Part shown: in pieces, positions 1-52,690 of the stretch
Layout: each line of letters starts with the position of its first letter
How positions within the stretch are numbered: the stretch's first letter is position 1
Source of the DNA: Acidobacteriota bacterium
Lineage (GTDB): Bacteria > Actinomycetota > Acidimicrobiia > Acidimicrobiales > RAAP-2
Assembly: GCA_018970215.1 (NCBI GenBank)
Contig: JAGWWX010000004.1
Span: forward strand, 1 to 52,690
DNA: 52,690 bases
Direction: 5' to 3'
Program-made: the position numbers and the translations under genes
The notes under the pieces: model-generated
The model's database searches: none
What the model was told of the DNA's origin: nothing
The model's input: only the letters and a program-made list of their open reading frames with translations

Positions 1-16
1 CACGTCGCCTCCGTCA

Positions 17-2908
17 ATGCCGATCTATAACTCTGCGAGACTAGAGGACATGGGTGGTGAGGTTGCCGAATACGACATCCCCCGAGGACAGCGAGTTCTC
101 ATCTTCTCTGACGTCTACCCCGACGATCCCGACACCCTGGGCGGCGTTGCCTCGATTCTCGACGATATCGACGAGCCCGTAACCGTCGTTTGCAGTGGCC
201 GCATGGCCTCGTCGCGCAGCGACTGGTCGTCGCCGCATCCGGCCGTGCGACGGCTCGTCACGGCGTTACGGAACGTTCAGTCACGGCCACAGAGCCGCGT
301 CATCTTCGTCGCCCCATCATTGGAGGCGTCCTACTCCGACGACGTACCCGTCACTCGTGTCGCTCGCCTTCGAGTCGCGACGGCGACCGGCACGGAGAGT
401 CTTGACGTCACCAGCGCCGACGATGCTGCATCGCGATCCGCGGCACATCTTGATGACCCCCGCGCGAGTGAACGATGGGAGACCAACCACCAGACCTTCT
501 ACCGCCGGCTTAAGTGGCTCGCGTGGGCGCCCATCGCCCTCAACGTCGCCTTGGTGGCGTCGTCACTCGCGGTGGGAGTCATTGACCTTATTGACCCTCA
601 TGGGTCAGAGTGGTTTAAAGGTGCACCGCACTTCACTTCTTTTGGTGTGGCGTCTCTCGCCCTGTTGGTCGCCGCCATCGTGGAGGGAATCACCATCTCC
701 GCGGCGGGGCTGTGGGGTCGCCGTCGCCTCGGAGGACGAGCGACGGCGACGAGCGAAGAGATTCTTGATCAACTCCACGTCGATGGACTCTCCGCCGTTG
801 TAGCTGCCACCCAGCGATTGAGCCACGTGCGAGGACTAATCGTGGGTGGCGCGGCGCGACCGGTGCTCGTCCCCCTCGAGCAGGGCTTCTGCGCGTCGCC
901 GGGACCCGCTCGCACGGTGTACGTCGAACGCTACGGACGATTTGGATTCCCGAGTGTTTTTCAGCGGGTGCGCAGGACCACCTTCATTGAGGTGCAGACG
1001 GGTCCCGCATTTTCGGTGCGACTCGTCGCGGGTGGGGTTCGACTTCCCTTTACAACACTGCTGGAGCGCTTCGTCGCGGGCGACCCCGTTCTCGAGAGTC
1101 CGCCCCAGGAGCCCGCGGCCATTGCCACGTGGCCCCACGGCACGGCGTGGCCGCCGGACGGACACCTGCAGGCACTGCAGCGTCGACAACTACGGATTCG
1201 ACGTTTCGTGGCCGGCATCGCATTCCTCACGGGTCTCTTGAACGTGACGTCAGCAATCGTTCCTCCGGCCGCCGGGCGACTCGAAGATCTGTTGCGCATC
1301 CTCCCCCTCGGCATCGCGCAGGGAGCAGCGGCCGCGACGGCGTTCGCCGGTATTGGCATGGTCATGATGGCGCGTGGTCTACGCCGCGGTCAGCGACGAG
1401 CGCGCTTGATTGCAACAATTCTCTACGCCATCACGGCGTTCGTACACGTCCTCCACGGTGGACAGTTGCTGACCACCATCGTGAACTTGACGGTGCTGAT
1501 TGTTCTCGTCACCAATCGAGACGCCTTCCGTGGTGAAACGGACCGCGGATCACTAGCGCTCGCGGCGCCGCGACTCGTTGCCACGGTGGCCGGCGCGGTG
1601 GTGACCACCACCGTGGTGGCGGTGGTGATTGGACGCCTGCCCTTCGGTGTCGAGTGGTGGCGGGCGGCCCTGGCCGCGACCCAGCGTCTCGTGGGAGTGC
1701 GGCACCTCGCTCTCCCCGACCGCGTCGATGACTTTGCCAGCACCACCTTGATGACCGTCGGAGCAGGTGCGGTCATTGGGATTCTCTATCTCATCACGAG
1801 ACCCGTCGTCGATCGCCGTATGTCGCAGATGGCCTTTTCGCAACGGGAACGTCGCGTCGCCGAGATTCGCGCCCGCGACATCGTGCGACGTCACGGACGT
1901 GGAACGTTGGACTACTTCGCACTGCGCGACGATAAACAGTTCTTCTTCTATCACGACTCTCTCGTTGCGTACGCCGTCTACGGTGGCGTCGCGCTCGTCT
2001 CACCCGATCCCATCGGCCCGACGAGTGAACGGGCCGCCGTCACGAGTGCCTTCCAACGTTTCGCCGAACGGCGCGGCTGGAGCATCGCCATCATCGGTGC
2101 CTCCGCCGAGTGGTTGCCGCAGTATCACGCCCTCGGGCTGCACCAGATCTACGTGGGCGACGAAGCCGTTGTCGACTGTCAGACCTTCAGCTTGGAGGGC
2201 GGCAAGATGAAGGGGCTTCGCCAAGCGTGCACGCGCTTGGCGCGATACGGCTACACCGTGGATTTTGTTGATCCGGCGACGATTGATCGCGAGCGAGTAC
2301 GTGACCTCGTCGACCTCATGGGCAAGTCACGCCGAGGAGAAGGAGAGCGCGGCTTCTCCATGATGTTGGGGCGAATGTTTCACGCCCGAGACCGTGGCCT
2401 CCTTCTCACAATCGTTTCAGCTCCCGATGGATCACCGGCGGCAATCTGCCAGTTTGTTCCATCCCCCGCCATTAACGGGTTCTCTCTCGATCTCATGCGA
2501 CGTGACCCCGACGAACATCCCAACGGACTGATTGACTACGCCCTCTGCTCAACCATTGCGCATCTTCGCGAACGAGGGGCTCGGGGACTCAGTTTGAACT
2601 TCGCGGCCTTTCGCTCCGTGCTCGACGGCGAAAAGGGTGACGGCACGTTTACGCGCGTCGAGCGTTGGGCCCTGCGACGCCTCTCGGGCGTACTTCCCAT
2701 CGAAACGCTGTGGAGTTTTAACGCCAAGTATCTGCCCGACTGGCAGCCCCGCTACCTCGTCTACCCCGGAGTGGAAAATCTGGTGCCGGTCGTCGCCGCA
2801 GTCCTTCGTGCCGAAAGCCTGACGGAGATTCCCGTCTTTGGACGTTTCCTCGCGAACGACCCGGTCAATCGACCGGGCACCGTGGTTCCCGACGAACTTT
2901 TGAACTAA
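17..2908 (+). CDS. Large membrane protein with C-terminal DUF2156 (lysylphosphatidylglycerol-synthase-like) domain
   Basis: Protein of 963 aa. Residues about 615-950 resemble the DUF2156/MprF C-terminal acyltransferase fold, which in relatives transfers lysine (or another aminoacyl group) from tRNA to phosphatidylglycerol on the inner leaflet. The middle carries two separated groups of hydrophobic segments: about 170-235, then about 395-600. Residues 20-165 look like a worn-out metallophosphoesterase domain: SDV at 31-33 stands where the family has a metal-binding DxH, and VAPSLEAS stands near the usual GNHD position. The frame is open to the left edge, so the start may lie outside the window. 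The ATG at 17 has no visible ribosome site; an in-frame ATG at 50 is an alternative. The stop codon interlocks with that of the convergent ATP-grasp gene. Substrate unknown. Confidence 0.75.
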   Translation: MPIYNSARLEDMGGEVAEYDIPRGQRVLIFSDVYPDDPDTLGGVASILDDIDEPVTVVCSGRMASSRSDWSSPHPAVRRLVTALRNVQSRPQSRVIFVAPSLEASYSDDVPVTRVARLRVATATGTESLDVTSADDAASRSAAHLDDPRASERWETNHQTFYRRLKWLAWAPIALNVALVASSLAVGVIDLIDPHGSEWFKGAPHFTSFGVASLALLVAAIVEGITISAAGLWGRRRLGGRATATSEEILDQLHVDGLSAVVAATQRLSHVRGLIVGGAARPVLVPLEQGFCASPGPARTVYVERYGRFGFPSVFQRVRRTTFIEVQTGPAFSVRLVAGGVRLPFTTLLERFVAGDPVLESPPQEPAAIATWPHGTAWPPDGHLQALQRRQLRIRRFVAGIAFLTGLLNVTSAIVPPAAGRLEDLLRILPLGIAQGAAAATAFAGIGMVMMARGLRRGQRRARLIATILYAITAFVHVLHGGQLLTTIVNLTVLIVLVTNRDAFRGETDRGSLALAAPRLVATVAGAVVTTTVVAVVIGRLPFGVEWWRAALAATQRLVGVRHLALPDRVDDFASTTLMTVGAGAVIGILYLITRPVVDRRMSQMAFSQRERRVAEIRARDIVRRHGRGTLDYFALRDDKQFFFYHDSLVAYAVYGGVALVSPDPIGPTSERAAVTSAFQRFAERRGWSIAIIGASAEWLPQYHALGLHQIYVGDEAVVDCQTFSLEGGKMKGLRQACTRLARYGYTVDFVDPATIDRERVRDLVDLMGKSRRGEGERGFSMMLGRMFHARDRGLLLTIVSAPDGSPAAICQFVPSPAINGFSLDLMRRDPDEHPNGLIDYALCSTIAHLRERGARGLSLNFAAFRSVLDGEKGDGTFTRVERWALRRLSGVLPIETLWSFNAKYLPDWQPRYLVYPGVENLVPVVAAVLRAESLTEIPVFGRFLANDPVNRPGTVVPDELLN

Positions 2909-3759
2909 CGACGCTCCGCGCCCACCCGGGCCGCAATCGCCGCCGCGAGTCGCGCTGCCGCTCGATCGTCGTACGACAAGAAGAGCGAGGGCTCGGTGAG
3001 CTCGAGCTCCATGAGCACCCACTCGTCGCGCCACCGACACAGATCCACTCGTGCGTAGAGGGCGTCGAGAGCGCCGGCCACCTCAAGGACACGGTGGGCC
3101 AGAGCACCCGCTGCGTCGTCGAACGGGGCACGGCTCATCTGCTCAGTTCGAAAGAGTTGGCCTCGATCGCCTTCGGGCTGATTCAACATGGCGCCCTTAC
3201 GCATGACGTGCGAGAGCGATCCGTCGATGTAGACGTAGGCGAACTCACCCTCGGTGTCCACGGACGCCACGTACGGTTGCACGAGGACGTCTCGTCCGGC
3301 CCCGTGCAGGGCGTGGACGTGGTTCGCGGCGGCGGCGTGCTCGTCCCGCGAATAGCGCGCGGCGTCCTTCGAACCCGCGCCGACGGTGGGTTTCACAACG
3401 AAGTCACCGTCGGGCAAGAGTGGTGCGACACCGACATCAACAAACGTTGTCGGAATTGTCGGTATCCCGCGGCCCGCAAGCTCCGCAAGGTAGTGCTTAT
3501 CGGTATTGGAGGCGATCAACGTGGGGCTGTTGAGCACTCGGGGCAACGTCACGACCCACGAGAGAAACTCATCACGGTGCGCCGTGTAGTCCCACGTCGA
3601 GCGAATCACGACGAGATCAGTCACTGACCAGTCGTAGTCGGTGTCGTCCCACGCCACGAGATCGATGGTCGTGTCGTAGTCGGCGAGTGCGTGGAGGAGT
3701 AGAGGGGTGTCTTCGTCGATGTACAGATCGCGACAGGTCGCGATGGTGACTCGACTCAC
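2905..3759 (-). CDS. ATP-grasp domain ligase coupled to the nuo operon
   Basis: 284 aa if started at GTG 3759, which overlaps the nuoN stop in a GTGA tetranucleotide. This junction type recurs in the operon, and the longer frame to 3810 would lie inside nuoN. The N-terminus (ATCRDLYIDED, then WDDTDYDWS and VVIRSTWDY) and the central FVVKPTVGAGSKD segment match actinobacterial ATP-grasp proteins often annotated as glutathione-synthetase-like or O-ureidoserine-cyclo-ligase-like. The family joins a carboxylate to an amine or thiol with ATP hydrolysis. A late acidic patch (VLMELELTEPSLFL) fits the metal-binding end of the fold. Nothing in the sequence reveals the substrate. Its position at the end of the complex I operon suggests co-transcription but not necessarily a respiratory role. 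Confidence 0.8.
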   Translation of the reverse strand: MSRVTIATCRDLYIDEDTPLLLHALADYDTTIDLVAWDDTDYDWSVTDLVVIRSTWDYTAHRDEFLSWVVTLPRVLNSPTLIASNTDKHYLAELAGRGIPTIPTTFVDVGVAPLLPDGDFVVKPTVGAGSKDAARYSRDEHAAAANHVHALHGAGRDVLVQPYVASVDTEGEFAYVYIDGSLSHVMRKGAMLNQPEGDRGQLFRTEQMSRAPFDDAAGALAHRVLEVAGALDALYARVDLCRWRDEWVLMELELTEPSLFLSYDDRAAARLAAAIAARVGAERR

Positions 3760-5222
3760 GGAAGAAGCAGGACGGCGTGTTGGGCCAAAGACTCCAACGG
3801 ACCGGGCCACACACCGAAGACGAGCGCTGACAGAACGCCGACCGCAATCACGAAGGCGGACGTCCGTGGGACCGTCACGACCTCGGCAGAATCGTGCGTG
3901 TCGTAGAGAGACAGAACGAGACGTATGTAGAAGTAACCGGCAATCGACGCCGCCACCATCACCGCGACACCGATCCAGGCTCCCCCGGCATCCACCGCCG
4001 CGGTGAGTACCGCAAACTTCGCGTAGAAACCCGTCGTAAACGGTGCCCCGGCCTGACTCAATAACAGCACGGCGAGCGCCGCGCCAAGGAGGGGCTGTCG
4101 ACGAGCGAGGCCGCGATAGCCGCCCAGTTCATGAAGGTCTTCGTTCACACCACCCCGCAACGACACGATGGTGAAGGTCGCCACGACGACGGGGGCGTAG
4201 GTCATCACGTAGTACAACGTGCCCGCCACGCCACGGGGTGTGGCCGACCACAGGCCGAGCAGCATGAATCCCGCGTGATTGATCGACGAGTACGCCAAGA
4301 GTCGCTTGATGTTGCTCTGTACCAGAGCGAGCCCCGCACCAAGGAACGTCGAAAGAATGACGAGCGCGGCGACCAGTGGGCGCCAGGCCGTAGCTTGCGT
4401 GCCAAGGGCGCCAATCAGAATTCGCAGTACGCCCGCGAAGGCACCCACTTTCACGACCGACGCCATGAATCCCGTCACGGGCGACGGGGCTCCTTCGTAC
4501 ACATCGGGGCTCCAGGTGTGGAACGGCACCGCCGCCACTTTGAACGCGAATCCCACCAGCATCAGCCCCACGCCCGCCACCAATACGCCGGGCTGGAGAA
4601 TGAAGTTGTGAGCCATGAAGTAGGCGATGCCCGTCAACGTGGTCGTTCCCGTACCGCCGTAGGTCAACGCGGCTCCGTAGATAAACAGTGCCGATGCGAA
4701 GCCGCCGAGGAGCAGATACTTCAACGCCGCTTCCGATGACGTTGAGCGGTGGCGGTCGTACGCCACGAGGACGTAGAGACCGATAGACAGAATCTCGAGG
4801 CCGAGGAATACGACGATGAGATCGTTGGCCTGCGCCATCATCATCGCTCCGGCCGCCGCCGCCAGCAACAAAATATGAAACTCCACTCCGACGGTACGAG
4901 CTCGCGCGATCCAATCGCGGGCGCTCAGCGTCGCCAGCAGTGTCGTCACGGCGATAATTGCCGTGGCCACAATGCCGAATCCGTCATACGCCACGGCGTG
5001 CGCCAAGGTGGTCGACTCACCGTGGGAGCTGACATCACTCCATTGGAAGACTGACACGATGGTGGCCACCGCACACACGGCGGCCGACGTCACGGTCGCC
5101 ACGCCGAGGGACACGCGACTCTTAGTGAGCGCAGCAATCATCATGAGCGCAAGTGAGCCTCCCAGGAGCACCAAAATCGGTGCGATGGCGAGGTAGTTGA
5201 CCGAGGGCATCGTGATGGTCAC
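3756..5222 (-). CDS. nuoN: NADH-quinone oxidoreductase subunit N
   Basis: 488 aa, normal length, composed almost wholly of hydrophobic helices. It is one of the three antiporter-like proton-pumping subunits of the complex I membrane arm. Segments such as VPFHTWSPDVYEGAPSPVTG and the AYSSINHAGFMLLG stretch are typical of NuoN/ND2. The start at GTG 5222 overlaps the nuoM stop (GTGA). An ATG four codons downstream (MPSVNYL) is the only other close candidate. It is the last nuo subunit in the operon and is coupled to the ATP-grasp gene by another GTGA. Confidence 0.97.
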   Translation of the reverse strand: MTITMPSVNYLAIAPILVLLGGSLALMMIAALTKSRVSLGVATVTSAAVCAVATIVSVFQWSDVSSHGESTTLAHAVAYDGFGIVATAIIAVTTLLATLSARDWIARARTVGVEFHILLLAAAAGAMMMAQANDLIVVFLGLEILSIGLYVLVAYDRHRSTSSEAALKYLLLGGFASALFIYGAALTYGGTGTTTLTGIAYFMAHNFILQPGVLVAGVGLMLVGFAFKVAAVPFHTWSPDVYEGAPSPVTGFMASVVKVGAFAGVLRILIGALGTQATAWRPLVAALVILSTFLGAGLALVQSNIKRLLAYSSINHAGFMLLGLWSATPRGVAGTLYYVMTYAPVVVATFTIVSLRGGVNEDLHELGGYRGLARRQPLLGAALAVLLLSQAGAPFTTGFYAKFAVLTAAVDAGGAWIGVAVMVAASIAGYFYIRLVLSLYDTHDSAEVVTVPRTSAFVIAVGVLSALVFGVWPGPLESLAQHAVLLLP

Positions 5223-6709
5223 TGGCCACCTCCGTGACTCACGGCAGAGTGTGTTACCGACGTGACGACCGAAGGTTCGATGGTGCGCAGCAGCAGAGCG
5301 GGATAGAGACCCAGCACCACAATGGCGGCAACGAGAGGCGCCAGGACCGAGCGCTCACGAATCGTGGCATCGGCAACCGTGGCGTTGTCCCCTTCGGCCA
5401 CGCCGTGAAAGACGCGTTGATAGGCCCACAGGAGATATAGCGCCGCGAAGATGACACCGGTCGTCGCGACTGCAGCCCACCACGGATGGGCGTTGAATGC
5501 GCCGAGGAGAACGAGGAACTCCGAGACGAACCCTGACAGGCCGGGTAGGCCAATAGATCCGAGCATGACCACCGTGAAGAGGGCGGCGAGAACGGGGGCG
5601 GGACCCTGCAACCCCGCGAGGCCTGCGATGTCACTGGTACCTCGTCGGCGTTCGAGGCCGCCGATGAGCAAGAACAGGGCCGCGGTAATGATGCCGTGGT
5701 TGAACATCAAGAGGACGGCGCCGTTCGTGGCCACAAGGGAACCGGAAAACATTCCCAGGATGATGAAGCCCACTTGGGCGAGCGACGAGTATGCGACGAG
5801 TCGCTTTAAGTTCTTGCTCACGGCAGCCACGCCGGAGCCGTAGAGAATGCCGATGACCGCCAACGTCATGACGTAGGGGCGAACTCGATCCACGCCATCG
5901 GGGAGGAGGGCCACGCCGAACCGCAGAAGTCCGTACGTTCCCAGTTTCGCCAGCAACGCCGAGAGCATCATCGAACCGGCCGTGGGTGCTTCGGCGTAGG
6001 CCGCCGGCGACCACGAGTGCAGAGGGAATAAGGGGCTCTTCACGCCGAACGCAATGAGGAAGCCCACGAGAACCCAGGTCGCCGCCGCGGGCGACAAGGC
6101 GACTTTGGCGAGCTCGTCGTACGCAAAGGTCACATCACCACCGAATATGTGCTGGTGGCGAACGCCGAGATACACCATCCCCACGAGGAAGAATCCCGAA
6201 CCAAAGAGCGTGTAGACAAAAAACTTCAGAGCCGCCGCGGAGCGGGCGGGCCCGCCGTAGTTCGCAATCAAGAAGTAACTAGGGATCAAGGTCAGTTCGA
6301 AGAATAAGAAGAACAGCAGAAGGTCGCGGGTCACGAAGGCGCCGAGCGTGGCCACATTCAAGAGCAAAATCCACCGAACAAACGTCCGCTCCCCGTGGCT
6401 CGCCCCGAGCAACGCGAGGGCCGTTACGAGAGCAGTGAGGATGACAAGAAAAATCGATATCCCGTCGATGCCAATGTCAAATGACAGTCCCCACGACGAG
6501 GCGAGCACTCGGCGATACGTGAGCCCGAAGGCCCCGCCTCCGCGCGAGTGATAACCCACTGCGGCGACAAGGCTCACGGCCAGCTGCACCACGGTGAGTG
6601 ACGCAGCAATGCGTGTTGTCATACGCGCGTCCCACGGACGCACCGAGAGAGTGGCAATACCTATCACTGGCAGAAGGAGCAAAACGATGATCAGCAGGGG
6701 TGAACGCAT
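5219..6709 (-). CDS. nuoM: NADH-quinone oxidoreductase subunit M
   Basis: 496 aa from ATG 6709, an antiporter-like proton-translocating membrane subunit of complex I. The family signatures FPLHSWSPAAYAEAPTAGS and LVAYSSLAQVGFIILGMF are present, as is the ELTLIPSYFLI segment holding the conserved glutamate used in proton transfer. A GTG at 6718 would add three residues. ATG 6709 is preferred because a GAGG-type ribosome site lies about 10 nt upstream and the gap to the nuoL stop is 2 nt, as at other junctions of this operon. Confidence 0.97.
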   Translation of the reverse strand: MRSPLLIIVLLLLPVIGIATLSVRPWDARMTTRIAASLTVVQLAVSLVAAVGYHSRGGGAFGLTYRRVLASSWGLSFDIGIDGISIFLVILTALVTALALLGASHGERTFVRWILLLNVATLGAFVTRDLLLFFLFFELTLIPSYFLIANYGGPARSAAALKFFVYTLFGSGFFLVGMVYLGVRHQHIFGGDVTFAYDELAKVALSPAAATWVLVGFLIAFGVKSPLFPLHSWSPAAYAEAPTAGSMMLSALLAKLGTYGLLRFGVALLPDGVDRVRPYVMTLAVIGILYGSGVAAVSKNLKRLVAYSSLAQVGFIILGMFSGSLVATNGAVLLMFNHGIITAALFLLIGGLERRRGTSDIAGLAGLQGPAPVLAALFTVVMLGSIGLPGLSGFVSEFLVLLGAFNAHPWWAAVATTGVIFAALYLLWAYQRVFHGVAEGDNATVADATIRERSVLAPLVAAIVVLGLYPALLLRTIEPSVVTSVTHSAVSHGGGQ

Positions 6710-6711
6710 AA

Positions 6712-8583
6712 CTACCACGACCTCGCAACCAAGAAGAGAACGGTGAGTGCCGTGCCGATCACCATGGCTAATCCGTAGTGACGCACGTACCCTGATTGAA
6801 TTTTGCGTACGCCCGTCGCGCTTCGAAGAACGGTTCCCGCCACGCCGTGGACGGCTCCGTCGATAATGCGAGGCTCGACGACCTCAGCCCCAAAGGTGGC
6901 GAGACGTTGGGCCGGACGCCCAATCGTGGCGTCGTAGGCGTCGTCCCAACGCCACACCGCTTCGAAGAATTTTGATTCGTAGCGCGGCCATGGTGAGGTG
7001 GAGCGCCACGCACTAAAGGCGAGAGCAAGCCCAAGCCCCGCGGCGACGGCATCGGCCAAGGAGAGAAGTATCTCCGTTCCGTGCGATACCCCACCGGCCT
7101 CTTCGCCCACGAGTGGGGCCAAGAATCCCGCGAGCGACGTCCCGTGCACCCAAGGAAGATTCAGAATTCCACCGAGAGCGGAGAGTACGGCCAGGATGAC
7201 GAGCGGAGCGGTCATGACCCACGGACTTTCGTGGGGATCGCTGCCATGGGTAATGTCGCGGAATCGTTCGTCGCCACGGAACGTCAAGACGAAGAGTCGA
7301 CTCATGTAGTACGCGGTTAACACGGCGGTAAGAAGTCCGAGGACCCAGAGCAGCTTGTTGTACTCGTACACCTTGGTGAGAACGTCACCCTTCGCCCAAA
7401 AACCCGCGAAGGGAGGAATGCCGGCGATGGCGAGCCAACCGATCAAGAAGGTGGGAAAGGTAATCGGCAAGTACTTCTGCAAGCCACCCATGCGGCGAAG
7501 ATCTTGCTCGCCGTGCAGGGCGTGAATCACCGAACCCGAACCGAGAAACAACAGAGCCTTGAAGAACGCGTGGGCGACCATCAAGAAAATGGCCGCGACG
7601 TAGGCACCGGATCCGACGGCCATCACCATGTACCCGATCTGCGACACCGTCGAGAAAGCCAAGACTTTCTTAATGTCCTTTTGCGACGTGGCCACCGTTG
7701 CCGCGACAAAAGCTGTCGCGCCCCCGATGATCGCAATGGTTGCCCGGCCCGTACTGGACAGATCCAGTACGGGTGACATACGGACGAGGAGATAGACCCC
7801 CGCCGTCACCATCGTCGCAGCGTGAATGAGGGCCGACACGGGGGTGGGTCCCTCCATGGCGTCGGGCAACCAGTTAAAGAGCGGAATCTGCGCAGACTTG
7901 CCCGTCGCCGCGAGAAGGAGTGCGAGGACGATAAGTAGTGCGAGAACGTCGGACAGCGGCACCACGGTGGCTTGACTCAACACTGTCAAGTAGTCGAGTG
8001 AACCAAAGTGCGTGAAGATGAGGAACATCGCGAGCAGGAGACCCACGTCACCGACCCGGTTATAGATAAAGGCTTTCTTTCCGGCCGACGCGGCGGAGTC
8101 TTTGGTGAAGTAGTAACTCACCAGCCAGTACGAGCAGACGCCGACTCCCTCCCAGCCCACGAACGTCACGAGGAGGCTGCTGCCGAGGACCAGAACCAGC
8201 ATCGAAAAGACGAACAAGTTGAGGTATAGGAAGAACTTACGAAAATCCTTTTCACCGTGCATGTAGCCAATCGAATACAGATGAATCAGAGTGGAGATTC
8301 CCGTCACAAAAAGACACATGGTGATTGACAGCGGATCCAACAAGAGCGCGGCGTCGACCGTCAGCGGTCCCGAAGAGATCCACGAAAAGAGCGAGATGAC
8401 CACGGTGTGGCCCTCGTGACTAAGGAGCCACACAAACGTAATGGCGGTCGCCACGAACGAACCGCCCACCGCTCCCGTCGCGATCCATCCGGGTCGATCA
8501 CTGCCGTGACGGTGCGGCAGCACCAAGATGCTGAGAAACCCGAGGAGAGGGAGTACTGGGATCAGGGTGGCAATCGTCGTCAC
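6712..8583 (-). CDS. nuoL: NADH-quinone oxidoreductase subunit L
   Basis: 623 aa, the largest antiporter-like subunit. It sits at the far end of the complex I membrane arm and carries the long lateral helix at its C-terminus. LLVTFVGWEGVGVCSYWLVS, PLFNWLPDAMEGPTPVSAL and VLAFSTVSQIGYMVMAVGSG are standard NuoL motifs, including the conserved Glu and Lys residues of the proton path. The GTG start at 8583 follows the nuoK stop by 2 nt and has a clear AAGGGA ribosome site 6 nt upstream, inside the end of nuoK. Confidence 0.97.
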   Translation of the reverse strand: MTTIATLIPVLPLLGFLSILVLPHRHGSDRPGWIATGAVGGSFVATAITFVWLLSHEGHTVVISLFSWISSGPLTVDAALLLDPLSITMCLFVTGISTLIHLYSIGYMHGEKDFRKFFLYLNLFVFSMLVLVLGSSLLVTFVGWEGVGVCSYWLVSYYFTKDSAASAGKKAFIYNRVGDVGLLLAMFLIFTHFGSLDYLTVLSQATVVPLSDVLALLIVLALLLAATGKSAQIPLFNWLPDAMEGPTPVSALIHAATMVTAGVYLLVRMSPVLDLSSTGRATIAIIGGATAFVAATVATSQKDIKKVLAFSTVSQIGYMVMAVGSGAYVAAIFLMVAHAFFKALLFLGSGSVIHALHGEQDLRRMGGLQKYLPITFPTFLIGWLAIAGIPPFAGFWAKGDVLTKVYEYNKLLWVLGLLTAVLTAYYMSRLFVLTFRGDERFRDITHGSDPHESPWVMTAPLVILAVLSALGGILNLPWVHGTSLAGFLAPLVGEEAGGVSHGTEILLSLADAVAAGLGLALAFSAWRSTSPWPRYESKFFEAVWRWDDAYDATIGRPAQRLATFGAEVVEPRIIDGAVHGVAGTVLRSATGVRKIQSGYVRHYGLAMVIGTALTVLFLVARSW

Positions 8584-8585
8584 GT

Positions 8586-8891
8586 CTATCCCTTCAGCTC
8601 ACTGAGATCGTCAACTGTGTTCGATTGACGTCGTCGAAACACCGCCACCACGATGGCGAGACCTACGGTTACCTCCGCGGCCGCAACTACCATCACGAAA
8701 AATACTGACGCCTGCCCGGCGACGTCGTGGAGCGAGTTCGAAAAGGTGACAAACGTCAGATTCACGGCGTTCAACATCAGCTCGACACACATGAACATAA
8801 TGAGGGCACTACGCCGTGTGAGAAGTCCGAACGCACCGATGCCAAATAACAGTGCGGCGAGCGTGAGGAACCACGAAGCGGGAATCGTCAT
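8586..8891 (-). CDS. nuoK: NADH-quinone oxidoreductase subunit K
   Basis: 101 aa with three transmembrane helices, the usual size for NuoK/ND4L. The two membrane glutamates of the family are visible, in [12 protein letters not shown] and [11 protein letters not shown]; they belong to the proton channel at the junction with NuoJ and NuoN. The start overlaps the nuoJ stop as ATGA. Confidence 0.96.
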
Positions 8892-9451
8892 GCGGACTCA
8901 CCCCCCTCTACCGAGCGCTCACGGCGCGCGAGAACGACGGCACCCACCACGGCGATAATTAACAGCGCGGCGGTCGCTTCAAACGCGAACAGATACGTCG
9001 TAAAGACGCTCTGGCCCACGGCCGTCACGTTGTCAACCGTGGAACCGTTGTACACGGCCGTCGGTCCGGTAACAGTCGAAGCGCCGGTCACCCATCCACC
9101 ACGCGACAGCATGGCAACGATGCCACCCACGGTGACAAACACACTCGCGTAGGCCAACGGCCGTTGACCGATCAGCGGCTCCACGGTCACGTCTTCGCGC
9201 TCGTCAACACCGAGGAACATGATGACGAACAAGAAGAGCACGACAATCGCTCCCGCGTACACGATGACCTGTACGGCAGCGAGAAAGTGAGCTTCTTGTT
9301 CGATGAACGCCACCGCCACCCCGAGCAAGGTCAAAATCAGACTGATCGCACTGTGCACGGGATTACGAAAAGTAATGACGCCAATCGCCCCTACCACAAC
9401 CATGGCGGCCGCGGCCAAGAAGACGAGGAGATCGGGCACTGTCGCGGTCAT
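8888..9451 (-). CDS. nuoJ: NADH-quinone oxidoreductase subunit J
   Basis: 187 aa with about five hydrophobic helices, a membrane-arm subunit of complex I (ND6 family). [19 protein letters not shown] and [20 protein letters not shown] are hallmark stretches; the second includes the pi-bulge helix region important for coupling. It overlaps both neighbours by ATGA (nuoI upstream, nuoK downstream). Confidence 0.96.
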
Positions 9452-10206
9452 GATGAACCCGTCTTTCGCGACCGTCGCAACCGAAGGCTCTCGAGTCGTT
9501 CAACTATCTGCACAATTCCACGCGACCGCAGAGGCACGTCCTCGGGTAAGAGATGTGCCGTAAATGCGTCACGGAGTTGTTTCGATCCGGTCGCCGCGTC
9601 GTCGCGGTGCTCCGACTGCCCCGCTTCCGCGGCACGAATACCGACACCAAGGTCACCCGACCACTGCACGACTCCGGCGTAGTCCGCACTCCCGGCCGAC
9701 GCCGTCGCGCGCATCCACCCTGACGTCATGTCCGACTCTCCGTCACGCCAGTCTTCCCACGGGAGACGTTGGGGTTGACCGAAGTCATCGACCACCAGCT
9801 CGGCCTTCGTGTAGATCGCGTCGGCACGGTTCGTGAAACTGAACTCGAACAGCTTGGACTCCGTAATGGCCTCGGTGGGACAGGCCTCAACGCACATGTC
9901 GCAGTGAATGCACCGTAGGTAGTTGATCTCGTAGACGTAGCCGTAGCGCTCTCCCGGACTGACGGGGTGGTCGAGTGGATTATCGAGCCCTCGAACGTAG
10001 ATGCAGTCAGCGGGGCAGACACCCGCACACAGCTCGCAGCCGATGCACTTCTCCATCCCGTCTTCGTAGCGATTGAGAACGTGACGACCGTGCTGGCGCG
10101 GTTGCTTCGGGCGCTTCTCTTTGGGGTAGCTCGAGGTCACACGAGGTCGAGTGAGGTGTTGGAGGGTCAGCTTGAATCCGCCGAAGAATGACGTTCGACT
10201 CGCCAT
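9448..10206 (-). CDS. nuoI: NADH-quinone oxidoreductase subunit I, C-terminally extended
   Basis: 252 aa. This ferredoxin-like subunit carries two 4Fe-4S clusters (N6a and N6b) that pass electrons toward NuoB. The ligands are C54, C57, C60 and C64 (CIGCELCAGVC) with C99, C102, C105 and C109 (CIHCDMCVEAC). The conserved core ends near residue 150. The remaining 100 or so residues are hydrophilic, charge-rich and unlike the core, so the protein is longer than typical bacterial NuoI. ATG 10206 shares one base with the nuoH stop (TAATG). The next gene, nuoJ, overlaps by ATGA, which argues against a misread frame at the C-terminus. Confidence 0.95.
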   Translation of the reverse strand: MASRTSFFGGFKLTLQHLTRPRVTSSYPKEKRPKQPRQHGRHVLNRYEDGMEKCIGCELCAGVCPADCIYVRGLDNPLDHPVSPGERYGYVYEINYLRCIHCDMCVEACPTEAITESKLFEFSFTNRADAIYTKAELVVDDFGQPQRLPWEDWRDGESDMTSGWMRATASAGSADYAGVVQWSGDLGVGIRAAEAGQSEHRDDAATGSKQLRDAFTAHLLPEDVPLRSRGIVQIVERLESLRLRRSRKTGSS

Positions 10207-11441
10207 TAGTTGTCCTCCCCGTCCGTAAGACGACGTAGAACGTACGGCGGCAAAGGACGTTCGCCGACCGTGGGTAGCACCGCATCGGGACCAACCTCGC
10301 GAGTGGTGCCAATTTCGAACGCTCGCGTCAAAGCGACCGAGCCGAGCAGTGAGATCGCGGCGAGGCTAAAGCCCCACGCCGGCGACACGAGGAAACCCGC
10401 CACGAGCAGCATCCACGCCAGACTGAGCGGAATCAGGCGCTTCCACCCCAGATCCATCAGTTGGTCGTAACGGAAACGCGGAAGCGCGGCGCGGAACCAC
10501 ACGTAGGCAAAGCAGAAGGCGACAGTTTTCCCGAGAAACCACAGAATCGGGAAGAGCCACTCGAGATGGGGAATGTTGGGCACCGGCCCCGAAGGCCCAC
10601 CAAAAAACAACGTCACCATGACGGCCGACATGGTGATCGTGTTCATGAATTCGGCGAGGAAGAACAGTGCGAATCGAAGGGACGAGTACTCCGTGTGGAA
10701 ACCGCCGACGAGTTCGCTCTCAGCTTCTACGACGTCAAACGGTGGACGATTCAGTTCGGCGGTGATGGCAATCAAGAAGATGACGAACGGCACGACTCCG
10801 AGTCGAATGAGATTCCAGTTCCAGAACCCGCCGGCCTGTGACGCCACAATGTCGTGAGTGGAGAGCGAACCGGTAGCGAGAACTACGGTGACGACGGTCA
10901 TCCCGAGGGCTGCCTCGTACGAAATCATCTGTGCCGACGCACGCACCGAAGAGATCAGTGGGTATTTCGAGCCGGAGCTCCAACCCGCCAAGATCACGCC
11001 GTAGACGGAGAGGCCCGACATCGCCAACAACAAGAGGATGCCGATCGGGGTGTCCGCGACCTGCAGCAAGAACGTGTGGCCCGCGATAGTGACACTGTTC
11101 CCCACCGGCACAATCGTGAACGTGATCAGCGCGGGAATCAGTGCGAGATAGGGAGCCAACTTGAAAGTGAAACGGTCCGCTTGAGCGGGGATGAGGTCTT
11201 CTTTAAAGAACAGTTTGATGCCATCGGCCAACGTTTGGAGTAGTCCGAAGGGTCCCCACCTATTGGGGCCGATTCGACTTTGCATGTCGGAAATCACCTT
11301 GCGTTCAAACCAAATCATCAGCGTGACAGAGCCCATGAGAGCGGCGAAGGCGACGAGAACTTTGATGGCGGCGATGACGACAACCGTGACGTCAACCCCG
11401 AGAACGTAGAGCGGATCGCCCGCGGCCAAGATCACGCTCAT
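10206..11441 (-). CDS. nuoH: NADH-quinone oxidoreductase subunit H
   Basis: 411 aa, the multi-helix membrane subunit that anchors the peripheral arm and forms much of the quinone pocket. RIGPNRWGPFGLLQTLADG near the N-terminus and ELNRPPFDVVEAESELVGGF in the middle are diagnostic; the second holds the acidic residues lining the quinone channel. The tail of about 50 residues after the last helix is charged. The start overlaps nuoG by ATGA. Confidence 0.97.
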   Translation of the reverse strand: MSVILAAGDPLYVLGVDVTVVVIAAIKVLVAFAALMGSVTLMIWFERKVISDMQSRIGPNRWGPFGLLQTLADGIKLFFKEDLIPAQADRFTFKLAPYLALIPALITFTIVPVGNSVTIAGHTFLLQVADTPIGILLLLAMSGLSVYGVILAGWSSGSKYPLISSVRASAQMISYEAALGMTVVTVVLATGSLSTHDIVASQAGGFWNWNLIRLGVVPFVIFLIAITAELNRPPFDVVEAESELVGGFHTEYSSLRFALFFLAEFMNTITMSAVMVTLFFGGPSGPVPNIPHLEWLFPILWFLGKTVAFCFAYVWFRAALPRFRYDQLMDLGWKRLIPLSLAWMLLVAGFLVSPAWGFSLAAISLLGSVALTRAFEIGTTREVGPDAVLPTVGERPLPPYVLRRLTDGEDN

Positions 11442-14056
11442 TGCGACTCCAGGCGTAGGTCAATCACGGGCAGCGTCGCGTCAACGATCCACGACCTAAA
11501 TCCCGTCTCGTGCGGACCGCTCCCGAAGGGAACGACGACCGTTCCGCGTGGCACCGTGGCATCTTCGGTGACGACCACCGAATCGGTGCCCCTCGACGAC
11601 GTCAGACGAACAACGTCACCGTCTTTGGCCCCAAAGCGCGTCAAATCACTGGGGTGCACGCGCACGCGAACATCCTCCACTAAGGCACGAAGTGCCGGCG
11701 TACCCGTCACCGACGCGCCGTGATCGTAGAGAACGTGATTCATCACGAGACGAAGTGAGTAGGCGTCGGGCGAGGGGACGCTCACCTCACGGGGTTCGAG
11801 AACCTCGAGGTCGCGGGAGAGCGAGAGTGCGGCAGTATTCATCGTGGGTACCTGGACATCGCCCGCGCGCGGTGCGAGTCCCACGAGATCGGCGGAGCGA
11901 ACACCGGGGAACGCCATGGGGTCAAGAGCGCGGCGCGGCGTGAGGTCGGCCTCTCGCCCCACGACCACTCCCTCGACGTGCGCGGCGTACAGTGCCGTGG
12001 CGGCGGGGTAGCCGGCGGCGCTCATTGCGGCGGCGGCATCTTCGGGTGACGCGAGGCCCAAGTGTTGCCCAAACTCTTCGGCTAGCTCCGCGGCGATAGC
12101 GATGTCGGGCCACGCTGCACCGGGTGGCGTGACTTTGGGTGCGAGGGCCGTCACCCGACCTTCGATGTTGGTGACTGTGCCGTATCGTTCGTGAGCGACC
12201 GAGGCGGGTAGTACGACGTCGGCGAAGGCTAACGATGGTCCCCCGTGTCCCGTCACCGCGATGAGGTGGGCCGCTGTCAGCGCCGCGCGACCCAACGTGG
12301 GATCGGCGACATTGGTAAGAATGTCACCACCAAGGGCAATCACCACTCGCTGATCACCACTGGCGAGAGCGACCAGTTGTTCGAGGGTGGTGCGGCCACG
12401 TTCGGATCGTGAGCTACGGACGGGTCCGCGCCCTGGCGTAAGTCCCATGTCAAGCGCACCCATGACGTTGCCGCGACGAAGAGCCGGTAGAAATTTGGCG
12501 CGAGGGAACCGTCGGGCGAAGGTCCGCACCGCGGACTCAATGACCTCAGCCGACTCCGCCACATTGGGTCGGCCGACGAGGAAGACCACTCCTTCACCGG
12601 TATCGCCGATCAGGCGACGAGCCTCGTGGAGGTCGGCAGATGTCATCAGAGCACCGTGAGGGTGGGCCGCTAACTGCGTCAAGGGAGCGTCGTCAGTCGC
12701 GATCGCTGACGCCACGACGTGAGCTTCGCCCGGGCGAATTGGTAGCGAGACACGGGCGAGCGAGGTGAGTGACGAACCGGCCGACGTCAATTCAACGATA
12801 TTGGTTCGACCCTTGACGACCCCTTCGCGGAGTCGGAGAAAGAGAACGGGTAGCTCGTCGCGAATGTCGCCCGCGAGAACGACGACCGTGCAGGCTTCCG
12901 CCATTTCGTTAATGGTGGCGAGAGGCAGGGCGTGCACGAGGGCGGGGTCGAGTCCATCGCCGTACTGTGCATCCACATTCTCCGTACCAAGAACGCCCCG
13001 CATGAAGCGTTCCCACGCAAAGGCACCTTCGTTGGTGAGGGCCGCACCGCCGATGGCACCAATGGCATCGGGTCCCGCGGAGAGAGCGTCATGCAAGAGT
13101 GAACTCGCCGTTGCGAGAGCGTCGCCCCACGTCGTTTCGACCAACTCACCATCGCGACGGACCAGCGGGCTCGTGAGGCGTCGCGAGGGTTCGAGGTACG
13201 ACGCGTTGGCGTCACCATCGACGGCCTCAATGACAAAACGACCTTTGTCGCACAGCCAACCGTGGTTGACGGCGTCGGAGTCGACACCGAGAACTCGTGT
13301 TAGTCGGTTCTGCGAACTCTGTACCGCCACACGGCACCCCACGGCGCAGGTGGTGCACGTGCTCTCCACTTGCTCTAAGTCCCACGGACGTGCCGTAAAG
13401 CGATACGGCGTTGCGGTGAGCGCGCCGACGGGGCAGATCTGCACCGTGTTACCGGAGAAGACAGAGTCGAACGGTTCCGTCGGAAACGGGGCAACTTCGA
13501 TTCGATCGCCGCGACCCGCAAAGGCAATCTGCGAGTCTCCGGATACTTCCGACGCGAACCGCGTGCAACGACTGCACTGGATGCACCGTTCACGATCAAG
13601 GAGCACCAGCTCACCGATCGGAATGGGCTTTTCGAAGTGCCGCTTCTCTTCGATGAATCGCGTTTCACCGGAGCCGTGCGTCAAAACCTGGTCCTGCAAG
13701 GGACACTCCCCACCCTTGTCACACACCGGGCAGTCGAGGGGGTGGTTGGAGAGTAAAAATTCCAGGACGCCGTCCTGGGCTTTCTTGACCTTGTCGCTGT
13801 CGGTCGTGACCACCATTCCCTCGGCGACCTGCACGTAGCAGGCGGGAGTCAGTGTTGCCCCGCGCGGTCCCTCCACTTCCACGAGACACATGCGGCAGAC
13901 TCCCACAGGCTCCATGCGGGGGTGATAACAGAATCGAGGGATGTACGTCCCGCTCCGCTCGGCGGCGGCGATCAGCATCTCTCCCTTCGGTGCTTCGACG
14001 TCACGCCCATTAATACGGAGCGTCACGGTGGCGCGAGTTTCCACAACGTCAGTCAT
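11438..14056 (-). CDS. nuoG: NADH-quinone oxidoreductase subunit G
   Basis: 872 aa from ATG 14056, which overlaps the end of nuoF by 8 nt; the longer frame to 14152 lies within nuoF and is rejected. The N-terminal 2Fe-2S cluster has C43, C54, C57 and C73. The next 4Fe-4S cluster has H105, C109, C112 and C118. A third has C158, C161, C164 and C208. C234, C237, C241 and C269 provide the extra N7 cluster site, which is present only in some bacteria. The rest is a molybdopterin-oxidoreductase-like fold without an expected cofactor role. This subunit forms the electron wire between NuoF and NuoI. Confidence 0.96.
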   Translation of the reverse strand: MTDVVETRATVTLRINGRDVEAPKGEMLIAAAERSGTYIPRFCYHPRMEPVGVCRMCLVEVEGPRGATLTPACYVQVAEGMVVTTDSDKVKKAQDGVLEFLLSNHPLDCPVCDKGGECPLQDQVLTHGSGETRFIEEKRHFEKPIPIGELVLLDRERCIQCSRCTRFASEVSGDSQIAFAGRGDRIEVAPFPTEPFDSVFSGNTVQICPVGALTATPYRFTARPWDLEQVESTCTTCAVGCRVAVQSSQNRLTRVLGVDSDAVNHGWLCDKGRFVIEAVDGDANASYLEPSRRLTSPLVRRDGELVETTWGDALATASSLLHDALSAGPDAIGAIGGAALTNEGAFAWERFMRGVLGTENVDAQYGDGLDPALVHALPLATINEMAEACTVVVLAGDIRDELPVLFLRLREGVVKGRTNIVELTSAGSSLTSLARVSLPIRPGEAHVVASAIATDDAPLTQLAAHPHGALMTSADLHEARRLIGDTGEGVVFLVGRPNVAESAEVIESAVRTFARRFPRAKFLPALRRGNVMGALDMGLTPGRGPVRSSRSERGRTTLEQLVALASGDQRVVIALGGDILTNVADPTLGRAALTAAHLIAVTGHGGPSLAFADVVLPASVAHERYGTVTNIEGRVTALAPKVTPPGAAWPDIAIAAELAEEFGQHLGLASPEDAAAAMSAAGYPAATALYAAHVEGVVVGREADLTPRRALDPMAFPGVRSADLVGLAPRAGDVQVPTMNTAALSLSRDLEVLEPREVSVPSPDAYSLRLVMNHVLYDHGASVTGTPALRALVEDVRVRVHPSDLTRFGAKDGDVVRLTSSRGTDSVVVTEDATVPRGTVVVPFGSGPHETGFRSWIVDATLPVIDLRLESQ

Positions 14057-15353
14057 GAGGGCACCCGTTGTGATCGACGTGAGCGATGAAGTCGTCTCGG
14101 AACATCGTGATGGCCGAGTGAATAGACGAAGGAATCGAAGGTCCGAGGACACAAATGGTCGTCTGCTGCGGGGGCCACGTCAGGCCGGGGGCGATGTTGT
14201 CACAGAGATCCAAGAGAAGATCGAGATCCTCTCGTCGACCACCGCCGTGTTCGAGTCGATACATAATGCGCTCAAGCCAACCCGAGCCTTCACGGCACGG
14301 TGTGCACTGCCCACAGGACTCTCGAGAGAAGAACTTCGTAATTCGCCAGGCAGCGCGCACCACACAGCTGTCCTCATCGAGGACCACGATGGAGCCCGAA
14401 CCCAACATTGACGCCTTGTTCGCTACTTCGTCTTGACCTAGTGGCGTATCGAGATCATCAGGTCCAAACCATGGCGCTGACACGCCACCAGGAATGAATG
14501 CTTTGATCTTCTTGTCACCGACAATGCCACCACCGAGCGAGGGGTCGTAGATCAGGTCACGGAACGTGTTCTTCACCATCTCTAACTCAAACACGCCGGG
14601 GTTCTTCACCCGGCCCGAGAGTGCAAACAGGCGCGTTCCCGTCGATCGACCTTCCCCGAGCGCGGCGAATGCAGCACCGGAGTGAGTGACAATCCACGGC
14701 ATGTTCGACATCGTTTCCACGTTGTTGACGACTGTGGGTTGACCGTAGAGTCCGATGGCAGCGGGAAAGTATGGCGGCTTGATACGAGGAAATCCCCGCT
14801 TGCCTTCCAGCGCCTCGATGAGCGAGGTCTCTTCGCCACAGATGTACGCACCGGCACCGGGGTGCACCACGATGTCCAATGAAAACTGCGAGCCAAAAAT
14901 GTTGGCGCCGAGAGCACCGTGTTCGTACGCGTCATTCAGTGCTTGCTGTACTCGCTCGAGCCCAAGCGCAAACTCACCGCGGAGGTAGATGAAGGCCTGA
15001 CTCACTTGAAGTGCGTACGCCGCAATCGTGACGCCTTCGACGAGCTGGTGCGGTTCGCGTTCTACGAGGTAGTGATCTTTGAAGGTCGCTGGCTCGGATT
15101 CGTCGCCGTTGACCACGAGATAGGTCACCGGCGCTTTACGCAACATCGACCACTTACGACCCGCCGGGAAGCCCGCGCCACCTCGACCGAGGAGCGACGC
15201 CGCGTCGACTTCGGCGGCGACATCTTCGGGGTGCATTGTGAGGGCCTGGCGAAGGGCACTGAACCCACCAGTGGCGAGGTAACGCGACATGGTGTGCGAG
15301 TCGTCAAACTGAGCTCTCGACGAGACGATCTTGGGTGCGGTGAGGTGAGCCAC
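14049..15353 (-). CDS. nuoF: NADH-quinone oxidoreductase subunit F
   Basis: 434 aa, the NADH-oxidising flavoprotein of complex I. The NADH site GRGGAGFPAGRKW lies in the first 70 residues, the FMN-site segment NGDESEPATFKDHYL follows it, and the 4Fe-4S (N3) motif ESCGQCTPCREGSGW lies toward the C-terminus. The start codon is GTG 15353, sharing its G with the nuoE stop (TAGTG). Confidence 0.97.
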   Translation of the reverse strand: MAHLTAPKIVSSRAQFDDSHTMSRYLATGGFSALRQALTMHPEDVAAEVDAASLLGRGGAGFPAGRKWSMLRKAPVTYLVVNGDESEPATFKDHYLVEREPHQLVEGVTIAAYALQVSQAFIYLRGEFALGLERVQQALNDAYEHGALGANIFGSQFSLDIVVHPGAGAYICGEETSLIEALEGKRGFPRIKPPYFPAAIGLYGQPTVVNNVETMSNMPWIVTHSGAAFAALGEGRSTGTRLFALSGRVKNPGVFELEMVKNTFRDLIYDPSLGGGIVGDKKIKAFIPGGVSAPWFGPDDLDTPLGQDEVANKASMLGSGSIVVLDEDSCVVRAAWRITKFFSRESCGQCTPCREGSGWLERIMYRLEHGGGRREDLDLLLDLCDNIAPGLTWPPQQTTICVLGPSIPSSIHSAITMFRDDFIAHVDHNGCPHD

Positions 15354-15970
15354 TACTTCGCTCCCCCGGCTCGGGCCTCACGGGCCGACTGAGCCGCGTC
15401 GCGCTCCGTCGCAATCTGTGCGCGGGACGCTCGCAGACCACCGCTGCGCCGGACTCGAATCAACGTACCGTGAGGCGGAATTTCATCCTCGCGCTTTCCG
15501 GCGCGAAGATCGTTCACGAGTGCGTCAAAAGCGGCGGGAGTGGTTGTGCGCACGTAGCGGTGATTCACCTGAACGCAGGGGGCAATATTGCAGTCGGCGA
15601 GACATTCTGTTTCTTCCAAGGTAAAGAGGCCGTCATCCGACGTGCCGCCCACGGCGCATCCCAAGGTGGCGCGAGCGTGCTCCAACATCTCTTCGCCGCC
15701 GGCTAAGAGACAAGCGATGTTCGTACAGACGCCAACAACGTACTTACCCACTGGCTCGAGGTGATACATGTCATAGAACGTGGCGGTGCCCCGAACTTCC
15801 GCCGGCGTGGTACCGGTGAGTTCGGCGACCTCAGCCATTCCCTCTTCACTGAGGTAGCCGTCTTGCTCTTGCACTAGATGCAACAGTGGCAGCATGGCGC
15901 TGCGACGCTCGGGGTACAAGGCGACCAATTCGTCGGCGCGTTGGCGGATATCGGCGCGAAGGTAGCTCAT
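15353..15970 (-). CDS. nuoE: NADH-quinone oxidoreductase subunit E
   Basis: 205 aa, the thioredoxin-like 2Fe-2S subunit (cluster N1a) that partners NuoF. The four cysteine ligands are C82, C87, C123 and C127. Residues after about 165 form a basic, alanine-rich tail beyond the usual domain. The ATG start overlaps the nuoD stop by ATGA. Confidence 0.96.
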   Translation of the reverse strand: MSYLRADIRQRADELVALYPERRSAMLPLLHLVQEQDGYLSEEGMAEVAELTGTTPAEVRGTATFYDMYHLEPVGKYVVGVCTNIACLLAGGEEMLEHARATLGCAVGGTSDDGLFTLEETECLADCNIAPCVQVNHRYVRTTTPAAFDALVNDLRAGKREDEIPPHGTLIRVRRSGGLRASRAQIATERDAAQSAREARAGGAK

Positions 15971-17325
15971 CGGTCGACCTCTCCCATGACGGGGTCCACC
16001 GTGGAGATCACGGTGATGGTGTCAGACACCAATCCGCCTCGCATCAAGAGTGGAATTGCCTGAACGTTCACGAACGAAGGGGCCCGCACGTGTATCCGGT
16101 ACGGCTTTGGTCCACCGTCAGAGACGATGTAGCAGCCCAACTCGCCACGAGGTGATTCAATGGCGGAGTACACCTCACCTTCGGGAACGTGGAATCCTTC
16201 GGTAAAGAGTTTGAAGTGGTGAATGAGCGCTTCCATCGACTCATCGATGCGCGCGCGTGGCGGTGGTGTGACCTTCGGGTCTTGAGTCCGGTAGTCACCG
16301 CGGGGCATCATGTCGAGACACTGACGAACAATCTTGAGTGACTCGCGAATTTCGTTCAGACGAATCGCGTAGCGGTCGAAGTTGTCGCCGTAGGTACCAA
16401 CGATGACGTCAAATTCCACCTGGTCGTAGGCCAAGTACGGCATCTCGCGCCGAAGATCCCACGGCACGCCCGTCGAGCGCAAAAGGGGACCCGTGACGCC
16501 CAGCGCCAACGCCTCTTCGGCCGTGATGGGAGCAACTCCCTCCATACGTTGACGGAAGATGGGCTGACCCGTTAAGAGTGTGTCGTATTCGTAGGTTCTC
16601 GCTTCGATCGTGTCACAGATCACGAGAACGTCGTCTTCCCATCCATCGGGCAAGTCGGCGGCGACACCACCGGGACGGACGTAGTTGAGGTTCAGTCGCA
16701 GCCCGGCCGTCTTTTCGAAGAACGCGAGTATCAGTTCGCGCTCGCGGAGACCGTAGATCATCATGGAGGTCGATCCCAAGTCCATGCCGTTCGTCGCCAT
16801 CCAGACGAGGTGCGAGGACACACGGTTCAACTCGCTCATCAACATGCGAATCCAGACGGCGCGCTCCGGTACCTCGATGCCGAGCAACTTCTCCACGGCC
16901 ATGGAGTAGCTCAGTTCATTGTTGATGGGACTCAGGTAGTCCATACGAGTGACGTTGGTGCCGCCTTGGACGTACGACAGCTCTTCGCCCTGCTTTTCCA
17001 TCCCAGTGTGGAGATATCCAATAACGGGCTTGCAGCGCAGGACCGTTTCTCCATCGAGTTCGAGCATCAAGCGCAAGACCCCGTGGGTTGATGGGTGCGA
17101 CGGGCCCATATTGATAATCATCAGTTCGTCGTCGCGGCTCTCGACGTCGAACTGGGACGGGTCGAGTTGACGACCGTCGAGACGCAGTACCGCACCTACT
17201 TCGCGACCGAGCTGTTGGGCGCCAGTGTCGCGCCGGTACGTGAGCTCTTGGGCACCCTCACTCGTCTCCGCGACGAGAAGCTCGTCGCGATCGACGGAAC
17301 GAACAGAGACTTTGGAATCGGTCAT
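15967..17325 (-). CDS. nuoD: NADH-quinone oxidoreductase subunit D
   Basis: 452 aa from ATG 17325, chosen because it overlaps the nuoC stop by ATGA; the longer frame to 17403 runs inside nuoC. This is the 49-kDa subunit, related to the hydrogenase large subunit, and forms the quinone-reduction site with NuoB. GPSHPSTHGVLRL and the later ESPRGELGCYIVSDG segment are conserved quinone-site regions. About 70 poorly conserved residues precede the core; they start immediately after the ATGA and appear genuine. Confidence 0.96.
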   Translation of the reverse strand: MTDSKVSVRSVDRDELLVAETSEGAQELTYRRDTGAQQLGREVGAVLRLDGRQLDPSQFDVESRDDELMIINMGPSHPSTHGVLRLMLELDGETVLRCKPVIGYLHTGMEKQGEELSYVQGGTNVTRMDYLSPINNELSYSMAVEKLLGIEVPERAVWIRMLMSELNRVSSHLVWMATNGMDLGSTSMMIYGLRERELILAFFEKTAGLRLNLNYVRPGGVAADLPDGWEDDVLVICDTIEARTYEYDTLLTGQPIFRQRMEGVAPITAEEALALGVTGPLLRSTGVPWDLRREMPYLAYDQVEFDVIVGTYGDNFDRYAIRLNEIRESLKIVRQCLDMMPRGDYRTQDPKVTPPPRARIDESMEALIHHFKLFTEGFHVPEGEVYSAIESPRGELGCYIVSDGGPKPYRIHVRAPSFVNVQAIPLLMRGGLVSDTITVISTVDPVMGEVDR

Positions 17326-17816
17326 CGAGGACCCGGCGCTTCCTTGAACTGCACGGGAACCCGACCGATGCCGTAATCCTTCCGCAGCGGGTGGCCTTCC
17401 CACTCTTCTGGCATCAAGATGCGAGTGAGATCGGGGTGATCGAGAAACACCACACCGAAGAGATCGAAGGCCTCGCGCTCGAGGGCTTCGGTTCCCGGGT
17501 ACAGAGAAAACAGGGAATCGATGGTGCAGTCGTGCTCGGGTACCTGGACTCGAATGCGGACCCGCTGACGCTTACTCATACTTAAGAGGTTCACCACGAT
17601 TTCGAAGCGCTCAGCCGTCACACCATCAGGAAGCGTGCGACCGGGGTGTGTGAAGTAGTCAACAGCACACAGATCGGCGCAGAGCTCGAATCCATCGTTC
17701 CGAAAGGCAGCGACCACGTCGCGATACGCGGCGCGCGACGGGAAGCAGGCGACATCGGCGTTGAGGGCGTCGGCCACCACGACGCCCGCGGGCACTCCGG
17801 CGGGAAGAGGAATCAC
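17322..17816 (-). CDS. nuoC: NADH-quinone oxidoreductase subunit C
   Basis: 164 aa, the 30-kDa hydrophilic subunit of the peripheral arm. The block [20 protein letters not shown], followed by GHPLRKDYG, is the family signature. GTG 17816 is chosen because it overlaps the nuoB stop in a GTGA junction; the frame extending to 17861 lies inside nuoB. It is a separate gene and not fused to nuoD as in some enterobacteria. Confidence 0.95.
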
Positions 17817-18376
17817 CGAGGCGTCCCTAATCGCACCGACACAGGAACCTCGGGCGTCCAACGAGGGTCGTTCGCCACCATCAGACCCGGCTGGCCATCG
17901 TGGCGGCGCTGCATAATTTCACCCGTGCGAATCTTTTCGTGGAGCGTCAAGATGGCGTGCATCAACGTCTCGGGACTCGGAGGACAGCCGGGCGCATAGA
18001 CATCCACGGGAACAATCTGGTCAACACCTTGCACGATGGCGTAGTTGTTAAACATTCCGCCCGACGACGCACACACACCCATGGAGATCACCCACTTGGG
18101 TTCCATCATCTGGTCGTACACCTGGCGGAGAACGGGGGCCATTTTCTGACTCACCCGACCCGCCACGATCATGAGGTCCGCTTGACGAGGCGAGTTACGA
18201 AAAACCTCCATACCAAAGCGAGCGAGATCAAAGTCGGCGGCCCCCGCCGCCATCATCTCGATGGCGCAGCACGCCAACCCAAACGAGGCGGGCCACAGTG
18301 ACGCTCGACGCGCCCAACGCACCACGTCTTCCAGACGTCCGGTAATGAAGTTGTGTTGGAGATCTTCGAGGGCCAC
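17813..18376 (-). CDS. nuoB: NADH-quinone oxidoreductase subunit B
   Basis: 187 aa, carrying the terminal 4Fe-4S cluster N2 that reduces the quinone. The ligands are the unusual adjacent pair C36-C37 (LACCAIEMM), C102 ([10 protein letters not shown]) and C131 ([10 protein letters not shown]). The start codon is GTG, 2 nt after the nuoA stop. The C-terminus, after about residue 150, is a short variable tail. Confidence 0.97.
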
Positions 18377-18378
18377 GT

Positions 18379-18813
18379 TTACGCCGCCCTCGTACCGATA
18401 CGGCTAATGGTCGAGTCGGAACTACGGCTCGGTGCGCCCTTCGTGAGTCGCTTCACCGGTCCCCACGACAGAGCACCCTCGCTTACGAGAAAGAGGAGAG
18501 AAGCGAAGACAACAACAGAAAAGAGGAGAACCTCAACTAGCCCAAATGCACCCAACTGGCGAAAGACCACCGCAAAGGGGTACATGAAAACGACTTCAAT
18601 ATCAAAGATGACGAAAATCATCGCGACCAAGTAGAAGCGCACGGGGAATCGTGCGGGCGGCTCTATTTCCGGGACGATCCCACATTCGTACGGAGCGAGC
18701 TTTGCGTCACTCGGTCGCTTTCGGGGGGCCAGCAGTGCTGACGCCACGAACGACCCAGAGGCAAATAACGCACCCAGAATGAGTAGTCCCAGTATGGGGA
18801 GGTACTGGTCCAT
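18379..18813 (-). CDS. nuoA: NADH-quinone oxidoreductase subunit A, first gene of the nuo operon
   Basis: 144 aa with three transmembrane helices. The loop [20 protein letters not shown] and the helix [20 protein letters not shown] are the NuoA/ND3 signature. An in-frame TAA lies two codons upstream of ATG 18813, which fixes the start. No purine-rich ribosome site is visible before it, so the transcript may have a very short leader. The residues after about 120 form a polar tail. Confidence 0.97.
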
Positions 18814-18910
18814 CAGCCATTAGTTCTACCAGACATGGCGCACTTCTTCGGCGTTCGTCATTCCCCCTACGCCAGTCATGAAAATTTGCCAGTACTTGTA
18901 AGGTGACGTC
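18814..18910. promoter_or_regulatory. Divergent promoter region between nuoA and the geranylgeranyl-reductase-family gene
   Basis: This 97-bp gap separates two divergent transcripts and must carry both promoters. The rightward gene has a good ribosome site (AAGGTG at 18900-18905, 5 nt before GTG 18911). I see no convincing -35/-10 pair and no TGTGAA-type inverted repeat of the Rex operator kind. Only the function as a promoter region is inferred. Confidence 0.5.
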
Positions 18911-20230
18911 GTGCCCCCCACGCACTACCCCGACTCATCACACGTGTTCGACGTCACCATCGTTGGTGGTGGACCGTCCGGGAGTGCCACGGCCTACTGG
19001 CTTGCCGAGGCTGGTTGGGATGTCTGCCTCGTAGAAAAGAAGGTCTTCCCGCGGGAAAAGACCTGCGGCGATGGCCTGACTCCGCGATCGGTGTACCAGC
19101 TGCAGCAGATGGGTTTGGAGTCACAGGTTGCCGCACACGGCCATAAATATCACGGACTTCGTTCGTTCGGCTTCGGGGCAAAGGTGGAGATGGCGTGGCC
19201 CCAGCACCCCACATTTCCCAACTACGGATATTCGATTACGCGATTCGCTCTCGACGGACTCGTGGCCGAGCACGCTCGCTCGGCTGGTGCCACCTTGCTC
19301 AATGGAGCCGAGGTTGTCGACCTTATTCAACCCAGCGACCCGCGTGACGAAGGGCTTCGTGGATGCGCCGGCGTGGTCGTCAAGGACAAGGACACCGGCG
19401 AGACCCATGACATCGTCAGTCGCGTCGTCGTGGTGGCTGACGGACAGAATTCACGGATTGGTCGTGAACTAGGCGTCGCACGACGAAAAGAGTGGCCCAT
19501 GGGACTCGCTCTGCGCGGCTACTACACGAGTGAGCGACACGCGGAGGACTGGATTGAGTCGCACCTTGACATCCGTTCGCCCGACGGCGACGTGGTGCCG
19601 GGCTATGGCTGGATTTTCCCTCTCGGTGATGGTCGGGTCAATGTGGGTGTTGGCCTCCTCTCTACGGACCGATCGTGGAAGGGCGTGAACACGACAAAGT
19701 TGCAGGAGTATTTCGTCGCACAGACGGCTGACGCATGGGGATTTAGCGATGAGACGAGCTGTGGTCCCGCAACGGGTGGTCGACTACCCATGGGACTCGC
19801 ACTCGGCCCTCGCGTTGGACCGAACACCGTTGCCGTCGGCGATGCTGCAGGCACCATCAACCCGTTCAACGGTGAGGGAATCGCCTACGGGTACGAAACG
19901 GGACGTCTCGCGGCCGGGGTCATCGGTCAGGCGCTCGCCGCCGACGACCTCACGTTGCTGAAGAACTACGACGTACAACTCGATGACGCCTACGGCGAGT
20001 ACTACAAGGTGGCTCGCATGTTTGTTCGCATCATCTCGGAGCCAGAAATCTTGAGCCTCTGCGTGAAATTTGGCCTTCGCGTCCAGCCACTGATGCGCGA
20101 GCTGCTGAAAGTAATGGCGAATCTCATGAGCAACGATCGACGGGGGCCCGCCGAAGTGGGGTACTCCGCACTGTCCAGAATTGTCGATCTCATTCCCGAA
20201 CAAGCACTCGTCAAAATTCTCGCGGAATAA
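18911..20230 (+). CDS. Geranylgeranyl-reductase-family FAD oxidoreductase (possible menaquinone tail reductase)
   Basis: 439 aa. The N-terminal FAD-binding motif TIVGGGPSGSATAYWLAEAG is followed by KTCGDGLTPRSV, typical of the geranylgeranyl reductase/MenJ family. The second FAD motif, VGDAAGTINPFNGEGIAYG, lies near residue 310. Family members saturate isoprenoid double bonds, either in menaquinone tails or in archaeal and chlorophyll lipids. Divergence from nuoA, a layout I recall from other actinobacteria, favours a menaquinone role, but that is inference. The GTG start has an AAGGTG ribosome site 5 nt upstream. Confidence 0.85.
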   Translation: MPPTHYPDSSHVFDVTIVGGGPSGSATAYWLAEAGWDVCLVEKKVFPREKTCGDGLTPRSVYQLQQMGLESQVAAHGHKYHGLRSFGFGAKVEMAWPQHPTFPNYGYSITRFALDGLVAEHARSAGATLLNGAEVVDLIQPSDPRDEGLRGCAGVVVKDKDTGETHDIVSRVVVVADGQNSRIGRELGVARRKEWPMGLALRGYYTSERHAEDWIESHLDIRSPDGDVVPGYGWIFPLGDGRVNVGVGLLSTDRSWKGVNTTKLQEYFVAQTADAWGFSDETSCGPATGGRLPMGLALGPRVGPNTVAVGDAAGTINPFNGEGIAYGYETGRLAAGVIGQALAADDLTLLKNYDVQLDDAYGEYYKVARMFVRIISEPEILSLCVKFGLRVQPLMRELLKVMANLMSNDRRGPAEVGYSALSRIVDLIPEQALVKILAE

Positions 20231-20245
20231 GAAAGGAAACGTGTT

Positions 20246-21034
20246 ATGAGCCTGCAGCAGACAGTTCTTCTAGGTTTTGTCGCCGGAGCGACCATCGTGC
20301 TGGGCCTTCTCGCCGGTCGCCTCCATCGCCTTTCGACCTCAACACGCACGTTCATGAACGCTGTTGCGATCGGCATTTTGCTATTCCTCACCGCAGAGAT
20401 TCTCGTGAGTGGGCTTGAACCAGCTGAACACGCCGTCGAAGATCACAGCGTTCTGGGAATTACTCGAACACTCCTCCTTCTCGGTGGACTCGCCGTCGGC
20501 ATTCTTGGTCTGGTCGCGTACGACACCTGGAGCAAGAAACGTCGAGCACAGACAGGTGCCGACGATGATGAGTTCAGTCTGATGACCCGAATGAGTGTGC
20601 TCATTGCCATTGGTATGGGTCTCCACAACTTTGGAGAAGGTCTCGCCATTGGTTCGTCGGCGCACAGTGCCACGAGTTCGCTCACCACAGTTCTGGTGAT
20701 TGGTTTCGCTCTGCACAATGCGACCGAAGGGTTTGGCATCATTGGTCCGCTCGCATCGACCGGCAAGAAAGTCAGTTGGGGACTCCTCGCGAGCATGGCG
20801 CTCATCGGTGGTGGACCGACCACACTCGGTTCCATTGTCGGGTGGTCCTGGAATAACGAGACCGTGACGGTCGCCTTCTACGCCCTCGCCGCCGGATCCA
20901 TCATCTACGTCATCGCGCAGCTCTACGCCGTCGCTCAGCGCCAAGCGGCGGGCAACCTCCTGCACTACGGCGTCGTCAGCGGTCTCACCATCGGCATTGC
21001 GACGGAACTCGTCGTCAAATTCGCACAGGGCTAA
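20246..21034 (+). CDS. ZIP family metal (zinc) transporter
   Basis: 262 aa with about eight hydrophobic segments. GLHNFGEGLAIG and ALHNATEGFGI are the two ZIP metal-binding helices (HNxxEG motifs). A polar loop rich in K, R, D and E near residue 95 separates the first three helices from the rest. The family imports Zn(II) and sometimes other divalent metals down gradient. ATG 20246 has an AAAGGA site 8 nt upstream, and the gene follows the flavoprotein by 15 nt, so co-transcription is likely. The stop TAA interlocks with the TAG of the convergent gene. Confidence 0.88.
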   Translation: MSLQQTVLLGFVAGATIVLGLLAGRLHRLSTSTRTFMNAVAIGILLFLTAEILVSGLEPAEHAVEDHSVLGITRTLLLLGGLAVGILGLVAYDTWSKKRRAQTGADDDEFSLMTRMSVLIAIGMGLHNFGEGLAIGSSAHSATSSLTTVLVIGFALHNATEGFGIIGPLASTGKKVSWGLLASMALIGGGPTTLGSIVGWSWNNETVTVAFYALAAGSIIYVIAQLYAVAQRQAAGNLLHYGVVSGLTIGIATELVVKFAQG

Positions 21035-22104
21035 GCCGCAGCGGGGCGTTGCCCGGCGACCGACTGAGCGAGAAACGTGAGGACATCGCGAAACCTCGCT
21101 TCCCCGGCATTCCCGCGTTCGGTCAGTACAACCACTGTGGCCATCGCGTGTTGGGACGTCACCACGGCGGTGTAGAGCTGGTACGGGTGATGGCCTCGTC
21201 GGGTCGTGGCAACGGCGGCCGACACGTTCGCAGTGCTGATGACCTGCGGCGCGACCGACCGAGCCGGCGCAAGTGTGCGAAAGTCCTCTCCCGACGTGAG
21301 GTGAGCCATTGCACTCGTGTAGCACGGAACAACTGGGCGAGTGGAGATCTGACGTTGAATAGCCGTCATGTCGAGAGAATCACGAATCCACGTGGCCGTC
21401 ACGGCCGCAAACGTGTCGGGTGCTGTCGTCGATTGATAAGTGAACGTGGTGATTTGCGCCTCGGGAAGGACGCGGTCAGTTCCCCACAGCGGATCACGAG
21501 TAATCGACGTACCGGCACACGTCACATACTCGCGACGTACATGGCGCCATCGGGCAGCGGGTAGGTAACTTTCAATATCAGGGTTCGTCCCGCTCGGCCG
21601 AAACGCGACGCCCGCACCATACGGGGTTGTGGTGAACGGAATAGATGCGGTGACGCCACGCACGGTAAAGCCAAAGTCGTGGGGGCCGGGGACAATCTTC
21701 TCCACACGTGTCAATGGACTTTGCGACGCCGCGTAGAGAGTCATCCCCGTGTACGCAAGACCGAGAAGGATCACGGCAAAGGCCGACGGTGTGGTCCAAC
21801 GCCAACGAGTCCATACCACCCCTCGCGACTCCAGTGCCCGGATGACTTCGTCGGGGACGAGTGGTCGAAACGCTGACAGTGTGACGGCGCCCCACGGGGT
21901 ATGGCGCATTCGCAGTTCCCACGTCGTACTTCGACGCGTCAATCGAAGTTCGCAACCTCGCCACGGCACAATCAGCGTCGTCGGATCGTCGTGCGTGACG
22001 AGAGAAATCCCTCGGTCGTCATAGGCAACGACGACTTCGTCGCCACGCCGTGCGGGCGCCAATGACGCGGCGACAATCCGCCACGAGGTAACGGGCGTTG
22101 TCAC
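21031..22104 (-). CDS. Unrecognised single-pass membrane protein at the end of the heme operon
   Basis: 357 aa; I do not recognise the family. The first 95 residues are a beta-rich soluble region (VVAYDDRGISLVTHDD, TLIVPWRGCELRL) reminiscent of bacterial PH-like domains. One transmembrane helix follows at about 107-125 (FAVILLGLAYTGMTLYAA). An extracytoplasmic domain of about 230 residues comes next, with two cysteines that could pair (VTCAGTS and VVPCYTS). The GTG start overlaps the hemL stop by GTGA, so it is translated with the heme genes. A role in heme handling or membrane stress is only a guess from location. Confidence 0.75.
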   Translation of the reverse strand: MTTPVTSWRIVAASLAPARRGDEVVVAYDDRGISLVTHDDPTTLIVPWRGCELRLTRRSTTWELRMRHTPWGAVTLSAFRPLVPDEVIRALESRGVVWTRWRWTTPSAFAVILLGLAYTGMTLYAASQSPLTRVEKIVPGPHDFGFTVRGVTASIPFTTTPYGAGVAFRPSGTNPDIESYLPAARWRHVRREYVTCAGTSITRDPLWGTDRVLPEAQITTFTYQSTTAPDTFAAVTATWIRDSLDMTAIQRQISTRPVVPCYTSAMAHLTSGEDFRTLAPARSVAPQVISTANVSAAVATTRRGHHPYQLYTAVVTSQHAMATVVVLTERGNAGEARFRDVLTFLAQSVAGQRPAAA

Positions 22105-23375
22105 GAAGCGGAGACGGCGCGGGCGGCGTCGGCCGCAGCCCGAACGGTGGTCGCAAGATCGTCGTCCGTATGCGCCAATGACACAAAGAGAATTTCGTAC
22201 GCTCCCGGGGCGAGGGCGACGCCGCGTTGCAACATTTCGTGAAAGAAAATTGGATAGAGACCGTTGCTACACAGAACGCGAGCCTCTTCGAAATTTGACG
22301 GTGCGTCGAATGGTGCACGGGCGAGATAGAGACCCATGAGGGGACCCACCGTCGGTGTTGCGCACGAGAGACCGCTGGCCTCAATGGCGGCTCGCAGCTC
22401 CCGTGCAAAATCTGCGACGCGGATCGACAGATCGCGATACGACTCGTCTGTGAGTTGCGACAAAACGGTTCGTCCCGCCGCCGTCGCGAGCGGATTGCCC
22501 GATAACGTTCCCGCTTGGTAGACCGGGCCGAGCGGTGCCAGATGCGACATCACCCGCGTTGAGCCACCAAACGCTCCCACGGGAAGTCCCCCACCGATGA
22601 CTTTGCCGAAGCACCAGAGATCGGGCGTGACACCGAAATACTCCTCAGCACCACCACGGGCGAGACGAAATCCAGTAATGACTTCATCGAATATCAAGAG
22701 CGCGCCCACTCGGTCGCACTCGCGACGGAGACCTTCGAGGAATCCCGGTAGGGGTGCCACCAGGTTCATATTGGCCGCGACAGGCTCGACGAGCACCGCG
22801 GCGATCGAATCATCGAGTTGGGGTACCACGTTGTACGGCGCCACAATGGTGTCGCCCACGGCACCATTCGTAACACCCGCGGAGTCAGGAAGGCCCAGTT
22901 GCGCGACGCCCGAACCACCCGCCACGAGGAGGGCATCCGAGTGACCGTGGTAGCAGCCGTCAAACTTCACGATTCGACTTCTGCCGGTGGCGCCACGCGC
23001 CACGCGCACCGCACTCATGACTGCTTCGGTCCCAGACGACACGAGTCGAACAAGGTCCATGCCAGCCACCCGATCCACCATGATCTCGGCGAGCAATACT
23101 TCGCCGGGAGTCGGTGCGCCGAAGGTCGTGCCGCGACGTGCTTGATCGCCGATCGCGGCCACGACATCGCTCGGCGCATGCCCGAGGAGCGATGCGCCAT
23201 AGCTTTGTACGAAGTCGATGTATTCGCGTCCCTCCACGTCGACAACACGAGACCCCGCTCCCGACACCACGGTGTAGGGCGTGCCACCAACCGACCGAAA
23301 ACTGCGTACAGGCGAGTCGACCCCACCCGGAATTACCCTTTGGGCCCGTTCAAACCACTCGCGATTGCCCGCCAT
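22101..23375 (-). CDS. hemL: Glutamate-1-semialdehyde 2,1-aminomutase
   Basis: 424 aa, a PLP enzyme that converts glutamate-1-semialdehyde to 5-aminolevulinate, the second step of the C5 heme pathway. IPGGVDSPVRSF at the N-terminus and the PLP-lysine region CFGKVIGGGLPVGAFGG are diagnostic and separate it from other class III aminotransferases. ATG 23375 shares one base with the hemB stop (TAATG). Together with hemA in the same run, it shows that the C5 route is used. Confidence 0.96.
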   Translation of the reverse strand: MAGNREWFERAQRVIPGGVDSPVRSFRSVGGTPYTVVSGAGSRVVDVEGREYIDFVQSYGASLLGHAPSDVVAAIGDQARRGTTFGAPTPGEVLLAEIMVDRVAGMDLVRLVSSGTEAVMSAVRVARGATGRSRIVKFDGCYHGHSDALLVAGGSGVAQLGLPDSAGVTNGAVGDTIVAPYNVVPQLDDSIAAVLVEPVAANMNLVAPLPGFLEGLRRECDRVGALLIFDEVITGFRLARGGAEEYFGVTPDLWCFGKVIGGGLPVGAFGGSTRVMSHLAPLGPVYQAGTLSGNPLATAAGRTVLSQLTDESYRDLSIRVADFARELRAAIEASGLSCATPTVGPLMGLYLARAPFDAPSNFEEARVLCSNGLYPIFFHEMLQRGVALAPGAYEILFVSLAHTDDDLATTVRAAADAARAVSAS

Positions 23376-24352
23376 TAGAGACTTTCGGCCAGATCCTTAG
23401 CGAAGTATGTCAAGACGAAATCCGCACCGGCCCGACGGACGGCCAGTAACTGCTCTCGCGCCACGGCGGGTCCGTCTATCCATCCCTGTGCCGCCGCCGC
23501 CTGCACCATCGCATACTCACCGCTGACGTGGTACGCGCACAGGGGGACATCCAGTTCACGTCGGAGGTCCGACACAATGTCGAGGTACGTCATGGCTGGC
23601 TTCACCATGATGATGTCCGCACCCTGTTCAACGTCGGCTCGTGCTTCGCGAAGAGCTTCGCGTCGATTGGCCGGGTCTTGCTGATACGTCTTCCGATCAC
23701 CACCACCGACGATTTCTACACCTACCGCCTCGCGGAACGGCCCATACAGCGCACTCGCATACTTGGCGGCGTACGCCAAAATCACGGTGTCGTGGTGACC
23801 CTCACCATCGAGACCGCGGCGAATCGCCGCGACTTGCCCATCCATCATTCCGGAGGGAGCGGTGATCTGCGCGCCGGCGTTCGCCTGAGCCACCGCGGCT
23901 CGGGCGTAGAGCTCCAACGTGGCATCGTTATCGACGCGACCATCCGCCGTCACCACACCACAGTGACCGTGTGACGTGTACTCATCAAGGCACAAGTCGG
24001 CCATCAGAACTATTTCGTCACCGAATTCGTCGCGAAGAGCGCGAAGAGCGACCTGGACGATGCCGTTGTCATCGTAGGCACCGGTACCAAACTCGTCCTT
24101 CGTCGCGGGAATTCCGAACAGGATGATGCTGCGGACTTCGCGGGCGACCAACTCGCGTACCTCGCGGCGCAAGGAATCCACGGTGTGTTGGAAGTGTCCC
24201 GGGAGAGACGTAATGGGGTGGGGCTCACGGTGACCTTCGGCGACAAAGAGTGGGGCCACGAGATCGTCGGGCGTCAGGGTCGTTTCGGCAACCAAGCGAC
24301 GAAGTGCCGGTGTGCGTCGCAAGCGACGGGGTCTCTCGTCAGGAAAAGCCAT
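23375..24352 (-). CDS. hemB: Delta-aminolevulinic acid dehydratase (porphobilinogen synthase)
   Basis: 325 aa. It condenses two 5-aminolevulinates to porphobilinogen. The Schiff-base lysine is in MVKPAMTYLDIV. The metal site reads DLCLDEYTSHGHCG: the first and last zinc cysteines are kept but the middle one is aspartate, giving a site between the classic zinc and magnesium types. It follows hemD by 25 nt with no evident ribosome site before the ATG. Confidence 0.97.
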   Translation of the reverse strand: MAFPDERPRRLRRTPALRRLVAETTLTPDDLVAPLFVAEGHREPHPITSLPGHFQHTVDSLRREVRELVAREVRSIILFGIPATKDEFGTGAYDDNGIVQVALRALRDEFGDEIVLMADLCLDEYTSHGHCGVVTADGRVDNDATLELYARAAVAQANAGAQITAPSGMMDGQVAAIRRGLDGEGHHDTVILAYAAKYASALYGPFREAVGVEIVGGGDRKTYQQDPANRREALREARADVEQGADIIMVKPAMTYLDIVSDLRRELDVPLCAYHVSGEYAMVQAAAAQGWIDGPAVAREQLLAVRRAGADFVLTYFAKDLAESL

Positions 24353-24377
24353 GGCGTCAGGCTAGTAGTGGTCGATG

Positions 24378-25049
24378 TCAGTCTCGAAAGAGAGCACTGA
24401 GTGTGGCCGCGACCGTTGCCGTGTCACCGCGGGCGACAACCACCGTCGCGTGCTGTTGGCGCACGGCGTTGGCAGTTGTTTCGCCCCGGACAATTACGGT
24501 GGCCTCCGGTCGAACGAAGGGACCGACCACGGCCCACGCCGATGGGGCGGCGACAATAACTACATCGGCTCGCGACAGCACCGCACGTTCTTCACCGGTG
24601 AGTTGGCGGGGCAACGTGTCGTAGGCGACGAGGTGTTCGTAGCGAAGTCCCCGATCGCGACAGAGTATGGCTAACTCCGGGCGCGTGTCCATCGCTCCCA
24701 CGCTCACGACGGGACTGCGGAGATCGAGTGCGTCGAGACCGCGAACTCCCTCATCGTCGGCCACTGTCACTGTGGTGAGTCCGGCCTCTCGGAGTCGTTC
24801 GGCCGTGACGTCGCCCACCGCAACGACGTTGACCGTCGGATATTTCCCCGCAACTGCGAGAGCGGCATCAACGGCCCTCGAACTAGTGACGACGAGAGTG
24901 CCCGGAATGATGTCGCATGTGGCGGCGACAACATCGGGATCGAAACGTCGCGTCTCCGTTGCCGGCACCTCGTCAACGTTGACGGCGAGCGATAAGACGG
25001 TGCGGAGGTCATCGTTGCGGGGTGGTTCGCGGGTGACGACGACGTTCAT
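24378..25049 (-). CDS. hemD: Uroporphyrinogen-III synthase
   Basis: 223 aa, the usual single-domain length. HemD is weakly conserved, and the call rests on the two-lobed Rossmann-like pattern (LVVTSSRAVDAAL, then VVIVAAPSAWAVV), the family-typical TRP-like start VVVTREP, and its place between hemC and hemB. The enzyme inverts ring D of hydroxymethylbilane and closes it to uroporphyrinogen III. It overlaps hemC by ATGA. No methyltransferase (cobA) domain is fused. Confidence 0.85.
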   Translation of the reverse strand: MNVVVTREPPRNDDLRTVLSLAVNVDEVPATETRRFDPDVVAATCDIIPGTLVVTSSRAVDAALAVAGKYPTVNVVAVGDVTAERLREAGLTTVTVADDEGVRGLDALDLRSPVVSVGAMDTRPELAILCRDRGLRYEHLVAYDTLPRQLTGEERAVLSRADVVIVAAPSAWAVVGPFVRPEATVIVRGETTANAVRQQHATVVVARGDTATVAATLSALFRD

Positions 25050-25939
25050 CGTGCCGACGGTAACTCACCGCCACCGAGATCGTCGCGAATCATGCGGGCC
25101 ACCGTGCGGCCAAGTTCCTCTGGTCGCTCCCCCGTCATCGTGGTACGAACGACGCGCGTTCCGTCGGGGGCGGCCATCACCCCACGCAGTGTTACTACCG
25201 ACCCGTCGTATGTGGCGAACGCCGCGGCGGGAACTGCGCACCCAGCGCCTAACTCGGCGAGAAACGCACGTTCGCCCGTCACGCAAAGAAACTCATCCGC
25301 GTTGTTCAGTCGTTGCATCAGTTCCAACATGGTGTCATCGTCATCGCGAACTTCGAGAGCTAATGCCCCTTGACCCACCTGGGGTGTGCACCATTCAGGA
25401 TCCAATCGCTCGGCCACGCGATCACTCCAGCCGAGACGCTCGAGCGCCGCGGCGGCGGCGACTACGGCGTCGATACCACTGCGTTCCACCGCAGAGAGTC
25501 GCGTTGCCATGTTGCCTCGAAGTTCCACGAATGTCAGATCGGGACGCCGCTCGGCAAGTAGTGCCCGGCGGCGTGGCGAGCCCGTGGCCACCGTGGCGCC
25601 CGGTCCCAGTCCGGCGAGAGAGCGACCCACGAGAACATCTGCGGGGTCGCGGCGTTCGGGAACCGCCGCTAACACCAGACCCATCGGAGTCTCGCTCGGA
25701 AGATCCTTTGCTGAGTGCACTGCGATATCAGCGCGGCCATCGAGTACGGCGCGCTGCACTTCAACGGCGAAGACACCCTGCCCCGCGATGTCACTGAGTG
25801 CCACATCGTTCTGACGATCGCCGTGCGTCTCGATGAGTACTAATTCGGCGTCATAGCCCTCACGCCGACACATCTCTTGAACCAACGTGGCTTGGGCCAC
25901 CGCAAGTGGTGACCGCCGGGTAGCCAGACGAAGTGTCAT
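25046..25939 (-). CDS. hemC: Hydroxymethylbilane synthase (porphobilinogen deaminase)
   Basis: 297 aa. It polymerises four porphobilinogens on a dipyrromethane cofactor attached to the cysteine in LGAGCAVPAAA. The N-terminus RLATRRSPLAVAQA and the VHSAKDLP motif with the catalytic aspartate region are standard. It overlaps hemA upstream and hemD downstream by ATGA. Confidence 0.97.
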   Translation of the reverse strand: MTLRLATRRSPLAVAQATLVQEMCRREGYDAELVLIETHGDRQNDVALSDIAGQGVFAVEVQRAVLDGRADIAVHSAKDLPSETPMGLVLAAVPERRDPADVLVGRSLAGLGPGATVATGSPRRRALLAERRPDLTFVELRGNMATRLSAVERSGIDAVVAAAAALERLGWSDRVAERLDPEWCTPQVGQGALALEVRDDDDTMLELMQRLNNADEFLCVTGERAFLAELGAGCAVPAAAFATYDGSVVTLRGVMAAPDGTRVVRTTMTGERPEELGRTVARMIRDDLGGGELPSAR

Positions 25940-27195
25940 CCGAGGTCAAAGAGATTGCGAAGTGCTTCGGTGAGACGAAGCCCTCGGTCGGTACCGGCCG
26001 CCTCTTTGAGTGCCAGCGTGGGGGTGTGAGCAATTTTGGCGACGAGCGAGCGCGTCAGCGACTCCACTTTCTCACGCTGTTCTGGTGTTAAATCAGACAG
26101 ATCGGATGAACGACGATCAATCTCAGCAGTTCGGATGCCGTCAAGGAGTTCACGAAACTCTGAAACAATGGCCGCCGCGCCACGTGAACGCCGGTCTTCG
26201 AGATACTTTTCAATTTCAACGTTGACGATGTCGTCGGCCGCGTCGAGCTCCGCGTGTCGATCCGCCAGGGTGGCACGTACGACCGACTCAAGGTGGGCAA
26301 TATCGAGACGAGTGGTGTGCGCGAGTGCATCAACTGACGCATCCACGCATCGCGGCATTCCCAGATCCACGATGAGACGTTCGCGATGGTCGAGATCACT
26401 CGCCGTCACTAAGGATTCGGGGACATCCGCGGCAAAGATGGAGATATTGGACTCACGAACGAGGGAAAGTAACTCTTCCCACGGAGCGACGGTCACGCGC
26501 GGATCACCGAGTGAGGTCGCTATTCCCAGTGCGGTGTCGTACGTTCGATTGACCACGACGACCCCCGCGGGCCCTTCGGTCAACCCCGCAAGCCCACGCA
26601 CGACTCCTTCTGCGAGTTGTCCGGCACCGACAACCGCCACCGACATCGACGCCAAGGTTGGACCCACCTGCCGTCGGACGAGATCGACCGTCGCCTGAGC
26701 AAAACTGGTGGTTCCCCGAGCGATTGCGGTCTCGGCACGGACCCGACGGCCCGCACTCATGGAGCGATGAAAAAGTTCCGACAGCTCTGGACCCACCGCA
26801 TGCTCTTCTTCGGCACGTTCCAGTGATCGCCGGAGCTGGCCAAGAACTTCGAACTCTCCCGGCACAACTGACTTCAATCCCGACGCGACACGAAAGAGGT
26901 GGTTCGCCACGCCTCGGTCAAACTGAATCGTACGGTGGGCGGCAAGTTCGTCGACGTCAACTTCACGGTGGGCGGCCAGCGTCGCGGTGATTTCATCAAC
27001 GGCGCCGTGAAAGCGGTCGATGACGGCGTACACCTCTGTCCGTAGACAGGTCGAGACAACAACTGCCTCTTGAATGTTGGCGTTGGCGAGCAGGGCGCCA
27101 AGGACTTTGCCAAACTCATCTTCGGGAATCGTGACTCGCTCTAAGAGATCAAGCGGCGCGTGATCGTGTGAAATACCAACGCTAAGAAATGACAC
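25936..27195 (-). CDS. hemA: Glutamyl-tRNA reductase
   Basis: 419 aa. It reduces glutamyl-tRNA(Glu) to glutamate-1-semialdehyde with NADPH, the committed step of the C5 heme pathway. The catalytic cysteine is C50 in VVSTCLRTEVYAV. The NADPH-binding domain begins near residue 175 (VAVVGAGQLAEGVV), and a helical dimerisation domain follows. The start codon is GTG, 18 nt after the rex stop. The rex-hemA-hemC-hemD order is the classical actinobacterial arrangement. Confidence 0.97.
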   Translation of the reverse strand: MSFLSVGISHDHAPLDLLERVTIPEDEFGKVLGALLANANIQEAVVVSTCLRTEVYAVIDRFHGAVDEITATLAAHREVDVDELAAHRTIQFDRGVANHLFRVASGLKSVVPGEFEVLGQLRRSLERAEEEHAVGPELSELFHRSMSAGRRVRAETAIARGTTSFAQATVDLVRRQVGPTLASMSVAVVGAGQLAEGVVRGLAGLTEGPAGVVVVNRTYDTALGIATSLGDPRVTVAPWEELLSLVRESNISIFAADVPESLVTASDLDHRERLIVDLGMPRCVDASVDALAHTTRLDIAHLESVVRATLADRHAELDAADDIVNVEIEKYLEDRRSRGAAAIVSEFRELLDGIRTAEIDRRSSDLSDLTPEQREKVESLTRSLVAKIAHTPTLALKEAAGTDRGLRLTEALRNLFDLG

Positions 27196-27213
27196 GATGC
27201 CTCCGCATTGATG

Positions 27214-27906
27214 CTACGAGGGACGTGGAGATGGCGGAGTGAATCCCAACGTACGTAGGACGCCACCGCCAAATGGACCGGTGCCATTGATGAGGTGATA
27301 GACCAAAATCTGCAGCTCCATCGAGAAGTCCACATAGCGCACCGTCGTACCAACGGGATAGGTCACCACCTGGGGCGAGAAGTTGACGATCGCGTGAATA
27401 TTGGCGGCGACCAGCATGTCGGTCACTTCTTGCGCCGCGGCCGCGGGGACGCACATCACGCCGATCTGCGCAGGGACGAGTCCCTGCGCGGGATCATGCA
27501 CCGTTAAACCCGCGATCTCCATCCCCTGTACTTGCGGGTCCGAGTCATAGACACCGACGAGGCGCGCGCCACGAATCAAAAAATTGCTCGAACCGACGAG
27601 CGCGCGGCCAAGATTTCCCATTCCCACAACAACCACGTCGTAGACACGATTCAGCCCCAAAGCGTCATCGATAGCGGAGATAAGTCGGGTGAGTTCGTAC
27701 CCCGACCCGCGAGTGCCGAGGGTACCGAGTCCCGACAAATCGCGCCGAACGGTAGCGGGCGTCGCGCCCGAATGTCGAGACAGAGTCTTTGAGTCCGTCG
27801 TCACCAAGTTGCGACGGACCATCTCTCGCGCGATGCGCTGATACACCGGAAGGCGGTGCAGGGTGGGCTCTGAGAGCGGCTGGCGACGATTCATTGCACT
27901 CGACAT
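27214..27906 (-). CDS. rex: Redox-sensing transcriptional repressor Rex
   Basis: 230 aa from ATG 27906, 2 nt after the proC stop; an ATG four codons later (MNRRQ) is possible. The frame reading far upstream lies inside proC and is rejected. The N-terminal winged helix (about 15-90, with SGATPATVRRDLSGLGTLG) binds DNA. The Rossmann domain VVVVGMGNLGRALVG senses the NADH/NAD+ ratio. In Streptomyces, Rex represses respiratory genes and its own rex-hemACD operon. I did not find a matching operator in this window. Confidence 0.95.
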   Translation of the reverse strand: MSSAMNRRQPLSEPTLHRLPVYQRIAREMVRRNLVTTDSKTLSRHSGATPATVRRDLSGLGTLGTRGSGYELTRLISAIDDALGLNRVYDVVVVGMGNLGRALVGSSNFLIRGARLVGVYDSDPQVQGMEIAGLTVHDPAQGLVPAQIGVMCVPAAAAQEVTDMLVAANIHAIVNFSPQVVTYPVGTTVRYVDFSMELQILVYHLINGTGPFGGGVLRTLGFTPPSPRPS

Positions 27907-27908
27907 GC

Positions 27909-28715
27909 TTACCGACCTAGTTGCCGTGATCGCTCGGCCGATGCCGACACTGCTTCGAGAAATGCCGCACGCACGGCGCGCGACTCCAACATTCGTAGTC
28001 CCGCCGCAGTAGCTCCGCCAGGTGAGGTCACTTGCGAACGAAGCTCCTCGGGAGAACTGGCCGTAACACTCAGCATTTCGGCGGCGCCCATCAGTGTTCC
28101 CACCACCAACTCTCGCGACATCTCGCGAGGAAGTCCTTGATGCACGCCGGCCTCGATCAGTGATTCGGCGACAAGGTAGATAAATGCCGGGCCACAGCCC
28201 GAGACTCCTGTCACGGCATCCATGTGACGCTCCGAGACACGAACAACGGATCCGACCGCCCCAAGAATGGACGACGCCCACTCCAGATCGTCACTGGTAG
28301 CCGTCACGCCTCCCGAGATTGCCGACACTCCACGGCCGACGAGGACGGGTGTGTTGGGCATCGCGCGGACCACGGCCACGCCATGTGGCAGAACCGCACT
28401 CAGTCGATCGGTCGAGAGACCTGCGACGACCGACATGACTCGCGTCACGCCGCACGCACCGACCAAGCGAGCAACACTTTCTGCGTGTTCAGGCTTCACG
28501 GCGAGTACCGCACCCGTCGAGGGACCGACGTGCTCGAGCTCAAGGCTCGCTACGACGCTGACGCCAGGGAGGTCTTGACCCAGGACGTAGCGCGTGAAAG
28601 CATCATGCTCCACAATCACGATCTTCTCCGGCTCGCACCAGTGGGCCGAAACGAGGCCCGTCGCTAGGGCGCTCCCCATCCGACCGCCGCCGACAATTAC
28701 GAGGTCAAAAGCCAT
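27909..28715 (-). CDS. proC: Pyrroline-5-carboxylate reductase
   Basis: 268 aa. It carries out the last step of proline synthesis, NAD(P)H reduction of pyrroline-5-carboxylate. The dinucleotide site LVIVGGGRMGSALATGL is at the N-terminus, RAMPNTPVLVGRGVSAI is near residue 120, and the C-terminal signature VTSPGGATAAGLRMLE is intact. No ribosome site is obvious before ATG 28715. It is sandwiched between the mycothiol genes and rex, with a 31-nt gap upstream. Confidence 0.95.
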   Translation of the reverse strand: MAFDLVIVGGGRMGSALATGLVSAHWCEPEKIVIVEHDAFTRYVLGQDLPGVSVVASLELEHVGPSTGAVLAVKPEHAESVARLVGACGVTRVMSVVAGLSTDRLSAVLPHGVAVVRAMPNTPVLVGRGVSAISGGVTATSDDLEWASSILGAVGSVVRVSERHMDAVTGVSGCGPAFIYLVAESLIEAGVHQGLPREMSRELVVGTLMGAAEMLSVTASSPEELRSQVTSPGGATAAGLRMLESRAVRAAFLEAVSASAERSRQLGR

Positions 28716-28746
28716 GGTTCCACGCTAGTGCAAATGTGAAATGTGC

Positions 28747-29229
28747 CTACCGGCGGCGGCGGCGTCGGTAAAGGGCGGGAAATCCGAGGCTCATCACCGT
28801 CGGAAACAGTTCATCCACGAAGTGCACCGCCGCACCCGTAATCTCGTCCAGCAGTTCTGGCGTGATCTCCGCGACGGGGAATCGACCGACGAGATAGAGA
28901 CCGTCTTCGGGACCGAGCGCCACGTGGAGTGGGTACATTTCGGCGTTCTTTACCAGTAGGTAGCGATAAATCTCGTCGACGTTTTCTTCCGGAGCGGGCA
29001 TCAGCTCAGTCTCGACGTGAAGAGTCCGCTGACGCCACGTGAGCCATACCGCGATGTAGTCACGCTCGTCGCCGCGAAACCGCAAAAGCCACCGCGGGCA
29101 GTCACTGGTGATATCTGGCTCTTCGATGTGAATCAGAGTGTCGGACGCCAACCAAGGGGACGCCCATTCGTGAATAGTGGCTGCGAGTCGCTGACGATCG
29201 GCGCCGTCGGTAAGACGAGTGTGACTCAC
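28747..29229 (-). CDS. YbjN-domain protein, partner of mshA
   Basis: 160 aa starting at GTG 29229, which overlaps the mshA stop as GTGA; a GTG two codons earlier is possible. The alpha/beta sequence with LLRFRGDERDYIAVWLTWRQ and FVDELFPTVMSLGFP matches the YbjN/type III chaperone-like family. That family also lies next to mshA in mycobacteria (Rv0487, from memory). Its molecular role is unknown. The C-terminus ends in an arginine run. Confidence 0.8.
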   Translation of the reverse strand: MSHTRLTDGADRQRLAATIHEWASPWLASDTLIHIEEPDITSDCPRWLLRFRGDERDYIAVWLTWRQRTLHVETELMPAPEENVDEIYRYLLVKNAEMYPLHVALGPEDGLYLVGRFPVAEITPELLDEITGAAVHFVDELFPTVMSLGFPALYRRRRRR

Positions 29230-30446
29230 CGACACAGCAGTAGGGCGCCGGATTGCAGTCGCTCGACAAGGTCACCGATAGCGCGCGCCGTCCGGCACCA
29301 GGTGTACGTTGCTGCGTTTAACCGCGCCGCATCTCGCATTGCGGGCAAGACGGTGGCGTCAAGTGAGCTGACAATGGCCTCCGACCAGTCCAGTGGGTCG
29401 CGTGAAGATAGGAGTCGCCCATTGACATGATCGTGCACCAACGTGGTGAGCCCTCCGACGGCCGAGGCAATCACGGGTGTGCCACACGCGGTCGACTCCA
29501 ATGCCACCAGTCCAAAACTTTCGGCGAGCGATGGCACCAGCGTGAGGTCGGCCGCGCGATACCACGTCGATAGCAGCTGATGTGATTGGGGGGCGACAAA
29601 CGAAACATTCTCAATTACCCCGGCATTCGCGATTCGCTCACGCAGATGTCGCACAGCTTCGAGACCGTGGGGGCCGCTCGGGCCACCGACGATCGCTAAA
29701 TGACCAACGCCAAGACGTTCACGAACTGCGAGGAATGCTTCGAGTGCCAAATCGGCACCCTTCAGAGCCTGGATGCGCCCCGCGAATAGAAGAAGTGGTT
29801 CGTGAAGTGGCATATGGAGCGCGAGACGCGCCTCCCGGCCCGGTCCGGGCGAAAAGAAAGCGTGTTCGACACCGAGCGGAACGATGTGGACCCTCGCGGG
29901 GTTGGCGTTGTAGTACTCCACTATCTGGTGGGCCTCGACATCGCAACTGGCCAAGATGGCGTCCGAGCAACCAATAATTCGCTGCTCTTCTTCTGCCCTC
30001 TCTTCCGACTCCGCCTGGAACGTCGCCGCCTTAATCCGCTCCAACGTGTGAAAAGTGCAAATCAGGGGAATATCGAGTTCGTGCTTCAGGCGATGACCCG
30101 CGATACCACTGAGCCAGTAGTTCGCGTGGATGACATCGGGCAAAGGTCCTCGGCGCATGTCAATTGACACCGAGTCGGTGAACTGCTCAAGGTGTTGCCG
30201 CAGCGCATCCATAGAGAGAGAGGAGGCCGGCCCGGCGGTGATGTGTCGAACGCGCAGACCCGGCTCGACATGAACTTCATCGCGGAGAGATGGTTCGTCG
30301 CGACGGGTGTAGATCGTGACGTCGTGACCGTGACGTGCGAGGGCCGCGCCCATTTCACGCACATACACATTCATTCCCCCGCCGTCGCCCGTGCCCGGTT
30401 GCGCTAACGGGGATGTGTGATACGACAGCACGGCAATACGGGCCAC
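29226..30446 (-). CDS. mshA: D-inositol-3-phosphate glycosyltransferase (mycothiol synthesis)
   Basis: 406 aa, GT4 family. It transfers GlcNAc from UDP-GlcNAc to 1L-inositol-1-phosphate, the first committed step toward mycothiol, the main thiol of actinobacteria. The N-terminal loop SYHTSPLAQPGTGDGGGMNV is characteristic of MshA. VPLGVEHAFFSPG and the C-terminal nucleotide-sugar motif AESFGLVALESTACGTPVI are present. GTG 30446 shares one base with the stop of the upstream regulator gene (TAGTG). Confidence 0.93.
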   Translation of the reverse strand: MARIAVLSYHTSPLAQPGTGDGGGMNVYVREMGAALARHGHDVTIYTRRDEPSLRDEVHVEPGLRVRHITAGPASSLSMDALRQHLEQFTDSVSIDMRRGPLPDVIHANYWLSGIAGHRLKHELDIPLICTFHTLERIKAATFQAESEERAEEEQRIIGCSDAILASCDVEAHQIVEYYNANPARVHIVPLGVEHAFFSPGPGREARLALHMPLHEPLLLFAGRIQALKGADLALEAFLAVRERLGVGHLAIVGGPSGPHGLEAVRHLRERIANAGVIENVSFVAPQSHQLLSTWYRAADLTLVPSLAESFGLVALESTACGTPVIASAVGGLTTLVHDHVNGRLLSSRDPLDWSEAIVSSLDATVLPAMRDAARLNAATYTWCRTARAIGDLVERLQSGALLLCR

Positions 30447-30796
30447 TATTTCTTCCCTTCCGCATCGTTATCCGTTAAGAAACTCCTCAAAATAGTGAGG
30501 AGTGCTTGGCGCTGCGCATCGCTCAGTCGAGGATCCGACTGAATAGCCAGTTCGGTCGTACCCGTGCGATCTTCGTCGAGAATGCCTGCTTGTACGTAGA
30601 GCGATTCAGCCGAAATCTCTAGGGCCTTGGCAATCTTCTGCAGAATTTCCGCGGAGGGTTTGCGCAGATTTGCCTCTATCTGTGACAGATAGACGTTCGA
30701 TACACCCGCGAGTTCGCCCAGTTTTCTGAGCGAAATCTGAGCACGGGCACGGTGTTCGTGGATGAAGCCACCGAGTCCTTCGCGTTCACGTGCCAC
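30446..30796 (-). CDS. XRE-family helix-turn-helix regulator
   Basis: 116 aa from GTG 30796, 2 nt after the sodX stop; the longer reading to 30859 lies within sodX. Residues about 10-70 are a Cro/C1-type helix-turn-helix (SLRKLGELAGVSNVYLSQIE, KPSAEILQKIAKALEI). The C-terminal 45 residues are helical and charged and may mediate dimerisation. Its place between the NiSOD peptidase and mshA suggests control of oxidative-stress or mycothiol genes; no operator is identified. Confidence 0.85.
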   Translation of the reverse strand: MAREREGLGGFIHEHRARAQISLRKLGELAGVSNVYLSQIEANLRKPSAEILQKIAKALEISAESLYVQAGILDEDRTGTTELAIQSDPRLSDAQRQALLTILRSFLTDNDAEGKK

Positions 30797-30798
30797 CC

Positions 30799-31191
30799 CT
30801 ACAGCGTAGGAGGATTTCGGACATCCACACGTGGGGGCCGATGAGGTTGAATTACCCATTTGACGTGATGAAGGGGAACGGGACCAAAGGCCCGTGAATC
30901 CCGCGACGCCTCACGGTGGTCGCCGACGAGGACCAGTTCGACACTGCCGAGCCCGACGCGCACCTCACTCACGCGCTTGACGAGCTCTCGCGTAGGGACC
31001 TCTGGATCCGAACACACCACGACGTCGCCGACCCGCAAGGAGCGAGGAATCAGGACTCTTCGTACCGCCCACAGATATTCGCCCGGTGCATACGTGGGAG
31101 TCATGCTGGACCCCTCGACGCGGACACGACGCACGAAAGGTGAAAAACATCGGACGAATCCCGCGAGGGCTCGTGTCGCTAATCTGACCAT
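30799..31191 (-). CDS. sodX: Nickel superoxide dismutase maturation peptidase (S26 family)
   Basis: 130 aa from ATG 31191, preceded by AGGAATGAGGTC. It is a short signal-peptidase-like serine protease. Ser29 in VEGSSMTPTYAPGE and Lys72 in ELVKRV form the expected Ser/Lys dyad, and GDHREASRDSRAFGPV is the C-terminal conserved box. It lies head-to-head with sodN, and in known systems SodX removes the SodN leader to expose the nickel-binding histidine. A clear transmembrane anchor is not seen; residues 8-20 are only moderately hydrophobic. Confidence 0.9.
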   Translation of the reverse strand: MVRLATRALAGFVRCFSPFVRRVRVEGSSMTPTYAPGEYLWAVRRVLIPRSLRVGDVVVCSDPEVPTRELVKRVSEVRVGLGSVELVLVGDHREASRDSRAFGPVPLHHVKWVIQPHRPPRVDVRNPPTL

Positions 31192-31243
31192 GACCTCATT
31201 CCTAGTCGAGTCCCGACGGGAAACAACGGCGAAAGGTAGTCCC
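31192..31243. promoter_or_regulatory. sodX/sodN divergent promoter with an 11-bp palindrome
   Basis: A 52-bp region between two divergent starts. On the minus strand a -35-like TTGTTT (31221-31226) and a -10-like TAGGAA (31199-31204) are 16 nt apart. The perfect inverted repeat TCCCGACGGGA at 31211-31221 sits between them, a good place for a repressor. On the plus strand AAAGG at 31232-31236 is the sodN ribosome site. Promoter assignment is by eye only. Confidence 0.35.
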
Positions 31244-31654
31244 ATGACCATATTGCAGCGAATCACCGACGTGATTAACGCCACCGCAGATCCGGTTCAC
31301 GCACACTGCGACCTTCCCTGTGGTGTCTACGACCCGGCGCAGGCGAAGTTGGAAGCGCAGTCTGTCAAGGCCTGCATGGAGAAGTACGCCGCGAGCTCCG
31401 ATAACGACTTCAAAGTTCGAGCGACCACCATTAAGGAAGAGCGCTGCGAGCTGGTAAAGCACCACCTCTGGGTTCTGTGGACGGACTACTTCAAGCCCGA
31501 GCACGTCGCCGCACACCCCAGCTTGCACGACCTCTTCTGGAAGGCGACGAAGTCGGCCGGTGAAGCGAAGAAGACCAATGACGTTGCTGTGGCCGACCGA
31601 CTTCTCAGTGAGATTGACGCCATCGCCGAAATTTTCTGGGCCACCAAGAAGTAA
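31244..31654 (+). CDS. sodN: Nickel superoxide dismutase precursor
   Basis: 136 aa. The nickel hook HCDLPCGVYDPAQA starts at residue 21. After removal of a 20-residue leader, His1, Cys2 and Cys6 would bind nickel and dismutate superoxide. The remainder is the four-helix bundle (HHLWVLWTDYF). The start is ATG 31244, with AAAGG 7 nt upstream; an in-frame ATG at 31190 would make an implausible leader overlapping sodX. The leader is longer than the 14 residues I recall for Streptomyces. A strong hairpin follows 12 nt after the stop. Confidence 0.95.
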   Translation: MTILQRITDVINATADPVHAHCDLPCGVYDPAQAKLEAQSVKACMEKYAASSDNDFKVRATTIKEERCELVKHHLWVLWTDYFKPEHVAAHPSLHDLFWKATKSAGEAKKTNDVAVADRLLSEIDAIAEIFWATKK

Positions 31655-31666
31655 GTCGCACTACGT

Positions 31667-31705
31667 AGCAAACTGCCCCCGGGGTTTCCCCGGGGGCAGT
31701 TTGCT
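31667..31705. terminator. Perfect 18-bp hairpin terminator between sodN and the acyltransferase gene
   Basis: The arms at 31667-31684 and 31688-31705 are exact reverse complements, separated by TTT. The stem is GC-rich at the loop end and A/T-rich at the base. The 3' flank on the plus strand (GTTGT) is only moderately T-rich. It lies between convergent genes and could serve both strands. Confidence 0.85.
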
Positions 31706-31712
31706 GTTGTAC

Positions 31713-32942
31713 TTACGACGTCCAATAACGACCCAGCAGATATGCCGTCAACCACACCAAAGAAATCATCACTATCGCGAAAACTGCCGTGAGCCACGGT
31801 CGGCGATCGAGCCATACCGAACGCCGGATGGGATTTTCAAAGAATCGATAGCTCAGTGCGGCGCACAGAGTGGCGGCGGCAATCTGCTCCACGCGAGCGA
31901 GCGGCGACAGCGAGGTCATCACGCCGTACTTAATCTGTGCGTACTGCTCGGGGAGTTTGAGCCACGCCCAGTGAAAGAGATAGAGCGAATACGAAATATC
32001 GCCGATATAGCGAAGTGGTTTCGTCGCAAAGAATCGTGACGGCGCAAACGGAAGTGTGGCGCTACCGAAGAACAGCAGCGCTCCTGCCGGTGCGCAGGCC
32101 CACCACGTCAACGTCCCAGGAACCAAACTTGAGTCGGTCAATGTGTACGCCGCCGCCACGATGATGGCGAGTGACAACCAACCGACGAAAGTCGCTACGC
32201 GTGCATTGATCGTTCGCCAACTCGTCGGTAGCGCGGCGAGGAGTGCGCCCAGTCCAATCTCCCAGAAGCGAGTCTTCGGAGAAAAATAGGCGTAGGGACT
32301 CCCGGTGGTGAGCTGAGCGCTTTCGTACGCTGACCACGCCACAATGAGGGCGAGAACGCCTGAGAGGGCCACTCGATGACGACGGAGTCCCACCACGGCC
32401 GCCGTCAGCAAGAGGAGAAGCGGGACGACAAAGTAGAACTGCTCTTCGACTGCGAGGGACCAGTAGTGCGTGATCAGAGATGGAGGGAGACCCTGGGAGA
32501 AATAGTCCATGCCGACCGTGATGAAGTGAAAGTTCACGCGAAATGTTGACGCCCAGCGAAGATCCTCGAGCAACGGAATGGAAGTGAACGGTCCGAGGTA
32601 GTAGTACGCCGTCAACACCGTGCCAATCATCACGAGAGTGGCCGCTGGCATGATGCGGCGGATCCGACGGGTATAGAAGCGACCGAGGATGGCAATAGCT
32701 GATGTCAGTCGTTGGTCCGACTGAGCCATCGAGAGGGACTCACGGAGCAGAAGCTCAGTAATGACAAAACCCGAGATCACAAAGAAGACGTCAACTCCGA
32801 TGTACCCACCGGCAAAGTGAGGCACCTTTGCGTGGGCAATGATGACCAAGATGACCGCGAGGGCGCGCAACCCCTGGATATCCGGACGAAAGTGCTGCTT
32901 CTCGGATTCGACGTATCGCGACGTTTCATCAAGTACGTTCAC
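31713..32942 (-). CDS. Acyltransferase 3 family membrane protein (OafA/YrhL type)
   Basis: 409 aa with about ten hydrophobic helices. RPDIQGLRALAVILVIIAHA, GGYIGVDVFFVISGFVIT and HYWSLAVEEQFYFVVPLLL are the defining motifs of the acyltransferase 3 family, which O-acylates cell-surface sugars or lipids. There is no C-terminal SGNH hydrolase domain. The GTG start shares one base with the stop of the zinc-finger gene upstream (TAGTG), so it appears to be the last gene of the lectin operon. A glycan or surface-polymer substrate is plausible but not shown. Confidence 0.9.
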   Translation of the reverse strand: MNVLDETSRYVESEKQHFRPDIQGLRALAVILVIIAHAKVPHFAGGYIGVDVFFVISGFVITELLLRESLSMAQSDQRLTSAIAILGRFYTRRIRRIMPAATLVMIGTVLTAYYYLGPFTSIPLLEDLRWASTFRVNFHFITVGMDYFSQGLPPSLITHYWSLAVEEQFYFVVPLLLLLTAAVVGLRRHRVALSGVLALIVAWSAYESAQLTTGSPYAYFSPKTRFWEIGLGALLAALPTSWRTINARVATFVGWLSLAIIVAAAYTLTDSSLVPGTLTWWACAPAGALLFFGSATLPFAPSRFFATKPLRYIGDISYSLYLFHWAWLKLPEQYAQIKYGVMTSLSPLARVEQIAAATLCAALSYRFFENPIRRSVWLDRRPWLTAVFAIVMISLVWLTAYLLGRYWTS

Positions 32943-33133
32943 TACGCCTCTCCCATCTGAGGATGCGCCGCGCAGGATGTGTAAAGCGGATTCGCCTCAA
33001 GAACATCACGGGCAATCTCGGCTCCGCAGGACACGCATCGGCGGTATGTCCCGTCGGCTAAACGACGCATAGCCGTGGCGACGTCATCCAAGGTTTTTTC
33101 TATGTGGGCGACAGATTGGTTTTCGTTTGACAC
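32942..33133 (-). CDS. Small DksA/TraR-type zinc-finger protein
   Basis: 63 aa. The N-terminal half is a helix (IEKTLDDVATAMRRLADGTY), followed by RRCVSCGAEIARDVLEANPL and TSCAAH. This is the DksA/TraR C4 finger layout with the last cysteine replaced by histidine (C3H). Such short relatives bind RNA polymerase or lack an assigned role. The GTG start lies 9 nt after the stop of the giant FN3 gene, and the stop overlaps the acyltransferase start. Confidence 0.8.
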   Translation of the reverse strand: MSNENQSVAHIEKTLDDVATAMRRLADGTYRRCVSCGAEIARDVLEANPLYTSCAAHPQMGEA

Positions 33134-33142
33134 GCGTCGAGC

Positions 33143-36100
33143 CTACGAGGTCTGGTGGGTGTAAATGAGGTACACCACCATGTTGTCGCGGGCGACGAGA
33201 TTCCCATCACTGGACACATCGGCAAACGATGGCGCACCAATCATGTCTTGGAAGTTCGAGAGGGCTGAACTCGTTCCCGTCGAAAGGTTCGTCGCCAAGA
33301 TGGTGTAGCGGTTATACGCGGGGTCGTACTCGTAGTTGTAGAGATAGCCATCAATCACAGCCCGTCCCTGCCAGTTAATTCCTGGAACATTGACTGACGT
33401 CAGCAACACATCACCATTGGTATCTACGCCGTCATAGCGATGAAGAATCATTTCGCCGCTGCGGTCAAAGAAGTACAGCTGCCCGTCGTTCGATGGGACT
33501 AGGTAGGAATAGTTGTATCCCCACATAGTGGTACCCGGCAGGAGAGACGACTCTCCAGAGCTCAGATCGATGACTGTCAGGCCATAGAAGTTGGATACGA
33601 CGACCGAATTTTCACCGTAGAGAGCAATCGAGTTGGCGCAGTTCGTAGCCGTACTGGCGAGGTACGTCGTGTCGCCCGTCGCCGACACCACCAAGATGCC
33701 GGTGTCGAACCAGTAACTGCCGTAGCCCGTGGTGTAGTAGACCACGGAATTGTCCGCACGTGCCACACTGCCTCCGACACTGACGTTCTCCGGCAGAGCC
33801 GTGGTGGTGTCGAGCGTGAACGTAACGGCGCCATTGAGAATTCGCACAATGGTGTTGCCGCTGTGATACCAGACTGCGCCGTCCGGTGTCACTGAGGCGG
33901 AGTACGGCCACGTGGGAATGGATGCAACGGCGCGATAGTTACTGGCTTCATACTTGTCGGCTGTCGTCACGGTCGTTGAGGCGCCCCCGCCCATTCCGCT
34001 CCACCATCCGTAACCCTGAATCGTGACGCGATACTCGGTGGACGCCGTGAGGCCACCAACGCGGCACGTATTCACTCCCGGACCTTCGAGCGAACGACAC
34101 TCCGTGACGTAGGTCCCGTCCATTGTCGAGATAGTCATCTGTGAGAACCACATCGAACCGTACGTTTCGGTACTCGTCCAGGTTCCCGTTACTTCATTAC
34201 CGAACACCGAGAGAGAGACCTTGGTGATCTGCACGTACGGATCCCCGGGCGTAAAGAAGACCTGTGCCGGAGTCGCACCCCAGTTGTTAATAGCTTCCAG
34301 CACAACTCGGTAGTTCTTACCAAGAGTCATCCCCGCGAGCCAGCTAGACGTTTGCCACCATCCACACCACCCCTGCCATGTCAACGTCTCGGTCCCGTCG
34401 GCGTTTTGGAGATAGACCGACAAGCGATATTCGCTCAGACCAACCTCGGCGGTGTTATCCGGTGCTGTCCACGTGGCCTGGAAACCAGCTAGTTCATTTC
34501 CCGAAACCGCAAAGTCGGTAGCGGCGTGCAACTTCGGTGCCACAACGTCGAGCTGGCCGATCGCTACGACGTTCGCCTCCGCGGACCGAACGTCACCCGC
34601 CATACCGCCGTACTCAATAAATCCCGCACCCCACGTCGTGGCGCTCATGTCGTTGTAGCAGTCGTTCGTGCCCTGCATGAGTGTCGATTCACTCATTGCC
34701 CAGTTGTTCGGTTCGTAGTAGCAGAAACTCGGCACGAATCCATTGACGCCAACGCCGGTACCCACAACACCGTTGCCTCCTGGTCCCGACATCGCGGCCC
34801 CTTGAGCGAACTGCGTACCAGCCAAAGGACCGGCCACGATGAACCACTTTTGGAACGACGCCAGTGGGTCAGACTGGTAACCCTCAGTCCACGATGTGGT
34901 GGGGTCGTTATTGGCGTACATGTAGGAGAACTTCAGGTCTCCCGTGACTGGGTCACGAATGTACGCCGGGTCGTCCGTTATCGCCATATAGAACTGGCTG
35001 GCGTAGCCGTAGAGAAATTGGTACTGCGCAAGGGTGAGCGGGGCCGCCAAGTATCCCTGCATGCCAAAGAGCGAGTACTGCGACGCGGCCGACAGCACGG
35101 TCCCGAACGTTCCCCAATTGGACATCAACTGCAAATAGTGATCCGTTGCGGGATTGTAAAGAATGTTGTTCGGAGTCGCAATGACGTACAACTTCATGGG
35201 CAACTGAGACGAGTCCGGGCGAATTTCGAGGTTGGCGAGGTCGTGATTAATGGACTCTTCGGACCCTTCCAATACCATGACGGGTCGTCCGCCCCAGTAG
35301 TTCATGCAGTAGGTGCCGCACGTCTGTCGCCAGTTCGGCCACGACAGTCCGACAGTGCCGTGCGTGACGTAGACGCTCACCATCCAGTTCGGAGGCAGGT
35401 TGGAGACCGATATCGGGAGACCACTCGTTGCGGCCGCTGAAATCAAAGTTGATGTCTCTGGCTTCAGTGACGAGAACACCGCCGGAACACTGACGGACGG
35501 CTGCGAGGTAGTACAACTCCCGATCACCAGGGCCGCCGAATCTCCCGCTGCGTTCGTGGCCACGACGGCGGCGCTGTACGACACGCCCTCGGTCAAACCT
35601 GTCACGTAACACGTCGGCGTACCGGCATCAAAAGTCGTCGGACCAGATACCGCCGACGTCGTGCACGAGTGAGCCGTACCACTTTCGTCCGTCACCGTCA
35701 TCGTGTAGCTCGTGATTGGCGCATTGAGACCCGCGAACTCGGACGGGTTCCAGCGGCCTTGCACCCAGGTCGCACCCCACGTGTACACCGTCCCCCACGT
35801 TGGCGTCGATGGCTGGGGCGTTTGGGGCATCGCGGAATATCCCGTTTTCAGGATTCGATGGGGCCAGACATCCGTGTCCAGTGGCAGTGCCTGATTATTG
35901 ACGGTGTAGACCGATGCGATGTACCCGTTGAGGTCGGAGACGTACGTCCACGTGTTATGCACCGTGTCAAAGGTCGCGTACCGTCCCCAGCAGTCAGATC
36001 CAATGTAGAGAACATCGTTGGCGTCGAACGCCAGACGGTACGGTGAACAGAGATCGCCGTACCACGTCACGTTGTAGGTAGCGCCAGAGATCCCATCAAA

Positions 36101-39100
36101 AACATTTCCGTTCACCACACCGACGGCGCCGCTGCAGATGTCCGACACCCACACGCGGCCTGCACTATCGATTGCCACACCGTTAATACAGTCAGCGCCG
36201 TTTAGGAACTTGTTCTGCCACTCTCCGGCAACGTAGTCATACACGTGGAGGAACCAGTTATCGGTCGCAAATACTGCTTCACCGTTCGGACCCATCGCCA
36301 TCTGATGCCCCGAGCCACTGTCGTTGTAGCCCATATTGGTGACTGAACCATCAGCGGCAACGTAGAAGATGTCGCTGCAGCTGTTCTGGACGTAGATACC
36401 GCCCTCGGGTCCGGGCAGGATATCGATGATGGCGCAGTCGTAACCGTACGTCGTCGAAATCGTGGCCGACGAGAACGTTTCCTGCAGGTTCGGATCAGAG
36501 CCCACGAACCCAATCCAGTTGTCGTACGCAATCCACCCCGTTCCCACGTGACGAATCACGTTGGGGTTCGGGAGGTTGACACTCGCACTACTACCGGACT
36601 CGCCCGCAGCGTTCACTGCTACCACCGACACGCTGTACATCACAAAGTTGGTGAGATCCGTAATGGTGCACGAATAGAGAGTCGGTGCGACGTCACACGA
36701 ACCAGCGAGACCACCACCCGGCGCGTAGGCGTACGCCACGTAACCGGTAATCGCACTGCCACCATCGGAGTCAGGTGCCGTCCAGTACGCAGTAATGGCC
36801 GACGTAAGAGCGACAACTGAAATATCGTTCGGCATCGACGGAGTTGTAAACGGTGTTTGATCTAGCTCATTCGATGGGTCGGAATCACCTACATCGTTCG
36901 TGGCCACGACCGAGACCGTGTAGGACGTTCCATTAGAGAGACCCGCGACCACACATGACGTTGCCGACGCGGCGGCCGAGCAGGTGAAGAGCGTTCCTTT
37001 CGCGTCGAGCGCGTACACCGTGAATCCGGTAATCGCGGAGCCGCCGTCCGCACCCGGAGTCCACGTCACGAGGAGTGACGCATTACCGGTGATCGCACTC
37101 ACCAGTGTGGGTGCACTCGGGGCAGCAATAGCGGGGGTTGGCGTTCCCAAAGTGACGGTTGACGCCGGCGACTCACCCGCATTATTCAAAGCGACCACCG
37201 AAAGTGAGTAGGTCGTGCCATTTGTTAGTCCGGTGACGATGCACGTGAGCTTGGACGTCGTGCAGGTAAAGACGCCGCCATCGCCGTCATCGGCGGTCAC
37301 GGTGTAGGAGTACACCGCTGACCCACCATCGCTCACCGGCGCCGACCACGCCACTTCCAGTGTTGCGTCGCCTGATGTCACGAGCACCGACTGCGGAGCA
37401 CTCGGAACCGCATAGGGCGTCGCCGAGGTGGCGTTCGACGCGGCGGAGTTGCCCTCGGAGTTCGTCGCTACAACCGTCACGACGTAAAGCACGCCATTGG
37501 TGAGTCCAGAAACGGTGCACGTCGTCGACGTCGTCGTGCAGGTAAAGACCCCGCCATCACCGTCGTCGACCGTCACGGTGTATCCCGTCAACGTCGTGCC
37601 GCCCAGCGTTGCCGGGGCCGACCACGCAACAGCCAACGAGCCATCGAGAGAAGTAACGGTATCGAGCTTCGGAGCTCCCGCGACAGTTGCCGGAGTTTCC
37701 GACGACGACGCGGAGGGAGAGGAGTTGCCAGTGATATTCGTCGCGACCACGGTCACTGCGTACGACGTTCCGTTCACGAGACTGGTAATCGTGCACGACG
37801 TCGTTGAGGTCGTACACGATCGTGTGTGCCCCGCGCCGTCATCCGCCGTTGCAACGTAGGACGTAATTGCTGATCCACCCGTCACGGCGGGAGCCGTCCA
37901 GCTCACTACCAACGAGGAGTTGCCCCGTGTGACAACGAGAGACGTCGGACTACCGGGAACGTCACCGGGTGTTCGCGTTAGCGCCGACGACGCTGCAGAA
38001 TTACCGGCCCCATTACTCGCCAACACAGTGATGGAATATGACGTTCCGTTCGTCAAGCCGGTAACTGAACAGGATGTTGTGGCCGTCGTGCACGTGAATT
38101 CACCGCCGCTGCCGTCGCGGGCATAGACGGTGTACCCCGTCAACGCACCACCACCGTCACTCGACGGAGGAGACCACGACACGGCCACGGAGCCAGACGA
38201 CGCAGTCGCCGTCACCGATAAGGGAGTGCCCGGAGGGTTGTACCCCGTTGTCACCGTTGAGCTCGGCGTTGCCGCAACCGAATACCCCGCGCTGTTGTGT
38301 GCGAAGACACGAATGGCATACGTAGTCGTTGTTGCGAGACCCGACAACGTGCACGTTCGGGTCACAAGGTCCGGATGACAACGAGAGATAAAACGGTTGG
38401 TTGATGCCACCAGCGCTACGGCCAGATAGTCGTCAATAACGGATCCACCGTCACGTGTCGGGGCATCAAAGCTCACGCCAATTGATTCGGGAGCGGGGGC
38501 CGCCACCACGTTCTGCGGCGCACTCGGTCTGTCAATTACGGTGACCGAACTACTCGATGTCGATGGATTCGACGTACCAGCCGCATTGGTTGCGGTGACC
38601 GAAAACGAGTACGCCAGACCGGCGGTGAGATCCGTAATCGTGCATGACGTCGATGTCGTTGAACACGTCTGACCCCCTGGCGACGCCGTGGCGGTGTAAC
38701 TGGTGACGGGCAGTGAGGGACTCGAGGACGGCTGCCACATCACTCGGGCGTGAAGGCCAAAGGCCGCAACAACAACGCCAGTTGGCGGTGTCGGAGCTTC
38801 CGCTCGAGGCGTTACCGTCACCGGTGCCGAGGGCAGTGACATACCGGTGGTTCCCACCGCGTACACGGACAACGTATAGGTCACGTCGTTGGCGAGACCA
38901 CGCACCACGCAGGAAGTTGTCGTGACGATGCACGTCGCATTATTGGGCTTTGCGATGACGACGTAGCGCGTCGCACCCGTCACACTCGACCAGTTCACCA
39001 GCGCCGACGAGTCACCGGCGGTCGCCACCACGTTCGTTGGTGCCGGAACCACAGCGTGGGGCCGCAGTGGGACGGAGTGTGGCGCACGGGAATTCAACTT

Positions 39101-39193
39101 CCCTCGGGAGTGACGCGTCACTGCGCCGGCCGGCGAGACGGTGGCCAACGCCAGACCTAGTACCGCAACCCACGCAACGATCCGGCGCGTCAT
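33143..39193 (-). CDS. Giant secreted FN3 / beta-propeller-like / C-type-lectin-like surface protein
   Basis: 2016 aa from ATG 39193, which overlaps the upstream stop as TGATG. A signal peptide occupies 1-24 (RRIVAWVAVLGLALATVSPA). Nine FN3 repeats of about 92 aa follow (about 51-877). A repeat-rich propeller-like region spans about 880-1120. A tenth FN3 domain is at about 1125-1230, and a bacterial Ig/cadherin-like repeat at about 1235-1340. A C-type-lectin-like domain is at about 1345-1530 (YYEPNNW, NDCYNDM, FIEYGGM). Two further FN3-like domains (about 1555-1745) and a second propeller-like region reach the C-terminus. No LPXTG or C-terminal anchor is seen, so it is probably released or held by a partner. 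Many FN3 repeats carry a close cysteine pair. Adhesion or glycan binding is inferred. Confidence 0.85.
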   Translation of the reverse strand: MTRRIVAWVAVLGLALATVSPAGAVTRHSRGKLNSRAPHSVPLRPHAVVPAPTNVVATAGDSSALVNWSSVTGATRYVVIAKPNNATCIVTTTSCVVRGLANDVTYTLSVYAVGTTGMSLPSAPVTVTPRAEAPTPPTGVVVAAFGLHARVMWQPSSSPSLPVTSYTATASPGGQTCSTTSTSCTITDLTAGLAYSFSVTATNAAGTSNPSTSSSSVTVIDRPSAPQNVVAAPAPESIGVSFDAPTRDGGSVIDDYLAVALVASTNRFISRCHPDLVTRTCTLSGLATTTTYAIRVFAHNSAGYSVAATPSSTVTTGYNPPGTPLSVTATASSGSVAVSWSPPSSDGGGALTGYTVYARDGSGGEFTCTTATTSCSVTGLTNGTSYSITVLASNGAGNSAASSALTRTPGDVPGSPTSLVVTRGNSSLVVSWTAPAVTGGSAITSYVATADDGAGHTRSCTTSTTSCTITSLVNGTSYAVTVVATNITGNSSPSASSSETPATVAGAPKLDTVTSLDGSLAVAWSAPATLGGTTLTGYTVTVDDGDGGVFTCTTTSTTCTVSGLTNGVLYVVTVVATNSEGNSAASNATSATPYAVPSAPQSVLVTSGDATLEVAWSAPVSDGGSAVYSYTVTADDGDGGVFTCTTSKLTCIVTGLTNGTTYSLSVVALNNAGESPASTVTLGTPTPAIAAPSAPTLVSAITGNASLLVTWTPGADGGSAITGFTVYALDAKGTLFTCSAAASATSCVVAGLSNGTSYTVSVVATNDVGDSDPSNELDQTPFTTPSMPNDISVVALTSAITAYWTAPDSDGGSAITGYVAYAYAPGGGLAGSCDVAPTLYSCTITDLTNFVMYSVSVVAVNAAGESGSSASVNLPNPNVIRHVGTGWIAYDNWIGFVGSDPNLQETFSSATISTTYGYDCAIIDILPGPEGGIYVQNSCSDIFYVAADGSVTNMGYNDSGSGHQMAMGPNGEAVFATDNWFLHVYDYVAGEWQNKFLNGADCINGVAIDSAGRVWVSDICSGAVGVVNGNVFDGISGATYNVTWYGDLCSPYRLAFDANDVLYIGSDCWGRYATFDTVHNTWTYVSDLNGYIASVYTVNNQALPLDTDVWPHRILKTGYSAMPQTPQPSTPTWGTVYTWGATWVQGRWNPSEFAGLNAPITSYTMTVTDESGTAHSCTTSAVSGPTTFDAGTPTCYVTGLTEGVSYSAAVVATNAAGDSAALVIGSCTTSQPSVSVPAVFSSLKPETSTLISAAATSGLPISVSNLPPNWMVSVYVTHGTVGLSWPNWRQTCGTYCMNYWGGRPVMVLEGSEESINHDLANLEIRPDSSQLPMKLYVIATPNNILYNPATDHYLQLMSNWGTFGTVLSAASQYSLFGMQGYLAAPLTLAQYQFLYGYASQFYMAITDDPAYIRDPVTGDLKFSYMYANNDPTTSWTEGYQSDPLASFQKWFIVAGPLAGTQFAQGAAMSGPGGNGVVGTGVGVNGFVPSFCYYEPNNWAMSESTLMQGTNDCYNDMSATTWGAGFIEYGGMAGDVRSAEANVVAIGQLDVVAPKLHAATDFAVSGNELAGFQATWTAPDNTAEVGLSEYRLSVYLQNADGTETLTWQGWCGWWQTSSWLAGMTLGKNYRVVLEAINNWGATPAQVFFTPGDPYVQITKVSLSVFGNEVTGTWTSTETYGSMWFSQMTISTMDGTYVTECRSLEGPGVNTCRVGGLTASTEYRVTIQGYGWWSGMGGGASTTVTTADKYEASNYRAVASIPTWPYSASVTPDGAVWYHSGNTIVRILNGAVTFTLDTTTALPENVSVGGSVARADNSVVYYTTGYGSYWFDTGILVVSATGDTTYLASTATNCANSIALYGENSVVVSNFYGLTVIDLSSGESSLLPGTTMWGYNYSYLVPSNDGQLYFFDRSGEMILHRYDGVDTNGDVLLTSVNVPGINWQGRAVIDGYLYNYEYDPAYNRYTILATNLSTGTSSALSNFQDMIGAPSFADVSSDGNLVARDNMVVYLIYTHQTS
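34604..35161 (-). other. C-type-lectin-like domain inside the giant protein
   Basis: Residues about 1345-1530 of the 2016-aa protein. The order WFIVAGPLAGTQF, then EPNNW, then NDCYNDM, then GFIEYGG follows the bacterial C-type-lectin pattern (W-x-GP-GT-F, EPN, DC, WND, EYGG). Calcium or glycan binding is not proven. Confidence 0.6.
36563..39043 (-). repeat. Nine tandem FN3-coding repeats of about 276 nt
   Basis: This stretch encodes nine consecutive FN3 domains (residues about 51-877). The best-matched neighbours are repeats 6 and 7, which share DDGDGGVFTCTT at positions exactly 276 nt apart (37567 and 37291). The others are diverged at DNA level, so the array is mostly old, with some recent duplication or gene conversion. 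Confidence 0.85.
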
Positions 39194-42100
39194 CAGATCA
39201 ACCTGCCCGTGAGCTGGAGTGCCGTCGCGACAACTACAACGACACCCGCCAGACGCGTCGCCCACGTCACTGGGTAGTCCTCACCGTCGAATGCCGAGAC
39301 GGCGGCATACAGAACATTGACGACCGCCATGAGAATGAGCAGTCCCGCGACCTGCCAAAAGCCGTCACTCGACAGCGTTGCCATCCACCGCCCGCCGAGG
39401 GTACCGATGGCGGCCATCACCCCGATGTTGGCGACCCCGCGGGGAATGGCACGATAGAGCGGCGTCGGCAGCGAACCACGCACCCAGCCACCCACTGACC
39501 CTTGAGCAATCTGCAAGACAACGAGTAGAGCGAGTACCCACGTCCACCCTAAGAATGCGTGCAAGAGAAGAGCAGTAAACACTTGTCGCAACACATGCGA
39601 TGCGCGATGCGCCCACGCGCGCTGTTCATCGAGGTCGATAGCGGTCACGGTCTCCAGGCGCTGGGGAAAATGAAGAGTCGAAACCGTCGACAACACGTAA
39701 CGCAATAACAGCGCCAGGCCAACGAAGAGACCAACGGTCGACGCACTGTGAACAATTGGGAGTTGGAGTCCGGCCGCCGACTCAGACGCACCGACGAGCT
39801 GCGTAGACAAAAATGCTCCAAAGAGGGGACCAATCACCATGTCGCCTGCTCGTTTCCACCGATCGTGGAGCGTCGCTAACTCCAATCGGATGAGTGGGCG
39901 TATCTGTTTCACGATGATGGCCGTTCCGAACAGCATGGCGGCCATTAGCGAAAAACTCACCAGCATCCCGAGAGAGAACATGTGGCCCGTCAACACACCC
40001 GCCAGCAAAGTAACGACGGTTGCCGTGAGCCCCGCCCAACCATCCAGTGCTCCACAGATCATCATGATGGTGAAGGGAACAAGGTGTCCGGGCGCGGGAT
40101 ACCCGTGCGTCTCAAGTGCATTAAAGACTGCGGCAGCTCCTCCGGCGATGGGCAGTACCAACGACGCGGAGCCAAACATTGCGCGTAGATACGACCCGTC
40201 TTGCACGCTCGACGCAATCATCGGACTAATCGGCGCAATTTTTCGTGGCCACTGAGAACTCACACGGTCCACCACACTGCGGCCGGGCAACTGCCACCAG
40301 CGCGAAGCGTCGCCTCGCCCAATGTTTTCGTGCACGGTGTCATCGAGTGCGGCACCAATCTGCTGAGTTGACATCGGGCCACTCGAACCACCCGACGAAC
40401 TGCCGCCGCCCGCCGAAGAGGGCGACGAACCACTCGCCATCGGTCGCGCCGCCACTCCACCACCGGTGGGCACCCGCACCGCCCCGACCGATCCAGCAAC
40501 ACTGGCCGCCACCGACGCAGTCGCCGCCACGGTGGCGGCGACTGCAACCAGGTTCGTGACCTGTTTCATGGTCTGCTCTGGATGCTCGGTCGGCACGAGT
40601 GGGGGCGCCTGCAAAACATCGTTGGCGCTTCCCGCCACGGTCGTGGTCGTCACTGCCTTGGCGTTGATATCGATGTACGACTTGGCGAAATTGTTCGGAT
40701 TGGTTTCGTCGATCGCCGTCATCACCAGTTGTGACTCTGGTTCGAGACGTGACAGCAGTGACGTCGGAATCGCGGTAGACGCTGTGACGGAACCATCGGC
40801 GCTCGCCGTTGTCGTCGCGGCGAGGTAGGTGCCCGCGATCACCAATTTGTGCGACTGACCGGCGTACGAGGCCGGAATCGGAACGTTCAATGTCACCACA
40901 CCGTTGACGTCCGCGATACCTGTTGCGAGCACGAGTGGCGTGGAGTGAAGAACCGTCGAGACGGTACTGCCTGGCACAAACCCTGACGATGTCATCGACA
41001 ACACGAAATACTGACCCGTGCCGGGAAAACCACCGAATGGAAAGGCGATGGTGTTGCCAGTGGAAAGGTCGGACGGCAAGGTTGCCGACGCCACGATGGT
41101 TCCTTGAACGGCCGTGTTATTCGTCGAGGGAGCGAGAAGTGTTGACCACGCCGTTGGGTTCGTGGAGGGCGGGATGGTGAATGTTCCGAGGGTTTCGCTT
41201 CCGGTGACGGCAATATTCACGTTGGACCCTGGCGTGAATCCACGCCCCGTCGTTTGAACAACGGGATCGGATGTTGGATCCGACGGTGGTTGCATCAGCA
41301 TGGAGACATTGCCATTGGTCCCCGTGCGAGGTCCGCCCGCTTCGGGTGGCAAGGTCGTCGTGGACGGCACAATATCGACGGAACTGGTGACAACGGGAGC
41401 GGTGTAGTTCGTGGACGCGACGCGAACAGTCACCACGTAGGAACCAATCGACGTTGGGGCAACGGGGGAACATTGAGTAGGCGAGGTCACGGGACAGTAC
41501 GAAATGCTGATCGGCACCGACGCGGGAGTTACGTTTGGTGTCACGGGATGTGCGAGACCGTCGGTGACGGCCGACACGCTCGCTACTTTGATGACTGCCG
41601 GTGCCGGTGCCACAACAAGGCTGCGCACGACGGGCGTTGCGGCGGCGTAGGACAATGTTCCCGACTGCGTCGCCGTCACAGTGCATAGGCCGGCGGACAC
41701 GAAGGTCAGTTGGTTGCCGACCACGGCGCAACTTCCCGTCGCCGTGAAGACGACCGGTTGGCCCGACGTAGCCGAGCCCACTAGTGTCCGCGAACCGGCA
41801 CCAAAGATCGCCGGTGCGAGAGCGCTAAACGTGATTGATTGTGACTGTGCCGCGACTGACGACGTCATGGTCGCGGGCGACGACAAGCCCACGGCGTTTT
41901 GGGCGACGACGGAAGCGGTGTACGTATCTCCGGCGGGCACCGCAGTAATGGTGCAACTCAACGTTGGACTACTCAGGGATGCGGGCGAACAGGATTCGCC
42001 ATCCAACATGGCGGTGTAGCCCGTGATGGGACTGAATCCGTCACTCACCGGCGCGGTCCAGCTCAGAGTTGCGGTCACGAGACCATTCGTCGGCGCCGAC

Positions 42101-43152
42101 CACTGCACACCAAGGTTGCGTGGAGACGAAGGAGCAACCGGTGTAGCGGCCACGACAGCGGCTCGCAGATTGCGCAGACTCATCACATCGAAGCGTGACG
42201 ACGTTGAGGCATTCACCGCCGAGACTCCCATGCGCAGGGTGGAGGGCACTGTCGACGACGGCCATGCCCACGTCGGTAACGCGATGTCGAGAACAGTCAC
42301 CAGACCGCGGCCATCGCCACTGTCCACTGCAACCGTAAGTTCAGCTAACGATGATGTGAAATTTGGTGGCAGGACACTGACAAAGAAATGTTGCCAGCCG
42401 GTGGAGGGGTCCGCCTGGTGTAGTGGGCCGACTGTCTTCGTAGACGTCGCCAACGCACCGAAGGGTTGAGCAGTTGACGAGACGAAGCAGTACCCCGATA
42501 GTCCGCGGCCAGAACTCGTGTCGCCCGCTCGCACGACGACTTGATTTGCGGTCGAAGTGGCGGAGTTCCATCCGACCGCAGGACACGACGCAGAATTGGT
42601 TGATGCCGCGTCACCCGCAGCGTCAAACGTGATACCGAGAACGGCACCGGGGAGTCCACCGGAAGTTTCGCCGTATCCGCCAGCGATCGCGGAAGAGGGA
42701 ACTGTTGGACTCGTGACCGAGGAATCTACGATCCACAGTGTCCTCGCCCCGCCACCGCCGCCATATGACTGAGAGTCAAACTCAGCGTAGAGAGCGCTTG
42801 AGGACGGAAACGTTTGCTGAACTAACACTCCTGATGCATTGATGCTGGACGAAGTGGTATCCGTTAAAAGAATTTGCGCGCCCTCACCGTCGTCCACCAC
42901 TCCGGATGAAGGGGAACACGAATTGGTCCCAGCCGCAATAGACGTCAGGCAGGGCAGACTCGCCGTGGAGCTAGTGGGGGTGAGAAATTTCACGGTGGAG
43001 GGAACCGACACAGCGTCGCCAATCGATTCCGAAATCAACGTCGTCACGCCGCTTCCCGTGGGCAGGGCCGAGGCGGAACCAGGTAGCCCGACAGCAAAGA
43101 ACGGTGAAAGCACGAGTGAAATTGCGGCGATGGGTCGCCAGGGGAACCCCAC
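39193..43152 (-). CDS. L-type-lectin-domain protein fused to a polytopic membrane module
   Basis: 1319 aa from GTG 43152, which has an AGAGGTG ribosome site just upstream; an in-frame GTG seven codons earlier is less likely. Signal peptide at 1-30. An L-type (legume) lectin-like domain spans about 40-335 (LYAEFDSQSYGGGGG, GGLPGAVLGITFD). An FN3 domain (about 340-435), a bacterial SITF-type repeat (about 438-515), an MBG-like domain (about 518-595) and two GFxPGS Ig-like modules (about 625-830) follow. Next come a hydrophobic alanine-rich segment (about 865-890), a Gly/Ser linker (about 900-926) and, unusually, nine or ten transmembrane helices from about 990 to the end. I do not recognise the membrane module. 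It is first in the operon and translationally coupled to the giant FN3 gene. Confidence 0.8.
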   Translation of the reverse strand: MGFPWRPIAAISLVLSPFFAVGLPGSASALPTGSGVTTLISESIGDAVSVPSTVKFLTPTSSTASLPCLTSIAAGTNSCSPSSGVVDDGEGAQILLTDTTSSSINASGVLVQQTFPSSSALYAEFDSQSYGGGGGARTLWIVDSSVTSPTVPSSAIAGGYGETSGGLPGAVLGITFDAAGDAASTNSASCPAVGWNSATSTANQVVVRAGDTSSGRGLSGYCFVSSTAQPFGALATSTKTVGPLHQADPSTGWQHFFVSVLPPNFTSSLAELTVAVDSGDGRGLVTVLDIALPTWAWPSSTVPSTLRMGVSAVNASTSSRFDVMSLRNLRAAVVAATPVAPSSPRNLGVQWSAPTNGLVTATLSWTAPVSDGFSPITGYTAMLDGESCSPASLSSPTLSCTITAVPAGDTYTASVVAQNAVGLSSPATMTSSVAAQSQSITFSALAPAIFGAGSRTLVGSATSGQPVVFTATGSCAVVGNQLTFVSAGLCTVTATQSGTLSYAAATPVVRSLVVAPAPAVIKVASVSAVTDGLAHPVTPNVTPASVPISISYCPVTSPTQCSPVAPTSIGSYVVTVRVASTNYTAPVVTSSVDIVPSTTTLPPEAGGPRTGTNGNVSMLMQPPSDPTSDPVVQTTGRGFTPGSNVNIAVTGSETLGTFTIPPSTNPTAWSTLLAPSTNNTAVQGTIVASATLPSDLSTGNTIAFPFGGFPGTGQYFVLSMTSSGFVPGSTVSTVLHSTPLVLATGIADVNGVVTLNVPIPASYAGQSHKLVIAGTYLAATTTASADGSVTASTAIPTSLLSRLEPESQLVMTAIDETNPNNFAKSYIDINAKAVTTTTVAGSANDVLQAPPLVPTEHPEQTMKQVTNLVAVAATVAATASVAASVAGSVGAVRVPTGGGVAARPMASGSSPSSAGGGSSSGGSSGPMSTQQIGAALDDTVHENIGRGDASRWWQLPGRSVVDRVSSQWPRKIAPISPMIASSVQDGSYLRAMFGSASLVLPIAGGAAAVFNALETHGYPAPGHLVPFTIMMICGALDGWAGLTATVVTLLAGVLTGHMFSLGMLVSFSLMAAMLFGTAIIVKQIRPLIRLELATLHDRWKRAGDMVIGPLFGAFLSTQLVGASESAAGLQLPIVHSASTVGLFVGLALLLRYVLSTVSTLHFPQRLETVTAIDLDEQRAWAHRASHVLRQVFTALLLHAFLGWTWVLALLVVLQIAQGSVGGWVRGSLPTPLYRAIPRGVANIGVMAAIGTLGGRWMATLSSDGFWQVAGLLILMAVVNVLYAAVSAFDGEDYPVTWATRLAGVVVVVATALQLTGRLI
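42148..43035 (-). other. L-type lectin-like domain
   Basis: Residues about 40-335 of the 1319-aa protein. AEFDSQSYGGGGG, the GGYGETSGGLPGAVLGITFD stretch and the later HFFVSVLPP and ELTVAVDSGDG strands follow the legume-lectin jelly-roll order. In the family, the aspartate of AEFDS and the following loop form the sugar/calcium site. Confidence 0.6.
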
Positions 43153-43288
43153 TCTTTCACCTCTTTCACACACTCAAAGAAACTACGTTTCGGTGCAAGA
43201 AGTCTAGGAAATTACGAACTCTTGGTCTAGTGCGCCAAAAAAGAGCCTATTTTTTAGGGCTTGTGGCGGACCAGACTACGATTTCTCC
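43153..43288. promoter_or_regulatory. Intergenic region upstream of the lectin operon and of tRNA-Lys
   Basis: At 136 bp this is the longest gene-free stretch in the window. It must drive the lectin operon leftward and tRNA-Lys rightward. It contains an A6/T6-rich inverted repeat (43233-43268). A -10-like TACGAT at 43277-43282 lies just before the tRNA. No convincing -35 was found for either side. Confidence 0.45.
43237..43261 (-). terminator. Hairpin plus T6 tract on the minus strand, terminator or attenuator
   Basis: 43244-43249 pairs with 43255-43261 (six pairs, one bulge) around a short A/T loop. On the minus strand it is followed directly by CTTTTTT. Orientation suggests it stops leftward transcripts before the lectin operon, either antisense read-through from the tRNA/trx side or the operon's own leader. 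The stem has only four GC pairs, so strength is uncertain. Confidence 0.4.
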
Positions 43289-43364
43289 GGGCCGCTAGCT
43301 CATCGGGAAGAGCAGGAGACTTTTAATCTCAAGGTGCCGGGATCGAGACCCGGGCGGCCCACCA
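43289..43364 (+). tRNA. tRNA-Lys (anticodon TTT), CCA encoded
   Basis: The acceptor stem GGGCCGC pairs with GCGGCCC, followed by A and an encoded CCA (43362-43364). The D-stem is GCTC/GAGC, the anticodon loop is CTTTTAA, and the T-stem is CCGGG/CCCGG. Two departures from the canonical form are visible: a G-A mismatch at the first anticodon-stem pair (27-43) and an ATCGAGA T-loop in place of the usual TTC start. The next gene starts 14 nt after CCA. Confidence 0.93.
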
Positions 43365-43378
43365 ACATAGGAGGCCCC

Positions 43379-43750
43379 GTGGCGACCACGTCAATCACTG
43401 CCGAAACCTTTGACAACGTCGTCACCGCGGGTGGCACGGTAGTTCTGGACTTTTGGGCGGCGTGGTGTGGCCCGTGTCGCACATTCGCTCCAATTTTCGA
43501 AAAAGTGTCGGATTCTTTTCCCGATGTGACATTCGGAAAAATAGATACCGAGGATCAACAAGACCTCGCCCGGGCATTCAACATCATGTCAATACCAACG
43601 CTGATGATCATTCGCGATCAAATTGTGATTTTCCATCAGGCGGGTGTCGTTCCTGAAGCAGCTCTGACCGACCTCGTGACGCAGGCACTCGCACTCGACA
43701 TGGATGCAGTGCGCGACGACATTGCGAACGACGAATCAGATGAGCAGTGA
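43379..43750 (+). CDS. trx: Thioredoxin
   Basis: 123 aa. The redox site WCGPC is at C30/C33 and the cis-proline loop reads SIPTLMI. The start is GTG 43379 because a full AGGAGG (43369-43374) lies 4 nt upstream; a longer frame from 43334 would translate the tRNA. A short acidic tail (about 15 residues) follows the fold. The gene sits 14 nt behind tRNA-Lys and overlaps the next gene by 11 nt, so tRNA, thioredoxin and the oxidase probably share a transcript. Confidence 0.95.
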   Translation: MATTSITAETFDNVVTAGGTVVLDFWAAWCGPCRTFAPIFEKVSDSFPDVTFGKIDTEDQQDLARAFNIMSIPTLMIIRDQIVIFHQAGVVPEAALTDLVTQALALDMDAVRDDIANDESDEQ

Positions 43751-44924
43751 CTCTCGCGCAGTTGCGCGGTTGCATACCGTCGACGACGCTGAGCGCCTCG
43801 CACGACGACGACTGCCGCGACCCGTCTTTGACTACATAGCGGGTGGGGCCGGAGCCGAAGCAACCCTTGCGGCAAACATTGCCGATATACGCCGTGAAAT
43901 TTTTCTCCCGCGCATGGGCGACACAATTGGCATCGAACCTCGCGACACGCGTCGCGTTGTCCTCGGCAATGAGTCTCCGTTACCCTTCGCCATCGGGCCG
44001 GTAGGTTTCACGCGTTCAATGCATCCCACCGGAGATGTCGCCGGCGTCAGGGCAGCGGGGAAACTCGGTATTCCCTTCTGCCAAAGTTCAATGTCGGGTC
44101 ACACTATTGAAGAAGTTGGCGCCGCCGCCACCGCACCCTGGTGGTACCAGCTCTACCCACTCGGAGGGCGCCAAGGAGGCGAGCAGATGATCGCCCGAGC
44201 GCAAGCCGCGGGAGCAAGTGCGTTAGTCGTCACGATGGACACGGTCGTCCCGGGTAACCGAGAGAGAGACTTGACCTACGGTGCGGCCTTACCCGTCAGA
44301 GTTAATCGCAACACGATGGCGTCCATGGCTCGCTATGTCGTCACCAAACCCACGTGGCTGGCCCACGCTGCTCGTGATCGGTTCCGATTTCCACTTGCAA
44401 ATACTCACGGAATGACTCGGGATGGTCGACCACTTCGTGAAGATGAAGCATTGATGTATTGGATCGTCGAGCCGCCGACGTGGAGCGATCTTCAGTGGAT
44501 GAGAGAACAGTGGCGCGGCACACTCGTGGTGAAAGGTCTCGTGACGGCCGACGATGCCCGTCGAGCTCTCGACGCCGGCGTCGACGGCATCATTGTGTCA
44601 AACCACGGAGGTCGTCAACTCGACCAAACCCCCAGTTCCCTGCGCGCACTTCGCGACATCGCCCCCGTGGCGAGTCCTCACGTCGACGTTCTCGTCGATG
44701 GTGGCATTCGTCGAGGTAGCGACGTCATTGTTGCCCTTTGCCTTGGCGCCCGTGCCGCGTTATTGGGTCGCGCTTGGGTCTACGGCCTCGCCGCCGGCGG
44801 CGAAAACGGCGTGACCAAAGTTCTCGAGATCATTCGCAATGACATGATTCGGACGATGCAACTGCTGGGCGTGCGCTCAATAGACGAACTTGGCCCCGAG
44901 CTCCTTTGCGACCAACGTCGCTAG
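43740..44924 (+). CDS. FMN-dependent alpha-hydroxyacid oxidase/dehydrogenase (LldD-like)
   Basis: 394 aa from ATG 43740, inside the end of the thioredoxin gene. This FMN TIM-barrel family oxidises L-lactate, glycolate or related 2-hydroxyacids. RRRLPRPVFDYIAGGAGAE at the N-terminus, His289 in VSNHGGRQLD (catalytic base) and DGGIRRGSDVIVALCLGARA (phosphate binding) are intact. Substrate cannot be told from sequence. No mycofactocin genes are nearby, so I do not call it MftD. Its stop interlocks with that of ettA (CTAG). Confidence 0.88.
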   Translation: MSSDSRAVARLHTVDDAERLARRRLPRPVFDYIAGGAGAEATLAANIADIRREIFLPRMGDTIGIEPRDTRRVVLGNESPLPFAIGPVGFTRSMHPTGDVAGVRAAGKLGIPFCQSSMSGHTIEEVGAAATAPWWYQLYPLGGRQGGEQMIARAQAAGASALVVTMDTVVPGNRERDLTYGAALPVRVNRNTMASMARYVVTKPTWLAHAARDRFRFPLANTHGMTRDGRPLREDEALMYWIVEPPTWSDLQWMREQWRGTLVVKGLVTADDARRALDAGVDGIIVSNHGGRQLDQTPSSLRALRDIAPVASPHVDVLVDGGIRRGSDVIVALCLGARAALLGRAWVYGLAAGGENGVTKVLEIIRNDMIRTMQLLGVRSIDELGPELLCDQRR

Positions 44925-46600
44925 TCGCGACGCAACGGCTTATACCGCAGACGATGCGGTTGATCAGCAGCGGCCCCGAGACGCTTTTTTCGATCAGCTT
45001 CATAATCCGTAAAGTTGCCTTCAAACCAGCGGACATCAGCCTCGTCTTCAAACGCGATCACGTGCGTCGCGATGCGATCTAAAAACCACCGATCGTGACT
45101 AATCACGACAGCGCAGCCTGGAAACTCCAGGAGGGCGTCCTCTAGCGCTCGCAATGTGTCAACGTCCAGATCGTTCGTGGGTTCGTCGAGCAAGAGAACA
45201 TTCCCGCCCGAGGTAAGAACTTTCGCCAGCTGCACGCGGTTGCGTTCACCCCCCGACAACTGCCCGACCAACTTTTGTTGATCAGAACCTTTGAATCCGA
45301 AACTCGCCACATAGGCCCGAGCGTGAATCTCTCGCGATCCCACCTTGATATGTTCGGCGCCTCCAGAAATTTCGTCGAACACCGTGGCAGACGCGTCAAG
45401 TTCCGAACGGCTCTGATCCACGTAGGCGAGCTGGACCGTCGGTCCCACGGTGAGAGTTCCGCTATCGGGAGTTTCTCCTCCGACCAGCATGCGAAACATC
45501 GTTGTCTTGCCCGCACCGTTCGGCCCGATCACTCCGACGATGCCTCCAGGAGGCAAAATAAACGAGAGGTCGTCAATCAATATTCGATCGCCGAAAGCTT
45601 TGCTCAGATGATCAGCGTTCACGACGAGATCACCTAATCGAGGGCCTGGCGGAATAGTGATTTCCAACTTGTCGGGGCGCTTGTCGGCCTGTTCGGAGGC
45701 GGTGACGAGTTGGTTGAATGCCGTGAGTCGCGCTTTGCCCTTGCTTTGGCGAGCGCGGGGTGACATGCGGATCCACTCCAACTCGCGTTCGAGGGCCTCT
45801 TGTCGATTCTTATCTGCCTTCTCTTCGGCAGCCAGACGATTCTGTTTTTGCTCGAGCCAACTTGAGTAGTTCCCTTTCCAAGGAATTCCGGCGCCACGAT
45901 CAAGTTCGAGAATCCACTCAGCCACATTGTCGAGAAAATATCGATCGTGGGTGATTGCTACGACGGCACCCGGATAATCCTGCAGGGTACGTTCGAGCCA
46001 CGCCACCGACTCGGCGTCCAGGTGGTTGGTGGGTTCGTCAAGAAGTAGTAGGTCCGGCTTGGATAGCAGTAATCGGCACAGGGCAACTCGTCGACGCTCG
46101 CCACCGGATAACACAGTGACATCGGCGTCCGGTGGTGGAAGACGTAGTGCCTCCATAGCGATGTCGAGTGTGCGTTCTAGGTCCCACGCATTTGCTGCAT
46201 CGATCTTCGACTGCAAGTCAGCCTGCTCGGTCAGCAAGGCGTCGAAGTCGGCGTCGGGATCTCCCATGGCCGCGCAAACTTCATTGAATCGAGTGATGAG
46301 TGCGACGGTTTCAGCCATTCCCTCGGCGACATTTCCCAGTACATCTTTTGTGGGATCTAATTCCGGCTCTTGTGCGAGATAACCAACGGTAAATCCCGGA
46401 GTCAATCGAGCTTCACCAGTAAAACCGTCATCGAGACCAGCCATAATCTTCAAGAGCGATGACTTTCCAGAGCCATTCGAGCCAATCACACCAATTTTGG
46501 CGGTGGGGTAAAACGACAGACTGATGCCCTTCAAAATCTCGCGGTCGGGTGGATAGAAGCGACGAAGGTCCCGCATAGTAAAGATGAACTGAGCACTCAT
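44921..46600 (-). CDS. ettA: ABC-F ATPase, energy-dependent translational throttle protein
   Basis: 559 aa, normal EttA length. Two nucleotide-binding domains are present: Walker A GSNGSGKSSLLKIM with LSGGERRRVALCR, then GPNGAGKTTMFRMLVGG with LSGGERNRVQLAK. Between them lies the P-site tRNA-interaction linker (MSPRARQSKGKARL). EttA binds the ribosomal E site and gates the first elongation step according to ATP/ADP level. No transmembrane domain is present. The start overlaps the VOC gene stop by ATGA. Confidence 0.95.
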   Translation of the reverse strand: MSAQFIFTMRDLRRFYPPDREILKGISLSFYPTAKIGVIGSNGSGKSSLLKIMAGLDDGFTGEARLTPGFTVGYLAQEPELDPTKDVLGNVAEGMAETVALITRFNEVCAAMGDPDADFDALLTEQADLQSKIDAANAWDLERTLDIAMEALRLPPPDADVTVLSGGERRRVALCRLLLSKPDLLLLDEPTNHLDAESVAWLERTLQDYPGAVVAITHDRYFLDNVAEWILELDRGAGIPWKGNYSSWLEQKQNRLAAEEKADKNRQEALERELEWIRMSPRARQSKGKARLTAFNQLVTASEQADKRPDKLEITIPPGPRLGDLVVNADHLSKAFGDRILIDDLSFILPPGGIVGVIGPNGAGKTTMFRMLVGGETPDSGTLTVGPTVQLAYVDQSRSELDASATVFDEISGGAEHIKVGSREIHARAYVASFGFKGSDQQKLVGQLSGGERNRVQLAKVLTSGGNVLLLDEPTNDLDVDTLRALEDALLEFPGCAVVISHDRWFLDRIATHVIAFEDEADVRWFEGNFTDYEADRKKRLGAAADQPHRLRYKPLRRD

Positions 46601-46965
46601 TGGGAATCTTTCACAGTCAGCGTGACGACGTTGCCGTCGGGATCAGATACGGCACAGTACTCGGAGTCAGTGGTGCGAAATTCACCGAATGGGAGAAGGT
46701 TGCCACCACACGCAAGTGCGCGGGCTTTTGACGCAGAAGTGACCGAAAAAACGGGCTTGATCGCTGCCTCCGTGCGGACAGAAAATTCGCTGTCGTCGCC
46801 GTGTGCGTCGTGGACCACAATCTCAAAGGAACCGTCCGACAGAGTGGTGCTGCCATCATCCACCAGCGTGACGGGCCATTCCGTAAGGGCTGCGTAAAAG
46901 GCTACGAGCTCCTCACGGTGATGCGTAAATATCACGAGTCCACTCAGCGCATGGGAGGCCGTCAC
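46597..46965 (-). CDS. VOC/glyoxalase-superfamily small protein
   Basis: 122 aa, a single vicinal-oxygen-chelate module pattern: GLVIFTHHREELVAFYAALT at the start and YCAVSDPDGNVVTLTV at the end. Such proteins range from metal-dependent lyases and dioxygenases to resistance proteins. With only one module it would need to dimerise, and no function can be assigned. The start is GTG with a weak upstream site; an internal GTG (codon 11) is possible. It is coupled to ettA. Confidence 0.75.
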   Translation of the reverse strand: MTASHALSGLVIFTHHREELVAFYAALTEWPVTLVDDGSTTLSDGSFEIVVHDAHGDDSEFSVRTEAAIKPVFSVTSASKARALACGGNLLPFGEFRTTDSEYCAVSDPDGNVVTLTVKDSQ

Positions 46966-47034
46966 GAAAAGTCAGATTACTTTGCGCCCCCCTACCGTGT
47001 GGTCCATGGTTACGCTCGAGGAGTTAGGAGAGAG

Positions 47035-47892
47035 ATGCCTCGATTTGTCGCCCGCGTTCTCTACGCCGTCACGGCAGTGATACTGACCGGTGTCATCTGG
47101 CGATGGGAGCCGTCGACGAGCTCACCCACCACGACATCCACCTTCGTCGTGACAACGACGCTGCCAACAACAACGACGGCGTTATCAGCACCTGTTACTA
47201 CTGCGATATCGACGACATTGCCGCCCCTTCGTGATGGTGACTTGACGGGCTTTTCTGTGACAATCGATCCCGGTCACAATGGTGGGAACGCGACGAGACC
47301 CGATGTCATTAATCAACTCGTACCCGACGGCGTAGGAATGAAGGCTTGCGACACGACCGGCACCGCTACGACGGACGGTTATCCCGAATCGGCATTTACC
47401 TTTACTTTCGCCTCTGAACTTACACTCATCCTCCGACAGCGCGGCGCGATCGTCACGCTCACGAGATCTGATGATCACTCGATCGGGCCGTGCGTCAACG
47501 CACGCGCCGACATTGGTAATTCGTCGGACGTGGCCGTATCGCTCCACGGCGATGGTGCGCCAATGTCTGGTTCGGGATTTGCCATCTTGACACCCGTCGG
47601 TCGAGGGCCGTCCGCCCAGATGACGAAGGAGGCGAACCGATTGGCTGGTATTACACGTCATCAGCTCGTACAGCGAGGTATGACTCCTTCCAACTACCTC
47701 GGACGTGATGGGATTCAGCCACGGAGCGACCTCGCCGGACTCAATCTTTCGACAGTTCCCAAGGTGATGATTGAGTGCGGCAACATGAAAAACCCAGATG
47801 ATGCACTACATCTGACGTCATCCGAGTGGCGACAGAACATGGCGGCAGGTATCGCTGAGGCCATTTCAGTATTTCTCCGCAGTCGGTCGTAA
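47035..47892 (+). CDS. N-acetylmuramoyl-L-alanine amidase (Amidase_3), membrane-anchored
   Basis: 285 aa from ATG 47035, with AGGAG 4 nt upstream. A signal anchor at about 5-22 precedes a Ser/Thr/Pro-rich wall-spanning linker (27-65). The zinc amidase domain starts at SVTIDPGHNGG: His81, Glu118 and His171 are the metal ligands, and Glu247 (VMIECGNMKN) is the catalytic acid. It cleaves the amide between muramic acid and the stem peptide. A cysteine pair (C105/C153) may form a disulfide. Confidence 0.92.
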   Translation: MPRFVARVLYAVTAVILTGVIWRWEPSTSSPTTTSTFVVTTTLPTTTTALSAPVTTAISTTLPPLRDGDLTGFSVTIDPGHNGGNATRPDVINQLVPDGVGMKACDTTGTATTDGYPESAFTFTFASELTLILRQRGAIVTLTRSDDHSIGPCVNARADIGNSSDVAVSLHGDGAPMSGSGFAILTPVGRGPSAQMTKEANRLAGITRHQLVQRGMTPSNYLGRDGIQPRSDLAGLNLSTVPKVMIECGNMKNPDDALHLTSSEWRQNMAAGIAEAISVFLRSRS

Positions 47893-47909
47893 GCGATACC
47901 TTTCAAGGT

Positions 47910-48929
47910 GTGAAAAGCGCCGTTCCGGTTCTCGACCTCAGCGATTGGTGGAGTGGCTCTGCGGAGCGACGCGCGTCCGTCGCCGACCAGATGCGCGACG
48001 CTGCGCACCGCGTCGGTTTTTTTCAAGTTATTCATCACGGAATCGATAGCCAGGTTCGTCGCAACGCCCTCCATCAGATGGATCAGTTCTTTCAACTCAC
48101 GCTGGAAGAAAAAGAGCAAGTTGTTCCGGGTGACGGAACCTACCGCGGATATTCCGGCCGCAAGAGTGAAAGCTTTGCCTACACCGTCGGCGATATTCGT
48201 CCCGCCGATCTCGTTGAGGCATTCGTCATGGGAAGCGATGAGCTGACGCCCGATAAGGGCTCCGACCTGCACGGTCATCGACCAAATGTCTGGCCAACGG
48301 GACTCGCGACGTTTCAAGATGATGTGCAGACGTATTACGTCGCCGCCAGAGATTTATCGCGAACATTAACTGACATTGCCGCGATTGCCCTTGGGCTTCC
48401 CGACGATTTCTTCACTACCAAGGTCGATCACGCAGTAGTCACGATGCGGATGAACTGGTATCAACGTCACACCGACGACCCCGAACTCGACGAAGCGCAA
48501 ATGGCATTAGGGGCCCACACGGACTACGGCATTCTCACTGTTCTCCTCGCCGACCCCGGTCCGGGTCTCCAAATCCTCTCGGACGACAGCGAGTGGCTCG
48601 ATGTCGAACCGCTGGAAGATGCCTTCATCGTCAACATCGGTGATGCACTCGCCGTGTGGACAAACAACTTCTGGAAGTCAACAGTCCATCGAGTAGTGCC
48701 CACGATGACTCCCGGCGGAAGGGCGCGCCGATCGATTGCTCTCTTTCAAGACGGGAACTTTGCCACCACGCTCGCTCCGCTCCCCGCATTTATCTCTGAG
48801 GAGAATCCGGCGCGGTACGGCACGACCACTCTTGGTCAACATGTCACCGACAAGATTTCCGGTGGGCGGAACTTCTCCGTACCTGATGTGCAGCAAACAC
48901 TCGGGTCCCGTACGACATCTGGCTCTTAG
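47910..48929 (+). CDS. 2-oxoglutarate/Fe(II) oxygenase, isopenicillin-N-synthase-like
   Basis: 339 aa. The N-terminal DIOX_N region (VPVLDLSDWW, HRVGFFQVIHHGID) leads into a jelly roll with the iron ligands H203 and D205 (GAHTDYGILT) and H260 (TVHRVVPT). The 2-oxoglutarate-binding RxS motif is at R273-S275. These soluble enzymes hydroxylate or desaturate small molecules; the substrate is unknown. The GTG start follows the amidase stop by 17 nt with an AAGG only 1-2 nt away, so initiation is weakly supported. Confidence 0.88.
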   Translation: MKSAVPVLDLSDWWSGSAERRASVADQMRDAAHRVGFFQVIHHGIDSQVRRNALHQMDQFFQLTLEEKEQVVPGDGTYRGYSGRKSESFAYTVGDIRPADLVEAFVMGSDELTPDKGSDLHGHRPNVWPTGLATFQDDVQTYYVAARDLSRTLTDIAAIALGLPDDFFTTKVDHAVVTMRMNWYQRHTDDPELDEAQMALGAHTDYGILTVLLADPGPGLQILSDDSEWLDVEPLEDAFIVNIGDALAVWTNNFWKSTVHRVVPTMTPGGRARRSIALFQDGNFATTLAPLPAFISEENPARYGTTTLGQHVTDKISGGRNFSVPDVQQTLGSRTTSGS

Positions 48930-50431
48930 CGCAGTCGAACAATCGCGGCGCCGTTCGACGAGAGGTGCGCCGGCGGCATGGCAGGTAATAGCCACTCCGC
49001 AATGGTCTCAGTTGACCACGGAATCTCTGCGTGCGAGTCTGCAAAATTGACGGCGACAGCGAGTCGACTGGTGCCCTCGTGTCGTTCAAACACCATGACG
49101 TCACCGCGAACCTCTAGTCCGACAACAGTGCCACGAAGCAGTGCTGGTTCGGACCGACGCAGTTGCAACAACATTCGGCAAAAGTGCCACGTGGAGTGCA
49201 CGTCGTTCCGCTGTGCTTCCACACTCCTCTCGGCGGCGGAAGTTCCAAAGGGAAGCCACGGATTATCTGTCCAGCCAAATGGTGGAGCCTGTTGCCAGGG
49301 AATGGGTGATCGACAGCCATCACGACCACCGGGATCAACCACGCGTTCGGAAGGAATCTCTGCGTCAGGCAAACCTAACTCTTCACCCGCGTAAAGAAAT
49401 GGGGTGCCGCGCAACGACAGAAGAAGAACGAGAGCGGACCGCACCCTTTCTTCGATGGCACCAAGCCTGGTCGCAATTCTCGGGTTGTCGTGATTCGACA
49501 ACACCCACGTGGGCCACGCACTCACGGCTGCGTGTGTCTCTTCCGTTTCACGAATCAAATCCGCCCAGGCCGATGCGCGCCACGGTGTCATCAGACTCTT
49601 GAAATTAAAGGAGAGGTGAAGCTCATCGCCTTGTCCGTAGTACGTCGCAACTTGATGTGGATCAAAGAGCGCTACTTCGCCGACCGATACTCGATCGGCG
49701 TATCCGTCCAATACGGACCGGATCTCCCGTAAGTAATCGTGCACAATTGGGACGTCATTCAATATGACGTGCGTCAGAGCAGCGAGTTCGGGATCGTCGT
49801 TGCGGGAGAGCTCTTTGCCAATGAGGTGAACGACGTCCATGCGAAACCCATCGACTCCACGATCCAGCCAGAACCGCAAAACGTTATGCATCGCCTGACG
49901 AACGAGCGGTTCGTCCCAGTTGAGATCAGGTTGACTCTCCAGAAAGCAGTGGAGGTAGTACTCACCGGTCAGGTCGTCACGGGTCCAGGCAGGTTGATCG
50001 CTCCACGCTCGGATCCAATTGTTGGGTAGTCGTCCCTTTTCGTCGAGCGACCGCCAGACGTACCAGGAACGGCGAGGGTTCTCTCTCGATGAACGTGACT
50101 CTGTAAACCACGGATGGTCGCTGGACGTGTGATTCGGCACCCAGTCAATAATCACCTTGATGTTGCGCCGATGGGCTTCGTCAACAAGTTCGTCAAAGTC
50201 GTGCAGTGTGCCAAAGACGGGGTCGATGTCGCAATAGTCAGAAACGTCGTAACCGAAATCTCGCATCGGCGAGGGAAAGAAAGGTGATATCCATACTGCG
50301 TCAATACCCAGAACTTGGAGGTAGTCGAGCTTGCTCGTGATACCACGGAGATCACCAACGCCGTCGCCGCTGGCATCGGCAAATGATCGTGGGTAGATCT
50401 GATAGAAGACCGCTTCTTCCCACCACGCCAC
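48926..50431 (-). CDS. GH13 alpha-glucosidase (oligo-1,6-glucosidase type)
   Basis: 501 aa. A cytoplasmic GH13 enzyme of the alpha-glucosidase subgroup, without a signal peptide. WWEEAVFYQIYPRSFADASG opens the barrel. The catalytic residues are D199 (GFRMDVV, nucleophile), E252 (SVGEVALF, acid/base) and D315 (LSNHDNPR). The valine after D199 is the residue associated with alpha-1,6 preference in characterised isomaltases, where threonine goes with alpha-1,4. Divergent from the VTT-like gene, with a 41-nt gap. Confidence 0.92.
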   Translation of the reverse strand: MAWWEEAVFYQIYPRSFADASGDGVGDLRGITSKLDYLQVLGIDAVWISPFFPSPMRDFGYDVSDYCDIDPVFGTLHDFDELVDEAHRRNIKVIIDWVPNHTSSDHPWFTESRSSRENPRRSWYVWRSLDEKGRLPNNWIRAWSDQPAWTRDDLTGEYYLHCFLESQPDLNWDEPLVRQAMHNVLRFWLDRGVDGFRMDVVHLIGKELSRNDDPELAALTHVILNDVPIVHDYLREIRSVLDGYADRVSVGEVALFDPHQVATYYGQGDELHLSFNFKSLMTPWRASAWADLIRETEETHAAVSAWPTWVLSNHDNPRIATRLGAIEERVRSALVLLLSLRGTPFLYAGEELGLPDAEIPSERVVDPGGRDGCRSPIPWQQAPPFGWTDNPWLPFGTSAAERSVEAQRNDVHSTWHFCRMLLQLRRSEPALLRGTVVGLEVRGDVMVFERHEGTSRLAVAVNFADSHAEIPWSTETIAEWLLPAMPPAHLSSNGAAIVRLR

Positions 50432-50472
50432 ACTGTGACGGTAGTCCGCATTGTCTCTAACCTGTAGGAGTG

Positions 50473-51036
50473 ATGTCGTACTTCGTGCTGATGGTCATCG
50501 TTTTCGGCGTCGCCCTGATGCCAATTTTCGGACCGCCAGTGTGGATCGTTCTGGTGGTCGCAAAATTCCGCTGGGATCTCGATCCCTTTGCCTTGGTCGC
50601 GTGTGGCGCCATCGCGGCGACCGCCGGTCGACTGACGTTGGCGCGAGTCGCACGCCACTTCACCCACTGGGTGCCACGGCGAGCTCGAGAGAACCTCGAT
50701 GCCGTGCACCATTTCCTCGAAAATCACGAAAAGGGAATTTTTGCACTGGTGGCGCTCTTTGTCATATCCCCCCTCCCGTCGGGGCAGCTTTTCGTTGCCG
50801 CCGGCCTCGTCCACGTCCGACTTCTACCTCTCGGCATTGCTTTCTTCATCGGGCGCGCCGTGAGCTACGCGGGCTACGTCACTGCCGCCACCGTGGCCGA
50901 ATATCAGGTGGGTGACGTGTTGGCTAAAGCGTGGGGAAAACCGTGGATGATTGCCCTCCAGGTCATCTTCGCCGTGATAATTCTGGTTCTCCCGTTACTG
51001 CCCTGGCGTCGCCCGCCGCAACCCCCGCCGTCATAG
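50473..51036 (+). CDS. VTT/DedA-like small membrane protein
   Basis: 187 aa with four or five hydrophobic segments. The segment FVISPLPSGQLFVAAGLVHV followed by FFIGRAVSYAGYV resembles the VTT (SNARE-associated, DedA) core of lipid scramblases, but the similarity is modest. A basic amphipathic stretch (about 57-85) precedes it. An AGGAG site at 50466-50470 lies close to the start; GTG 50470 would be inside it, so ATG 50473 is chosen. Confidence 0.65.
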   Translation: MSYFVLMVIVFGVALMPIFGPPVWIVLVVAKFRWDLDPFALVACGAIAATAGRLTLARVARHFTHWVPRRARENLDAVHHFLENHEKGIFALVALFVISPLPSGQLFVAAGLVHVRLLPLGIAFFIGRAVSYAGYVTAATVAEYQVGDVLAKAWGKPWMIALQVIFAVIILVLPLLPWRRPPQPPPS

Positions 51037-51078
51037 GGGGTTGCCATACTGGGGCTCCCGAGACCCGAAAGGACGCCC

Positions 51079-51474
51079 ATGAGCAACCCCAATGTCGCTC
51101 TCTACGAAGAGCTGAAGACGGAATTCGCATCGAAGCCCACACGTTTTTCCATCACCGAAGACCTCGATGACCTCCGCGGCGCCCTAAATCGTCTCTGGCT
51201 CGATGAGCGCTTAGTCATGGAGCGCTATCACAACTACAACAAGCTGCCAACGTTTCTCTTCGAAGTCAAAGGTGAAGAGACGTGGATCTTCATTGACGTT
51301 CTCTACGACACGGTCAAAGTCGTGATTCGGTCAAACCACTCCTTCGACTCGATGACGAGTGCGCTCGCTCTCGTCACTGGCCTGTGCGAAACCGATGAGA
51401 CGTGGGGTACCTTGTCGGAGCTGACTGAGGACATCTTCACCAAAGTGGATGATGATGATGAGAACGATTTCTAG
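51079..51474 (+). CDS. Small acidic protein of unknown function
   Basis: 131 aa; I do not assign a family, though the compact alpha/beta pattern (TFLFEVKGEETWIFIDVLYD) resembles YbjN/chaperone-like proteins. It has no signal peptide or transmembrane helix and ends in an acidic tail (VDDDDENDF) encoded by a GAT repeat. An AAAGGA ribosome site precedes ATG 51079 at good spacing, which supports it being translated. Its stop interlocks with that of the convergent methyltransferase gene. Confidence 0.7.
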   Translation: MSNPNVALYEELKTEFASKPTRFSITEDLDDLRGALNRLWLDERLVMERYHNYNKLPTFLFEVKGEETWIFIDVLYDTVKVVIRSNHSFDSMTSALALVTGLCETDETWGTLSELTEDIFTKVDDDDENDF

Positions 51475-52301
51475 CTAACTCGCAGGAAAAGGCGCTCTCG
51501 CTTCTCCCTCCGATAACCCGTCGTCGACTCGTAGCTCGGCGTATAGCTGAAACCCTGATCAGTAATCGCCCTGACGAGCTCTGCTACGTCCACATACTCG
51601 GGGTGCATTTCCATTACCACCGCCGAAAAGCGCTGGAGCCACTCAGGGTTGAGTTCAGTAAGGAGAGGTCCTTCCATCCCTTCGACATCCATTTTGAGAA
51701 GAGTTGGCTCGAGACGCACACGTGCCACCACGTCTCCCAACTGAGAAATTGGAACCTCGATATCACCGTCACTGGTCACACGTCCCATATTCGTCGTTCC
51801 CGTAACTGAGAACCGGGCCACTCCTGAAGTCGGGCCAATGGCGGATTCGACGACGTCGACCGAAAGGCCGTTCGCAAGGATGTTTCGTCGTAAGAGGGCC
51901 ACATTGTCTGGCATTGGTTCCACCGCCACAATGTGTGCCAGCGGATACGTCGTGCCACACCAGACAGTCGCGAGTCCGATGTTCGCACCAAGGTCAAGCA
52001 TTGAGACGGGGGCGATCCCCGACGGGAGTCGATAAATCTCATCGATAAATATCTCGCGGATCCCCTGCACATCTCCGCGGTGTGAGCGGTAGTACACCAC
52101 GGCGCCACGCTTCGTGACGAGCCGGAACGATCGAGTCGACGTCGGAGCGCCGTAGGTACGCGCGAGCCACGGCCACACGGCCATGATTCGATAGGCGACA
52201 ACGTTGACCCACCACATCCAACGGCCTTCGACGAGCTCTTCGTATCCCCACGTGAACTCTTGACGTAATCCCCACCAGACCCGGTGCCAACGTCCGCGCA
52301 T
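51471..52301 (-). CDS. FkbM-family methyltransferase
   Basis: 276 aa from ATG 52301; the frame upstream would overlap hisIE by 47 nt. The SAM-binding motif VSMLDLGANIGLATVW is followed by HIVAVEPMPDNVALLRRNI, and LLKMDVEGMEGPLL and VVMEMHPE are typical of FkbM proteins. These O-methylate sugars or other small molecules, often in surface-polysaccharide loci. The N-terminal 75 residues are tryptophan-rich and may associate with membranes. It lies 16 nt downstream of hisIE. Confidence 0.88.
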   Translation of the reverse strand: MRGRWHRVWWGLRQEFTWGYEELVEGRWMWWVNVVAYRIMAVWPWLARTYGAPTSTRSFRLVTKRGAVVYYRSHRGDVQGIREIFIDEIYRLPSGIAPVSMLDLGANIGLATVWCGTTYPLAHIVAVEPMPDNVALLRRNILANGLSVDVVESAIGPTSGVARFSVTGTTNMGRVTSDGDIEVPISQLGDVVARVRLEPTLLKMDVEGMEGPLLTELNPEWLQRFSAVVMEMHPEYVDVAELVRAITDQGFSYTPSYESTTGYRREKRERLFLRVS

Positions 52302-52317
52302 AGTGGCAGAGTACCAA

Positions 52318-52690
52318 TCAGCGATCGCGGCGGCGTAGTTCCGCCTCCACTGCCGTGAGGTCAATATTGCGAGAGGCCAACAAGGTCAACGTGTGAAACC
52401 ACAAATCAGCGACTTCGGAAACTACACGCTCATCTGATTCCGAGAGGGCGGCCACAACGACTTCCGTTGCCTCTTCTCCCACCTTTTGCGCAATTGCCGG
52501 TGTACCTCCCTGCAACAGTTGCGCGACGTACGAATCCGTCGGCTGTTCATTCTTACGCTGAACTATCTTGCGCCAGAGCCACGGGGCAAAGCACGTCGAC
52601 GTCCCGTCGTGACACGTTGGTCCATTTGGGACGGCACGAATCACCACGGCGTCGTTGTCACAGTCGGGCACCACGCTGCGGAGTGCCAAG
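52318..52690 (-). CDS. hisIE: HisIE, C-terminal part (phosphoribosyl-AMP cyclohydrolase / phosphoribosyl-ATP pyrophosphatase), truncated by the window edge
   Basis: About 123 residues visible. The first 40 show the end of the HisI domain: DCDNDAVVI and CHDGTSTCF carry the zinc/metal cysteines of the cyclohydrolase. From about residue 50 the HisE pyrophosphohydrolase domain follows (IAQKVGEEATEVVVAAL, SEVADLWFHTLTLL). Together these perform steps two and three of histidine synthesis. The N-terminal HisI part lies beyond position 52690, so the gene is partial here only because of the window. Confidence 0.93.
   Translation of the reverse strand, partial: LALRSVVPDCDNDAVVIRAVPNGPTCHDGTSTCFAPWLWRKIVQRKNEQPTDSYVAQLLQGGTPAIAQKVGEEATEVVVAALSESDERVVSEVADLWFHTLTLLASRNIDLTAVEAELRRRDR

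Follow-up and report, generated by a model that had tools for sequence, protein, structure and literature searches.

Among the described systems that come closest to the locus analyzed here, Cbeg4 and Cbeg5 are bacterial secreted lectins which, in the account of PMC9166713, have a signal peptide, one FN3, and a CBM. The predicted giant protein G2 of our locus resembles them in its signal peptide, FN3 spacer, and carbohydrate-binding domain, whereas it differs, against their one FN3 and CBM, in its 10 FN3 stretches, a putative C-type lectin domain, and a coupled membrane partner, G1. On the side of protein folds, the relevant families are the L-type lectins (e.g., legume lectins and ERGIC-53), the C-type lectins of the mannose-binding protein/collectin kind, and, far more distantly, the S-components of ECF transporters. 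G1–G2 is a lectin pair of new make-up, one part of which is a membrane module of an unclassified family; a survey of the literature on freshwater Acidimicrobiaceae lectin/FN3 proteins and on bacterial L-type/C-type lectin adhesins did not find this make-up, which leaves its absence unproven.

Gene layout of the locus

We analyzed a stretch of 52,690 nucleotides (hereafter the window) from a metagenome-assembled genome of 1.54 Mb in 119 contigs. The original prediction had described four consecutive genes closed by a hairpin, and the four genes, their positions, their overlaps, and the hairpin were all found as described, with the genes on the minus strand. The genes and their surroundings are as follows.

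39193..43152, minus strand: G1, 1319 aa, with a secretion-type start followed by an L-type-lectin-like domain, an FN3/MBG-like region, a single hydrophobic segment, and a polytopic membrane module
39191..39195, minus strand: TGATG, the one-base overlap of the G1 stop and the G2 start
33143..39193, minus strand: G2, 2016 aa, a secreted giant with FN3 repeats, propeller-like regions, and a C-type-lectin-like domain
32942..33133, minus strand: DksA/TraR-like zinc-finger gene, 63 aa, outside the lectin unit
31713..32942, minus strand: acyltransferase 3 gene, outside the lectin unit; in 4 genomes it is coupled to the zinc-finger gene
31665..31703 (approximate limits), no strand: perfect hairpin, flanked by the acyltransferase gene and the Ni-SOD gene convergent to it
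31190-31654, convergent to the acyltransferase gene: Ni-SOD gene (PF09055, E 8.1e-43)
43289..43364, plus strand: tRNA-Lys (ttt), divergent, upstream of G1

An alternative GTG start of G1 at 43173, upstream of the one listed, would give a protein of 1326 aa. Between G2 and the zinc-finger gene there is a gap of 9 nt, and the zinc-finger and acyltransferase 3 genes overlap in TAGTG. The hairpin, which occupies the space from the acyltransferase stop to the Ni-SOD stop, has a perfect stem of 18 bp (z -9.3; none of 200 shuffles folds as well). Beyond the tRNA-Lys upstream of G1 lie a thioredoxin gene and an FMN-dehydrogenase gene.

The G1–G2 pair across relatives

The overlap of the G1 stop and the G2 start is kept in all five genomes in which the junction is visible (the window, G051, G015, G039, and G528), which upholds the predicted coupling of the two giant genes by TGATG; judged from sequence, G1 and G2 are a translationally coupled pair. 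The pair is rare. The lectin N-terminus was found in 6 of 99 genomes of the genus, five being strong full-length matches and one (G007) weak and partial, so that 5 of the 99 are clear cases. When the second half of G2 served as the query, matches were obtained in 7 of 119 genomes, strong only in the window's own genome, G051, and G039, the other four being at 1.1e-5 or weaker. G2 is cut short by contig ends in G051 and G015, and it spans 4279 aa on a single contig in G528. Upstream of G1, a candidate promoter element was noticed by eye, without statistics, and is present upstream of G1 in G051 and G015 too.

43201..43206, minus strand: TAGACT, candidate -10 element of the G1–G2 pair

A foreign origin of the two genes was considered on grounds of composition and rejected, the GC content of G1 (60.7%) and G2 (59.2%) being near the 59.9% of the window.

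The zinc-finger and acyltransferase genes

The acyltransferase 3 gene scores 87.9 bits with PF01757, where the cut-off is 31, in agreement with its predicted identity. The description of its neighbor as a DksA-like zinc finger stood in part: the 63-aa gene is there, its protein reads CxxC and CxxH, and it matches TIGR02890 at E 2.5e-9, but this score is under the model's cut-off and the Pfam score (16.8 bits) is under the cut-off of 24.9. The coiled-coil with acidic tip of DksA/TraR is absent from this protein, which is only 63 aa long, and DksA models match it over its C-terminal finger part.

At E<=0.001, the zinc-finger gene has a match in 105 of 119 relatives; the weaker matches are perhaps other DksA-like proteins. 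In the best 30 loci, taken from 30 of the 105 genomes, the zinc-finger gene is adjoined by Ni-SOD in 25, by the acyltransferase gene in 4 (G000, G063, G015, and G051), and by G2 in one, the window itself. The hairpin also follows Ni-SOD in relatives; after the Ni-SOD stop, uninterrupted pairing extends over 8 bases or more in 24 of 26 loci and over 12 or more in 20 of 26, by a crude measure without a shuffled control.

The zinc-finger gene is preceded by a short element that shares bases with the end of G2.

33140..33145, minus strand: TAGGCT, predicted -10 element of the zinc-finger gene, in which TAG is the stop codon of G2

All 31 loci read have the form TANNNT at -12/-13 relative to the start of the zinc-finger gene, where 1000 shuffles gave 0.6 such loci on average and 4 at most; the 31 loci come from 30 genomes (G015 contributing two), and one locus with a missing start was left out. 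Signals of TANNNT form about 12 bases upstream mark leaderless genes according to PMC3160421, and PMC3898074 gives TANNNT as the -10 element of mycobacteria. The zinc-finger gene is thus predicted to have its own conserved leaderless promoter signal, and the zinc-finger and acyltransferase genes belong to a separate, older neighborhood, apart from the lectin pair.

One four-gene system or two units

The original prediction had taken the four genes as a dedicated system, in one transcript, for recognizing and modifying surface glycans. This was not sustained by the relatives, since among the 30 best loci G2 adjoins the zinc-finger gene in the window only, and the latter has its own promoter signal. 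Nor do the four genes keep together elsewhere: an adjacency of all four in one direction was not found in the relatives, and the two blocks are apart in G528, G039, and G015. In G528, where the locus is complete on one contig, the order is G1, G2, a phosphoribosyltransferase gene (opposite strand), a secreted Cu-monooxygenase-like gene, a VOC-like gene (opposite), tRNA-Lys (opposite), the zinc-finger gene, and Ni-SOD, and the acyltransferase gene is absent at this zinc-finger/Ni-SOD locus. G039 has an order of the same type on two contigs, both ending inside G2, which we infer to join; an AbrB/PIN-like pair is added (gene names assigned by eye), and genes of the opposite strand and tRNA-Lys again lie between the lectin pair and the zinc-finger gene. 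Upstream of the zinc-finger and acyltransferase genes of G015 stands a divergent ABC transporter (its solute-binding protein identified by Pfam and the rest by eye), while G1–G2 lies elsewhere, after an alcohol-dehydrogenase gene. A divergent ABC transporter precedes the zinc-finger/acyltransferase pair of G063 as well, and G051 shows 34 nt ahead of its zinc-finger gene, identical to those of G015. Relatives with the four genes routinely apart were what the original prediction had named as its own refutation, and this is the pattern observed.

We therefore lean toward two independent units placed head to tail, which we consider rather probable: a G1–G2 lectin pair, which would bind polysaccharide, and a zinc-finger gene (with the acyltransferase gene in four genomes) beside Ni-SOD. 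Some observations sit less easily with the two-unit arrangement. The lectin pair lies upstream of the zinc-finger gene, in the same direction, within ∼4.2 kb in G039 and ∼2.5 kb in G528, so the neighborhood is not random; because of these two genomes, we also dropped the idea that the lectin pair is random mobile cargo between the zinc-finger gene and tRNA-Lys. The genes upstream of G1 in G528 encode an SGNH protein, of a kind that occurs in fusions with acyltransferase 3, together with three glycosyltransferases, an order that appears by eye to recur in G039. SGNH is the usual partner domain of acyltransferase 3, and its position beside G1 makes a link to glycan acylation possible. The SGNH and glycosyltransferase genes fit a surface-glycan setting, so that part of the original idea stays alive.

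In its full form, the original idea would have one four-gene transcript whose products recognize and modify surface glycans, the acyltransferase acting on the glycan bound by the lectins. The 9-nt gap and the TAGTG coupling in the window, the presence of an acyltransferase 3 domain, and the SGNH and glycosyltransferase genes adjoining the lectin pair in G528 are in its favor, but we consider it very unlikely: the zinc-finger and acyltransferase genes occur without lectins in G063 (no lectin match, in a genome that is only 65% complete) and away from the lectins in G015, the zinc-finger gene has a conserved promoter of its own, genes of the opposite strand interrupt the order in G528 and G039, and the hairpin follows Ni-SOD in the relatives. 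As to transcription, G2 and the zinc-finger gene of the window are separated neither by a terminator nor by a spacer, so that a transcript common to all four genes may exist, and read-through from G2 into the zinc-finger gene is likely because the 3′ end of G2 abuts the zinc-finger promoter.

Conceivably, the direct contact of G2 with the zinc-finger gene could instead be an error in the assembly of this metagenome-assembled genome, given its 119 contigs, the direct abutment in this genome only (the G051 and G015 contigs breaking inside G2), and the difficulty of assembling FN3 repeats. We regard this as extremely unlikely. The G2 of the window ends at about the same place as that of G039 and the join leaves the -10 element of the zinc-finger gene intact, whereas a chance join within repeats would not land at a gene end; moreover, the pair is near the zinc-finger locus in G528 and G039 also.

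Domains of G1

The start of G1 carries the first of the two putative lectin domains.

42136..42999, minus strand: L-type-lectin-like domain of G1, residues 52-339 of the model, from Foldseek and VIA on the predicted model

The AlphaFold model of G1 residues 1-351 is of low confidence (mean pLDDT 50.1). With this model, the best Foldseek match was peanut lectin (E 1.7e-6); of the 85 matches at E<=0.001, the best 50 are L-type lectins, and VIA aligned the model to L-type lectins with Z 13.3 over 200 residues at 3.8 A. Searches of the G1 N-terminus found nothing in Pfam at E<=5 and no useful match among PDB sequences. The predicted L-type lectin fold of G1 is supported at the level of fold by this low-confidence model, and the original call gains from the Foldseek and VIA matches, though the model has a pLDDT of ∼50. 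The likeness to legume lectins and ERGIC-53 consists in the beta-sandwich of the modeled residues 52-339; in contrast to these, the G1 domain has no Pfam or PDB sequence match and shares its protein with FN3-like repeats and a polytopic membrane module.

40495..40551, minus strand: single hydrophobic segment of G1, residues 868-886, preceding the linker to the membrane module
39196..40335, minus strand: polytopic membrane module of G1, residues 940-1319, of a family without a Pfam model

The multi-span anchor that had been claimed for G1 is present as this polytopic module, which is, as far as the searches indicate, an unclassified family. Of 119 relatives, 19 have a member, as do 7 of 396 genomes sampled from the phylum, the window's own genome counted; a scan of genome contigs with the module returned 2 loci, both in genomes already in the analysis. 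A hydrophobic segment above 1.5 (Kyte-Doolittle) stands ∼100 residues ahead of the module in 15 of 17 C-terminal forms; only some members of the family show a clear pattern of charges around this segment. The module is N-terminal in four members, of which the one scanned (G000) continues into an NHL propeller, and in G282 it occurs as proteins of 435-499 aa. Pfam and PDB sequence scans of the module gave nothing useful. Its AlphaFold model is mostly helical (pLDDT 81.2) and had no Foldseek match in the PDB at E<=0.001. The top rows of VIA are mostly ECF S-components, with Z 7.6 over 143 residues, where the stated chance level for helical bundles is ∼13.

These last matches raise the possibility that G1 is a receptor or transporter and not an adhesin, in which binding by the lectin outside the cell would be coupled to a module that senses or imports the ligand, with G2 as a soluble collector of glycans. 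The module is far larger than a plain anchor needs, and it is kept without a lectin (in the 19 of 119 relatives, once N-terminal to the NHL propeller and as the 435-499-aa proteins of G282); its best structural matches, weak as they are, are mostly the substrate-binding S-components of ECF transporters. Yet the likeness to S-components is weak and confined to the first helices of the module, with a best Z under the chance level and so not significant for helical proteins; there is no sequence match, Foldseek was without a match, G1 has extra helices and a lectin ectodomain, and no transporter partner genes were noticed beside the module. We hold such a role to be unlikely, if worth weighing. 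In a bolder form, G1 would be a new kind of bacterial glycan receptor, built of an L-type lectin, one transmembrane segment, and a signaling or importing polytopic module of an undescribed family, with G2 as a ligand collector made along with it; this we find quite doubtful. Attachment remains the role that we prefer for the pair.

Domains of G2

The prediction of G2 as a secreted FN3 giant is consistent with its signal-peptide-like start and its FN3 match (E 6.5e-116). A crude scan of G2 found neither LPxTG nor a hydrophobic segment past the signal.

34589..35086, minus strand: C-type-lectin-like domain of G2, approximately residues 1370-1535, with EPN and ND motifs and a profile match

A PDB search with a 3-sequence profile of the C-type region (window, G039, and G528) matched mannose-binding protein at E 1.2e-4, and 20 of the 21 matches at E<=10 are C-type lectins, the remaining one being an anti-CRISPR protein. 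The EPN and ND motif columns, which we take to be the mark of mannose-type calcium sites, are invariant in the three G2 proteins. Pfam (including Lectin_C) and NCBIfam found nothing in the C-type region, and a single-sequence PDB scan of the region returned only unrelated matches. The profile match and the motifs, also the points of likeness to C-type lectins of the mannose-binding protein/collectin kind, support the predicted C-type lectin domain and so agree with the original call on G2. G2 differs from those lectins in being bacterial, in carrying the domain inside a secreted protein of 2016 to 4279 aa, and in that its domain is missed by Pfam Lectin_C.

Proposed function and significance

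From their sequences, G1 and G2 are probably a membrane-anchored and a secreted sugar-binding protein, respectively. G1 would display its L-type lectin outside the cell, held by one transmembrane segment and the polytopic membrane module, and G2 would be secreted, with FN3 spacers, propeller-like regions, and a mannose-type C-type lectin domain. We infer that the two proteins may bind sugar, contact each other, and serve in adhesion; the target of the pair would be polysaccharide on algae, particles, or other cells, G1 serving as the anchor or receptor and G2 providing the long reach. Attachment is the most likely role of this putative surface glycan-binding pair. The zinc-finger gene, with the acyltransferase gene in four genomes, would stand apart as the neighbor of Ni-SOD under a leaderless promoter of its own.

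The locus emphasizes that an operon which looks tidy in a single genome can be two units end to end, here with the stop codon of G2 also serving in the promoter of the gene that follows. In addition, small freshwater-type Acidimicrobiaceae (a family name taken from two named relatives) emerge as carriers of an unclassified family of membrane modules and of a lectin pair for which attachment to particles or algae is a testable role.

Gene details of the lectin pair

In the window, the motif TAGTTT (43180-43185) lies 12 bases ahead of an upstream GTG at 43173, so the L-type-lectin-like gene G1 may start at this GTG without a leader and encode 1326 aa. The secreted giant G2 of genomes G528 and G039 carries a long helical-looking repeat stretch (in the regions L207:1-12006 and L131:10308-19799, respectively), and the window's G2 is without such a stretch.

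Surroundings and copies of tRNA-Lys

The DksA/TraR-like zinc-finger gene and tRNA-Lys are diverging neighbours, and the length of the interval between them varies among the loci compared (window, L128, L129, L131, L133-L136, L139, L140, L142, L079, L090, and L207). It ranges from well under 100 bases (e.g., G018, G039, and G528) to 10 kb in the window (33133-43289), and is either empty or taken up by the two lectin genes, G1-G2, or by an ABC transporter. By eye, integrase-like genes were identified from the sequence overlapping or following tRNA-Lys in G062 (L129:12037-13362) and G054 (L134:15092-15664).

Counting the last 38 bases of tRNA-Lys with at most 3 mismatches, intact gene included, we found at least 3 copies of this 3' half in 23 of the 99 genus genomes, with a maximum of 16 in G058 and G523; a reversed-sequence control gave no copies. 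The window's own genome holds a single copy.

tRNA-Lys copies noted
43289-43364 (+), window
contig C8 of G022 (L190-L192)
contig C57 of G028 (L044, L193, L194)
contig C96 of G009 (L043)

In G022, the intact tRNA-Lys is followed by 9 partial copies, all in the same direction and spanning 45 kb, with accessory modules lying between these copies. A similar layout is reported for Methylopumilus, whose additive genomic islands carry tRNA-Lys repeats (PMC10872708). In G028 and G009, a tRNA-Lys fragment of this kind (L044:9116-9153 and L043:3089-3127, respectively) lies ∼300 bases or less from a distantly related copy of the membrane module of G1; these module relatives may therefore be island cargo.
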